Source of the DNA: Aspidiotus rigidus
Taxonomy: Eukaryota > Arthropoda > Insecta > Hemiptera > Diaspididae
Direction of reading: 5' to 3'
Length of the DNA stretch: 64,000 bases
NCBI GenBank assembly: GCA_035079385.1
Contig: JAVHKY010000059.1
Span: 1,600,001-1,664,000, forward strand
How positions within the stretch are numbered: position 1 is the first letter of the stretch; each line of letters opens with the position of its first letter. Both the position numbers and the translations under genes were made by a program. This document shows, in pieces, positions 1 to 64,000 of the stretch. Under the pieces are notes generated by a model. It was given only the letters and a program-made list of their open reading frames with translations, made no database searches and had not been told where the DNA came from.

Positions 1-1245
1 GGTAAAAGAAGTGATTAGGTTTTACATCCTTCTTGCATACAACCACTCCGAAAGTGGCGTTGAGCACATTCTTAAAAGAGCACCCTTAGTATTGAGGTTT
101 CCACCTAACCGAAGAAGCTGAAGAGCCCTACTCCCTCCAAAGCCTAGTATATAATAGAAAGCAACATAAAACTCTTGAAATTTTTTTTCATATCCTAAGA
201 TCAAAGGGTACGGACATAACGGGAACATGGAGGCATCTGGATAAAATTTGAAGGATAAATTACATCCCCCAACACAGCCTGAAGAAATGAAACATATCAG
301 AATTAATGAAATAAAATGAAGCGCTAAATGAGTAAACTATGTCTAGCTCAGAAGATTTGATTAAGGCCAAAAGATTCAGCAACTGCCAAAATTAGATTTC
401 GTCAAAATGAATAGTGTTCTTGAATTACGGTTAAAATTTTGAAGATGATATCGGTAATAAAATCAAGAATCTCATTTTAATTTTTATAAATGTCCTTCAG
501 TTTTCGTTGTTATCGGCTCTGGATTTCTCGATTTTCGGAACTCTCGTGCCTGTATTTTTTGAGTCCATTTTACCGGTAGAGCTGGGAGCTAAGAAGCTGT
601 TTAAATTCCTTGTCTCCTACAGAGTTTAGAGCTTGAGAGTTTGCCAAGTTTCACTACTGCTCCCACAGTGCACAGTCCTTTTTCTATACCGGTTTGTTCA
701 GGGCTTTGAATTCTTGGCGCAATTGTAAGAAAATTGTTACCCACCTTTAAAACTCTTTCCTTGCCCTAACAGTGGCGGGAACATTGACAATACACATTCA
801 TGAGAACAAATTGTGCAATATCTTATGTCTTATCTTCATCCGAATGTTTATGATTGAACTGCACTACAAAAGTATTTCTCAATTCAATAATCCTAGTCTA
901 AAACAATTCAGAAATGTGAGAATTACCTACACTTTTTCTTCTTTGTTTCCGGATGGATGAGTGACGAGGTACGCGAAAGATATAAGCAATTTCATATTCA
1001 GTCTATTAATATTGTACACCTCTAGTTTGGGAAATTGAATTGGGTCTTCAGACCCGAATTGCTGTTCTGTGTCTATATAATAATGTGAGCATATTATACA
1101 AAAATTAAATGTCGGTCGCCAAAGCACGTTTATTTGCCATCTCGACTTCTACACTCAAGATAAATTATCTTTTATTATCTGATCTAAGGTATGTCCCCTA
1201 CTTCTGCTTATGTGCTTATACGGAGAATAAAAGCTTTAAGGACAC
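1..1245. repeat. Diverged partial copy of the duplicated locus (copy 0)
   Basis: This stretch aligns by eye with 8432-9525 and 23493-24622, the 3' halves of the two complete copies, with frequent substitutions and small indels. Shared landmarks include the minus-strand exon candidate near 22-278, the block around 540-660, and GGATGGATGAGTGACGAGG near 949. The copy extends slightly further than copy 1, because the text around 1207-1235 (CTTATACGGAGAATAAAA) also follows copy 2 near 24600 but not copy 1. The 5' half with the Cys/Pro-rich gene would lie left of the window. Confidence 0.8.
22..278 (-). other. Possible minus-strand terminal exon, copy 0
   Basis: On the minus strand a pyrimidine-rich acceptor (TTTCATTTCTTCAG) ends at 279, and the same acceptor is kept in copies 1 and 2. 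Read from the acceptor, the frame gives about 25 residues (ending PPCSRYVRTL) and stops. A second frame, open from a Met at 228 to 22, matches the frame used in copies 1 and 2 (GYEKKFQE, LQLL, LGG). The switch is caused by a 10-bp tandem duplication (CATGGAGGCA) that copies 1 and 2 carry and this copy lacks. I recognise no family. It may be a decayed exon or a conserved non-coding block. Confidence 0.25.
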
Positions 1246-1249
1246 TTCG

Positions 1250-1660
1250 AGCTGTACCATATGATAAGAAGGGGCCTTTAGAAAAATTTCCACTCTCGAG
1301 CCCCTTTCTATCCCTCCTATCATATATAGCTCGGTGGTAGGAATTTGGACAGGGAACCTGTTCCATGGGTTTTTTTTTTGAGAAATTTGCAATGTGCGGT
1401 ACTCCGTGCGCCGTCCAACAAAAAACTTGACTCTCGAACTATATATGATAGGAGAGGGACTTACAAAAAATGTTGACTCTCGAGCTATTTATGATGGGAG
1501 CTGTACTTAGAAAAACAACGGCTTCCTCAACGAAGTTAAACAAGGAATGCAGGGAACCTGTTTTATGATTCAAATGGGATTTGGTATTGAAAATTCAATG
1601 AAGCCTGGACCTAGATAAAGCTAGTATAAAGAAGGTTTAGACCTACTATAAGCCTAGTAT
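1250..1660. repeat. Satellite-mosaic repeat (family A)
   Basis: This block contains broken copies of the family A modules. They are the 44-bp AGCTCGAGAGTCG/TTTTCCAAGTCCC unit, the hairpin module CAGGGAACCTGTTTTATG (about 1345 and 1551), the GCGGTACTCCGTGCG module, and the module reading AAGCCTGGACCTAGATAAAG. No reading frame of interest is present. Confidence 0.75.
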
Positions 1661-1666
1661 AATATA

Positions 1667-1842
1667 AACACAATAATGAGCTTGAAAGCACTGTCGTCTT
1701 AAAAAATTTTTTACTAATACGGACGTTTCACGTGTGTACGTTCGAAACGTCCGTATTAGTAAAAAATTTTTTAAGACGACAGTGCTTTCAAGCTCATTAT
1801 TGTGTTTATGATATACTCGTCTGGACAAGTCCTTTTATTATT
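1667..1842. mobile_element. 176-bp insertion with a perfect 66-bp-arm hairpin and 12-bp target duplication
   Basis: The arms 1664-1729 and 1744-1809 are perfect reverse complements around a 14-bp loop. TAGTATAATATA lies at 1655-1666 and again at 1843-1854. The uninterrupted form of this site is present in other family A copies (for example near 2385-2405), so the repeat looks like a target-site duplication. After the hairpin come 33 bp ending in a T/A-rich stretch. A 12-bp duplication is long for a cut-and-paste MITE and fits reverse-transcription-type insertion better, but this is inference. Transcribed, it would form one long perfect double-stranded RNA stem. Confidence 0.7.
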
Positions 1843-1879
1843 TAGTATAATATAGTTTGAAAGTCTAAATTTTTCTCGA

Positions 1880-2115
1880 ATCTAGGCGAAATTTTTCCAA
1901 GTCCCCCTCACATCACATATAGCTTGAGAGTAGAAATTTTTCCAAGTCCCCCTCCTATCATATATAGCTCGGGAGTCGAAAATTTTCCAAGTCCCTCTTC
2001 TATCAAATATAGCTCGAGAGTCGAAATTTTTCCAAGTCCCCCTTCTATCAAATATAGCTCGAGAGTCGAAATTTTTCTAAGTCCCCCTCCTATCATATAT
2101 AGCTCGGGAGTGGAA
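1880..2115. repeat. 44-bp satellite array, about five units
   Basis: Tandem units of about 43-44 bp contain CTATCATATATAGCTCGAG and TCGAAATTTTTCCAAGTCCC. Both strands are open only because the unit length permits it, and the translated repeats have no protein character. Confidence 0.85.
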
Positions 2116-2930
2116 ATTTTTCCAAGTTTTTTGTTGGAAGGCGGACGGCGCACGGCAAATTTCTCAAAAAGCCCCCCATAAAACAGGTTCCCTGTTAACA
2201 TTTTGACTCTCGAGCCATATATGATAGGAGAGGAACTTGGAAAAACGACGGCTTCCTTAACGAAGTTAAACGAGGAACGCAGGGAACCTGTTTTATGAGT
2301 CGAATGGGATTTGGTATTGAAAATTCAAGGAAGCCTAGACCTAGATAAAGATAGTATAAAGAAGGCCTAGACCTACTATAAGCCTATCATAATATAGTTT
2401 GAGAATCTAAATTTTTCTCGCTCGAGAGACGAAATTTTTCCAAGTCCCTCTCCTATCATATATGGCTCGAGAGTCGAAATTTTTCCAAGTTTTTTGTTGG
2501 AAGGCGGACGGCGCACGGCAAATTTCTCAAAAAGCCCCCCATAAAACAGGTTCCCTGTTAACATTTTGACTCTCGAGCCATATATGATAGGAGAGGAACT
2601 TGGAAAAACGACGGCTTCCTTAACGAAGTTAAACGAGGAACGCAGGGAACCTGTTTTATGAGTCGAATGGGATTTGGTATTGAAAATTCAAGGAAGCCTA
2701 GACCTAGATAAAGATAGTATAAAGAAGGCCTAGACCTACTATAAGCCTATCATAATATAGTTTGAGAATCTAAATTTTTCTCGCTCGAGAGACGAAATTT
2801 TTCCAAGTCCCTCTCCTATCATATATGGCTCGAGAGTCGAAATTTTTCCAAGTTTTTCGCTGGACGGCGCACGGCGTACGCCAGATTTCTCAAATAGCCC
2901 CCCATAAAACAGGTTCCCTGTTAAAATTTC
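2113..2930. repeat. 363-bp tandem duplication of a composite family A unit
   Basis: The text starting at 2201 recurs at 2564 with almost no change, giving a 363-bp period. Each unit holds a forward hairpin module (CAGGGAACCTGTTTTATG), the AAGCCTAGACC module, one 44-bp satellite unit, a GGCGGACGGCGCACGG module and a reversed hairpin module (CATAAAACAGGTTCCCTG). A third unit, from about 2839, is partial and diverged. Confidence 0.85.
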
Positions 2931-3103
2931 CATCTAATATGGCTCGAGAGTCGAAATTTTTTGTCCTCCTCCTATCATATGTGTATAACTCGAGAGTCAG
3001 AATTATTTTCAAGTCTTCCTCCTAGCATACATAGTTCGAGAATTAAGAAAAATTTAAGTACTCTCCAGCTACGTATATTATACTAGACTTATGGTCTAGG
3101 GCC

Positions 3104-3286
3104 AGGCCTATTCAATTAGTTTTTACCAATGGCCACTTTTTGTGGTTCGAGGGGCGCGCGGGCCGCAAGTAAAGAAGAGGGAATAAAAACATGAATTAGA
3201 ACCATTTTTTATGTAATTTAATTGCCGTTTGATATCTCTCGCGGGCTACTCGAAGTGGCTTCGCGGGCCGCTAATTGAATAGGCCT
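3104..3286. mobile_element. Small inverted-repeat element (MITE-like), 183 bp
   Basis: AGGCCTATTCAATTAG at 3104-3119 is matched by its reverse complement at 3271-3286. The interior is GC-rich near both ends (GCGGGCCGC) and non-coding. The flanks (TCTAGGGCC, CTAGACTCTAGG) are family A text, so it sits inside that mosaic. I could not fix a target duplication. Confidence 0.45.
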
Positions 3287-3289
3287 AGA

Positions 3290-3400
3290 CTCTAGGCCCT
3301 CTTTTTACTAGCTTTATACTACGTCTAGGCTTCCTCGAATTCTCAATACCAAATTCAATTTGACTCATAAAACAGGTTCCCTGCGTTTTTCGTTCAACTG
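3290..3400 (-). repeat. Family A fragment, reversed
   Basis: Reverse-orientation modules GTCTAGGCTTCC and CATAAAACAGGTTCCCTG mark the right edge of the first mosaic block, next to the MULE relic. Confidence 0.6.
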
Positions 3401-3492
3401 GGGAGAGTTCGTTTGGGCGAAGATGGTAAAATCATGTCACCCTCTGCATATTATTTGGGCGAGGAAAAACTTATTGCTCGTGTATCGGTTGA

Positions 3493-3906
3493 GTGAATGA
3501 CGTGTTGGAGGTAGCTCCACCAGAAGTGACAGAATATGCAGATTATCTGACGGATACGTACATTGAAATGTACTCGCGCTTTCCACCTGACAAATGGGCT
3601 GGTGAACCAAGTTCTGCTCCTCGAACAACAAACGGACCTGAATCTTTTCACAGCTCGGTTAACAAAGAGTTCTATCATCCGCATCTATCAATTCATGCCG
3701 TCTCTCTCAGTTTTCAGCATATTCAAGTTAATTCGCTTTTAGCAATTAATGGTATACAACGAGGCAAAGTGAAGAAGTTGAAGCAAGAAACAGAAAGAAA
3801 AATAATGAGGACAAAAGAAACTTGGAATAAGTACCTTGCTGGAGAAATAAGTCGCATGCACTATATCAAAGTCCTTGGTTATCGATACTCCACAAAGCTA
3901 CCTTGA
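3493..3906 (+). pseudogene. MULE transposase C-terminal fragment
   Basis: This 137-codon open stretch starts at a GTG right after an in-frame TGA and has no proper start. The segment NGPESFHSSVNKEF followed by HPH and an LSFQHIQ region is what I know from the C-terminal side of Mutator-like (MULE) transposase proteins of arthropods, where N-G-x-E-S-F-H is conserved. The DDE catalytic part is missing, so it is a relic of a longer transposase that was about 400-600 residues in life. A Lys/Glu-rich helix and the segment YIKVLGYRYS close the fragment. It sits between family A repeats on the left and unique sequence on the right. Identification rests on remembered family motifs. Confidence 0.6.
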
Positions 3907-4614
3907 TATCTTTTTCACAACTGCACTAAAGATTTTGACATGAAGACTTAAGTACAGTACAGCATGTACTTGTATGACATTCAAATGCGTTCGACGCAAT
4001 ATTCGTTTTTTTAAATTAATATACATATAGGTACCACGTGTAAACTTCTCTCTTCATAATATTCTTAACCGTACCAGTTTGCTCTCTGAGTACACTGACA
4101 GTCCTCAGTTTGTGAAAAACAGGAAGGAAAATATTAAAAACGAAAAAACGAATACTCCAAGGGGAATTGCGTCCCACTAGAAACGACAACTCAGATTCAT
4201 ATTGAATATACTAATTTTGAAACAGCTATTCATCAGGCGGTACGTCATGTTTGGCCACAAACATCAATATTCGGTTGTCAATTCCACCTTGGTCGGTCTC
4301 GGCACTGTAAGCTTCAGCAACTTGGCTCAGTTTCCTGTGAGAAGCCTTGTTCGAAGTCCGGGATATATCGTACCTGAAAATGCGTAGCGGCTCCGGAAGT
4401 GAAAGGATAGACCCGAAAGAAGCCATTGTCGAACAGTACATGACACGACTGGACGGAGGTGACATCGATAGATCAACTTTTGTACACGACCTACCAAGGA
4501 AATTCCTTCCTCCAAAAATTAAATAACCTACGCGCAGTATTCTTGAAAAAAATTTTAATCTTTTGTAACGAGTTGTAATCATATTTTCATCGAATATTAG
4601 GACTATCATTCTGC
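3907..4614. other. No convincing gene; one short ORF
   Basis: The only item of note is a 47-codon ATG frame at 4380-4523 on the plus strand with coding-like composition (contains PKEAIVEQY and FVHDLPRKFLPPK). It may be a piece of a transposon gene, but I do not recognise the family. Confidence 0.3.
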
Positions 4615-4765
4615 TTCAGTGGGATGCAATTCATCCAACCTTCAGGACGCAACTCATAATATGAACGGTTTCTTTAGGGACGCAATTCAACTATCTCATT
4701 TTTTTTCTCGGGCCGCAATTGATGCAAAATGGGGTTTTAGGGACGCAACTAATAACTTCCTGTAT
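4615..4765. repeat. Degenerate GGGACGCAA repeat
   Basis: Five short motifs (GGGATGCAATTC, GGACGCAACTC, GGGACGCAATTC, GGGCCGCAATTG, GGGACGCAACTA) occur within 140 bp at spacings of roughly 26 to 45 bp. Similar motifs appear near 57150-57230 (GGGACGCAATTTG, GGGCCGCAATTTG). Confidence 0.45.
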
Positions 4766-5837
4766 CTCCGCGCGTCCCCTCAGGAACTACCTTTTGGTCG
4801 GGCGAATAGGTCACCTCTGGGGAACACTCAAGGAAAAAGACCATGGCTTTGGCTCAGAACCGAAAATTTTTCAAGTCGCACCAGTCAAAAATAAAGAGAC
4901 TGAAAAAGAATGCAGTAGCAAGCCGCTGGAACCCTGAATAGCAACAGGTAGACGCATTACATCATTCCAGATTTTCACTTCGGATTGGCCCTGAAAATTA
5001 CCTGATCATTTTCGAGCAATCAGGCACTGAACGTGAACGGGGAACTTAACGAGTACTTCTACAGGAGAAAATACAGACAGACCAGAGGCGTTTTTGCGGC
5101 TAATCGGCTGAAACAGCAGATCAAATAATATTCCCTGACTGCATCGTCCAATTGAGCACTCCTTGGTAGAGAGAGATACTTATATATAGAGGTCGTATTT
5201 GTAAGTGTGCGCAGTCGTGTCTCTAAGGGTCGGTCGCAGCCTGAAACCAGGGGGCGACAAAACGGCCTATTATCGTAGAATTTTCATCTTCTTTTTCTTT
5301 CCCTCTTTATGTGGGTGAACCAGAGCTGAGTAAGAGGCGTCTATAACCATATAGCAGTTATGTTCGGGTGAATTCAGCAATTCGATGCATTCATTAAGGG
5401 ATAAATTCAGCAGTCAGAGTGTCATCATGCCTTCCACTAGCCCTAAACTAAAATTGTAGAGCTTAAAAGTTTTTGAAACACTCCTCTGTTGAAACACAAA
5501 ATTTTTGAAAACACTGCATTTATCACGAACTCGGATTGTTACTCATCAGGCGACTTGGAAAAAAATTAGATTTTGACTGCAATCAAGAGCAGTTCACTTA
5601 CCTCGACCTTCATAGAAAGAAAGAGGCTGCTGGTGTCTTTATTGCTTGTGTCTGAGGAAACTCGAAATGAGTTTTGATCCTTGAATACTAAAAAGGCTAC
5701 TTTTCCATTACTGTAGTACACGAAAGAAGTATTTTCCGAGTACAGAGGTTAATGATGAGATTGCTGTGATTTTTTCGGAACAAGACGTTATTTGATCACT
5801 GCGTAACATAAAGTCTTTACATAACATTCAAAATTTG
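4766..5837. other. Unique intergenic sequence, nothing recognised
   Basis: I see no long frame, repeat array or terminal inverted repeat here. The last bases before 5838 show loose similarity to the sequence before 12879, so the duplication edge may be older and blurred. Confidence 0.4.
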
Positions 5838-6009
5838 GAAAAATTAAAATGTGCGCTTCACGGTATAGAGCTTCATGGCACGACATCATAAGATGCCTTT
5901 TCAAAGACTACAGGGATGGAAGATCTTTTCTGAGGAACTGTGTAAAAGTATAAAATGATACAATATCAGTTTTCGATAAACTAAAAAAATTGTTATGACT
6001 TGAAGACAT

Positions 6010-7302
6010 CTTTCAAGTATTTGAAAATTATTGCAGCCAATATCGTCGCTATCGTCTATCATTCTCTCATTTTCTCCTCAAATTAACTTTACGTCACTTG
6101 TAGAAATTTCCATATTGAAAATTGCGGTGCAGCTAAAAGCGCAATCAAAGAATTTTCTGTTCTTGATCATTTCATAATTTGAACGTTTTCCAGTTATCTG
6201 TGTTGACCGTACCTCAATTAGTAAACATTTAGGCCTCTAGAAATTCTTACGTTCTCATTTGAGATATTTCTTGTCACTTTGCGACTCTCGCAATGGAAAA
6301 AAAAAATAAACAAAAGTTTTATTTCGACTTTCGATTAATTGATTTGGAATCTTTCGCGGATGTAGCTTACAGCACTTTGTTCCCTGTTTATAAACTTTCA
6401 ATTATACTTATTGATAGAATTGTAGATATGAAGTAAGGGCTACAAGAATAAAGATGCGTAAATTTCGAGAAAATTTACAAACAAATGAGGGATCATAATT
6501 TCTTGCTTCGTTATAAGAAGAGAGAATCAAATGGTTTGCAATTCAGTCTTTGAGTGTTGGTGATAGATTAACATCCAGTTTGTCTCATTTCAGATAACCA
6601 CAGGCGCAAGAAGATGACGATGAGTGTTGGATTTTGGTCTGAATCAATTTTTTCTTTTCTATTTCAAAAACTGAACCACTTATTCTGGTTCACTGATAAC
6701 TTACCTACGTATTTTTCTTCCTTTTCTTTCTTTATCTTTTTATCTAATTGGATCTTTAGGTCCCAAATTGAGTGACACGCTATCCTTAACTTATGTAGGT
6801 ATCAAAACATTTTCTTACATCACTCGGGTGACTACAGTACATTATTTGTTTGCATATAAGCCATTCTTTTTACTTTTTCTCGAACTCATTTGTACAAACG
6901 GTGCGAATAGTGTATGTGTATAGGTTTATTTTTCTACAGGCACTTTACTCATAACCATGTGCAAAGGTTTGTCCTTCCGTTCTCTGGTTACTAAATGTAG
7001 GTACATCGTGAAAGATGACTTCCTAATTATGAGATAAAGAAGAATTCAATATAGTCAACAATACTGAAATTAGTTGCTAAAATTTTCTTTTGCAGTAATT
7101 GCCTTCAATTTCCCACCTATGAAACTTTGAAAACTATATTATACTTTGAATAAAAACGTTGGCTACTGCACCTTAATTCAACCAATATCATTGACTTCAT
7201 ATACATTCACTCATAAATTTTATAAATATTCATTCTAAACATTATGAACTGGATCGTCGCTGGCATTTTCTGATATTATTTTTCTCATGTAGGAGGTTAA
7301 AG
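6010..7302. other. Upstream region or first intron of the Cys/Pro-rich gene, copy 1
   Basis: No in-frame start for the gene is present in the exon beginning near 7303, so at least one 5' exon should lie in or before this stretch. Possible acceptors (TTTTGCAG near 7096) and several ATGs exist, but I could not choose a first exon. Confidence 0.3.
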
Positions 7303-8027
7303 AAAAAACAAACTGTACGAGTGTGTCATCGTTCAAACTTGTCCTGTTGGTCACTTTGCTGAAACGTGTAGATGCGAATTTGACGCTGCGGATTTAGCGG
7401 TAAAAAAGAAGTGCTGTAAACTTTGTTGCCCACCACCACCACCTTGCTGTCCACCAAAACCACCTTGCTGCTGCCCTCCGATTATGCCACAAGGATGTTG
7501 TTGCGGTGCCCCACCGCCCACTTGCGGCCAACCAGCGCGTGCTCCGCCACCCCAGCAGAAGTGTGGTCCACCACCACCGCCAGCATGTAGCCCTCTGCCA
7601 GAACAATCCGCGCCTCCACCACAGCAATGTGGTATGCCGCCGCCACAACAATGTGGTGGAACTCCTATGATGATGCAGCAGCAAATGGGGGCAATGCAGA
7701 AGCCACCTTGCGTAAGTTACTTTTTATACTTGACAATTTTGCTCAAATTTCTCAGGTAATTATCACATGAATTTGTTGTTATTCCAGGGTGGAGGAGGCT
7801 GCTCTGAAGATCCTTATGCAGCTCTTAAAAACTGCGTTAAGCAATGTTTGTCTGAGAGATGCGACGTAGCAAACGCTTGCGGAGTCGAATGTCCATCTGA
7901 ATGCGGGTTTTATTGGACCAGCTACGGTGTATGTATTAGAGACCTCACTTCAGATTCAAGCGATGGGGAGCCGGTTAAGTTGCAACCCCCAAAAAAATAC
8001 AAAAAGAAGAAAAAGAAAGGTAGATAA
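7303..8027 (+). CDS. Cys/Pro-rich spliced gene, copy 1 (5' end not found)
   Basis: Two exons join in phase 0: 7303-7711, donor GTAAGT, intron 7712-7787, acceptor ATTCCAG, then 7788-8027 with the stop. The first visible exon must start after the in-frame TAA at 7298-7300, most simply at the AG of 7301-7302. That gives at least 215 residues, about 30 of them Cys. Order: a Cys-containing lead (ECV, QTC, ETCRC), a basic CC motif (KKKCCKLCC), a Pro/Cys core (PPPPPCC, PPCCCPP, QGCCCG), a Gln/Pro/Met stretch (PPPQQCG, MMMQQQ), a second Cys domain (NCVKQC, ERC, NAC, VEC, SEC) with an aromatic patch, and a Lys-rich tail. Composition recalls Cys-rich sperm structural or metal-binding proteins, but I cannot assign a family. 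The antisense frame is a shadow. Confidence 0.6.
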
Positions 8028-8477
8028 CTAAAATTGGGTTTCAAAATATTTCTATTCCTTAATACAGTCATGGTATCTTTTCTAGTGTTGAATAGCATAT
8101 ATCGACTTTAGTTCACACTGACATCTACAATGTAATAGAGAATATATCGAATTATAAAATTATAATTCATAAATAATTGTTTAGATATTTATGTTGTGTT
8201 TGAGTTTTCATTTATGATACAAAGTAAGAAAATTTCAATTTTCTTCTTGCTAGACAGAGATATTCTTATTGTTTGTCATTGACATGTAAAATTTGGATCA
8301 AACATCAATACATATATAAATCTAGGGTGGACCCGTTCAGCCTCCTTGTCGACGAAAATTAAAATATTATCTGCTTATGTTCACCGAATTTGTATCATTT
8401 TTTCAGAATATTAAAGAAAAGAAAAATGAAAGTTAAAAGAAGAGATCTTCTTTTATATCTTTCTTGCATACAACTAT
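8028..8477. other. 3' flank of the Cys/Pro-rich gene
   Basis: AT-rich sequence follows the stop codon. No canonical AATAAA is obvious in the first 150 bp, though ATAAATAATTG near 8170 could serve. Nothing else is recognised before the minus-strand exon candidate. Confidence 0.35.
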
Positions 8478-8714
8478 TCACACAAGATGTGGAGTCAAGC
8501 GTTCCTTGTTATTGACGTCTCCACCTAACTTGAGAAGTTGAAGAACTCCACTCCCTTCAAATCCTAAGTTAGTATATAATAGAGAGACAACGTAACACTC
8601 TTGAAATTTCTTTTCATATCCTATGATAAAATGGTACGGACACAACGGGAACATGGAGGCACATGGAGGCGTCTGGACAAAATTTCGAGGATAAATTCCA
8701 TCCCCCAACCCGGC
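8478..8714 (-). CDS. Possible minus-strand terminal exon, copy 1
   Basis: A good acceptor (TTTTTCATCTTTTCAG) ends at 8715 on the minus strand, and from there one frame stays open for 78 codons to a TGA at 8478. It begins AGLGDGIYPRNFVQTPPC and continues with FPLCPY, GYEKKFQE and LLKLGG. The same acceptor and most of the frame persist in copy 0 despite many substitutions, and copy 2 is identical. The 10-bp repeat CATGGAGGCA is doubled here but single in copy 0, which changes the frame, so at least one of the copies is broken or the region is not coding. The next minus-strand open stretch upstream (9069-8878, LNSVGDKEFKQLL) also differs from copy 0 by a frameshift. The product is unknown. Confidence 0.3.
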   Translation of the reverse strand, partial: AGLGDGIYPRNFVQTPPCASMFPLCPYHFIIGYEKKFQECYVVSLLYTNLGFEGSGVLQLLKLGGDVNNKERLTPHLV

Positions 8715-9525
8715 CTGAAAAGATGAAAAATATCAGAATTAACAAAATAAAAAGCAAAATAAGTAAACCAAGTCTAGCTCAGAAGATTTGATTTACATCG
8801 AAAGATTCAGCAACTGCCAAAATTAGATATTTTTGAAAACAGCTAGGTACTTGAAGAATAGTGTTCTTGAATTACGGCTAGAATTTTGAAGATAATATCG
8901 GTAATGAAATCAAGAATCTGATTTCAATTTTTATAAATGTTCTAGATTTCTCGATTTTTGGAACTCTCTTGCCTCTATTTTTTGAGTCCATTTTACCAGT
9001 AGAGCTCGAGGTAAGAAGCTGTTTGAATTCCTTGTCTCCTACAGAGTTTAGAGCTTCAAAGTTTGCCAAGTTTCACTACTTCTACCACAGTGCACATCCC
9101 TTTTTTATACTCGTACGTTTAGGGTTTTGAATTCTTGGCGCAAGCAAGAAAATTGTTCCCTACGCTTCAAACTCTTTCCTTGCCCTGATGGTGGCGGAAA
9201 CATTGACAATACACATTGAGGAGTACAAATTGAGCAATGTCTTATCTACACTTTTTCTTCTTTGTTTCCGGATGGATGAGTGACGAGGAACACGAAAGAT
9301 ATAAGTAATTTCTTATTCAGTCCATTTATATTCTACACCTCTAGTTCGGGAAATTGAATTAGATCTTCAGACCCGAATTGCTGTTCTGTGTCTATAATAA
9401 TTATGTGAGCATATTTTTCAAAAATTAAATATCGTCCGCCATAGCATGTTTATTTGCCATCTCGACTTCTACACTCAAGATAAATGAAGCACTATTATTT
9501 GATCTAAGATCTCTCCACTACTTCT

Positions 9526-9907
9526 ACTTCTATATTATAAGACACAAAACGTATATTTCGGCGCCGGTAATCTCCACTCCTACCGAATACTTTTCCCCGA
9601 AATTTTCCTGATACACATTTATTGTTCCAGAGAAGAAGAATAATTAAAAAAATTTTGGAAAAATGAAGTTTTAAAGCTGAAATTAAGCTTTTAAGTTAGG
9701 TCTATATTGGTTACTACTTCTACGGTGTATTCTTGATACAAAAATAAATTTTTCCTTTTATCGTGTTAATGGACGAAATATGTACGAAGTATTGACAAAT
9801 AACCATATATATGTATTCTCTTCCTTTTTGCCATGGAAAAATATTTTTATTTACATCTCGAAGGAATAATGATGAGATGACACTACTTTTACGCTACTCA
9901 ATTAATA
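9526..9907. other. Start of the 3.35-kb spacer unique to the copy 1/copy 2 interval
   Basis: Homology to copy 2 stops near 9525, and the sequence up to 12878 has no counterpart after 24584. This part is AT-rich and without a gene. Confidence 0.4.
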
Positions 9908-10741
9908 ATGGTTGCGTTTATATGCTTTTTTGATAGTGTAGAAAGAAAAAATCCAAGAGCGGTGTTACGAAAATCAGTGGGGAAGCGCATGAGACGAAAC
10001 TGTGAGAGCACGACAAACAGTTCTCCAATGGGCAGTTTTATTCCTCCTAGAAATTGCACATTCATTTACGATGTTAATTTTAACTATAAATGCAATGGGA
10101 TTATCGGTGGTCTAAGCTATATTCTCTGGTGAAAGTAAGAATATGTATTGTGGTAAGGGACAAGTGAAATTAGATATGTGTAGTCCTCCAGAATTGTTGA
10201 TTAATTTATTGGACGGTTCGCATGAGAAGTTGTCCGCGTTTTTCAAATATTTACGAAAATATAACAACGCCTTTGCCATGACCTCATTCGGTTGTCAAGA
10301 GGAATGGGATTTCCTGACATTCAAAATTTCTGGGAAAGTGCACCACCGCATAGGTACCCTATTACCTGAATCTGATCGTAACCCACAGTACCTGCAGCTG
10401 AATTTTGTTAAAATAAGGAGGAGACATTTTATAGATGTCAGAACACCGACCGCGAGACGATGGATGTCGATTTAATTGTAGAATTACAGCGAATGCTCCA
10501 CGAGAATAACATATACGTTCAAAATTTCAAACATAGTTTCGAAAGAATGAAAACTATTGACAAGGACGTACGATTAATATTACGCGATAAGAAGATACAG
10601 GGTATTCATAGGGGAAGAACAAATTTGCCAACTTCCAATGACGACGTTGCTGTGATATTCCCTGGACAAGTGGTTGATAAACGGGATATCATTTTAGAGT
10701 GTGAGTGCCTACATTATAAAGGAGAAGAGTGGTTTTTTTAG
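9908..10741 (+). pseudogene. Helitron Rep/helicase N-terminal relic
   Basis: Three frame blocks follow one another. 9908-10132 is a weak N-terminal piece with a Cys and basic residues. 10143-10475 carries CGKGQVKLD, PPELL, NNAFAMTSFG, HHRIGTLLP and PQYLQLNF. 10460-10741 carries ELQRMLHENNIYVQNFK, IRG/IHRGRTNLPT and DVAVIFPGQ. This order is the Helitron_like_N region known from animal Helitrons, which precedes the HUH Rep nuclease and the Pif1-type helicase; both of those are absent here. The frame shifts near 10460 and stops in the 10132-10143 gap show decay. A full Helitron protein exceeds 1400 residues, so this is a fragment. It lies in the spacer between the two locus copies, so Helitron insertion may have shaped that spacer. 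Confidence 0.75.
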
Positions 10742-11520
10742 ACGAGTAGACTCCGTTCGTATGGTACCGATTTTCTTGAAACTTTGAGTGTTATTTTCTA
10801 TTGGTGCGGAATCGAGAATAGGGGCTTTAAAAATAAAAAACATCCCCTTTTAAAGCCGTGGCGAGGGATGAAAGTCAGATGTTTCTGGCTGCATCTTTTC
10901 ATCGTGAAGTATGCGTAAATGAAAGTTTTTTACTTTGACGAAATTGCTTGGAAATACGAATCGAGAGTCGATTGATGGCCGCTCATAATTTGAGCGTTTT
11001 ACGGGGAACGTATTTATGATTTACTAATTTCCATAGAAAAATATCACGACTTTCGTACGGTACTACTATCTCGATTTTTTCATCGACAATTTAGCTTGAC
11101 TGATAGGAAACAAAATAGTTCGACAATCTACAATGGAATAAGAATTGAGTGCCGATGTGAAAAAAACAAGAGTGAGTTTATTCATTCAAAACATAATCGA
11201 CAAAATAACAGAGATCGAGGTCGCAAGTGATGTACTGGTGTTGGAAAGTGAGTTTAGACAAGTAAAAGGAAGTATCAAATGTAGCGTTAAACACATAGAA
11301 GTCAAAGCAATTGCTGGGATCTGTATCGATATTACAAAATTTGAGAACTGGATAAAATACCATTTCGCTTATAATTCCGGTAAGAATTAAGTATACGGTA
11401 TACTCACTGAAATATATCTGTATGATAAGAAAATAACGAGGGGTGGATCTACAGGATGATTTACGGGGGAGAGTTCACGACTTTTTTGAAAAAAAAAAGC
11501 TTTCCACCATTTCATATTCC
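10742..11520. other. Probable rest of the Helitron region; one unassigned ORF
   Basis: A plus-strand frame at 11145-11390 (81 codons, containing LFIQNIIDKITEIEV and FENWIKYHF) has coding-like composition but no family I recognise. A short hairpin (GGGGCTTTAAAA with TTTTAAAGCC) lies near 10820-10855. I see no clear Helitron end (CTRR preceded by a hairpin). Confidence 0.3.
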
Positions 11521-12480
11521 CCCGGAATTCACAGGTAGGAGACAGGTGTAGAACTGAATGATTGTGATTGTAGGAGTAAATGAATGGGCTGATTTGAGAA
11601 TTAGTTGAATATGAGTCCGGTATAGCCAGGAAAGATGAAAGTGAGTCAATTAGCAGTAGAAATTTCAGCTGCGGGGGGTGAGGAAATGGAGATCTGTATA
11701 ATATGGCGTTTTGTTTGGTAGTGAAATTGGAGGCAGAACCTTTCAATCAACGACTGATTATGACACCTTAGATCGAGTTCGTGTATTCGGTTTTGGGTCC
11801 AGATTTAGATCCGTTCGGTACAGTAGGGCCCGGGTGGGTCGGAAAATTGGCATAGAGATAATGTTCCTAACAAGTTATTATAGTGTTGTGAGTTTGGAGA
11901 TTATCAGCTAGATCGAGTCGGACATCTGGGGAAGGGGTTAGCTGTGGAGAAGTGGATGATATGATAGGGGGTAGATGGTTCAATTTGAGGTGTTTGAATA
12001 GTTCTCTGGAATCCACAGGAAAGAGACAGATGTAGAAGTGGATGATAGTGGTTGCAAAAATTAATTAATGCGCTGATTTGGGGAATTAGTTGAATAAGAG
12101 TTCTGTACAGCCCGGAAAGATGAAAGTGAGTTAGTTAACCATAGAAATTTGAGCTGGAGGTGAGGAGAGATGGAAATAATAAAGACAAGGGTGTATGGAG
12201 TTTAGTTTAGAGAAAATGGAGACCAAATTTTGCGATCAACTACTGATTATAACTCCTTGGATCGAGTAAGCGTATCCTAATTTGGGTCCAGATTTAGATC
12301 CGTCGGTAAAAATGTTTGGTGGCTGGAAAAAATTGGTATTGAGATGATGTTCATAATGAGTGGTCGGTATACAGTGTAGATCGAGTCGGATATTTGGGAG
12401 AGGGTTTAGCTATAGAGAAGTGGATGATATGATAGGGGGTAGTTGGTTCAGCTTGAGATAATTGAATAATTCAGTCTTAA
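11521..12480. repeat. Two diverged tandem units of about 485 bp
   Basis: CACAGGTAGGAGACAGGTG near 11530 recurs as CACAGGAAAGAGACAGATG near 12015. The two units then run in parallel (GGGTCCAGATTTAGATCCG near 11798 and 12285, GATCGAGTCGGA near 11910 and 12378, GTGGATGATATGATAGGGGG near 11950 and 12420). Divergence is considerable, so the duplication is old. Confidence 0.8.
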
Positions 12481-12878
12481 GAGGAAGGATGAGAGAGTTA
12501 TGTGGGCAGAGTGCGGGAGCGTAGATTGGAAGCTGAATGAATTAAGCTGTGGGATGAATTAAGCTGTGGGTATAAGAAAATTGACAATGAAAGTTCGGAA
12601 GCGACATCTGAAGGGAGGAGGAGTTGCCAGCTTCAACGCAGAGACTGAGAGTGGGGCTAGATCATTGTGCGCCGAGGGCTTGACCTACTTCAAAAGCGAG
12701 TGTATTGACAGATAGAAAAGAGTAATATGGTTTATCATGAAAGAAGAACAGATGATTTTGTTGAGCTCTTGCCTTGCATACTGAATAATGAATCGAAGAG
12801 AGGAGAGTCGGATCGATAGAAAAGCGTTAAGTGGGTGGTTACTGCCTAATATCAGTTGGGAACATTATCATAACGGGA
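12481..12878. other. Spacer end with a short ORF crossing into copy 2
   Basis: A plus-strand ATG frame runs from 12788 to 12994 (68 codons, with ISWEHYHNGRKIKMC and FKDYRDGRSFL) and crosses the copy 2 edge. In copy 1 the matching codons from KMC to the stop are also open. Because the only cluster of differences between the copies falls here, this could be an exon or a separate repeat. I do not recognise it. Confidence 0.25.
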
Positions 12879-13036
12879 GAAAAATTAAAATGTGCGCTTC
12901 ACATTGTAGAGCTTCATGGCACGATATCATAAGATGCCTTTTCAAAGACTACAGGGATGGAAGATCTTTTCTGAGGAACTGTGTAAAAGTATAAAATGAT
13001 ACAATATCAGTTTTCGATAAACTAAAAAAATTGTTA

Positions 13037-13044
13037 TGACTTGA
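13037..13044. other. Left target-site duplication TGACTTGA
   Basis: The same eight bases follow the element at 21057-21064. Copy 1 has the single uninterrupted site at about 5996-6003, which proves the insertion point. Confidence 0.95.
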
Positions 13045-13372
13045 GTAGGGGGGATATGGTGGGGTTGGCACACAAAAAGTGTGGAGACGTCCCTGCCCCC
13101 TTATGGTAAACTCCCAATGAGGTCCATGCCCCCTCAGTGGATCTGTCCCCTCGATGAATTGTGTGCTACATTAATGAGGTGTCCACCCCTATGTGAATCT
13201 TTCCCATCGACATGTTTTGTATAAGAGCGATAGTTCATCAAAGACATATTGTAGCTCAACCACGACTATAAATTTATTTTATTTTTTATTGTTGCTCTGT
13301 TGAAGGCATAAACGTTTTCTCATGTATACTATATAACTAGTTATATTCACACCTTTCAAACTGAAAATTGAT

Positions 13373-14010
13373 GAGGTCTCTGCCCCCTTTGATATACCGG
13401 TATGTATGCTTTCTTATGAAAATCTCTTCGACAAAGTTGCTACCCCATTGATCGACCGTCTACTTCTTAATTAGGTCTCGGCCCCCTTCAATATATGTAT
13501 GCTTTCTCATGAAAATCTCGATGAAGTCGCTACCCCCATCGATCAAACAACTGCCTATATGATAAGGCCTCTGCCCCCTTCGACATACATGTGGGTTCTC
13601 ATAAAATTACTTTAATGAAATCGCTACCCTCCCAATCAAGCATTTACCTATTTGATGAGGTCTCTGCCCCCTTTGATGTATGTGTGAGTTTTCATGAAAA
13701 TCTCCCCAATGAAGTCGCTACCCCCCTCGATCAAGTACCTGCCGATTCGATGAGGTCTCTGCCCCCATTCAATAGATGTATGCTTTCTCATGAAAATCTC
13801 CTTGATGAAGTGACCACCCCCTCGATCATGCATCTACCTATTCGATGAGGTCTCTGCCCCCCATTCAATAGATGTATGCTTTCTCATGAAAATCTCCTGA
13901 ATGAACTCGCCACCCCCTCAAACAAGCGTCTATCTATTTGCCCCTCGATATATGCATGTTTTCTCATAAAAATCTCCTCAATGAAGTCGCTATCCCCTTC
14001 AATATTTGTA
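13373..14010. repeat. Minisatellite of about 95-bp period, left arm
   Basis: About seven units share GAGGTCTCTGCCCCC, TATGCTTTCTCATGAAAATC and GAAGTCGCTACCCCC. Unit starts near 13373, 13474, 13564, 13658, 13751 and 13847 give spacings of 90-101 bp. The open frames across it are by-products of the repeat. Confidence 0.85.
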
Positions 14011-14258
14011 TGCTTGCTTAGTATGTTAGTTTCTGGGAACCACACACCCTTTTAAAAATTTTTATGAAGTAGTTTCCTTGTTGGTATTTGATTCCCAGCT
14101 TAATTAGATTATCAATATAAGATTAAGGTATCAACACATCATATTTGTCGTTCCATCGTTAAAAAGAAGATGCCTGCAGGTGACTAGCGACGATCTTTGT
14201 CCTCGTGAAACGTATATTATGCTTATAGGGATGGCAAGTCGTGACTTGTTCCAATATC

Positions 14259-14286
14259 TTCTCTCTCTCTCTCTCTATCTCTCTCG
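14259..14286. repeat. (CT)n microsatellite, left arm
   Basis: A short, interrupted CT run (CTCTATCTCTCTCGC) corresponds to a longer pure GA run in the right arm, so the arms have diverged here by slippage. Confidence 0.9.
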
Positions 14287-15269
14287 CTTGTTCATGGTTA
14301 CGCGTGTCTCTGTCGCGTCTCTGTCGTACACCTTCATCGTATTTCTCGCCTACCTGATTGAAACCGCTGCTACCCCACGGTCACTCATTTTTGTATCATT
14401 TCTTGTGAAAAAAAAAAGGGTGTTGTTAGGTTGTACGTTCAGTGCGTCCTGTTTTTCGCGTGATAGACAGTTCATTGTCGCGGTTTTATATTTTTTCGTT
14501 TGTTTATGCAATTTGTATTTTGATAAAGTTTTTATTCCCGTATTATTTGATCGTATTTCAATTCAAGTAAGTAAATTATCTTTAACTTCACATTTGTTTC
14601 TTCAAGAGAAAAACTAAGCATAGAAACATCGAAATATTTTTGATCGACAAAGATTTGATCAAGTTGCCTTTTGAATAAGAACTTTTGTTGTAGGTAAATA
14701 TGGTAATCTAGTCATGAATAATATGAAATAATTTAATTCTAGTGTAAGTTATGTAGGATGTGGTCACCATTGTATCAGAAAATATATCACACCCACAATT
14801 AGGTAACCCTGAAATTTTAAATAATGTGGTCAAATGTAGGACTTTGAATAAATCGGAATTCAGCAAAAAATTGAGGCTCTGCTCGCACACAAATAAAATC
14901 CTAACTGTTGTAAATCAGGATTGATAGATAAAAATATTTCTTTGTAATGCAAAGAATTTGACAGTGATTAACATATAAAGATGGCAATTGTTCCATTTTT
15001 ACTCTTACACCCGCTCCTATTCCAGACTTTCCAAAAATAAAAGAGACTTCCATTTTGATTCAGTTTCATTGTATTTTAGTTCCTTCGAGTGATCACTTGT
15101 GCGCTTCTGTATCAAACTATAAACATTGATATTTTGTCATTGATTTTTAGCCACATATATTTTATATTTCATATACCTACCCTACATTCCATCTGCATAT
15201 ATTTCGCACAAGAAATGTTTTCTCTTTTACCCTCGTTGTCTTCCGCCAGTCGCAAGAGGCCAGCAAGTA

Positions 15270-16774
15270 GGGTGACTGCGCCAGTTTGCAACGCACCACC
15301 AGTTTGCATCATTTTGTAAAGATTCTTAAAAAATAAGAGGATGAGTAGCTGTGGAATAAAAGCAAAAAAAAAAAAAAAAAAATTCAATGTATCCGTTTTA
15401 ACGTGAACCTACCCTCACGGTATTATCTGTGGTTTTTGTTATCACTTCAACGTTTCAAAGTTGTTTCAAAGTTCAGTATGCCGTATCCCATGAAAAAATA
15501 ACTAGATACTTTCGGAAAGCTTGGTGAAGAAATGAGATTTTAGATGGATTATTTAACATTGGATTATATATTCCTTTGTCATAATGGTAAGTAAGGTATC
15601 CAACTTCAAATAAATAATAACGTTTGACCGAAAAAAGGAGAATAATTTTATTTTATTTGGATACGTTGCAAACATTCCATACAGAGCAGTACTTCACCAG
15701 TTTGCAACACTTCGTTGCAAACTGGTGATCAAGTGTGCTCCAGTTTGCAACGCACACATTTTATCACCTTATCACTGTTTTAGTCTATTAAGCTGATGGC
15801 TAGCTAAAAGTACCTAGGTATTCATTTCTTTTTTATAGGCTATATTCTACAGTTTTGTTGAGAAAATATTGACTTTTCTTATACATCATCAATGATTAAA
15901 TTAATGAAAAATTATTTTTTATTGGTTCATTACACGAGTGAAAAATTCCATTTAGGCTACTGACCACGGTACATTATAGAGGTATTGACACAACGAAAAA
16001 TTTCTGTCGCACGAATTGTGTTAATTCATAGGGAATTCCGCTACGCTCGCAGCGATCGTTTGAATACCTTCCACACCCCACCTGTGTCGGAACCTTACCG
16101 GAGGTACCCTAATATTGACGAAATTTTCGAGGGTTGTAAAAGGTGAAGAAATTCACCTAAGAAGATAATTTTTTTTTAAATAAGTAGAGCATGGTTAGTT
16201 GTCTATTCGTACCTAGTTTCAGATTTTTAGGTTAATACCTGATTCCTCTACAAATTTTTAAAAATTGATGAATTTACATTACCTAGTATTCATGTAGTTT
16301 TCACGCTTAGTAATACCTTGCAACGCTCCTAGCGTAGATTATATCAACTGACACAACTCAGGCGACAGTAACAAACACGGCTAATATACGTTCGTGTCAA
16401 TACCTCTATAATGTACCGTGCTACTGACTGATAAGAGGTATGACACTAACTGTTCACCTTCATGAAACGAACTGTTTTCGTACCCTAATTGGTGTTAAAG
16501 CATTGTTTGTAGAAAGCGTTGCAAACTGGTGTCAGGAGTGTTTCAAACTGGTGAACTTGCGTTGCAAACTGGTACATTTGCATTTTTTCGACTTATTTAC
16601 AAAATTTAGAACATTCAATGCATTAGAATGTTTTTCTTATCAATGTTTTTGAAAAATTACGTCATACAGATTCTAAATATGTATCGTTCATCACATTTGC
16701 ATGAATACCGAATTTCTGATGGGAAGTTGGAGTGGAAAATTCTCTTAACGCGTTGCAAACTGGCGCAGTCACCC
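15270..16774. mobile_element. 1505-bp TA-flanked non-autonomous element (Tc1/mariner-like)
   Basis: The ends are GGGTGACTGCGCCAGTTTGC and its reverse complement, and the perfect terminal repeat runs about 25 bp. TA is duplicated at 15268-15269 and 16775-16776, and the right arm keeps the empty site with one TA. A TA duplication is the mark of Tc1/mariner-type insertion. No transposase frame is present. The motif CCAGTTTGCAAC or its complement occurs about ten times: in both ends, in subterminal clusters (15280-15310, 15697-15760, 16517-16575) and in the target just outside. It contains the hAT-like MITE at 15965-16420. Confidence 0.85.
15965..16420. mobile_element. 456-bp hAT-like MITE nested in the TA-flanked element
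   Basis: A perfect 27-bp terminal inverted repeat begins CACGGTACATTATAGAGG. The 8-bp duplication CTACTGAC lies at 15957-15964 and 16421-16428. A CA start and an 8-bp duplication point to the hAT superfamily. The interior is non-coding. A second, diverged copy starts at 63019. Confidence 0.85.
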
Positions 16775-16875
16775 TAGATCTCCAGTTTGCAACAGACCCA
16801 AGTAAGCAAAGTAAAATAAAATAATGAGAGAAAACTTTTATAAAAATCTAATTAGGTCTATGTTCTTATAGAAAA

Positions 16876-18000
16876 ATGATGAAACTTGTTCACAATTTGA
16901 CTCAACTGGATCCATCAACATCTGATATATTGTACTCTCCACAAAAGCAACAAGCCGAAAATGAGGTTGTTTGGCAGAAAAAGATCATTGACATGGGCAA
17001 GAAAGGGTGAGTCTGATTTGAGAGCCTTATAATTCATTTATTATTATCAATATTACAAGTATTTTTTATTATTTACAGAAAAAAAGTTGTCAAATTCCAA
17101 ACACCATCTGCGTCACTAACTGCTTCATCTACCCATCCAAGCCTCAAACCTAAGGCGTTTCTTGATGATCCTTCCAAGGTCAATGCATTCTTATGTCGCA
17201 TGTGTAATACAGGCTATCGCAAAGGATATTATCATAATCACATACGATCTGAAAATCACAAGAAAGCCATAGTAATGTTAACTAATGCCAATCATCCTAA
17301 GAATGGTATAATAATTCATGAAACAAATTATGGAAAATGCATTGATATCATGTTTCCAAATTATGAAAAATATTCTGAGCTGTTAGAGAATTATAAGGCT
17401 AAGGTGAATGAAAGATCCTTCAATCAACACAACACTATCCCTAAAAAACCAACCATTGGCAGTGGGAAAAATTTGTCTGGCGACATATCTGCTATTTCAG
17501 ATTTCATCCAGTTTTATCAGTATGGCATCAACTTCCGTATAAATAAGGCTTTGCTAGATTTTGGGTGTATCAAAATTAACCTGAGTGTTAATCTTGTACT
17601 ATGTAAAATACTTCCTGATGGATCAGAACCAATGCTACAGAATCTCGGCTTGCGCTCTAAATGTCGGGAAGTTTATTCAACAACCAATTTAGACACACTT
17701 TTTGCAGACATCATTCGAGAGATTCAGACTAAATATGAAGAGAATAGCTTTATTGGCTCAAATTGGACTCTTTATAATTTTAAAAATATAGACCTACAAA
17801 TTAATGCATTTACACCCCTTTCAGCTTGTTCTCATATTAAATTACCCAAATCTATTGCCAACAAACACGCGGTCATTAATATTCAAAATAATGATAATAG
17901 GTGTTTTTTCTATTCAATTGCCTGTAAATTTCTCAATAATAATGTAAATAATAAGGATCGAGTTTCACATCAGGAAGTATTTTACATAGTACAAGATTAA
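16876..18000 (+). CDS. Truncated PolB-element protein (left arm plus centre)
   Basis: Exon 1 runs from the ATG at 16876 to 17006, the intron is 17007-17078 (GTGAGT to TTTACAG) and exon 2 is 17079-18000; the frame is kept across the split Gly codon. About 350 residues. A C2H2-type finger (CRMC, then YHNHIRSENHK) starts near residue 90. The part in the unpaired centre reads GSNWTLYNFKNIDLQI, LSACSHIKLPKSIANK and AVINIQNNDNRCFFYSI, ending NNKDRVSH. From memory, the IN(I/V)QN-D-x-CF-x-(W/Y)SI motif followed by RVS(H/K)Y belongs to proteins preceding or fused to protein-primed DNA polymerase B in Polinton/adintovirus-like elements of arthropods and cnidarians. The polymerase part is missing: after RVSH the frame runs into the opposite arm in antisense (about 12 residues) and stops. 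No exonuclease or polymerase motif is present. Confidence 0.65.
17621..17967 (+). other. Unpaired centre of the foldback element
   Basis: Pairing ends at CTTCCTGATG (17611-17620) on the left and resumes at CATCAGGAAG (17968-17977). The 347 bp between are the natural continuation of the left gene, so the right arm is the inverted duplicate of the 5' part and the centre records where the gene was cut. Confidence 0.85.
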
Positions 18001-18712
18001 CACTCAGGTTAATTTTGATACACCCAAAATCTAGCAAAGCCTTATTTATACGGAAGTTGATGCCATACTGATAAAACTGGATGAAATCTGAAATAGCAGA
18101 TATGTCGCCAGACAAATTTTTCCCACTGCCAATGGTTGGTTTTTTAGGGATAGTGTTGTGTTGATTGAAGGATCTTTCATTCACCTTAGCCTTATAATTC
18201 TCTAACAGCTCAGAATATTTTTCATAATTTGGAAACATGATATCAATGCATTTTCCATAATTTGTTTCATGAATTATTATACCATTCTTAGGATGATTGG
18301 CATTAGTTAACATTACTATGGCTTTCTTGTGATTTTCAGATCGTATGTGATTATGATAATATCCTTTGCGATAGCCTGTATTACACATGCGACATAAGAA
18401 TGCATTGACCTTGGAAGGATCATCAAGAAACGCCTTAGGTTTGAGGCTTGGATGGGTAGATGAAGCAGTTAGTGACGCAGATGGTGTTTGGAATTTGACA
18501 ACTTTTTTTCTGTAAATAATAAAAAATACTTGTAATATTGATAATAATAAATGAATTATAAGGCTCTCAAATCAGACTCACCCTTTCTTGCCCATGTCAA
18601 TGATCTTTTTCTGCCAAACAACCTCATTTTCGGCTTGTTGCTTTTGTGGAGAGTACAATATATCAGATGTTGATGGATCCAGTTGAGTCAAATTGTGAAC
18701 AAGTTTCATCAT
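17933..18712 (-). CDS. Truncated PolB-element protein (right arm)
   Basis: This is the mirror copy of the left-arm gene: exon 1 18712-18582, intron 18581-18510 and exon 2 from 18509 down to the stop at 17933. It encodes the same N-terminal region and C2H2 finger, but at the centre it switches after KILPD to VKLDPYYLHYY and stops, because it reads the centre in antisense. It therefore lacks the INIQNNDNRCF segment that the left copy keeps. The two genes converge and their 3' ends overlap at 17933-18000. Splice signals are intact. Whether a truncated protein is made, or only double-stranded RNA, cannot be judged from sequence. Confidence 0.6.
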
Positions 18713-19792
18713 TTTTCTATAAGAACATAGACCTAATTAGATTTTTATAAAAGTTTTCTCTCATTATTTTATTTTACTTTGCTTACTTGGGTCTGTTGCA
18801 AACTGGAGATCTACTTGCTGGCCTCTTGCGACTGGCGGAAGACAACAAGGGTAAAAGAGAAAACATTTCTTGTGCGAAATATATGCAGATGGAATGTAGG
18901 GTAGGTATATGAAATATAAAATATATGTGGCTAAAAATCAATGACAAAATATCAATGTTTATAGTTTGATACAGAAGCGCACAAGTGATCACTCGAAGGA
19001 ACTAAAATACAATGAAACTGAATCAAAATGGAAGTCTCTTTTATTTTTGGAAAGTCTGGAATAGGAGCGGGTGTAAGAGTAAAAATGGAACAATTGCCAT
19101 CTTTATATGTTAATCACTGTCAAATTCTTTGCATTACAAAGAAATATTTTTATCTATCAATCCTGATTTACAACAGTTAGGATTTTATTTGTGTGCGAGC
19201 AGAGCCTCAATTTTTTGCTGAATTCCGATTTATTCAAAGTCCTACATTTGACCACATTATTTAAAATTTCAGGGTTACCTAATTGTGGGTGTGATATATT
19301 TTCTGATACAATGGTGACCACATCCTACATAACTTACACTAGAATTAAATTATTTCATATTATTCATGACTAGATTACCATATTTACCTACAACAAAAGT
19401 TCTTATTCAAAAGGCAACTTGATCAAATCTTTGTCGATCAAAAATATTTCGATGTTTCTATGCTTAGTTTTTCTCTTGAAGAAACAAATGTGAAGTTAAA
19501 GATAATTTACTTACTTGAATTGAAATACGATCAAATAATACGGGAATAAAAACTTTATCAAAATACAAATTGCATAAACAAACGAAAAAATATAAAACCG
19601 CGACAATGAACTGTCTATCACGCGAAAAACAGGACGCACTGAACGTACAACCTAACAACACCCTTTTTTTTTTCACAAGAAATGATACAAAAATGAGTGA
19701 CCGTGGGGTAGCAGCGGTTTCAATCAGGTAGGCGAGAAATACGATGAAGGTGTACGACAGAGACGCGACAGAGACACGCGTAACCATGAACA

Positions 19793-19794
<2 letters not shown>
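18713..19794. other. Right-arm 5' flank of the convergent gene
   Basis: AT-rich sequence mirrors 14287-15269 and 16777-16875. It contains the empty site of the TA-flanked element (GATCTACTTGCTGG near 18810) with the motif GTTGCAAACTGG beside it. The frames present are mirror shadows. Confidence 0.6.

Positions 19795-19842
<48 letters not shown>
19795..19842. repeat. (GA)n microsatellite, right arm
   Basis: About 24 GA dinucleotides, longer and purer than the left-arm counterpart. Confidence 0.95.
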
Positions 19843-19845
<3 letters not shown>

Positions 19846-20090
19846 ATTGGAACAAGTCACGACTTGCCATCCCTATAAGCATAATATACGTTTCACGAGG
19901 ACAAAGATCGTCGCTAGTCACCTGCAGGCATCTTCTTTTTAACGATGGAACGACAAATATGATGTGTTGATACCTTAATCTTATATTGATAATCTAATTA
20001 AGCTGGGAATCAAATACCAACAAGGAAACTACTTCATAAAAATTTTTAAAAGGGTGTGTGGTTCCCAGAAACTAACATACTAAGCAAGCA

Positions 20091-20728
20091 TACAAATATT
20101 GAAGGGGATAGCGACTTCATTGAGGAGATTTTTATGAGAAAACATGCATATATCGAGGGGCAAATAGATAGACGCTTGTTTGAGGGGGTGGCGAGTTCAT
20201 TCAGGAGATTTTCATGAGAAAGCATACATCTATTGAATGGGGGGCAGAGACCTCATCGAATAGGTAGATGCATGATCGAGGGGGTGGTCACTTCATCAAG
20301 GAGATTTTCATGAGAAAGCATACATCTATTGAATGGGGGCAGAGACCTCATCGAATCGGCAGGTACTTGATCGAGGGGGGTAGCGACTTCATTGGGGAGA
20401 TTTTCATGAAAACTCACACATACATCAAAGGGGGCAGAGACCTCATCAAATAGGTAAATGCTTGATTGGGAGGGTAGCGATTTCATTAAAGTAATTTTAT
20501 GAGAACCCACATGTATGTCGAAGGGGGCAGAGGCCTTATCATATAGGCAGTTGTTTGATCGATGGGGGTAGCGACTTCATCGAGATTTTCATGAGAAAGC
20601 ATACATATATTGAAGGGGGCCGAGACCTAATTAAGAAGTAGACGGTCGATCAATGGGGTAGCAACTTTGTCGAGGAGATTTTCATAAGAAAGCATACATA
20701 CCGGTATATCAAAGGGGGCAGAGACCTC
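20091..20728. repeat. Minisatellite of about 95-bp period, right arm
   Basis: Mirror image of 13373-14010, unit for unit, including the CCCCCC variants, with no length change seen. Confidence 0.85.
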
Positions 20729-21056
20729 ATCAATTTTCAGTTTGAAAGGTGTGAATATAACTAGTTATATAGTATACATGAGAAAACGTTTATGCCTTCA
20801 ACAGAGCAACAATAAAAAATAAAATAAATTTATAGTCGTGGTTGAGCTACAATATGTCTTTGATGAACTATCGCTCTTATACAAAACATGTCGATGGGAA
20901 AGATTCACATAGGGGTGGACACCTCATTAATGTAGCACACAATTCATCGAGGGGACAGATCCACTGAGGGGGCATGGACCTCATTGGGAGTTTACCATAA
21001 GGGGGCAGGGACGTCTCCACACTTTTTGTGTGCCAACCCCACCATATCCCCCCTAC

Positions 21057-21064
21057 TGACTTGA
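21057..21064. other. Right target-site duplication TGACTTGA
   Basis: Direct repeat of 13037-13044 bordering the foldback element. Confidence 0.95.
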
Positions 21065-22363
21065 AGACATCTTTCAAGTATTTGAAAATTATTGCAGCCA
21101 ATATCGTCGCTATCGTCTATCATTCTCTCATTTTCTCCTCAAATTAACTTTACGTCACTTGTAGAAATTTCCATATTGAAAATTGCGGTGCAGCTAAAAG
21201 CGCAATCAAAGAATTTTCTGTTCTTGATCATTTCATAATTTGAACGTTTTCCAGTTATCTGTGTTGACCGTACCTCAATTAGTAAACATTTAGGCCTCTA
21301 GAAATTCTTACGTTCTCATTTGAGATATTTCTTGTCACTTTGCGACTCTCGCAATGGAAAAAAAAAATAAACAAAAGTTTTATTTCGACTTTCGATTAAT
21401 TGATTTGGAATCTTTCGCGGATGTAGCTTACAGCACTTTGTTCCCTGTTTATAAACTTTCAATTATACTTATTGATAGAATTGTAGATATGAAGTAAGGG
21501 CTACAAGAATAAAGATGCGTAAATTTCGAGAAAATTTACAAACAAATGAGGGATCATAATTTCTTGCTTCGTTATAAGAAGAGAGAATCAAATGGTTTGC
21601 AATTCAGTCTTTGAGTGTTGGTGATAGATTAACATCCAGTTTGTCTCATTTCAGATAACCACAGGCGCAAGAAGATGACGATGAGTGTTGGATTTTGGTC
21701 TGAATCAATTTTTTCTTTTCTATTTCAAAAACTGAACCACTTATTCTGGTTCACTGATAACTTACCTACGTATTTTTCTTCCTTTTCTTTCTTTATCTTT
21801 TTATCTAATTGGATCTTTAGGTCCCAAATTGAGTGACACGCTATCCTTAACTTATGTAGGTATCAAAACATTTTCTTACATCACTCGGGTGACTACAGTA
21901 CATTATTTGTTTGCATATAAGCCATTCTTTTTACTTTTTCTCGAACTCATTTGTACAAACGGTGCGAATAGTGTATGTGTATAGGTTTATTTTTCTACAG
22001 GCACTTTACTCATAACCATGTGCAAAGGTTTGTCCTTCCGTTCTCTGGTTACTAAATGTAGGTACATCGTGAAAGATGACTTCCTAATTATGAGATAAAG
22101 AAGAATTCAATATAGTCAACAATACTGAAATTAGTTGCTAAAATTTTCTTTTGCAGTAATTGCCTTCAATTTCCCACCTATGAAACTTTGAAAACTATAT
22201 TATACTTTGAATAAAAACGTTGGCTACTGCACCTTAATTCAACCAATATCATTGACTTCATATACATTCACTCATAAATTTTATAAATATTCATTCTAAA
22301 CATTATGAACTGGATCGTCGCTGGCATTTTCTGATATTATTTTTCTCATGTAGGAGGTTAAAG

Positions 22364-23088
22364 AAAAAACAAACTGTACGAGTGTGTCATCGTTCAAACT
22401 TGTCCTGTTGGTCACTTTGCTGAAACGTGTAGATGCGAATTTGACGCTGCGGATTTAGCGGTAAAAAAGAAGTGCTGTAAACTTTGTTGCCCACCACCAC
22501 CACCTTGCTGTCCACCAAAACCACCTTGCTGCTGCCCTCCGATTATGCCACAAGGATGTTGTTGCGGTGCCCCACCGCCCACTTGCGGCCAACCAGCGCG
22601 TGCTCCGCCACCCCAGCAGAAGTGTGGTCCACCACCACCGCCAGCATGTAGCCCTCTGCCAGAACAATCCGCGCCTCCACCACAGCAATGTGGTATGCCG
22701 CCGCCACAACAATGTGGTGGAACTCCTATGATGATGCAGCAGCAAATGGGGGCAATGCAGAAGCCACCTTGCGTAAGTTACTTTTTATACTTGACAATTT
22801 TGCTCAAATTTCTCAGGTAATTATCACATGAATTTGTTGTTATTCCAGGGTGGAGGAGGCTGCTCTGAAGATCCTTATGCAGCTCTTAAAAACTGCGTTA
22901 AGCAATGTTTGTCTGAGAGATGCGACGTAGCAAACGCTTGCGGAGTCGAATGTCCATCTGAATGCGGGTTTTATTGGACCAGCTACGGTGTATGTATTAG
23001 AGACCTCACTTCAGATTCAAGCGATGGGGAGCCGGTTAAGTTGCAACCCCCAAAAAAATACAAAAAGAAGAAAAAGAAAGGTAGATAA
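22364..23088 (+). CDS. Cys/Pro-rich spliced gene, copy 2 (5' end not found)
   Basis: The exons 22364-22772 and 22849-23088, with intron 22773-22848, reproduce copy 1 at an offset of 15061. I saw no difference in either exon or the intron, so the predicted proteins are identical. The foldback insertion lies about 1.3 kb upstream of the visible exon. If the first exon or promoter lies left of 13037 in this copy, transcription would have to cross 8 kb of palindrome, so this copy may be silenced or misexpressed while copy 1 remains intact. The family is unknown, as for copy 1. Confidence 0.6.
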
Positions 23089-23538
23089 CTAAAATTGGGT
23101 TTCAAAATATTTCTATTCCTTAATACAGTCATGGTATCTTTTCTAGTGTTGAATAGCATATATCGACTTTAGTTCACACTGACATCTACAATGTAATAGA
23201 GAATATATCGAATTATAAAATTATAATTCATAAATAATTGTTTAGATATTTATGTTGTGTTTGAGTTTTCATTTATGATACAAAGTAAGAAAATTTCAAT
23301 TTTCTTCTTGCTAGACAGAGATATTCTTATTGTTTGTCATTGACATGTAAAATTTGGATCAAACATCAATACATATATAAATCTAGGGTGGACCCGTTCA
23401 GCCTCCTTGTCGACGAAAATTAAAATATTATCTGCTTATGTTCACCGAATTTGTATCATTTTTTCAGAATATTAAAGAAAAGAAAAATGAAAGTTAAAAG
23501 AAGAGATCTTCTTTTATATCTTTCTTGCATACAACTAT

Positions 23539-23775
23539 TCACACAAGATGTGGAGTCAAGCGTTCCTTGTTATTGACGTCTCCACCTAACTTGAGAAGTT
23601 GAAGAACTCCACTCCCTTCAAATCCTAAGTTAGTATATAATAGAGAGACAACGTAACACTCTTGAAATTTCTTTTCATATCCTATGATAAAATGGTACGG
23701 ACACAACGGGAACATGGAGGCACATGGAGGCGTCTGGACAAAATTTCGAGGATAAATTCCATCCCCCAACCCGGC
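23539..23775 (-). CDS. Possible minus-strand terminal exon, copy 2
   Basis: Identical to the candidate at 8478-8714, with the same acceptor, the same 78 codons and the same doubled 10-bp CATGGAGGCA. Confidence 0.3.
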   Translation of the reverse strand, partial: AGLGDGIYPRNFVQTPPCASMFPLCPYHFIIGYEKKFQECYVVSLLYTNLGFEGSGVLQLLKLGGDVNNKERLTPHLV

Positions 23776-24584
23776 CTGAAAAGATGAAAAATATCAGAAT
23801 TAACAAAATAAAAAGCAAAATAAGTAAACCAAGTCTAGCTCAGAAGATTTGATTTACATCGAAAGATTCAGCAACTGCCAAAATTAGATATTTTTGAAAA
23901 CAGCTAGGTACTTGAAGAATAGTGTTCTTGAATTACGGCTAGAATTTTGAAGATAATATCGGTAATGAAATCAAGAATCTGATTTCAATTTTTATAAATG
24001 TTCTAGATTTCTCGATTTTTGGAACTCTCTTGCCTCTATTTTTTGAGTCCATTTTACCAGTAGAGCTCGAGGTAAGAAGCTGTTTGAATTCCTTGTCTCC
24101 TACAGAGTTTAGAGCTTCAAAGTTTGCCAAGTTTCACTACTTCTACCACAGTGCACATCCCTTTTTTATACTCGTACGTTTAGGGTTTTGAATTCTTGGC
24201 GCAAGCAAGAAAATTGTTCCCTACGCTTCAAACTCTTTCCTTGCCCTGATGGTGGCGGAAACATTGACAATACACATTGAGGAGTACAAATTGAGCAATA
24301 TCTTATCTACACTTTTTCTTCTTTGTTTCCGGATGGATGAGTGACGAGGAACACGAAAGATATAAGTAATTTCTTATTCAGTCCATTTATATTCTACACC
24401 TCTAGTTCGGGAAATTGAATTAGATCTTCAGACCCGAATTGCTGTTCTGTGTCTATAATAATTATGTGAGCATATTTTTCAAAAATTAAATATCGTCCGC
24501 CATAGCATGTTTATTTGCCATCTCGACTTCTACACTCAAGATAAATGAAGCACTATTATTTGATCTAAGATCTCTCCACTACTT

Positions 24585-25060
24585 CAACTTGTGTGCGTAT
24601 ACGGAGAATAAAAACTTCGAGTACACGTATATATATTTTATAGCCTACATCTGGCAAAATCGATATCGATGGGTAGGTATTTAATTTGGAAGTACACCTC
24701 GAAAAAGGTATGGTAAGATTTCTAACGCAGAATTCTACGCTCGATATGATCTTAATTTATATAATTAAAGCAAATTCGTACAATCTGAGAATAATCAACA
24801 CTTGAGTTTGTAAACGGGATCTTAGAAAGCGCATTTTGTGGAGGCGTGATGTGAAAAACACACGTCCGGGATCAAACAAAACAAGATGCTTTTTTCTGAT
24901 ACTAATTGATAGATTTTTGCTTGATGTATACCATCAGGTGCATGTTATTACACTTACTTAATGTGTGATTTTTGTGTAAGATTTGATGCATGTGTCTCGT
25001 GCTTACAGATGCCTCTAAATCGTGCCGTACGTCGTACGACGTCCGGCAGAAAACTTGGGG
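24585..25060. other. Flank of copy 2, no gene seen
   Basis: The first 40 bp match copy 0 near 1207-1235. Beyond that the sequence is unique and AT-rich, without an assignable frame. Confidence 0.4.
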
Positions 25061-25480
25061 AAACTTTTGACTCCTATCATATATAGGGGGACTTGGAAAA
25101 ACGACGGCTTCCTTAACGATGTTAAACGAGGAACTTAGGGAACCTGTTCTATGGTTTGACGAAAACGACGGCCTTAACGAAGTTATCTGAGGAACGCAGG
25201 GAAAACCTATTTTATGAGTCAAATTAGATTTGATATTGAGACCTAATATAAAGCTAGTATAAAGAAGTCGTAGACTTACTATAAGCCTAGTATAGTATAG
25301 TTCGAGGGTCTAAATTTTTCTTGACTGTCGAGCTATATTATGATGGAAGGGAGACTTAAAAAAATTTCCACTCTCAAGGTTCAAGCTATATATGATAGGA
25401 GGGGGACTTGGAAAAATTCCTATCATATATAGCTCGAGAGTCGAAAGTTTTCCAGTCCCCTTCCTATCATAATATTGGCA
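25060..25480. repeat. Family A satellite mosaic
   Basis: Contains ACGACGGCTTCCTTAACG, AGGGAACCTGTTCTATGG, a second CAGGGAAAACC variant, the GCCTAGTATAGTATAG module and two 44-bp satellite units facing each other near 25400-25450. Confidence 0.75.
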
Positions 25481-25501
25481 CCAATCAGATAATGATAGTA
25501 A

Positions 25502-25742
25502 AAGGTTGAATGTAACAAAAATTCTGAAACATTTCCAGTTTGTGCAGGAGGATATGAAAACTCTTTCTTTCGTGCAATCTCTATTTCAAGGTGGAGTAAT
25601 AAGTTGTACTTGAGGACTGATATGAAATTGACAGCACAAGCATCAACGACACTATATAAGTACCTGTACCTACTTATTTCTGATAAATATTTCATTCTTG
25701 AGGCGATCTTTCAACTCTTTGTAGGAAAAAAATTAATAAACT
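25502..25742 (+). other. Short open stretch of unknown origin
   Basis: One plus-strand frame stays open for about 79 codons to a TGA (contains GGYENSFFRAISISRW, YLRTDMKLTAQAS and KYFILEAIFQLF) with no start near its beginning. The N-S-F-F-R-A-I-S segment faintly recalls the catalytic start of OTU-type peptidases (D-G-N-C-L-F-R-A-x-S), but the Cys is replaced by Ser and I would not assign it. It could be an exon of a decayed element. Confidence 0.2.
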
Positions 25743-26079
25743 GATTGATAAATATGAAGGAGTACCTAACTGAAATGAACAAAAGCCAAAACACCAAATG
25801 TAGAGTTTGTTTGAAAAATGTAAAGTTGTTTCAAATATTAGAATTCTTCAAAAATTGTTCAATAATCTGACATTTTGAAGGATCTTTGTATGATTAAATA
25901 TTCCACTTTTTGAATATAATTTGTGTTTTTTATAAATCGTTTTGTTTAAACAGTTCTTTGTTCCATTATTTCATTTCTGGCTGTTACTAAAGTATTTCAT
26001 TCAACTTTGAAATAAGATTAGTTGTCGGTTAGGTGAGGGGTAAGTGTTGTACAAAAGACTAGCATTCTTGGACTTTTAA

Positions 26080-26293
26080 AAAAATGCGACTAGAGCAGAA
26101 CTTATTTTAAAATAGGGTTTAGTCAAAGTCTGGCAATATGTTTGTTTTTTTTTTTCTTTTAAAGCGTCTCAAGTTAACTTATTTCAAAATAGATTTTGGT
26201 TAACGTTTGGCAAAATATTTTTCTTTTTATAAATGCGACTGAATCACAAATTATTTTAAAACAGAGTTTGGTTTTGTGGTTATGGTCTAGCAA

Positions 26294-26326
<33 letters not shown>

Positions 26327-26840
26327 AGTGCGATCAAAGTACTATTTTATAATTGTAAAAATAGTAAAATACAATACGCATGAATGCACATTTGTATGTT
26401 TTATGCTCACCTTGTAAAACCCATGAACTTAGCATGGCACAGCCCTTAGCATCATCCTAACCCATGAACACACTATCGTGAAGCTGCAAAATGATTACAG
26501 GTGTGGTAGTCAATTTCAAAACCATTGCCATTGAGTGTGGCCATTGAGTTTGAAGGAGCTATTCTGAATTAAATTTTACTTTCTGTTTTTAATACTCTTC
26601 TATAATCAATCCCATTTTTTTTTTTTTTTTCAATTCACTAAATCCCTAAATGCTATAGAACTTACTTTAAAATAGGGTTTGGTTAAGGTGAGCAATATTT
26701 TTTTTGTTCTGTTTTAAATGCGACTGAAGTAAAATTTATGATCATTCAAAATAGGGTTAGCAATTTGTTTTTTTTTTTTGTTTTTTTATTTTTAAATTGT
26801 GACTCTTAAAATAGGGTTTGGTTCTGCAGTTTGCATTTTT
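26080..26840. repeat. Degenerate tandem repeat, unit about 70-90 bp, T-rich
   Basis: ATGCGACTGAAG, TTATTTTAAAATAGGGTTTGG and GTCTGGCAATATTTTTT recur in order at about 26090, 26165, 26233, 26650, 26719 and 26797, with a less repetitive interval at 26340-26640. Confidence 0.7.
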
Positions 26841-26869
26841 TTACTCCACGTCGGAGTATTCCTCTTTAT

Positions 26870-27370
26870 TGTTTAGTATGGATAGCCGTAACTTAAAGGA
26901 ACGGATTCGTGTCCCTCTCCTTTCATATATAGCTTGACAGTTGAAATTTTTACAAGTTTTTTGTTGGACGGCGCACGGCGTACGGCAAATTTCCCAAAAA
27001 GCCCCCCATAGAACAGGTTCCCTGTTAAAATTTTGACTCTAATCATATATAGCTCGGAAGTCGGAATTTTTCCAAGCCTTCCTCCCCCCCCCCCCCCCCC
27101 CATCATCACATATAGCTCGAGAGTCAAAATTTTTCTAAGTCGCCCTCCTATCATACGTATATAGCCCGAGATTCGAGAAAAATGTAGACTCTCGAACTAT
27201 ATTATACTAGGCTTGGAGTAGGCTTAGAGTAGGTCTAGGCCTTCTTTATACTAGCTGTATCTAGGTCTAGGCTTCTTCAAATTCTCAATACCAAATCCCA
27301 TTTGACTCATGAAACAAGTTCCCTGCGTTCCTCGTTTAACTTCTTTAAGGAAGTCTTCGTTTTTTTAAAA
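26870..27370 (-). repeat. Family A mosaic, reverse orientation
   Basis: Reverse hairpin modules (CATAGAACAGGTTCCCTG, CATGAAACAAGTTCCCTG) bracket satellite units, a run of about 20 C near 27086, and the AGGCTTGGAGTAGGC module. Confidence 0.75.
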
Positions 27371-27935
27371 GGAGTATTTTACGGACAAATTATTATGTGA
27401 ATCGCTAGCACAACAATTTAGTACTAGAGAGTCGAACTTTGGGAAATGGTCCAGAAGATCAAAATTCCGCGAAAACCTCTCTTTTCTCCTTTGATAACCA
27501 AATCCCAAACATGTAAATCGTGTCACAAGATCGAAATTTCTCCGGGCTCTTAATATGAATCAAAATCGAAAAAGTTGAGGCGTTTTTTTACCTTTTACGA
27601 TAAGTACAGCCCAGACAATCACGTAGGTCTAGTTTTGGAGGGGAAATTTTTGTATGTTTTCAACGTAAGTTAGAGTTAGTAGACTCAGATATGAGACTGA
27701 GACTACACTCCAGCCTCTCTCTCTTGGATAAGTCTGAATCCCATAAATACGCTTTACCTTTGTCTCTTCTAATCTTCTTCGTTATGACCAAATTCCATGT
27801 ACCTATATGTAGGTCAAATTCCAATATCGAAATTTCAACGAGAAGCCTGTTTTATGGAATACATCTGGGGATTTTACAATTCACCGTCCGAGTAGAATCT
27901 CTGTAGAAAATTTCAAACTTCGACACAAGAAAGAA
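27371..27935. other. No gene seen
   Basis: Mixed sequence with a few short frames and no recognisable repeat. Confidence 0.4.
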
Positions 27936-28290
27936 TTAGAAATATTTGGACTTTCGAACTGCAGAGGGGGAGGGAGACTTGAATGGATTTGACCATTGAC
28001 GAGAATTTGATCCTCCACCGCAATTATGTACTTTCTTATGTGATTCCTGCAGTTTGTGAGCGGCTTCGTTGTGGTTCACATCAAATGCCAGTACACTAGC
28101 ATCACCAGCAGAGGTGGCCAACATCATATCCTTCTGCAGAGGAATATCCGCCGTGAACATAAGGCACAAGATTGTTCCGAGCCCGCGCCCTCGCGGAAAG
28201 GTGTGGCATGAAGGCTTGATCGACAAACTATGCACCTAGCTGTCTACAAATCTGATCGATGTCTTGTAATCTCATCTAGATGATAGGAAA
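27936..28290 (-). pseudogene. Jockey-like LINE reverse transcriptase fragment
   Basis: The minus frame 28235-27936 carries RGRGLGTILCLMFTADIP, DASVLAFDVNHNEAAHKLQ and a weak VHN segment. In jockey-clade reverse transcriptases the matching stretch is G-S-V-L-G-P-x-L-Y, then T-A-D-I-P, then F-A-D-D. Here the catalytic F-A-D-D has become S-A-G-D, so the enzyme is dead. Nothing is left of the endonuclease or ORF1. Confidence 0.65.
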
Positions 28291-28830
28291 TTCCGAGTAT
28301 TCTACAACCACGACTACTTGATATGGTGCAATATACGTGAAATAGAACTTGAAAAAAGTTTAACTTTTGAAATAGAGAGAGGAACTTGAAACTATTTTGA
28401 CAATCGACCTACATTTATGTAGCAAGAGGACTGGAAAATATTTACTCTTACCCTTCTGCTCCCTAGTCACAATCTCATGCGATGATGTCTCCTGATGACA
28501 TCACATCCTTCTCTAGACCGATATCCTAACATACATCAGACATTTAGCTATTGTATTAGAATCTAGACTCAGGGGTTTACTCTGTCTGAAGAAGTCATGA
28601 AGTGGATATCGTCTAGAACAGTTGACTAAGTGCATCTCATGCCTCCATACAGACTGATGTAATTCTTCAGGGGTATAGCAGGATTTTTACCTGCGGTTCA
28701 TCCATTTCCTTAATCATTGCGACTGGTAAACTATTGATGAATTAGTCCGTTTTATGCTACAATACAGGCCTTACTTGTCAAGTCAGCTCTACCGAAATAT
28801 TTACAAAACACAGATATCTTCTCAACACAC
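28291..28830. other. No gene seen
   Basis: Short family A-like phrases (ACTTGAAAAAAG, CGACCTACA) occur, but no block is complete. Confidence 0.35.
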
Positions 28831-28832
28831 AG

Positions 28833-28873
28833 CTGGCGGTTGGCGGCAGGCGGGAGGCGCGCCGCCAACCGCT
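28833..28873. repeat. GC-rich hairpin
   Basis: GCGGTTGGCGG pairs with CCGCCAACCGC across about 15 bp of GC-rich loop. It stands out from its AT-rich surroundings. Confidence 0.5.
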
Positions 28874-28889
28874 AGTATTATAAAAAATG

Positions 28890-29900
28890 ATTGTAGAGAG
28901 ACTTAAAAAATTTAGCCCTCCGACCCTGTGACGTCACAATCTCATGACGTCATCCGACCCAATGACGTCATTTTGGCCGGAAGGTGGACGGCGCTCGGCA
29001 TACAGCAAATTTTTCGAAGAAATCCGCATAGTAATGTTTTTGTGAGGGGGTCGCGGAAAAACGGATGGCTATCGGAGGAGTCTGCAGCTTCCAAAACTTT
29101 GAAAAACGCTAGTCTAGAGCAGGCTAGACACTGCCCCAGAAACGCCCAAGACTATATACAAAATCCAATTTTCTTCCTCGAATCACATGTATATGTCTTT
29201 GGGCTTCATAATATTTGGCAGGCGTACTGTCGAAGGAAACATACATTGTCGGAATGCAAAAGAAGGATAAAGTGAGGATAGAGTCAGTAAAATTGACTGG
29301 AAATAAAGATTTTTTGGAACTGTTAAAGTGCTCAAATGAGACTGGGCAGAGCATGTGTATGGGCCCTTGAAGGTTCAAAAAGTTACTCTCTGATATGTAG
29401 TTGGCCAAAAAAGCAGAGAGAGACAAACTACGCGTTGGAGGGTTGTAATGGATAATTTTATGATAAATAAAATGCACCGCCGAGTCGCTCATTTCAGGCA
29501 AGAATGAACAAGACTGAGGGAAGAATTTTCCCGATTTACAGGCCATTTGTCAACTTGATAGATATGAAGGCTTATAGGTTATAATTATATGTTTTTTTGG
29601 TTGGAAGTTAGCCGAAAATCTGCGTCACATGCGTCACGCGAGACGCTTCACGACGTCATCAATGATTGTGACCTACTTAGGGACTTGGAAAAATGTCGAC
29701 TTTGTCTTCATTATATACTAGGCTTATACAAACTACACTCGTATAGTGAATTTGCCTTTGTCATGCTAGGTCTAAAATGTAGTATACTAGGCTGACAATG
29801 GGGGCAAACGAGCAGAGCGAGTGTGTCGGAGGGGCTCACGCTCCATGAAGTCGTCAATGACCTTGGCCTACTTCAGGGACTTGGAAAAATTTGATATGAT
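28890..29900. repeat. Scattered family A and TACTAG-type fragments
   Basis: TGACGTCA-containing phrases, GGACGGCGCTCGGCATAC, ATACTAGGCT and GAGCAGAGCGAGTG mark broken repeat copies. The longer frames here are not protein-like in a way I recognise. Confidence 0.45.
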
Positions 29901-32900
29901 TTAATGTTTTTCCCTGGAGTGGAGAAATTTCTTAAATTATATTTGTTGAGATGCTTACTCCAAAGGTTGATGGCGTCGTAATACTTCATGCTTAGACCTA
30001 AACTATCTACCTCAATAACGTTGCAAACAGAAACTGAAGAAGGATACATGTTAGTGTTCTTATCAACGAGATTTTGTTGCGGGATATCAATGAGCATTGG
30101 GTTCTGGCAATTTTTGCAACCCATTACTAGAATCGTCGTTAATTACAACATAATTTCACATTACGCATTGCAATCGTAGAAAACGTAGTCTAATTACAAT
30201 ACGAGGACATGAAGTCAATGTGCGTAGTTTTAGAGACATCTATCATTGTGAAAGCCAAAGAAAAATCGGTCTTACTTACGCTGCTACGTCAACATCTTCT
30301 TCTTCTTTTTTTTCTTTTGGTTCCTGTTTTGTTTGGGCTCAAAATACTCGTCTCGGTGTTCATCATAGCTGAGTCGAAGACATCTCAATGTGGGTCACAC
30401 AGTCTTGAATGAAGATTTCAACAATGATGTACAGATATACTTGTACCGAAAGTTGATGAAGGTAAAGAGCAGGACCTTCCCACGTCGATAAATTGTGAAA
30501 CGACGTTGACGACGAATAAAAGTATTTTCCTCGTTAATATTTTATTGATTCCGCTACACGGGTCTCAAGTGAAACAATGTACGTATAGAGAATTTCAAAG
30601 TATGCAAATTTTTTATTCCTCAAACAAAGTTTTATGTACCTATGCGAAAGAAAGATTTTGTTATATCCAAAAACTGGGAGATTTATGACGTTAGATAATA
30701 GCGAACCAGACGCGTACACTATAAGAGCAATCCCGAGTTGCAATGTACGTGTTATGACTTATTTTGTTCTCGGAGATTGTTAGTTCATAGTTTTAATTCA
30801 GTGTTGATTAAAAATTTGCTGAAAAGAATCCTCTCTTTTTCCTATGGTCTTTCCTCATCATTAGAAAAGTCAACCATTTGAAGGTCTATTTTTTTCTTCA
30901 AAGTGAGCTGTCTTTCATCATTGTTTCAATGGTTACAATACGAAATATATCCCATCCCTGCTCTCCTCAGTTCTTGTGAGTTTTCTATAACGATTAAATC
31001 CATGATCTGTACAACACAATCTCAGAAGTCATTCTCCATGATTTCCAGCGATCACACCTAAGGTTGCTTCATTTATTTTTGATCTAGGCACTTCTACTCC
31101 CCAAATAGTCGTGTGTACAGATGAGAATGCGACTCCAATTTTTCGAACTGTCGCGGCTTCAACGCTCTGATGAGCACGAACTTATTTTTCCGTAGTAATC
31201 ACAATTCGCGGAAAAATTCCTCCGAAAAAATTTAGCGAACAAGTTTGGAAAACATGCACGGCGTACAATGGCCGGAGAGTCGAAAGCGTCCCGCACGAGT
31301 TTTTCAGTTCTCGTGTTCGTGCAACGAGAGGCGTTTGTGGGAGCTCGCGTTCAATGACGTACACGTACGTGTATTTTACTCTATTACGTGCATAATATTA
31401 TGGTGAACCGCTCGTGTTAATTTTCGATTTCATACAGCCGAGCTTTATTTTCGACATGTTACCAAACTCGAAAACTTCGATTTTTCTGTCGTGCTACACG
31501 TTCTTGAATAGCTCGATTCAATTCCTAATTAACTCATGAATTTTTTGTGAAAAAAAAATTTTTGGTTACAGAAAGCACATGGTCGGTCTCTGTCATAAAC
31601 CCATCATTTTCCCATCGTTTGTCTTATCATGTGAGTTGTTCAATTACGGTATTTTGTAATTATATAGAAATATAGCTTGTATTCTTTTTTTTTCAATTTC
31701 TGTGAATTTTTTTATAAGTCGTGATCACTCGTGTTACTGACAAGTTATTGTAAAATTCCGTTCTCCTCTTAAACAAAAAATAATGAACCGTAAACGACAT
31801 ATAGTGATATCATCGACAATGACAACTACTCGACAAGCACAAAATTTAAAAAATAATTTTCTTCGCCAGTATAAACAATAGAGATAATTCTTTTGTATTT
31901 TAATCAAGCGTGTACCTACTTCGAAGATAGTGAAAAAAAAAGTACCTATATGTACTGATAATCATGAAATGAAATAATCGAATAAATTCGAACATCGAGG
32001 CAAGATAGTTTCAGCGCACACGCTTAAGGTAAAGTTCCAAAATATAGGTACAGTGATGAATTCTTCCATCGTCCTTGGAAGCACACCAACGTAAAATTTG
32101 GGATAGGCTAGTAAAATCTGAAGTGTATGACGCTAGTGCTTATAATAGGCTGCTTGGTTTTTGTGAAAGAAAATATTGATGGTCATTATTGATTAGAAAG
32201 AAAAGAGAACGGTCGTTTGAATACATTTCTCATTTAAAATTTAATGTCCTCACGATGACAATTTTTTCTCCGATTTTCGAATAAGACATGTTTCCATAAT
32301 TGACTTCATTATTTTTTGACCCGGTATCATATCAGCTGCACGTGTAAATCAACCTGCGATACGTCTCTTTCTATTAAAGGCTGCCTATCTCATTACTCCC
32401 ATCAGTTTGTTTTACAGAGGCGCACGTTCACGACGTTATTTTAATCGTGATAATTAGTCCAGCTGACTGTTGACATCTTGTCGAAATTCACGAAGAAAAA
32501 AACACGAGGGGTCGAGTGAAGAGAAGATATTCGGGAAGTTACCCGAAATAAAAGAGTAGAATGGCTCTTTTGTCTAATGTTCAAACGTTGGCCTACTTAG
32601 AAATATTCTATAGCTGCGTGTTAGGACCTAAGTAAAAGTTTTCGTGCGTTTAATTGCGTAGTAAACGAATACATAATAGTCTACGATTACAAGCATTACT
32701 TGAGAAAGCTTTTGTTTTGATACCTCGCGTTACTCGATGGTCGAAAAGAAAGATAAGAATAGAAAATTATCGACTCTGTTCGAGTAAAATTGAATGAATC
32801 GAGTTACCAGGGCGATGAACAGTTCAATTTATACTAAATATTAATGATGATAATAATGCTTATGAAAATAGGGATTACATCACCTAAATACATTTGCGCT

Positions 32901-33209
32901 GTATGATCAGTAATCATAAATTGTATTGTGTTTAAAATGGGCGGTATGGAATCATCCCCATCGATAATATTGTCACTAGGGGACCTTGCTCTAATCGTAG
33001 CGTTTAAGAGTTGGGAAGTTCAAACTTTCTATGCCTTCCTGGTAGGTACAACATAAGACAGCCTAGGTCGACGGAGAGCTCAATTTTGGGACACATCTTA
33101 TCAAGCTATATAGTAGAGCTAGCAACCGATCTCGACTAGAACTCCGAACATCCTAGTCACGGCCTAAGCGCCAGGGACAATTTTTTGATTCCTCACTCCC
33201 ACGACTTTA
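29901..33209. other. Long unique region, no convincing gene
   Basis: Several 60-80-codon frames exist on both strands but lack family motifs or splice support. 31180-31390 is CpG-rich with GACGTACACGTACGTG and could be regulatory. The rest is AT-rich. Confidence 0.4.
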
Positions 33210-34790
33210 TTGACATGTTTCATGTCTTTGGTCTGTCCTGAATTTCGAAATCTGCGTGCGCGTGCGTGCGCACGTGCAGATGACCTAATGTACATTATAC
33301 TAGCCTAATATACTAGCTCTAAACTAAACTTATACTGGACAAAGAAGGAGGCGAACGAGCGGACCCATCGAGAAGGGCTATGAAACCCAGACCGGATATA
33401 CAGTATACTAGCTTATTCTGAATAGACTTATACTAGACGAAGAAGGGGGCGAACGAGCGGAGCGAGTGTTTTCTCTGAGCCCTACCCTAATTTTGAAATT
33501 TTCGACATGTTTCATGTCTTTGCTCTGGCCTGAATTTCGAAATTTGCGTGCGCGTGCGTGTGTGTGTGCAGATGACCTTGGGACTTGAGATTTTTTCTCT
33601 GAGCCCTACCCTAATTTCGAAATTTGCGTGCGTGCGTGCGTGCAATACTAGCTTAGTACTAGCTTAGTTTACACTAGCCCTAATGTACATTATACTAGCC
33701 AGTAGCTGAGCTATACTATTTGACATTGTATACTGGGCTTGCTTCATACTAGACTAGCTTTATATACTAGCTCTAAACTAGACTTATACTGGACAAAGAA
33801 GGAGGCGAACGAGCGGACCCATCGAGAAGGGCTATGAAACCCAGACCAATATACAGTGTACTAGCTTATTCTGAATAGACTTATACTAGACGAAGAAGGG
33901 GGCGAACGAGCGAATATTAGCTTAGTATACTAGGCCTCATTCCTAATATACAGTATACAAGTTGACTAATGAAATATAAAGACATGAAACATGATCTTCA
34001 TTTATTTGGCTACGCCAGAAAATTTTTACACTACCACTATTACACTGGGTACCGCCTTTATAATAAACTATGTAATCAGCTGTGACCCCTCTCCTTGTAT
34101 ACTACCATTGGGGCTTATACTAGGTCCAAACCTCCTTTAGAACAGCTTCATACTAGGCGCTTAGGAGGAAGCTAGGCTGCTTTTATACTACAGGCTTAGG
34201 ATACACATGCAGTATACCAGCCTAGTATACTAGGCTTCATTATACTAGCCCTAATATACATTATACTGGCCTAGTATACTAGCCAAGCTATACTATTGGA
34301 CATTTTATACTGGGGTGATACTAGGCCCAAACCTCCTTTATTCTAGCTTCATACTTGGTCCTTCTTTTATACTAAGAGGTCTGTAGTAGCAGTTTATACT
34401 AGATACCACTATTGTACTGGGTATAATAAACTACGTAATCAGCTGTGACCCCGAATTCCTATGCAGTAAACTACTATACTAGCATTAACTGTATCCCAAT
34501 TCCCCATTGAACTAGGCCCAACATTTTACAGGCCCAATATACAGTAAACTAGATCAACAAGGAGGTAGGTCTAAGCCTCCTTCATACTATGCTTAAACAA
34601 GTCTTATGCTAAACCGAGACAGGGCCCAACCCCACAAAAGCTGATAGCTCAAAAAATATTTCTCATACTAGATCCAAGAGACACCAAAATATTTCTCATA
34701 CAAGACCTATACGACGCCAAGAAAGGTAAGGGGGAAACGAATAATATCTCACGAACACTTGACGTAGTAGAAGCCTAGACTAAAATATTT
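33210..34790. repeat. TACTAG-rich array (family B)
   Basis: Dense TATACTAG phrases occur with repeated cassettes such as GACGAAGAAGGGGGCGAACG (near 33440 and 33890) and GGACAAAGAAGGAGGCGAAC (near 33340 and 33795). GTGCGTGCGCGTGCGTGC runs lie near 33255, 33545 and 33625. ACATGAAACATGATCTTC near 33983 recurs at 35340. Confidence 0.8.
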
Positions 34791-36620
34791 CAAGATTTAA
34801 TTAATTTGAATATTGAATAAATCAACCTGATAGCCAACCTTGACCTTGACACTTGGAAGAATTTCTGCTCTACCCTCCCACCCTAGTTCCGATGACTGAC
34901 CCCTACCCTAATACGTATTGTAGACCTGAAGTGGCTTAAGAAGGCTAGCCTTTCTTCAAGCTAATTCTTGGAATTGGGAAAGCTGGCCTCTCCTTGTATA
35001 CTACCTTTATTATACAAGACCTTCATACCAGACTTATGCTAAACCAAGGAAGCGCCCACGAAAGCCAATCGCCCAAAATATTTCATATCAGATTTCACGC
35101 AAGCTGAAGGGTGATAGCCCAAAATGTATCTTATCAGACTTTTGCCCCACGAAAATAGCTCAAAATATTTTCCCATAACAATTGCTTTATAGGCTTTCTC
35201 CGAAGCGTCACAAAAGGCGTGTAGTTCAATGAAAGTAGGGGCAAAAGTGAAGTAATATCTCACAAGCGCGCGCTTGACCTAGTAGAAGCCTAGATTAGAA
35301 TATTTCATGACGACTGCTAAAATATAAAAAAGGGGGCATGAAACATGATCTTCATTCATTTGGCTACGCCAGAAAATTTTTGTTTGTTAGTCAAGGCAAT
35401 CGGTACTGACTACAGAGCTCTTACAACTTCACTTTGCGTGGAAATCAGGAAACCTGTGGTATGGGTAACATTTCATTGATTAAAGACGAGAAGTAATTTC
35501 GCTTTAGATGAGCCATAGATCGATTATTTGGGTAGATCAAAGCTCCCTCCTCGAACTAAACTAGGTCAGAGCTCCCCTCCTCCTCGGAAGCACAGTTTGC
35601 TGTATGGCTGGCAGTAGAAGACGGACTATTTTTATGAATTCCCTCCCTCCCCCCCCCCCTTTCAAAAAGTTCGACCCCTGCTTTTTTTAAAAACGTAGCC
35701 TAACACACTCCTGATATTAAGTATTAAACTAAGGCCTGAGAGAAGAGGCTGAGCATAGTATGACGTCACAAGCGTATACCAGGCTGTTCAGGTAGCGGTG
35801 TGAGCTAATCAGCGTAACATACAGTATACTAAACTTATACTAGACTAAGAATGAGAGCAAACGAGCGGAGTGAGTGAGCCTAACATACTGTGTAGTATAC
35901 CACACTTGCACAAGGTCAAGAGTGAGTCCATGAGCTATAGTTGGACTAGGGTTACACTAAATGAAGAAATACTGGTGGAGTGGGACGTTACTATAACGTC
36001 ATCAAGACCAACGTATCAAAAGTCCATATAAGAAGTAGAATCAATTCAATATAACCGATATAATTGATATATTGCAAGTATATAAAAAGCTACGCTATGT
36101 GTCTCTGGAGGAAACATGTCAGCTTCTGCGCTGTGCCACGTCTTTTATATGCCCTATGCGTTTGAAATAACCTAATTTCTGTCCTTAAAGTAAGAAGGTA
36201 AGGGTACCTGACTTATGACGTCATCGGCGGGTCAAATGTTAGACTAGTTTTTGGCCTTTAAAGGGCTATGTACATTAGCGAGATATATCAATTTTCACCC
36301 ACAGTAGGTCAAGACCTAATAATATACTATATTTCAGGCTAACAAGCTGCCGGGAACACTTGGGTTTGCTCGTTTGCCTCTCCTCTACTCCACATGATCT
36401 TAACCTAATGTAAGCCCAGGATGCTGCAGCTAACGGTCTCTCGCTCCACTCGTTTGCTTCCCATTTCTCAACTTGGTTTAAGCCTAATATACTGTATGTT
36501 GGGCTGGCTAGCTCACGGACTCGCTCGTTTCGCTCATTTGTCCTTGTTCTTAGCCTCTCTCCCTTTCCCACCATAGAGACCGGTGAGGAGGAACTCATAG
36601 AATCTCAATTCAGAAAAAAC
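34791..36620. repeat. Family B continuation, more diverged
   Basis: GCAAACGAGCGGAGTGAGTG near 35850 and reversed CACTCGTTTGCTTCCC near 36455 show units in both orientations. GAAAATTTTTGTTTG near 35380 matches the 34020 cassette. No gene is recognised. Confidence 0.6.
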
Positions 36621-37030
36621 GTTCATTGAGTCGACGTCTTGGGGGCACCACTATCGAAGAAGAGGGACTTTAAATTAGGTAGTAGGTTTAGTAAAAACAT
36701 GAGACTTGTCAAAAATGTTAGCAAATGCCTAAAAAATACTTCGGGATTTACCGATGCAAACAGAATTACACTTCCCGGTGCTGAGACGGTATGCTTCACT
36801 CTTATCAGTATTAGAAATTGCATCCTTCTTTCTATACAGAACATAACTCTTATGTAATTATAGATATGAAAAGCATAAGGAACTTGAAATGGCAGAAATT
36901 ACTAGCCAAAGAGGCTGAGAACTTCCTCCAGTATAGAGGATAGGGTGCTTAGCAAGGGGAGAACGCGGAGTGAGATAATTTCATATAAATAGGCTCGAAT
37001 GGTTATAGTCGTCCTCATCCGCAAAGTAGG
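36621..37030. other. No gene seen
   Basis: Overlapping frames on the two strands at 36623-36857 are 72-73 codons each and lack recognisable motifs. Confidence 0.35.
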
Positions 37031-37470
37031 TTAGTAATTCCACCCTTTAGGAATAACAATTTTCCAGAAGGACAGCAGATGACAAATATGTTTCCCAAAT
37101 GGGTTCTCCGTTAAAACTTTTCGTGGAGCTACAAGTGTCGCAGGATGTGGGGCCCTGACCAATTGCAGGGACTTGAAAGGGATAGTTACGGTAACCGCTA
37201 TATTTTGTAGGGAGTTGGAGGTGACGATGAGATCAGCTTTATAAAGAGAGGAGACTAGCAAAGCGGATCCACCGCAAGCATGATTGTTGGGAGGATTGAA
37301 GTGGTCGTGCCTGAAGATATTATATTTAGAGGGCTTAGGTTTTAAAGGAGGGCGAAGGTGTGTTTCTTGTAGTGCGATAATGATTGGGTTATATTGGACT
37401 ATCAATTGTTGTTATTCAGCAGACGTTTGAAGTAGCCGTCTAGATTCCATTGAAGAAGACTAGTCACACC
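37031..37470 (-). pseudogene. LINE endonuclease (EEP) fragment
   Basis: The minus frame 37405-37031 carries IVQYNPIIIALQETHL, YNIFRHDHF and ACGGSALLVS, the start of the apurinic-type endonuclease/exonuclease/phosphatase domain of jockey- or I-like LINEs. The N-terminal strand (LLQWNLDGYFKRLLNN) is in another frame just upstream (to 37467), so a frameshift separates them. The catalytic Glu of L-Q-E-T is present; the C-terminal His/Asp part is absent. Confidence 0.65.
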
Positions 37471-38387
37471 TCAAGCGAAGTTAATTGGTGTTTATGGACA
37501 AGCTTCCAAAAGCAGTGTGAGCTGTAAAGTACCAATTCTCAAATTTTTTAAAGAAAAGATTCATTGCCTTTAGAGAACTTTGAACTACAAAATCGCCCAT
37601 TTTCTCCTTCGTGGGGTGACTTTCTGCATTCTGTTTTCAATTTTTCTGCTCTGGGAATCCAAAAGCTCGCAGCTCCGTCAGTTCCATTAACTGCATTACA
37701 ATAGAGTCGACAATAGTACTAATTTTGACTTTTGACACCTTTCCTCGTGAAGGGGGATTCTGACTGTATGTAGATCTTTTCGTAACACACCACGACCATG
37801 TCTCAAACAAGTCTGGCCTTGACCTCACTAGCGTAAAGTTTTCTGAACCTTCATAAAACCTATCAGCAAAAATTGGCTCTACAGCCATAATCTTACGTCT
37901 CGCAGGGAAAACGCGTTCTTATTCCCATATTTGTACACGTAGTCCATTGATGAAAATATTTTATTTAAATTATCCATCTTTCTGGAGAGATTCCAATCAT
38001 TAGCATCACGTCGTAAATTCGTAACATCTATCGCAAATAAATAAAGTTCCCGAAGCTGGGGAAAAATTTAAAAAAAAAGGTGGAACGTGCACATGTGTAA
38101 GAATAATATTCATATGACTAACGCGTATCAACGGTATACGTAGTCTACTCATTTTTACAATTTGCATACAAAATTATGAAGACACCGCTCATCAGTGGAC
38201 TAAAACTATAATTACAGGTACGGTACGCCAAAAAATATTCGTGATAAACGTTATCTAATCGTAATACAAATTACTTCCAGTCGATCGTAGTCATAGTAAT
38301 CTTCAAACGCTACGTGTTTGTATAGCGCCATAATTAATTATTCTAAGAGGTGTGGGTGCGCTGTCTGTTCTTCTCGTTTGCCGCGAG
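37471..38387. other. No convincing gene
   Basis: A minus frame at 37888-37637 (83 codons) might be LINE ORF1 debris because of its position, but it has no zinc knuckle. The rest is unique and AT-rich. Confidence 0.35.
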
Positions 38388-38425
38388 TATAAAAAGCGCC
38401 GATAATGTCGCCCAGATGAATGTAT
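38388..38425 (+). promoter_or_regulatory. Candidate TATA promoter
   Basis: TATAAAAAG at 38388-38396 sits in a GC-rich setting (CCGCGAG before, CGCCG after) that stands out locally. A start site would fall near 38420. The first ATGs downstream (38505 onward) open only short frames; ATGATGGAATGCGCGGAG followed by GTAGGC near 38573 could be a first coding exon with a weak donor. There is no supporting gene. Confidence 0.3.
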
Positions 38426-40849
38426 CATTATATAGTACAGCACAGAAAGTCCTTCCGAAGAAAACGAGATAGAAGATCAAGCCTACATTGTGTGCGCGTT
38501 CTCATGAATTGGAAAAACGTGAACAGAAGAATAAATATTTAAACAGAGCTTGTAAAGTCAAGATACGGTCGATGATGGAATGCGCGGAGGTAGGCTGTAC
38601 ACTTGCTTGAAAAACAGTTGGCATCAGAAGAAATAATTATTTCAGTATTCTAAGTACCGATAAATAACTGATGGGGTCAATATTGAAACGGAGCATCAAT
38701 TCACCTACAGTCACCATCATTCGGAGAATTCGAGATCTAATAGATGGCAGCTATATACTGTAGATCAACTCATAGTTTTTGTCTTAAAACTTGATCTGAA
38801 TACCGTAGATAGAATATTGACGCTACGGGAAGAATATTATTGAACGAGGGGCACCGGAACGTTGTATTTTTAGTATACTTGCCGACAGTATATTATTCAT
38901 CACCAGGGATGCCGTTTCTCTTTTCGTCGCTCGTATCAAAGTTCTCGCAAGATTTCCGTACACCGCGCCGTAATTGATCTATTTTCTTTTCTTCGGCGTC
39001 CTATTTAATAAGCTTTCTGACTTATCTATCTGAAAAATCGCATGATTAACATAAGCTGCAAGATATATAAGGTATTTACTGCTGATTATTATTCGTCGTA
39101 TACAGAGTACAATGGTGGCGTTCAACACTAAAAAATTCTCGAATAATTTAATAAAGTGACGAATGATTTACATCGAGAAAATATTCATGCACGAAATTCG
39201 TAAAAGAAGATAGAAATCTGAATTTTCAGAAGATACAGGAAAAATCCTCACGAGTATAATATAATATTTTAGGTGCCAAAAACGAATGTCACGTCAGAGG
39301 CCGGGACGCGTGGACGATAAGCATGCGCCCGTCGGCAAGGACATTTCATCTACAGACATCGAGCATTTGTTACTGTCATAAATTGGGTAAAATCGATAAA
39401 CGAAATAAAGTAGGCTTCCTATTACGGAAAAAAATTTGGACAAGAATCGATAAAGTTGAGATCTGGTAATGTAGGCTAGGCCTACATTCGTCGCGATGAG
39501 CACGAGATAATTTTTCACGCAGCGAAAATATCTATACGTACCTACAAAAGAGTTCATATAGAAAATAGAAGTAGATCTCTACGACTATTGCGTTACGTAC
39601 GATTGTAAATTAAGTTTATTGTATACACTATCATCTTTATTTCCCCGATAGGAAAACGTATTTCCATTAAAAGTCATCTAATGTGTATTCGTTATACTCC
39701 TTACCGTATTCGGATCAACGACCGTCAGAACCGGTATCAATTTGTCATAATAGTATAGAAGATATAATTATAATCGTGCTCTTAAATAATGTTCGATGAA
39801 CGACTCAAGTTAATTACGAATTAAAATTATACGCGGCGGTCTCGGATCACTGGGAGCCCTAGAAATCTATATTATTATTACGCCTGTCCGGTATATCATT
39901 CAAAATATGTGCTTGGCAGACTCTTTAAGATTAACAACACCCACAAGGCGATTACCGAAAATTTTTGGTTATGTTCAACGAGCTTACGAATATCCACATT
40001 TCAGACGTTATGAAAATTAGGACACTATTTTGGACGAAAAAAAATTTGACGAGACTATTGATGGTAGCCCGAAGAGTGAAGGGAGAATTGAAAACCGAAG
40101 TTGCTGTGTGCGATAGAAATTTTATTCATGGGTTAATCGAGGTTTCCAGGGAGAACTAATCAACGAGACTCTCCGGGGTATAACTCCGTCTCAAAACAAG
40201 TATACTGTATATAAAGTCTGTACCGTAAGATGGGTTGAATATATTCTTCCAGCTATTCGATGTCTCATCTCTCTCCTTCAATTTTCATAGCCGCAACCTG
40301 AAAATTTTTTCATATCCAGGTGGCGGAGAATTTTCTACCTACGTCATTACTGAAAAATTTTCAATTTCTTAAAACACGAGTTAGTCAAAATCTACGAGTA
40401 TGTGATGAGAAAATCTTACAGAAAACAGAGAAGTCGAAAAAAAAGCTTTGAAAATAATCTCATTGATCGATATCTTCAGATGATATCTAAGTATAATAGG
40501 TATATTATACGCAAACACATTCGTACCCCGACTACTCAACCGAGAAAAATGGCACCGGTTAAATTTCTGTATTTTTCGCAGAAAAAAAATGTTACAAATT
40601 GCAAAATTCAAAATCGTGCGCCAGGAATTTCTGCATTAGGACGACAGCAATTTAAACGTTGTATGACAGAAGAATGTTGATGTATTTCAAAAAATTTCCG
40701 AAGTACTTAAGCGTCAATTTTACATTTTTATTCAAAATGAAATTCTTGCACTACACTTAGGAATAATTTGCCAAAATGAAGTATTTTTTATAATTTGGTC
40801 GTAATTACGTGATAGTGCACTTCACAATCGAATATTCTTTGACTTAATT
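38426..40849. other. Long unique region, no convincing gene
   Basis: AT-rich with normal CpG content. The longest frame (40402-40680 plus, 92 codons, Lys/Arg-rich) lacks motifs and splice support. Confidence 0.4.
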
Positions 40850-41800
40850 AGAGACTTGAAAAAGTTCAAGTCCCGTGAGAGCTATACAGAGAAGGGAATT
40901 CAGAAAATCTCTACTCCGACTCAAAAGAAGAAGGAGGCCTGGCTAAGTTGGCCTATTAGAGGAACTCTAAACAAAACTCGTGGCTCACTTCATTCAGGGC
41001 TTTCAGAATTTCCTCATTGACTCCGGTTTTTGAAGCGACCAGGTTAATGTCTTTACCGGCACCTTACTCAATTCCACTATTGGAAATCCGTGGGTCGAGT
41101 TGTTCAGAAAGTGCAGCTTATACGCTTCGGCTTAAGCAAGTGAAGACTTAAACTTTTCAGTTTTCATCCCTGGCTGTCCTCCCTTCGCAATATAACGAAG
41201 TTTTACTGTACAGTTATAGCATATTAGGCTGTACTAGCTTATAAACTAGACCACTATTGGGAATCCACGAGGCCGAGTTGCTCCCCATACTAGACTATAC
41301 TAGGCCTAGTATGCAGTGCACTCGCAACTTGATCCAAAAGAGAGGCCTGTTGATGACGTCACAGGAGGTTTAAATTGGTTTATGTCTTTACTGTGCCTTC
41401 TTTATCCGTTATTGAAAATTCGCAAGTTTGGGACTGGGTTTCCTCTTTTTATTGTCTTTACCAGCATCGGCACTCCAGCCGTCTATTGGAAATCTACGAG
41501 TCCAAATCTGAATTGGTCTTTCCCGAAAGAATTTGCGAGCCAGAATAGTTAGCTTACTATACCAGACCAAGAATGAGTCCCCGCAAGTTAGTTAACTTGA
41601 AATATGTATGTAGACATCACGGATGTTGATGACGTCACAAAGAGGTAAGCTTGTTGTTGTCTTTACTGTACTTTTATCCGCTATCGAAAATTATTTTGTC
41701 TTAACTGGTAGATAGATCAAGCAACTATAAAAAGACACATGGCAAATGATCTTTATTTGCGACGCCAGAACTTCTTTTTTGACATTCGATTTTGATAATC
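40850..41800. repeat. Family B fragments
   Basis: Broken TACTAG phrases (ACTAGACTATACTAGGCC near 41290) occur with two similar sub-blocks on TATTGGAAATCC/TACGAGTCC near 41075 and 41490. A cassette ending CGACGCCAGAACTTC (near 41770) is related to the 34020 and 35380 copies. Confidence 0.55.
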
Positions 41801-42243
41801 GACTAGGATCGATTATTTGGTGAAAATTTTCCGAAGTCTTCCCCCAGATATTCAACTCGATGGCCGCAATTTTCCTGAATTCATATTCTCACGTAAATGA
41901 CTTGAAGTCAAAACTTCTCCAGCGCCCCTCCTCTTATATATCGCCTTTGGAAAAAGAGGTGGCAAAAGTGGTCCTCCGAAAACCGCACTTCCGGCACCGG
42001 TATCCACCATTTAGGGCATTGCGTCGGTAGTCCAGAGGGCTCGAATTGAGAATGGCTTGTCTCAATTTCTCCTTGAGTTTCGCGCGCTGTGCAATGTCCG
42101 TCAATGCGGCCACTACAGCAGTGTACCCTACTGACCGGTGGAGCACTCAGCACTCAACCTAGAATTCAGATAGTCACGCATATCTACTCCTACACCAAAG
42201 CTTTCAGTCACCACTAGGAGTTCACCAGAAGTGCTTCACAACT
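41801..42243. other. No assigned gene; possibly LINE-related
   Basis: A minus frame at 42146-41934 contains YRCRKCGFRRTTF, a possible single zinc-binding pair, beside the LINE fragment. The link is positional only. Confidence 0.3.
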
Positions 42244-43085
42244 CTAGCTTCTCAGGTTGGGTTTCTTCCTCATCCTCTTGTTCTTCTTTCGTATGTTTTT
42301 TTCTTCTTCCTCCATTGGCGTTCCTTCCTCAGCGCCCGTGTGCTGATGAAAGATGATGCAGCAGCAGCGACATCTGCTGCTCCCTTCCGCATTCATTTTC
42401 TTCTTCATTACCTTAGCAGAAAACATAGACATATGTTCCCATGCCTGCATTGTTCAGAGCATGGATGGAACCAGATTACTTGAGGTGAGTTCTTCATCTT
42501 CTCCAACCTCAAGGAGAGACTGTTTCAGCTCACCCCGCTCACGTCTCCACGCCTCACACTCGAAGATGATGTGTTGTGGTCCATTAGACCACTCCTGATC
42601 ACAGTGTGAACACGACTGCTGTTCAACTTTAGGTTCTTCTTGAAAAACCCATGCCCGCTCATCATTCGTGAAAGATGAAAGTTAAGCAGGACATGGACTC
42701 GGTCCATCCACTTGTGAAGATCACATATCAACACGCGGGTCCATTTGCCCTTTTCTGTCTGGGTGAGTCGCTCTTTTCGCTCGGCAAGCAAGGAACACCT
42801 GGCCTCCTGCTTGGCCCGAAAGGCTAGTCGGATGGTCCTTGTCTTCTTCTTTGTTCCCTTCTTCTGTTCTCTTCGGAGATGGCTCACTTTGGGGCCCCAT
42901 GAAGGAGGACTGACATTGCTACGCTTATAGCTTCTCTTGGTCCTCCCTAGTTCGACATTAGGAAACGAGTCACTACCCTGGAAGCTTTCTCCGCCACTTT
43001 CTCAAAATGGTGGCAGAAGCTGAGCTTGCTATCAAACAAGAGCCCCAGGTACTTCAGTGTCTTCCTATTTGCAGGCGAATCGTCT
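42244..43085 (-). pseudogene. R1/jockey-like LINE ORF2 C-terminal fragment
   Basis: Read on the minus strand from 43085: KTLKYLGLLFDSKLSF and FEKVAEKASRV (end of the reverse transcriptase), then a thumb-like region, GKWTRVLICDLHKWMDR, NFHLSRMMSGHG and FKKNLK. After a frameshift follow CSHCDQEWSNGPQHIIFEC and EAWRRERGEL (the C-x2-C-x11-H-x4-C zinc motif), then a Lys/Glu-rich tail ending at a stop at 42244. This order is that of the ORF2 3' end in R1/jockey-type LINEs. The catalytic YADD part and endonuclease are absent. The copy is frameshifted and 5' truncated. Confidence 0.75.
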
Positions 43086-45290
43086 TATATATAGCTCGAT
43101 TGTTGAAATCTTCCCAGGTCCTGCTTTCTTCGAATGAAATTTTTAAATATCTTACTTAATAAAGTGTTGAGAGCTTCCCTTCTCCACTTTCACTTTGAAA
43201 CTACAAAAATGTTGTTCTTTGACCCAGATGCGGGGAAGGCGACCCTACGTTGTTTACCAACTTCAAAGAACTTGAAAGCCGCCAAGGGATCTAGAGACTC
43301 GGTCGGAAATATTGTTAGTTGGGATTGTTTTACGTAGTGGTTGTATAGATGGATATTGTTTTACAAACTTGAAATTATTTTTTTAAAAACAAAAATTAAT
43401 GTACAGCGGGCTATTGCTTGGATTACGAGGTGGAAATGTTCGTCAAGAATGATTTTTTCTTCTTTTTTCGTAAATAAATTTCACGCAACAAGCTCGAAAC
43501 AATATTCTTTCTCTCGTCGTATCGACCTCCAAGACCACAATTAAATGCGCGTTAAGGGTTTATGGGACAAAAATGCCGAATAAAGAAACATTAATTTTTC
43601 TCTTATTTTTGCGTCAGCCTTCGTCGCACTTCTTATTTTTAACTGTTCACACACTATGAGCATAACGATATTAGATGACCTGACTACAAAAAAGCCCATT
43701 CATTCATTTTGAATGCATTTTATATTTCTTTTTTTATTATTATTATTGCCGCATAAAACACCATAGTAGTTTACCGTTAATGTTAAATGCGTGTCAATTA
43801 GAAGGAAAAAAAAAAGTAAATAAACGAGCGTTTGCAAAGCCCACAAAATTTGTCCATAAGTTTATGTATCAATAGAAATATAAAGAAAAAAATATTCCTT
43901 CGCAATTTATTATTATTTATTTCTTCTCCATCCGAAGTTACCGAATACCAGCATCATTTTTTTCTTATAATCAAAATACAGTATTGTAATAAATTAATGT
44001 TGTTTCATTCTCACGTCGGGCAATTTAATTCGACTTAATTTTATATGGTACTCTATTGTGGAAGGGCCACCAACTTGTAAGTTAATTATGTTTGAAATTA
44101 GAATATCGTACGAAGGCCTATAGGTTGAACGAAGACGCGGGGCTACATGACAGAGCCATTGAGGGCTGGTTGGGCACGGCGCACAAACTGCTGTGAGGTT
44201 AACGAAACACATAAGGAGTTTACGACTGATGAAACAACATTTACGTTCTAAAATGTTCTACATTATCGTAAAAAATATTTTCAGAATTCGTTTGCGCTTA
44301 TATGAGTAATGTGCATTATTTTAATCTCACGTATTTTTTCGAAGAGGAAAATTTGCTGTTGTCGCTATGGGGGAGTTGTTCATTAATTAGCCTGGTTTAG
44401 AGTATGAGTTTGCGGCGTCTATTATATGTTTGTGAGATATCACACTCGTGCTATGTGAATCATTACTTAGTACCTATATCAGCACTTCATATTGATTATA
44501 CATAAATATACGAATTGTATATCAATAAATCTATGTCAAGTCACGAAATGAATCGTCAACACTTTTACCTATATTAAAAGGAAGAACGGATAATGAAAAA
44601 ATCTAGTACCGAAAATAAAATTTTTTATGAAGGTTGCATTAATAAACGAGTGCTGATAGTATTTTAGGGAAAGAAATTACTAGATAAGGAATGAAGTATC
44701 GGTTTCAAACGGTGCGATGGTGAAATATCGGACGACGAAATTAACCTGATGGAAAACCCACGACGATGATACGATTATACGATTGGAAATTTATAGAACG
44801 CGCGCGTAAATTGATCAATGCAATTCTGCGAGTCAAAATTCGCCACATTCGTTGATTTTCGTGCCGCAAAAACTACCCAACTGTAAGCTCGTCCTATAAT
44901 TCATACTCGAGTGACCTCGATTTTATGATTGGTCGACGACTATAACCTTCTAAAATTGCGAGAATTCGACGGCTAATTTACACTCTTAGGAACTGATCGT
45001 CAGGTTAGTGATCGTAGTACGTAGGTTCAGAGCTTCAGTGAATGGGTCGTTTAGATAAACATAGGTTTTTTAGCCGCGTAAATTTTTATGAATGGAAGAA
45101 AACGCGCATGCGGTGACCTTTCAAAGAGTATACGCGCGCTTATTCATGTTAGCCTCATTTTTCTGGAGAGAGAAAAAAAAATTTAGATACCGTTGCAAAT
45201 AGCGGAGGAGCCGCAAGTTCCGTACCCCGTGGCAAATGAGGTACCTAAAATTAGAAGTTGGGCATGTTTGAATGAGCGAAACTCTTTTTG
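43086..45290. other. Unique region, no convincing gene
   Basis: AT-rich with a short (TTA)n run near 43735 and no supported frames. Confidence 0.4.
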
Positions 45291-46450
45291 AAAGTCAAAA
45301 TTGTTTCAAGTCTATATAGCTCGGAAGTCGAAATTTTTTCATGTGCCCCTCCTATCATATGCACTTCGGAAATCGCCACTTCAATATAGGAAACCTGATC
45401 TATGGGTTTCTTTTTTTAAAAAATTTGCCTCACGCCGGGCACCGTGTTATGTCCGGCCAAAAGGAAAAAACTCAAGGCTTCATTAACGGAGTTAAACAAG
45501 GGGTTTGCCGGGTAACTGTTTTATAGGGCACATTGGTGAAGTCACAGGCCCGGGCTTTGGAGCTAGATATAATAGAGGGGGAACTTGAAAAAATTGATTT
45601 ATAACGTCACAGGTCCGACCCTCAAGTTCTATCTGATAAAGGGGGGGCTTGGAAAAAAAACGAGAGGTGACAGGGAACCTGTTTTATGGGGCGTTTGGGA
45701 TCTGAAAAATGTATGAAGTCATTGGATTGTGACGTCACAATCCTGGCCTATGACGTCATCAAATTTTGACGTCGCAGGCTTGGACTTTCGAACTGCATAT
45801 GGTAGGAGAAGATTTCGACTTCCAAGCTGTATATGATAAGAGGTCGACTTCTAAACGACCTTGAGGTTGCCGGCCGGCTAAACGGCGGACGGGGGCAATT
45901 TTTTCCGAAATACCCCCTAATAAAACGGGTTCCTTGTTGAAAACTCATCTATGACGTCATCAGATTGTGACGTCACGAGGATACCTATGAAGTCTCAAAC
46001 CGTGACGTCACAGACCCTGTAACGTCATGATCTGCTGACGTCAAAATTGTGTAAGTTATACCTTGGCAAAAATGGTCCAATTCCCCCTCCGATCATATAG
46101 TTTGGAGGTGGAATTTGGAAAAATATCGACTTTTGACCCCGTGACGCCACGACCTGATAACGTCATGAGTCTGTGAAATTTTAACAGGGAACCTGCTATA
46201 TGTAGGTGATTATTTCGAAAAATTTGTCGTGCACCGTGTGATGTCCAACCAAAACAGAAATAGTCCAAATCCAACATTATAAGCAAAAATGGTTCAAGTC
46301 CTCCCTCCCATCACATATGGCTTGGATTGGACTTAGAAAAATTTCGACCTCCGAGCTACATATGATACGAGAGAGATTCGGAGAAATTTCGATCTCCGAG
46401 CTATATTTAATAGGAGAGGGACTTATAAAGAAATTTTGACTTTCGAGTCG
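45291..46450. repeat. Family A mosaic with TGACGTCA phrases
   Basis: Diverged satellite units, hairpin modules (CAGGGAACCTGTTTTATG near 45661, AAAACGGGTTCC near 45923, CAGGGAACCTGC near 46186) and many GTGACGTCA/TGACGTCAT phrases occur. Units face both ways. Confidence 0.7.
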
Positions 46451-46459
46451 TACTTGGCG

Positions 46460-46875
46460 ATGATACTTGTATCACTTTCAAAAATTACAACACTCTAGGC
46501 AAGAAATTATTCTCGCACATTAAGGATCCTACCCCTTTTGGAAAGAGATCCAACATGGTATACTCTATACCATGCTCGGAGTGCCCTCGGGTATATGTTG
46601 GAGAAACTCTTCAGCATTTATCGAAGAGAGTCTCCCAGCACAAAAGTGACGAGAAGAATCTTAATGATGAGACGACCTTAGTTAAACACGCCAAAAATAC
46701 TGGCCACCGATTTAATTTTAATTTAGATAATATTGCGATTTTAGCCACCGAAAATAACACTAAAAAAAGAAAGGTGATAGAAGTGATCGAAATAATAAAA
46801 TCAAACACAGTCAATTACAAACGAGATAGTGAAAATTTCAACTCTATGTACGCTTCTGTGATTCATGGACTGTAA
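46460..46875 (+). pseudogene. Penelope-like element C-terminal fragment with GIY-YIG endonuclease
   Basis: The frame is open from about 46460 without a start. It reads NTLGKKLFSHIKDP (the linker after the Penelope reverse transcriptase), then the GIY-YIG domain: VYSIPCSECPRVYVGET as the paired GIY/YIG strands, LSKRVSQHKSD with the catalytic-type Arg, VKHAKNTGHRFNF with the His motif, and KRKVIEVIEI with the Glu. It closes with Asn-rich NYKRDSENFNS and a TAA. The domain looks intact at the motif level, but the reverse transcriptase is missing, so this is a 5'-truncated copy. It is surrounded by family A satellites. Penelope GIY-YIG nucleases nick target DNA for reverse transcription. Confidence 0.8.
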
Positions 46876-47006
46876 TTGCAGCTAGTTTTTTCGTGTTGGA
46901 TTTTTATTCTTTGTAACTTTTTCTTCTTCATATCTTCGGTTTGGTTTCAGTTTAGTTTATGATCTGAGGAAGAGTACAAGTTTACTCAAAACGCCATTAC
47001 CATAAT

Positions 47007-47037
<31 letters not shown>

Positions 47038-47339
47038 CGTATTTACACTGTGCCGGAAGAGCCGTTTTTTCTTTTTTCTATATGAATAAACCTTGCACGC
47101 AAAAATAAATATATTTATTGTAATATATGACTCGTATAGGCGGGGGACTTGAAAGAATTTCGACTCACGACCCATGATATTATATGATGAGCAGGAAAAA
47201 TTCCTACTTTCACGCTAAATACACCAAGGGATTCAGGAATACTTAAGAATCTTCAAGATTTTAATTTGAATTCTCAACACCAAAACCAATTTGACCTTCC
47301 TCGTTCAACTTCATTAAGAAAACCGTCGTTTTTTCTAAA
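46876..47339. repeat. 29-T homopolymer and family A fragments
   Basis: A T-run at 47009-47037 may be the poly(A) of a minus-strand retro-insert. ACTTGAAAGAATTTCGAC and a reversed GGCTTCC-like phrase follow. Confidence 0.5.
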
Positions 47340-47460
47340 TCCTGTAACCTCAGGTTGATAACACCATCAGCTACCTCCAACGCGCTCGCTAACGTTGAAA
47401 TTTCCTGACGATGCCCCCCAACAAAAGGGATAACGGGTTCCCCGCTAAAAAGTAGGTATT
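47340..47460. repeat. 3' end of the hairpin-bearing repeat (type B stem)
   Basis: CCCCCCAACAAAAGGGATAA followed by CGGGTTCCCCGCTAA matches the ends of the blocks at 58800 and 61830. Confidence 0.65.
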
Positions 47461-48234
47461 CTCTTAGCTGCCGCAGACTGAAAGTAACTCCTTTTAATAT
47501 ATTAGGAAAGGAGAATTACAAAATTTCAGTCTACATTAATAAATCAAAATTGGTAATTAATACTGTAATCAGGTGTACAAATTAATTAACTTTGTTACTT
47601 AGGATATGAGGCTAGAGTTGTATAATCAGGTTGATATGATGGAGCTAAACAAAAAAAACATTCATTTTGACCTTCAAAAAAAGGAGGAAGTTAGATGTAA
47701 CAGCACTGCAGAAAAGCATACTCGAACTTATCATGTTGAAATTTATGTTTCTTTTTTATTCATTAATAATTATCCATCAGCAAAAGAAAGCACGGACAGT
47801 TCATCTGAGAGAAAAGCCTGTATAATATGGTTAAATTTATTTCCATAATTTGCAACACACCATTCATTTAGAAGAAGCCACAGACAAGGTAGCACAGGAT
47901 GGGATTCAATAAATATTGATAATTTTGATTTTGTATTTATTTCATGCCATGACTGGATCGTCACACGATACACAAATTTTTACTCCTATGATTTCAATTT
48001 CGAAAACTCAAAAGCAAAATACTGCGAATGAGTATAAATTTTAAACTAGCTGTCAGTGAGCCATAAATGGAGGGAAGTCGGTAAATTTTGATGCGAAGTT
48101 CGAACGACGTGTATCCAAAAGTGTCGATCTTGGGAGTATTCTTTAAAGACAGGGGCGATACAAAAGGAGACATCCTTGTCTCCATTACAGAAATGTCAAC
48201 TTTTAATATAAGCCTCTTCGTTAATAGCTCTATC
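47461..48234. other. No convincing gene
   Basis: Only short AT-rich frames; nothing recognised. Confidence 0.35.
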
Positions 48235-48420
48235 ATCATCATCATGCGTCCTTTGCGCACTTGATGATCCATCAAGAATTCCTGCAACCATCCTCCGCCT
48301 GCTCCGCCTGTCCTTCCGGTCCTCGGCGTTCCGAATTAATTACTCCAATCCCTGATTCAATATTTCCTCCATTTGGTCCAATTATCTTTCCGGCCAACGG
48401 GCACGAGATTGAGTACCACC
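48235..48420 (-). pseudogene. RTE-like LINE 3' end, copy 1
   Basis: On the minus strand, LEQLIRNAEDRKDRR is followed by a TGATGATGATGA tail. It matches LEQIVRNAEDREDWRK of the copy at 56375-56530. A conserved D-R-x-x-W-R near the end of ORF2 followed by a short tandem-repeat tail is typical of RTE-type LINEs. Only the last 60 or so codons remain. Confidence 0.55.
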
Positions 48421-50264
48421 TTCCAATCTGCCCGGAATCACCAGTTTCTCCAAGTCCTTTCCAGGTCTAATCACTTTGAAAAAATTCTAGCGCTATGTAT
48501 TTTCTCATTTTGCCAATATAGCAATACCCTCAGTTTTTCAAAAATTCAGTAGAAGTGGAAGAAAAACTGCGGTTAAATATTCTTGTCTCTGACAAAAGAG
48601 GGATATCATTTCTCAGGAAGTGCTCCCCTCATCACAATACTCGAAACATTGTACAAGTAGAGCATAATTTCACACATCGATGTACAGAATGAACTTGAAA
48701 ATATTATACAAAATAGAAATAAGCAAAAAATCCTATTGACAATAACTTCATAAACTCTACGACGAAAGATGACATTGATATATGAGGATGAAAACCGTGC
48801 ATTGAAGCGCGGTCGTCAAATTACATTTATTCGAAACGACAAGGTTTACTTTATAATTTTGTCCGAACGCACGTAGGTCCCCAAGAGGCGGTATTGTTGA
48901 TTTTTCAATTTTATCGATACCGTAACCGATTGTGTATACGCCGGTTCCATGTAAATGCAAAAAAGGAGAGACGAAACCGGTTTCGTTCAATTTCTTATGA
49001 ATGGGATAGCGTATTATACGTTTATTACGGAACTCGCGAGGAATCGAAATTCCGAACGCGCGATGATTAACTGGAAACGCGTACTCATCCGCTGATACAT
49101 CTTTTAACGGCTGGCCGGACGTCAGAAATCATCGGCTATTATCAACGATTGCTTAAATGGTAATAATGGTGAAAATGAATAAACACCCACCAGGGAGATC
49201 ATTTTGCGTTTTTAGGTTACGAATCATTTCCGTTCCGTTGATCTTTTCTTTTTTTTTTAGTTTCGTAAAACCGATGGTCTACTTGCCTCGTGCCATGGCA
49301 GATGTACAGGCCGTACTTTTGAAAAAGCAATTAGTTACTGTAGCAGAGAGAAATTGATTTTTAAAATGACAGTTTCGCATTAGCGTAATATCTATACAGA
49401 ATTTATACCATGTGCGAAGTGATTAAGTCCATACCAAATCGTAGTCCTTGGCTTGCTTGCTTGCTCGTCTGAAAGATGAATGATTTTTAGTCACAGTAGA
49501 CTAAGTATAGCTGACCGTGCTACCCTGAAACAAACCTACACAAAGCATTGCTATGATTTGTCGCCTTATACTTTTAAAAAATATTACTAATTGCATCTCA
49601 TTTGGCTTGTTCCGTACTGTATGATGACGAAGCGCGTAATTTGATGAGGACGTCGACGATGAACGCAGTGCTGAACAGAATCTAATGTACAAACATAAAG
49701 ATCCGTCAACATATTATCTACAAACAAAATGACTCTAAAATTATCTTCTCAGAAGGTTTGGATCTGGGATGTCAACAGCTCATCTCTGTACGTAGAAGAG
49801 AGAGAAACGTTTGTCCATCGACGCTCTTGAAGCCTAGAACTCTTTCACTCCCTGAGATTAGGACCATTGTCAAATAACCCATCATTCAAAATGTGGTAAT
49901 ATATACTTGTCCAGTTCTAACAGCCATCCATTGTCCAACCACTTACAATCTTGAAACCAAATTCCACTTAACTGGCAGCTCAGAATCTACCCATATTTTC
50001 ACATGTTTCCCTCTTCGACATGCTAATACTCGCTATACTGGTATATAGATACTTCTTATTTTTTATTTTTTTTATTATTACCGGTATTTTATTTTATTTA
50101 AATTTAAACATTACATTTAGTCGTGAGAGTTGGGTGGGTTTTACCATGGTTTTTCCCCACCCCTCTCATGACGATTTCGAAATACACTGTATAACTATAC
50201 ACTTGACTCTACATATTGAAAGAGGGTATGACTTCTGTTTTTATTTCATTTTACTTATTTTATT
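48421..50264. other. Unique region, no convincing gene
   Basis: Mostly AT-rich; the frames are short and without motifs. Confidence 0.4.
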
Positions 50265-50267
50265 ATC

Positions 50268-50306
<39 letters not shown>

Positions 50307-50420
50307 TTTTTTTTTAATTATATTTTTCATTTTTTTTCCTTTTTTTCTTTTTTTTTTTTCCTTCCTTCTCCTCTCAGTCTATTTGATTTCTTTTTTGGTT
50401 TTTAATATCTTTCTTATATA
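50265..50420. repeat. (TTTA)n and T-rich low-complexity tract
   Basis: About ten TTTA units are followed by T/C-rich sequence. The plus frame across it (50020-50433) is low complexity. Confidence 0.9.
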
Positions 50421-51066
50421 TGTAAGAACGTGAACGTTCTTCACTGTCAGTCGCGTCACTCTCCTACTCACGGACAAAGTTCGGAGCTCCGACCATATAA
50501 CGCTATTCCTCTCTCGTTCTGTTTATCCTTCCGAGTGCAGTCAGCTGACCTGCCTTTCCTTCGGGAACTCGACTTTTTGATTCGATTCTGAGGAAACACA
50601 GCATTGCCAGATTTGTCAAGATTTTACATCTTACAAATCGAATCAAAATAACTGAGTCTCCCGGTCTCCTGTAGATGAACGCTGTAAGACTACATCATGC
50701 AGTAAGCCGCATTAGCTGGGTACACGGATACACTCCACTCCCCGTAGGTACACGGACCAAGTCCACTCCTGCGTGCGCAGTAAGCCTACACCATACAGTA
50801 AGCCGAATCAAAAAAGTCTACTCCTTATCCTTTTCCTCTTAGCGGTGGAGATGTAAGAACGTGAACGTTCTTCACTGTCAGTCGCGTCACTCTCCTACTC
50901 ACGGACAAAGTTCGGAGCTCCGACCATATAACGCTATTCCTCTCTCGTTCTGTTTATCCTTCCGAGTGCAGTCAGCTGACCTGCCTTTCCTTCGGGAACT
51001 CGACTTTTTGATTCGATTCTGTGGAAACACAGCATCGCCAGATTTGTCAAGATTTTACATCTTACA
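50421..51066. mobile_element. LTR mini-element (TRIM-like), 646 bp
   Basis: Two 215-bp direct repeats, 50421-50635 and 50852-51066, differ at about two positions. Each starts TGTAAGA and ends TCTTACA, so they have the TG...CA ends and short inverted repeats of LTRs. The flanks TATA (or TATATA) match on both sides, giving a 4- or 6-bp duplication. The 216-bp interior is non-coding, with three GCAGTAAGCC-like motifs (CAGTAAGCC near 50701, 50779 and 50796). The size and lack of genes fit a terminal-repeat retrotransposon in miniature. A primer-binding site is not obvious. Confidence 0.8.
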
Positions 51067-51480
51067 TATATATCTATCCAATTTTTGGTGGCTTTCTCTG
51101 TTTTGCAGGCACTGTCCTAATTCTTCTGTAGTTATTTTAGCATCCCCCCTGATACGATCAAAATTTTTGCATTTTATAAAGGTGTGATCCGGATCATCAT
51201 CAGAATTTAAGCATTCCCTGCATTGACTATCATTTATAATATTGAAATTTTTGAGGTAAGTTGCAAAATTCCCATGTCCCGTCAAATACTGTGTTAAAAA
51301 ATAATTTGATTTTAATTTCTTGTTTTCAAGTCTTATCCCTATGTCTGGAATCAATTTAGCCGTTCTCCTACCTGTCTTTTCTTTTTCATATTGTTCCTGC
51401 TAATTTTTAATTGTATCTAATCTTATTGTTTTTATGCTTCCTACCATTTCTTTTTTCGTTATTTTTTTATTTTCTTTGAA
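51067..51480 (-). pseudogene. Minus-strand LINE ORF2 fragment, C-terminal part
   Basis: The minus frame 51354-51055 carries SNYFLTQYLTGHGNFATYLK and CRECLNSDDDPDHTFIKC, the zinc motif at the end of jockey/R1-like ORF2. Upstream codons to 51480 are AT-rich with one stop. It continues across the nested plus-strand insert into 51988-52475. Its last codons overlap the right LTR of the mini-element. Confidence 0.7.
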
Positions 51481-51488
51481 TTTAATTT

Positions 51489-51987
51489 TCAATCATCCCA
51501 CAGACATTCTAGACGAGAGGAAGTCATCTTAGCTCGACTGAGAATAGGACACACTCGTCTTACTCATACTCACCTTCTAGCAAACCTTGGCCCACCATCA
51601 TGTCCGCACTGTCTCGAAGACAATTTAACAGTTGAACACTTTTTCTCTTGCCCGACTTTACAACCTCTCCGATCTTCCCTCAACATTGCTATTAATATAC
51701 AACAAACTCTCAATAACAACTCCGAAACAATTGACTCAACTCTAACTTACTTACGATCTACCGACTTTTACAACCACGTTTAACTCCAAACGATGACCAA
51801 AAAAAAAAAAAAAGAATATTTTTGTTTTCCTTTATAATTATTTTTATTTCATCTCAATTCTTTTACATGTATTTTGTTTTCAATTTCTCTATTTTATTAA
51901 AATACTAAGTTTTTGTAAAAGCAGAACTATCTGCCGAGCAAATAGCCCTTAGCGCAGCTGCATTGCTCGTAAAAAAAAAAAAAAAAA
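51489..51987 (+). pseudogene. Plus-strand LINE 3' fragment nested in the minus-strand LINE
   Basis: A start-less frame from about 51489 to the TAA at 51781-51783 reads HRHSRREEVILARLRIGHTR, LTHTHLLANLGPPSCPHC and NLTVEHFFSC. The R-R-E-E-V-x-L-x-R-L-R-I-G-H-T and C-x2-C-x8-H-x4-C motifs are standard for the C-terminal end of I/jockey-like ORF2. A 3' untranslated stretch (GCCGAGCAAATAGCCCTTAG near 51936) and an 18-A tail ending at 51987 follow. It is a 5'-truncated insertion that split the older minus-strand LINE. Confidence 0.75.
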
Positions 51988-52475
51988 AGTTTTTATTTTG
52001 TTAGTTTGGCTAAGTTGCAAATCAATTGGGGTTATTCCAGCTATAACGTGTGAGGCTGTATGAGATACTGTTCTGTATGCTGACATTATTCCTATTAATA
52101 CTGTCCTTTGGAGTGATTTTAGTTTTGTAATCTCAGTTTTTCTAAGCTTCTCAAAATAAGCAAGGGAGCCATATTGTATTATTGAGCGAAAAAGTGCATT
52201 GTACAATATTTCTCTTTTATATGTGTCCATACCAAAAGTGTTACCATATAAAGCCCGAATTTTATTATAATATTTTCTTAATTTGTTTGTAATGTATTCT
52301 ACGTGTTTATTATAGTTTAGGTTTTGGTCGATGATTATTCCTAGATATTTCATTTCTGTATGGAATATTATTTTCTCCTGCCCCAACTTTATTTTTCCTT
52401 CCATTCTTTTTTGAAATTCGTATTTTTTATGTCTCCGAGATAAGAAAAGCATCTGTGTTTTATTCGATTGACTTA
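51988..52475 (-). pseudogene. Minus-strand LINE ORF2 fragment, thumb region
   Basis: From 52475 on the minus strand: NKTQMLFLSRR, MKYLGIIIDQNLNYNKHVEY, YKREILYNALFRSIIQYGS and MSAYRTVSHTASHVIAGITP. This is the reverse-transcriptase thumb region found in jockey/I-type LINEs (K-Y-L-G-x-x-I-D, then Y-R-T-x-S). It is interrupted at 51988 by the poly(A) of the nested LINE. The catalytic core is absent. Confidence 0.75.
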
Positions 52476-52550
52476 TACAGATCTATATCTATGAGTTTAT
52501 TGACCTCAGAAGAAAAGAAAACGATCATAACAGAGTCGGAAACAATGCTC

Positions 52551-52880
52551 AAGAAAAAATTAGATGCCATTGCAGGACCATTGCAGGACCATTGCAGGAC
52601 TGCAATGGTAGCGGGGAACCCGCTGTCCCGAGTCCCCTAGAGCCTGAAGTTTTCCAATTCCTAAAATCATGACGTGACAACTTGAACGCGCTTCAATTTC
52701 AAGGAAGCCGTCGTCTTTCCAAGTCCCCCTCCTATCATATATAGCTCGGAGGTGAGAATTTTTCCAAGTCCCCCTCCCCTCTCCGTGACGTCATCGACCT
52801 CGCTCGCGCTCGGGCTCGCGCACGAAAAATTCCTGGAAGTACCCCCAACAGAAGGGATAGCGGGTTCCCGCGTCGAGGGG
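52551..52880. repeat. Hairpin-bounded repeat (family C), copy 1
   Basis: It begins GAAAAAATTAGATGCCATTG, then a stem GCCATTGCA...TGCAATGGT, then AGCGGGGAACCCGCT (52610-52624). It ends ACCCCCAACAGAAGGGATAG plus CGGGTTCCCGC (to 52872). The interior has TCCTAGAGCC-like text, one satellite unit and GTGACGTCAT. The core from 52625 matches 58624-58829. Confidence 0.75.
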
Positions 52881-52889
52881 CGAACGAGC

Positions 52890-53990
52890 GTAATGTCTCA
52901 TGAATCTAGTATGGGAAATATTTTTTGAGCTATCAGCTTTTTGGGGGCTCACTCGTTCCGCTCGTTCGCCCTCTTCCTTGGTCCCTGTCTCGGTTTAGCA
53001 TAAGACTTGTTTAAGCATAGTATGAAGGAGGCTTAGACCTACCTCCTTGTTGATCTGGTTTACTGTATACCTGTTATTGGGCCTATAAAATGTTAGGCCC
53101 AGTTCAATGGGGAATTGGGATACAGTATACAGGATTCCTGGACCTAATATAATGCTAGTATAGTAATTTACTGCATAGGATTTCGGGGTCACAACTGATT
53201 ACATAGTTTATTATAAAGGCGGTACCCAGTATAATAGAGGTAGTATAAACTACCACTACAGACCTCTTAGTATAAAAGAAGCCTAGACCAAGTATGAAGC
53301 TAGAATAGAGGCAGTTCGGACCTAGTATCACCCCAGTATAAAATGTCCAATAGTGTAGCTTAGGTAGTTCACTAGGCTAGTATAATGTATATCAGGGCTA
53401 GTATAAAAGCTGTTAGTATAAAAGAAGACGCACAGCCCTAGTATAAAATGTCAAATAGTATAGCTTAGCTATGTACCTATAGCTAGTATAATGTTAGGTC
53501 TGGGTTTCACAGCCCTTCTTTGTCTAGTATAAGTCTGGTCTAGAGCTAGTATAAAGCTAGTATAAGCCTACTACACCAGTAGTTCACTGCATTGGACAAA
53601 TATACAAGGAGAGTCCAGGTGGACGGACGGACACAAATTTCGGGGGTGGGAGGGTCAGAGCAGAAATTCTTCCAAAGTCGAGGTCATGAGTCAAAAATGT
53701 CAAATAGTATAGCTTAGCTATGTACTAGGCTAGTGAGGCCTAGTATATGTGTACTAAGCTAGTATACTGTATATTAGGTTTGGGTTTCATAGCCGTTCTT
53801 AGATGGGTCCGCTCGTTCGCCTCCTTCTTTGTCTAGCATAAGTCTAGTTTAGAGCTAGTATGAAGCTAGTATAAGGCTAGTATACCAGTCGTTTTACTAC
53901 ATCACGGACGGACGGACGCACGCACGCAAATTTCGAAATCAGGGTAGGGTAGAGCAAAGACATGAAACATGTCAAAATGAGCAAGTACAT
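52890..53990 (-). repeat. Family B array in reverse orientation
   Basis: TTTAGCATAAGACTTGTTTA, GTTGATCTGGTTTACTG, GGCCTATAAAATGTTAGGCC and GGTCACAACTGATTACATAG are near-exact reverse complements of text at 34430-34620. Units of about 200-400 bp repeat to 53950. Confidence 0.8.
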
Positions 53991-55870
53991 AGTCCGTTCT
54001 GAATCACATAGTTTTTGGATACCAGATTTATTGGAAAATGTATGACTTACTGTTTGCCGCTAAAACTGGCTCCGTCTATGAGAGACTCTTTGTATGCTAC
54101 AGTTCATCTACTTACTTCTTTACGAAAATTATTATTAATCGCGCCTCATCCTGTTCGTACCATACCGCGCGATGATGAATCGTTAAAGTCGGGGAAGTTC
54201 GAAAATAGAACGCGATGCTATAATTAGTTCGTGGTTGCGCGATTTCCATACATCGCGTCAAAAATACGCGACTATACGTAGGGCCTGCAGGCAGGCACTC
54301 TAGCATAAAAGTGAATATTGCTCGGGTGGATCCCTTTTTCGGCGAATTTGGGACAATGAACGCGTACTTACACAATTACCTATAGAAAAACCACGCCTCC
54401 GTTATCAGTGAATTCTATTCAACGAGAGACGAGGAAGTGGAACTAGACTTCGTATTTCAAACATTTCCACCTAGATTCTGACGAAACTATATTTTGTCCC
54501 CTCGTCGCCAATGTGATTTTCACTTCTAATAATTTCTTGTATTCAACCACCTGTGGCATGCGATACAAATGACTTACAACTGTTCGTATAGGAAGGCGAA
54601 AAAAAAAAAAAAGAATAGATACCGCGAGAAAATGGAATAAATAAATGCAAAAATAACGACCGCACGATGTCTCTGCCATTGCCTCGGTTTTGTAGCAGCC
54701 GAGAATTGAATTACGTGGGTTTAATAAATCGTAAAATGGAAATACATATTATGGTGTAGTTCTTACAGTTATGAAACCCGAAGCATTTTTTGTTTATGCG
54801 TATGCACGAATAAAGTTTTACAAGAACAGTTATATCGTGTTCGAGAAATTGTTCGAGCGATGAGGAGGAGGATTATTTTACTTTTGAGACAAATTACGAT
54901 TTTACTCGCTCTTATTGGTAGGAGTCACACGCATCACGTATAAATTATTATCGGAATAATATAATATTACAAACTGTAATCGAGTTTGAGAAGCTTTGTA
55001 TTGCTTGCTTTCATTGACATCGGTATACGACTATTCAACATTACGAAGCTACGTACATTAAGTCAGACAAAAACATGTCTGGCGGATAATGCTACTCCGC
55101 GATATAGAGATACTCCTACCTGTAGTACGTGCTGTAAATAATTGTATTTTGTGATAAGAAACTCGTATAGCTCGTCAAGTACTGAGATTAATCAACAAGT
55201 GTCCTGTTCTAGGAGTGAAATTTTCAAGGGGTTCGAGGACTAGGCTGCGAGATTTTTTTCGTCGTGTCTCTTCTTTTTTTCGTTTCTACATGTACCCGCT
55301 ATTATCAGTTACAATCTCACCGTGATAACAATATCGACTGGTATACTGACAAATTTACTTACCCGTACCCATGGGATTTCGTTCTTCTTTGCTCAATTTA
55401 CATCGACAAGCAGCGCGCGGTCACTGTTTTTTGTTGATTGAAGGGTCACACGTCACAGGATCGTCCTCTTTCACACAGAGTTGCCGTTTCTTGGTGGTAG
55501 AAAAATCACCCGTCAGTTCAAAATTCCCTCTTTTAATCTTTTGTTTCCCACTCATACGCTCAACACGCTTTGTCTCTCTACCAAAACCCACATTCAATAT
55601 AGAAAATATACTAATAAAAATTATAAATCAAAAGAAAAAATATTAAGAAGTGACAGACGCACACATTCATTCAGGAGCACTGTTGGATCACCACTAATTT
55701 AAAAGTTCATATAGAGTACTTTATATAAGCATAGTGTCCTCATTTGATCCAGACACTGAAAGCCAATCAAAAAGCAGTATTTTGTTTGTATATGATTAGC
55801 GACAGCTAAGGAGATCATTTTATGAATTTTATACATTAAATTGACAAATGAGTGGAAGAAATGCCTATAA
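53991..55870. other. Unique region, no convincing gene
   Basis: A minus frame near 55588-55431 (MSGKQKIKRGNFELTGDFST onward, about 44 codons) has protein-like composition but no family. The rest is AT-rich. Confidence 0.35.
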
Positions 55871-56374
55871 AGTGAGATTCAGTTGGTCCGCAGACTCAAC
55901 AGATTTGAGTGATCAAAGAAGTACATGAAAGAACTTGCTCCACTAGGTGTTTGTAGACTAAGATGAACTTTGTATATCAAATAGTTCCTGAGTAAAGGAC
56001 AAATAAGTGGGAGGAATTTGTGTGAGTACGATCGTAGTGAAGTTGAATTGTTTATTACCTCATAATTTTCCTCCGACTCAACGGGTTTGAGTGATCAAAA
56101 AAGATTTATAAGCAGCTTGATGAACTGAGTGTTTTAAGACCTTAATCAACATTGTGAGATGATTAGGACTTGATATACAAACATTCAACTTCATACACCT
56201 TGGTTTTTCAAGTTTATTTCAAATATACATACTTATAGAAGGGTATTTTTTTTCTGTTGATCAATTTTTATGGTTTGTGAGGAACGCATGAAGATTTCCG
56301 TGGATGGTAGCGAAATTTTTAAATATTTGAAGCTCCACAGCAACACTCTTCCTCCCAAAGTTGTACTTTTTCCA
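55871..56374. repeat. Diverged direct duplication around GACTCAACNGNTTTGAGTGA
   Basis: CAGACTCAACAGATTTGAGT near 55890 and CGACTCAACGGGTTTGAGTG near 56075 begin two similar stretches of about 90 bp (both continue TGATCAAA.AAG). The rest to 56374 is AT-rich. Confidence 0.5.
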
Positions 56375-56810
56375 TATCATCATCATACATCCACTGCTCA
56401 TGCTTGACCACTTGGTGATCCAATAACCGCCCCCATTTTCCGCCAGTCTTCGCGGTCCTCGGCGTTCCGAACTATTTGCTCTAGATTTTGGTCCGAGATC
56501 TTCGCCACCTAATCCAACCATCTCTTTTGCAAACCGCTACAAGAATTCTGCGTGGATGTTGTTTACAGCACGTATGTGCGATCACCAGGTTGTTTTCTTG
56601 ACAGAATTCAATCATTTGCTTGCCACACTCGTTCCTGTCACCCAACCCATAACAACCAAAAATACTACAGGCCGTGTCCTCTTTGCCTACTTTGGCGTGA
56701 AGTACCTTGCACAATGTTGACTTCTTTCTCTGATAAGCGACGTAATTCCTCCCTCAGCATGCCATAGAAGTTTTCTATCTGTACCTCCTCCGCCGCTAAT
56801 GTTGGCTGAC
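56375..56810 (-). pseudogene. RTE-like LINE: endonuclease fragment joined to the 3' end
   Basis: On the minus strand from 56810: VQIENFYGMLREELRRLSE, then after a one-base shift AKVGKEDTACSIFGCYGLGD and IEFCQENNLVIAHTCCKQHP, the middle of the EEP endonuclease (the D-F-N-A-K-V-G motif is partly lost). At about 56530 this runs straight into RWLD...LEQIVRNAEDREDWRK and a GATGATGAT tail near 56380. A full RTE ORF2 has over 800 residues between these points, so the copy carries a large internal deletion besides frameshifts. Confidence 0.7.
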
Positions 56811-57507
56811 CTTGCAAGGTCTGGTGTTAACACGGAGGACCAGTGTTCTGTCGCAGACCGGTCTATATTCAATAACTGAATCCGATCATGACTTGGATAC
56901 TGCAATCGCGACTTCATTCCACTGTACTTCATGCTGACGATCTGGGGAAATACAAACTGCGGCCCAGATGAAAAACCGTCGAACTGCGTCCGGAGTGTGA
57001 ATTTTTTCACTCCAACTTTAATGCTAATTTTCATTCGCCGCACCCGAACATTTTCATATTCCTTCGAGTACTCCAACACACGCAGACGGATACCACAATG
57101 GGATGTCAACCAGTTCGCCTCTACGTGGTGCATCCTGGCTAACGTTAAATGAACTGGGACGCAATTTGCATACAACTTTCTTGGGCTGCCACAAGGGCCG
57201 CTATTTGACAATAGGTTGGGCCGCAATTTGCAAACCCCCAACGATCTAAAGTGACGGCTGTCCTCTTTCTCGATTATCTGGTGTTTACCAGGCAGGATCA
57301 AACCACAAACGTTCCATCAGGTAGCAATTTTGTGAATTTCGCCGCTAATTGATATACGGTTCCAACCACTGCTGCTCTCCCCGAAGATCCGATGGGGGAG
57401 CTATTTACGCCACCGGAATATTTGGTGGTGGATAAAAACATGATTGGATTGTCGTGGGATGAATACTGAGAGTAGTTTCCCATTGCTTTCTCTCAGGGAG
57501 CAGTTAA
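56811..57507 (-). other. Unassigned open stretches
   Basis: Minus frames at 57301-56687 (204 codons) and 57483-57298 (61 codons) are the longest near here. The end of the first overlaps the LINE endonuclease in the wrong frame, so it is partly a shadow. The remaining part has no family I can name. GGGCCGCAATTTG-type motifs near 57150-57230 resemble the repeat at 4615. Confidence 0.25.
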
Positions 57508-57648
57508 GGGTGCCGTGAGGCAATTTTCATAAAGATGATTCTTTGTAATCGTTTTAGGGGGGGGGGGCATATAGTTTTTTTTTTTTTGCTATGAGAAATT
57601 AAAGTTTGAGGGGGTTTTCTTCATTGGACCAGGTGGATCACGGCACCC
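57508..57648. mobile_element. Short MITE-like element with homopolymer interior
   Basis: AGGGTGCCGTGA near the left edge is answered by TCACGGCACCCCT on the right. AGCAGT flanks both sides as a 6-bp (up to imperfect 8-bp) duplication. The interior has 11 G followed by a long T-run. Confidence 0.5.
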
Positions 57649-58623
57649 CTAGCAGTAGCTCATATGGAACGCCGCCGTCCAAGAATAGATGACCTGTCCC
57701 TATCCAATCTAGCTGGCCTTTCGCCGGCTGGGCCGAGTACTTGCCCTGGCTAGACCCCCGCACACTCTACGGTTAGCCAACCTGATTTCCCGCCAGGATT
57801 GGTTACCACGACCTGCCATCAGGTTACTCGACCACGAGTAGGCGAGTTTGGGGTAGAGATGAAGAGGCTATGTGACTTCTGGCAGTCAAAATATTCGCGT
57901 CACATCACATAAGGTTGCCCCCTTTTTTTCCCATATACGCCTCCTTTACTCCTTGATTTATGTCCGCACGTCCCTACCTCCATCATTTTGAAACTAGGAA
58001 AACTGTTATTTTTTGACCTGTACTGTAAACGTACGTTCACCTTCTTGTGAGACAGAAACCAGAGCTCGGAAAATATTTCAGCTCTGTCACCGAGGCATCT
58101 AGAGACTTAGACGGCAATGGAGATGGGTTCTGGAATAATTCTTCAAGTCTACCACCAAAACATATTAGGATTTGATTATGAAAAGGAGAAAGGCAACTCT
58201 ACCTGTCTCTGGTAAGCTCGATGGCTTGTTTACTGCAGCTGAAAATTTCAGCTTCAGCTTTCGACTTAAATCTTCAAAAATGTTGTATTCAGTTTTCAGC
58301 TTTTTACTTGAATAAAATTCAGCTAACTAAGTATCGTTCGTTTATACTGCGAAAAATATTTTGTGGGCCATCTACCGTCCGCTGTTCGGCACCCTGATCT
58401 AATTTGAGACTAGGGGGATTTGGAAAAATTTCTACTTTGGAGCTATGTATGATTGGAGACGGACTTGGAAGAAAAGAGTAAATTTCTTCACTCCAATAAG
58501 AAAAAAATTGGGCGATGAAAAGATGTTTACTTGAAAAAGAGCTACATGGTTTACTAATTTAGATCTCGAAGAGAAAATTGCCTAGACTTTTGGATTGGAA
58601 GATCGATGTCAAGATTGATAGGC
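57649..58623. other. No convincing gene
   Basis: 57649-57860 is GC-richer (CCTTTCGCCGGCTGGGCC, GACCTGCCATCAGGTTACTC) and might be a SINE or LINE 3' end, but I could not place A and B boxes. The remainder has family A phrases near 58420-58470. Confidence 0.35.
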
Positions 58624-58995
58624 CCTGTCCCAAGTCCTCTAGAGCCTGAAGTTTTTCCAAGTCCTGAAAATCATGACATGACAACTTGAACGCGCTGCAA
58701 TTTAAAGAAAGCCGTCGTCTTTCTAAGTCCCCCTCCCCTCTCCGTGACGTCATCAACATCGCTCGCGCTCGCGGACGAAAATTTCCTGGAAGTACCCCCC
58801 AACAAAAAGGATAGCAGGTTCCCCGCTAAAGAATGTTGATAGTTACGAGTCCTACGATGTCGAAATTTTTTTGAAATTCATCATTTATCATGATAGCTCA
58901 AGTGTCGACATTTTTCTCAAGTTTCCTCACTCTCATCATACAGAGGCGAAATTTTTTTCAAGTTCCCCTGTTTCCTATGAAACAGGTTCCCTTTC
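58624..58995. repeat. Family C copy 2 followed by family A units
   Basis: GTCCTCTAGAGCCTGAAG, AACTTGAACGCGCT, CCGTGACGTCATCAACATCG and the end AAGGATAGCAGGTTCCCCGC parallel 52625-52872. Diverged satellite units and CATCATACAGAGG follow. Confidence 0.7.
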
Positions 58996-61158
58996 AAGAA
59001 CCCGTCACTTTTTATCTGGCTTTCAGCATACAGAAACCATGCAAGTGCGATAAATCGGTCAGGAGAATTAGGGCTCTGCTTAGCATTTCGATAAAAGAAT
59101 GGTAGTGGAATCTACTCATAAAAGCGAAAGTCGAACTCAATTATATTGTTGTTGTTCTTCAATAATAATGTAGGCTATATCAGCAATTTCAATTCCCACA
59201 GTAAATATATTATGTTATCTTCATTCAATAAAACCTATTAATCTAAATTCGGCAAAAATTATATCCAATTTTCTTAAAATTCTAATTATACGATTCCGCC
59301 ACATTTCCTGTAAGACCCGAAATTTGAAATTTTTACAATTCTGTTTATACTAATTGTGTGAATATCTCTTCGTTCGTGCACAATTACCCTTCCGCAAAAA
59401 TAAAAGGCTCCCTCACATCGAGATTTTGAGAAAAATTTTTCAGACGAATTGTTCGCACTCGATAAGGTTGAGAAACTGTGGCCTCTCTAATTTTAAAATT
59501 CGGTAAATATTCCAAGCAAATCATTTGTCATTAGTTTGGGCACTAGGGCTATCTTAAGAGCTGAAATTGAGATGAAATTGCTGGATCTCTCTAGAAAACG
59601 ACGAAGAATCAAATTTCAAAAATTTGACCTGCGTTTGGCCGGAGCCATTTATGACTAGAGTATCGAAATCCATTTTCATCGCTTTCTGTGATTAACGTAA
59701 GCACTCCAAAATAAATTAAAAGATAAACATCGTAAATCTGCTCATTTTACGAGTACATACGTCATGTTTATTAGTGGAATATTCAGACCTTGCCTCCGTA
59801 TCACGTGTTTGTAAAAAAATTTGATGATTTGTTAGGCAATTGAGATTTTCAGATAGTAACCAGTAAATAAATAGTACTGTAACCAGGGAGTAGGCCGAAA
59901 ATACATTGTTTATGGAAAATTAGAAAGAAAAAAAAAGGAGTTGTAGTATTTCACTTTCCTTAATCAAAATTTGTTTTCCCACTTACCAAAGCTAGCGACC
60001 TGTCTTGCTTGAAAATTTCGAAAACTGATTCTTTACTTCAGTTTTCCTTTCCAATTTCACTCGTATTGTTTTTATTTTTTTTCAATTCCCAATCAATTGC
60101 TTCAGACAAACGCAATTCTTATTTTGTTTGTAATTTTCCTCATGAGTATTCGTTATTTATTCAGAATTTTACAGGCATTGAAATGTTATATATTCGACTT
60201 TTTTCCTCAGTTTACCAGAAATGGTATGATTATGCTTCATTCGCTGGATTCATTATTTCCTTACCGATGGGATATTATACATGAAATATGAGATTTGTCA
60301 ACAGCTTAATAAACATTTTCGTGTTTAGACTATTATGCACTTGCTGATGCGGTTTTTTCGTAGCACGTGAGCCAAGAACTGACTACGAGAAAGCTTAAGG
60401 CTTTGTAGAAAAAATAAAACATTAAAAAATTCGTAGAATAAGTCACCAAATCTTCATGCGTCATCATTTTTAAAGGATGTAATTTATTTGCTGAATTTTA
60501 CGTCAATTCTTTTCGTAAGATTTGTCTTCAGAATGCTGCGGGCATATTCTTTGGTGTTACAAATATGACTCCATAAGTATCGTTTTAGGGAACGAAAAAT
60601 TTTCACAATTATAATTATGACAATGATGTACTTCATGGGAGAAATCTTTCAATCGAGTCTAAAATGGACGTATTACATGTGACAGAAAATAACCCGAGGT
60701 TCCGTCTCGACTTCCATGAATTTAAATACTGATCAAAGATTATAGATAATTTGCAACGAGGCACGTTGACAGTTTGAAAAAGTGACTTCCACCTTGCACG
60801 TCCGATAACTTTAATTCTGTTAATTGGCGATTGCAGGAAAGTGTTATCGAGGTTAAGATACACTTTAATTTTATAGAAATGGAATCTATAACCATGTACT
60901 CCTTTTCTGAATGTATTATAATATGTTATCTCGAACAAGTGCCGACTCAGCTTCCTCTAACCTAGAAACTTCAAACTTTTTCAAATCTTACATCAATAAC
61001 ATTCTATTCCTCAAGGTCTTGAAGATTGTAGTTCTATACGTAACTGGAATATTTTTCCCTTTCTGTAACTCTGTAGTTACGACATTTTCAATACTCTTAC
61101 TCTTATCAGTCATTTTTTTCAGAGTGGATACTTTAGACTATGGAATATGAGAGAGTTG
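58996..61158. other. Unique region, no convincing gene
   Basis: AT-rich. The plus frame at 60009-60284 (91 codons, hydrophobic, Phe-rich) has no motif or splice support. Confidence 0.4.
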
Positions 61159-61845
61159 CGGAAAAAATTAGAAGCCATTGCAGACGTTGCAATGGCAGCG
61201 GGGAACCCGCAATTCCTTAACTCGACCTCTCAGGTGGTGTGGAACTGAGTTGATAATCCTGTCATATAATTCAAATCGAAATTATCATTCTACATTCCCT
61301 CCTATCACATATAGCTCGAGAGTCGAAATTCTTCTAAGTCCCCCTTCTATCATATATAGCTCGGAAGTCACAATTCTTCCAAGTCCCCCTCCGATCATAT
61401 ATAGTTCGAGGCTCGAAATTCTTCTAAGACCCCCTCCCATCATATATAGCTCAAGACTCGAAATTCTTCTAAATCTTTCAAGTCCCCCTCCTATCATATA
61501 TAGCTCGAGTCTCAAAATTTTTCTAAGTTTTTGGTTGGACGGCGGACGGTAGCTCGAAAGTCAAAATTCTTCCAAGTCCCCCCCCCCCTATTATATATAG
61601 CTCGAGACTTGAAATTCTTCCAAGTCCCCCTCCTATCATATATAGCTCGAGCCTCGAAATTCTTCCAAGTCCCCCCCCCCCCTATTATATATGGCTCGAG
61701 ACTTGAAATTCTTCCAAGTCCCCCTTCTATCATATATAGCTCGAGACTCGAAATTCTTCCAAGTCCCGTAACCTAACCTAACCTGCGGACGCGGACGTTT
61801 TCTGAGGATGTAATCTCCTAACAAAATGGATAGCAGGTTCCCCGC
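61159..61845. repeat. Family C copy 3 containing a 45-bp satellite array
   Basis: It begins GAAAAAATTAGAAGCCATTG with the stem GCCATTGCA/TTGCAATGGC, then AGCGGGGAACCCGC (61198-61211). About ten units of 44-48 bp (CTATCATATATAGCTCGAGA, CGAAATTCTTCCAAG) fill 61300-61770. It ends CAAAATGGATAGCAGGTTCC plus CCGC near 61842. This copy shows family C ends bounding family A satellite units, so A and C belong to one system. Confidence 0.8.
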
Positions 61846-61884
61846 TAATAATAAGCTGGATTCTTGAGACGGCAGTAGATAAGA

Positions 61885-62730
61885 TATATTCCTTCTGGCG
61901 CACTTGCTCATTTTTCTAAAACAGAGTACAATTTACTCATTTTTCAACCTCTTCAAAAATCCTAGAAATGATCCAATTTTTCATTGTGAATATTTAGCTG
62001 TTTTTAAACTAAATATGTGACGCGCTCCGAGAAAAGGGACCATAAGTCGGCAAAAAAAACACCTTTTTTTTTTTCATAGATTATGTTCACCTGGTGACGC
62101 AAGGAAAAAATACTTTTCAACTAAATTTAATGATGAAAGGTTTGAATTTGCCCCATCCATTTCCATCTCAAGATATAAAAACGATTCTTTTATTCGGACA
62201 TACAGATAGCCCCAAAAAAAGTTCGTTTGCCGACTTATGGTCCCTTTTCTCGGAGCGCATCACATATGAATCAATTCACCCTATTTTTCTTCCAAGCTAG
62301 TTTGAAAATTTCAGAGTTTTTGTATCAATTCTGCATCAATTTTATATCTTTTTACTAAAAATAAACCTCTCTCCGGGAGAGCTACTTTCCAATACTCATA
62401 AAAATATAAGAAATTCAAATTTTTCCTTCTGACGCACTTACTAATTTCTCTAGCGCAGAACACAATTTACTCATTTTTCAACCCCTCCAAAAAATCCTAG
62501 AAATCGTCCAATTTTTCAACTGTATAATTAGCTGTTTTTAAACCAAATATGAATGAATTCACCCTATTTTTCTTTCAAGCTAGTTCGAAAATTTCAGAGT
62601 TTTTGTATCAATTCTGTATCAATTTTCTATATTTTTACCATAAAATAAATCTCTCGTGAGAGCTACTTTCCAATACTCATAAAAATGTAAGAAATTCAAA
62701 TATTTTATTCTAGCGCACTAACTCATAATA
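61885..62730. repeat. Tandem repeat with period about 283 bp
   Basis: CGCACTTGCTCATTTTTCTA near 61900, CGCACTTACTAATTTCTCTA near 62434 and GCGCACTAACTCATA near 62712 start successive units once the 251 bp from the nested MITE are removed. Shared text includes CCAATACTCATAAAAAT and CAAGCTAGTT. Confidence 0.8.
62016..62264. mobile_element. 249-bp TA-flanked MITE (mariner-like)
   Basis: TGTGACGCGCTCCGAGAAAA and onward (about 40 bp) is matched by its reverse complement at the right end with one mismatch near the tip. TA is duplicated at 62014-62015 and 62265-62266. The next tandem unit has the empty site (AAATATGAATGAATTC), which confirms the insertion. Confidence 0.85.
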
Positions 62731-62751
62731 TACGTAAATTGTGATACAAAA

Positions 62752-62985
62752 ACGGTCCGATCGGACCACTTTCATTGCTTCATCTCTCATGGCGACTCAT
62801 CAATAAAATAACAACTCGAGGATATATTTATTTATTTTGTTTCTGGGGAACTGGTAATGTACTATCAGAAAGTGGTCCGATCGATCCGTTTTCTTATCAC
62901 GTACATGCAACAAAAATTTTGAGAAGAAAAATTACAACTTATTCATGTATGATAAGAAAACGGTCCGATCGGACCACTTTCAATA
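62752..62985. repeat. Cluster of three GGTCCGATCGGACC palindromes
   Basis: Copies lie near 62755, 62874 (one mismatch) and 62966. Each is flanked by CACTTTC/GAAAGTG on one side and AAAACG/CGTTTT on the other. The last two face each other, so about 35-bp arms could pair. The plus frame across the cluster (62775-62996) is not protein-like. Confidence 0.7.
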
Positions 62986-63018
62986 CAAGTATTTAGTCAC
63001 TTCGTAGTTTGTTTACGA

Positions 63019-63335
63019 CACGGTACACTAAAGAGGTATTGACACTATACAAAATTCTTGTCACACAAAATAATGTAGTTCATACATAATTCCGCTGCGT
63101 TCGCTGCGCCGTTGTGAATGCCTTCCGCTCCCCACTAGCGTTGTTACCTTACCGGAGGTACCCTAGTACTGACAAATTTCCAAGGGTTATAAAAATTCAA
63201 GAAATTTACACATGAGAATAATTTTTTTTGAAGTATGTAGAGCATAATGAGTAGTCTATTCGCACCATGTTTTAGATTTTTTGGTTGATTTCTGACTCTT
63301 CTACAATTTTTTTAAAAGTAGTGAATTTACATAAG
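63019..63335. mobile_element. Truncated second copy of the hAT-like MITE
   Basis: It starts CACGGTACACTAAAGAGG like 15965 and follows that element through ACCTTACCGGAGGTACCCTA and TTTTTTGAAGTATGTAGAGC to about 63335, after which similarity ends. The right terminal repeat is missing and divergence is clear. Confidence 0.8.
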
Positions 63336-63607
63336 ACTCTATGTACAACCGGGGACCAGATCATTGGCGCTACATAGTGGCAAAACACTCAAGTACATCA
63401 TTTCTCGTGACAGCATTAGTAATGGTGAACATCAAGTGTCACGACGTACGAGTTGCTGTGTTGTGATTCAGCTGTGGTGGACTGAATTACTGTGCAAATT
63501 TTTTTCTGTGAATGCTCACATTAAAGGTTTAACACGATAAGACGTAATTAAAACAATGAAAAAATTTTATTTAAAAAATCTGAAAATATTTCTCTAAAAT
63601 TGAAATT
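63336..63607. other. No gene; contains a poly(A) signal for the minus-strand gene
   Basis: On the minus strand AATAAA lies about 35-40 bp past the last stop (near 63567), a normal distance for a 3' end. The rest is unremarkable. Confidence 0.5.
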
Positions 63608-64000
63608 CTAATCGTCCAAGTCCATATTATCCAAATCGTCATCGATATCTTACCAAGCTAATGCGATATCATGATGGTTCCTCATAAGAAACAATATTTC
63701 ATCCTTTCGACGATAAAACTCATCGAAAGAGATTGAAAGATGCTCTAACTTCTTATACTGAAACCAAATTTTACCGACTGTCCTCATTTTCAATGCATAT
63801 CGTGGAGAAATATTCAAGTTTTTCTTCGTAAATAGGTACATTAAAAGGATCACTTACTTCTCCTTTTCGTAATTTCTCTCGGTGTATATTGTAGATCGTA
63901 TTCAATACGAATCCATATCGACAGTAATTAGAGAATAATTTTTTCCGATTGAATTCTAACATATCCTTACCTTTATCCTTCAAAAAGGATAACAATTTGT
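63608..64000 (-). CDS. 3' end of a probable spliced minus-strand gene, product unknown
   Basis: The penultimate exon enters from the right edge (open through 63995 to 63858) and ends at donor GTAAGT. The intron is 63857-63758 (100 bp) with acceptor TTTGGTTTCAG, and the last exon is 63757-63608; both exons join in phase 0. The protein part reads KDMLEFNRKKLFSNY, GFVLNTIYNIHREKLRKGE, then YKKLEHLSISFDEFYRRKDE and FLMRNHHDIALAW. A TAA (63652-63650) follows, and the same frame continues DIDDDLDNMDLDD to a TAG at 63610-63608. The acidic tail in frame suggests that the TAA is a recent mutation, a sequencing error, or a further donor (TTG|GTAAGA). AATAAA lies downstream. No family is recognised, and a host gene or an element gene are both possible. 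Confidence 0.5.

Follow-up and report, generated by a model that had tools for sequence, protein, structure and literature searches.

Origin and identity of an 8-kb palindromic insertion

The insertion described here, found in a 64,000-nucleotide stretch of Aspidiotus rigidus DNA (the window), raises the question of how a palindrome of ~8 kb that holds gene sequence came to lie in a chromosome, and whether it belongs to a new lineage of non-autonomous elements, as an earlier note had proposed. We conclude that the insertion is real, well preserved and unusual, and that it derives from an already known type of element. Its features are listed in Table 1.

Table 1. Positions of the palindromic element, its target sites and its internal features in the window
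Feature	Position	Strand	Remarks
Whole palindromic element, 6-bp reading	13044..21057	.	5'-AGTAGGGGGG...CCCCCCTACT-3'
Whole palindromic element, 8-bp reading	13045-21056		
Left target duplication GACTTG	13038..13043	.	8-bp reading: 13037-13044, TGACTTGA
Right target duplication GACTTG	21058..21063	.	8-bp reading: 21057-21064
Empty target site GACTTG	5997..6002	.	in duplicated locus; 8-bp reading: TGACTTGA at 5996-6003
Duplicated flank without element	5838..9529	+	twin: 12879-13043 plus 21058-24590
Left arm	13044..17620	+	split by later insert
Unique centre	17621..17967	+	347 bp; prolongs left-arm reading frame
Right arm	17968..21057	-	unbroken
Left-arm subterminal tandem repeat	13368..13940	+	96-bp unit, 6.0 copies
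Right-arm subterminal tandem repeat	20161..20733	-	96-bp unit, 6.0 copies
Later insert in left arm	15270..16774	.	1505 bp; inverted ends GGGTGACTGCGCC; TA duplication
Element nested inside later insert	15965..16420	.	456 bp; inverted ends CACGGTACATTATAGA; 8-bp duplication CTACTGAC
Predicted exon 1, PolB N-terminal gene	16876..17006	+	sequence-based; no Pfam match
Predicted GT-AG intron	17007-17078		prediction
Predicted exon 2	17079..18000	+	stop 17998-18000
Terminal-protein domain (D1, little-finger-like)	17299..17814	+	exon-2 residues 74-245
Predicted priming Ser	17758..17760	+	G-S-N-W, exon-2 residue 227
Predicted vOTU catalytic Cys	17902..17904	+	NDNRCFF, residue 275
Mirror copy of gene fragment, right arm	17933..18571	-	reads into centre, then stops

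Structure of the palindrome and its target site

The near-perfect palindrome consists of two arms of ~3.07 kb that flank a unique centre. Alignment of positions 13045-15270 plus 16775-17620 with 17968-21056 gave 3066 equal columns out of 3092, and the 26 differing columns comprise three substitutions (one of them within a CT repeat), 20 columns of slippage in the CT repeat, and three columns that stem from the placement of the cut at the TA duplication of the later insert. Both element ends match exactly, with TGACTTGA at either flank. The earlier description of exact ends and of arms that differ by slippage and rare single bases is thus borne out, with the addition that the left arm also carries the 1505-bp insert, which is missing from the right arm, where a single TA is kept. 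A short G-rich motif of the 96-bp tandem repeat unit occurs 12 times in the window, always inside the two arrays, and a pattern of the repeat core had no matches in IMG/VR. One IMG/VR contig matched a pattern of the 18-bp terminus and was taken as a chance match. The sole novel junction in the palindrome lies at 17967/17968, where the order is one element end, a further 347 bp into the same end, and the mirror of that end; no clear case of microhomology was seen there.

The flanks of the element recur 7 kb upstream of the palindrome around an empty site. Positions 5838-6003 match 12879-13044 at 97.6% (4 mismatches in 166), and positions 5996-9529 match 21057-24590 at 99.94% (2 mismatches in 3534), confirming the previously noted empty site in the duplicate locus. 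Since the flanks occur twice, once without the element, the insertion most simply postdates the duplication of the locus. It looks real and fairly young: with insects mutating at about 3e-9 per site per generation, three arm differences over ~3.07 kb would place its age on the order of 10^5 generations, provided that the arms do not convert each other.

The length of the target duplication was assessed with a script that covered 4 to 11 bp and shifted the ends symmetrically by at most 3 bp. Three readings were obtained, of 4, 6, and 8 bp; the first was rejected as its element ends do not match, and none of the symmetric shifts tested gave a 7-bp duplication with symmetric ends. The 8-bp reading (TGACTTGA, with an element GTAGGG...CCCTAC) and the 6-bp reading (GACTTG, with an element AGTAGGG...CCCTACT, AGTAGGGG...CCCCTACT) are both symmetric and compatible with the empty site, in which GACTTG is preceded by T and followed by A, the last and first base of the element. 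The two are equally exact, and the 6-bp reading is close to the Polinton rule: the ends of Polintons and Mavericks generally follow 5'-AG...CT-3', and AGTAGG...CCTACT matches five of the six letters of (AGT)2. For vertebrate Mavericks, passages of one study give 6-bp duplications and ends of (AG)3/(CT)3 or (AGT)2/(ACT)2 (PMC8097293), and a passage on Polinton-like viruses gives 6 bp as the typical product of retrovirus-like integrases (PMC12220804). Leaving the gene aside, we estimate that a start with AGT raises the odds of the Polinton reading ~16-fold relative to an 8-bp case arising by chance. The duplication had been held to set the element apart from Polintons; as the GACTTG reading fits equally well, this distinction is not supported. 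With AGT...ACT ends near the Maverick rule, the case for a new lineage therefore loses its main support, and the element need not be a new 8-bp lineage. The other half of that proposal, a non-autonomous derivative of a protein-primed PolB element, is supported.

The gene fragment and its relatives

The gene is the N-terminal part of a protein-primed polymerase, namely its terminal-protein (primer) domain followed by the start of a vOTU protease, and the fragment ends ahead of the protease His and the polymerase. Exon 2 is open across the left arm and the centre, enters the right arm for 10 residues, and then stops, so that the final 10 residues of the 350-aa predicted product come from the right arm. 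The claim that each arm carries a spliced gene holds in that gene sequence is present in both arms; each has only the 5' part, the splice is predicted, and the whole primer domain is encoded only by the left arm plus the centre. A structure model of the fragment resembles the little-finger fold (exon-2 residues below 130 are of low confidence in the model), a fold reported for the primer domains of these polymerases (PMC11071308). The predicted priming Ser would lie between helix 2 and the last strand, and the vOTU His would fall past the cut.

A degenerate pattern of the conserved block identified five loci in GTDB contigs, of which three encode relatives (L002, L003, and L006). The loci L004 and L005 were dropped because their best tblastn matches reached E 0.27 and 0.004 and stops interrupt their frames, and a 27-residue resemblance in another contig (L001, phage-like by eye) was rejected as chance. 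The 1234-aa PolB of L002 (PF03175, 1.5e-19) adjoins an adenovirus-IVa2-like ATPase. In L003, a gene for a double-jelly-roll capsid (1.2e-54) is followed downstream by a truncated frame, which can be aligned to the N-terminal third of the L002 PolB, and L006 has a 1280-aa frame. Two further relatives are from IMG/VR: L007, a 15-kb contig with 12 frames of at least 110 aa including one of 1314 aa, shows 40% identity over 100 residues, and L009, with a 1299-aa frame, is 36% identical to L007 over 145 residues. A match to PF03175 was confined to L002 and did not occur in the frames of L006, L007, and L009 or in the truncated frame of L003; the first three of these can be aligned with L002 for ~980 to 1130 residues, a stretch that takes in the polymerase, with 30-36% identity. 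Directly after the R-[VI]-S block, the relatives have K (L003 and L007, and L002 after a shorter match), R (L009), or N (L006). The window has H, which none of them shares, and the natural frame is therefore likely to part from that of the window at the junction or close to it.

When a profile was built from the five relatives, with the window left out, the window frame scored 82.7 bits (1.3e-24 in a set of 735 ORFs of at least 40 aa), compared with 12.2 bits (E 0.0048) for the best of 1000 shuffles, a test that is not fully independent because the relatives were found via the window's own block. The relatives, the profile, and the fold revise the view of the product as a protein that goes with PolB: it is the polymerase's own N-terminal primer domain. 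Pfam, PDB-sequence, and phage searches with the gene fragment gave no match, and two weak PHROGs matches (E 0.12 and 0.17) were taken as chance. In IMG/VR, a scan with a 296-aa fragment found nothing, and pattern scans of the conserved block returned first no match and then two stretches of contigs already in the set. An Rfam search of the window gave no match. The viral fold search also returned two densovirus/parvovirus 'structural' proteins, a MELD-virus PolB, and a densovirus polymerase, with E up to 2.2e-4 and TM-scores below 0.45. No OTU chain was among the PDB structural matches, which carries no information since the vOTU part of the model is of low confidence and truncated.

Altogether, 26 stop-to-stop frames of at least 60 aa overlap the element. 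The largest besides the PolB frames, of 169 and 130 aa, are mirror copies of each other and have no Pfam match. Pfam revealed no retrovirus-like integrase among the largest element frames and no hAT transposase in the four largest. A tblastn search with all ORFs of at least 100 aa from L002, L003, L006, and L007 matched only positions 17668-17982; capsid and ATPase genes were not found with these ORFs, as expected if the element is a non-autonomous derivative. In such a copy the integrase would be borrowed, and a hAT transposase would likewise be lacking.

Origin of the palindrome

The element is probably non-autonomous and derived, as a snap-back (defective-interfering-like) palindrome, from a Polinton/adintovirus-type element. 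Protein-primed strand displacement yields incompletely copied strands. During such replication, a strand begun at the 'left' end would halt ~3.4 kb in, its free 3' end would fold back ~350 nt upstream, and the folded strand would copy itself to its own 5' end. With the next round of priming, the hairpin would become a duplex palindrome whose two ends are identical and integrase-competent, and a retrovirus-like integrase provided in trans would insert this palindrome into GACTTG with a 6-bp duplication. The inserted palindrome would then have remained in place and gained two ordinary later insertions. Snap-back of a linear intermediate, as suggested earlier, is supported as the simplest origin, because self-priming of an incompletely copied strand gives the structure, with its one novel junction, in a single step.

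The main rival is extension of the terminal inverted repeats (TIRs) in the chromosome, whereby a full Polinton inserted here suffered a break in its right half, and repair that drew on the left end of this or a different copy replaced all sequence rightward and lengthened the inverted repeats. TIR extension is described for Galileo in passages on '2RT' copies (TIR1-F1-F1-TIR2), whose authors also mention reported expansion of inverted repeats in Polintons (PMC3573991), and it accounts equally well for the target duplication and the identical arms. However, it must remove the whole right half in one step, leaving 347 bp, and no remnant of a right half is recognisable from four relatives; we therefore regard it as unlikely, if still the strongest of the alternatives.

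A more far-reaching version of the snap-back origin appears doubtful to us. The palindrome would be a self-propagating satellite, relying on proteins from a full Polinton for repeated replication and integration while providing a free-standing primer domain of its own (whole in the frame of the left arm plus centre). As a defective-interfering genome it would compete with its parent, and its hairpin RNA would enter host silencing of that parent.

It is improbable that an 8-bp-duplicating cut-and-paste transposon (hAT or P/Galileo-like, with long TIRs and internal tandem repeats) captured a PolB fragment. The literal 8-bp reading, an 8-bp-duplicating element nested nearby, and the resemblance of the long, repeat-rich TIRs to those described in passages on Galileo would suit such a capture, but the same source gives 7-bp duplications for Galileo copies (PMC3573991), and the Polinton reading jointly fits the start of the ends, the duplication length, and the gene content. 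Two head-to-head insertions followed by a central deletion can in principle produce a palindrome but are very improbable, requiring three events where a single duplication brackets the whole element and the empty site is simple. Equally improbable is an assembly or sequencing artefact that would make either the palindrome or the duplication false. Assemblies do contain hairpin reads and duplicated haplotypes, and over 3534 bp the flanking twin shows 99.94% identity, but the right flank prolongs the empty site instead of mirroring the left flank, and the insert, the substitutions, and the repeat length are arm-specific.

Known systems and implications

With Polintons/Mavericks and adintoviruses the element shares the PolB N-terminal primer domain and vOTU start, the inverted repeats, and, in one of the two readings, AGT...ACT ends with a 6-bp target duplication. 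In contrast to them, it is made of two copies of one end within 8 kb, lacks the polymerase part, and has no recognised integrase, capsid, or ATPase gene. The Kluyveromyces hairpin plasmid (Kikuchi 1985) is reportedly a hairpin/palindromic form derived from one end of a linear plasmid with protein-primed replication, though it is cytoplasmic, whereas the element here is integrated. A documented parallel is provided by snap-back genomes of AAV, in which one genome end, with a promoter and a partial replication gene, is in a snapback configuration; those were described from parvovirus particles and not as a chromosomal insertion (PMC8235507). Galileo/Foldback elements are alike in their long inverted repeats with internal tandem repeats and little between and in TIR extension, but they belong to the P superfamily, with 7-bp duplications, TIRs of up to ~1.26 kb, and a transposase instead of PolB (PMC3573991). 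Six exact phrases on non-autonomous, defective, or palindromic Polintons or Mavericks were not found in open-licence PMC papers, and among the 20 papers listed of 63 matched by a separate literature search, no title names a palindromic Polinton.

A transcript that runs from one arm across the centre into the other could possibly form a long hairpin RNA against PolB. To our knowledge, the replication of animal Polintons has been deduced from their genes and never observed. The element is well suited as a candidate fossil, preserved in a chromosome, of this replication. If it is a snap-back product with intact ends, a linear strand-displacement intermediate would be on record in a chromosome, and defective Polinton genomes would be shown to be able to integrate. 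The finding also opens the way to testing whether such palindromes are parasites of the parent element or triggers of its silencing.

Duplicated flanks and associated features

The locus targeted by the palindromic Polinton-derived element forms a spaced tandem segmental duplication (5838-9529 and 12879-24590), in which 3.35 kb of other sequence separates the two copies. Identity between the copies reaches 99.94% across 3534 bp and is 97.6% across the left 166 bp, and the right edge lies within a repeat that has another copy at 84-1236. The Cys/Pro-rich frame duplicated along with the flanks is possibly a host exon. The GIY-YIG domain is one that Penelope-like elements also carry. L003, a GTDB contig with a relative of the element's PolB N-terminal gene, was binned as a Balneolales MAG and is probably a misbinned eukaryotic virus contig.

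Coordinates of additional features
Feature	Position	Remark
Frame with GIY-YIG domain	46429-46872	Domain match 2.2e-5
45-bp tandem repeats, mutually related	1887-2127 and 61297-61767	One at each window end
Cys/Pro-rich open frame, two copies	7301-7756 and 22362-22817	Duplicated with flanks
Double-jelly-roll capsid gene	L003:240-1556

The 1.5-kb insert and its motif

A sequence at 63014-63332 shows ~78% similarity to a portion of the 456-bp element nested in the 1.5-kb insert of the left arm, and its end resembles the CACGGTACA end of that element. Nine copies of CCAGTTTGCAAC were counted window-wide (spanning 15281-16793 and 18795-18806), seven within the 1.5-kb insert and one in each native arm, where they adjoin the insertion point. 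Possibly the palindromic element attracted the insert, or the two have a binding site in common.
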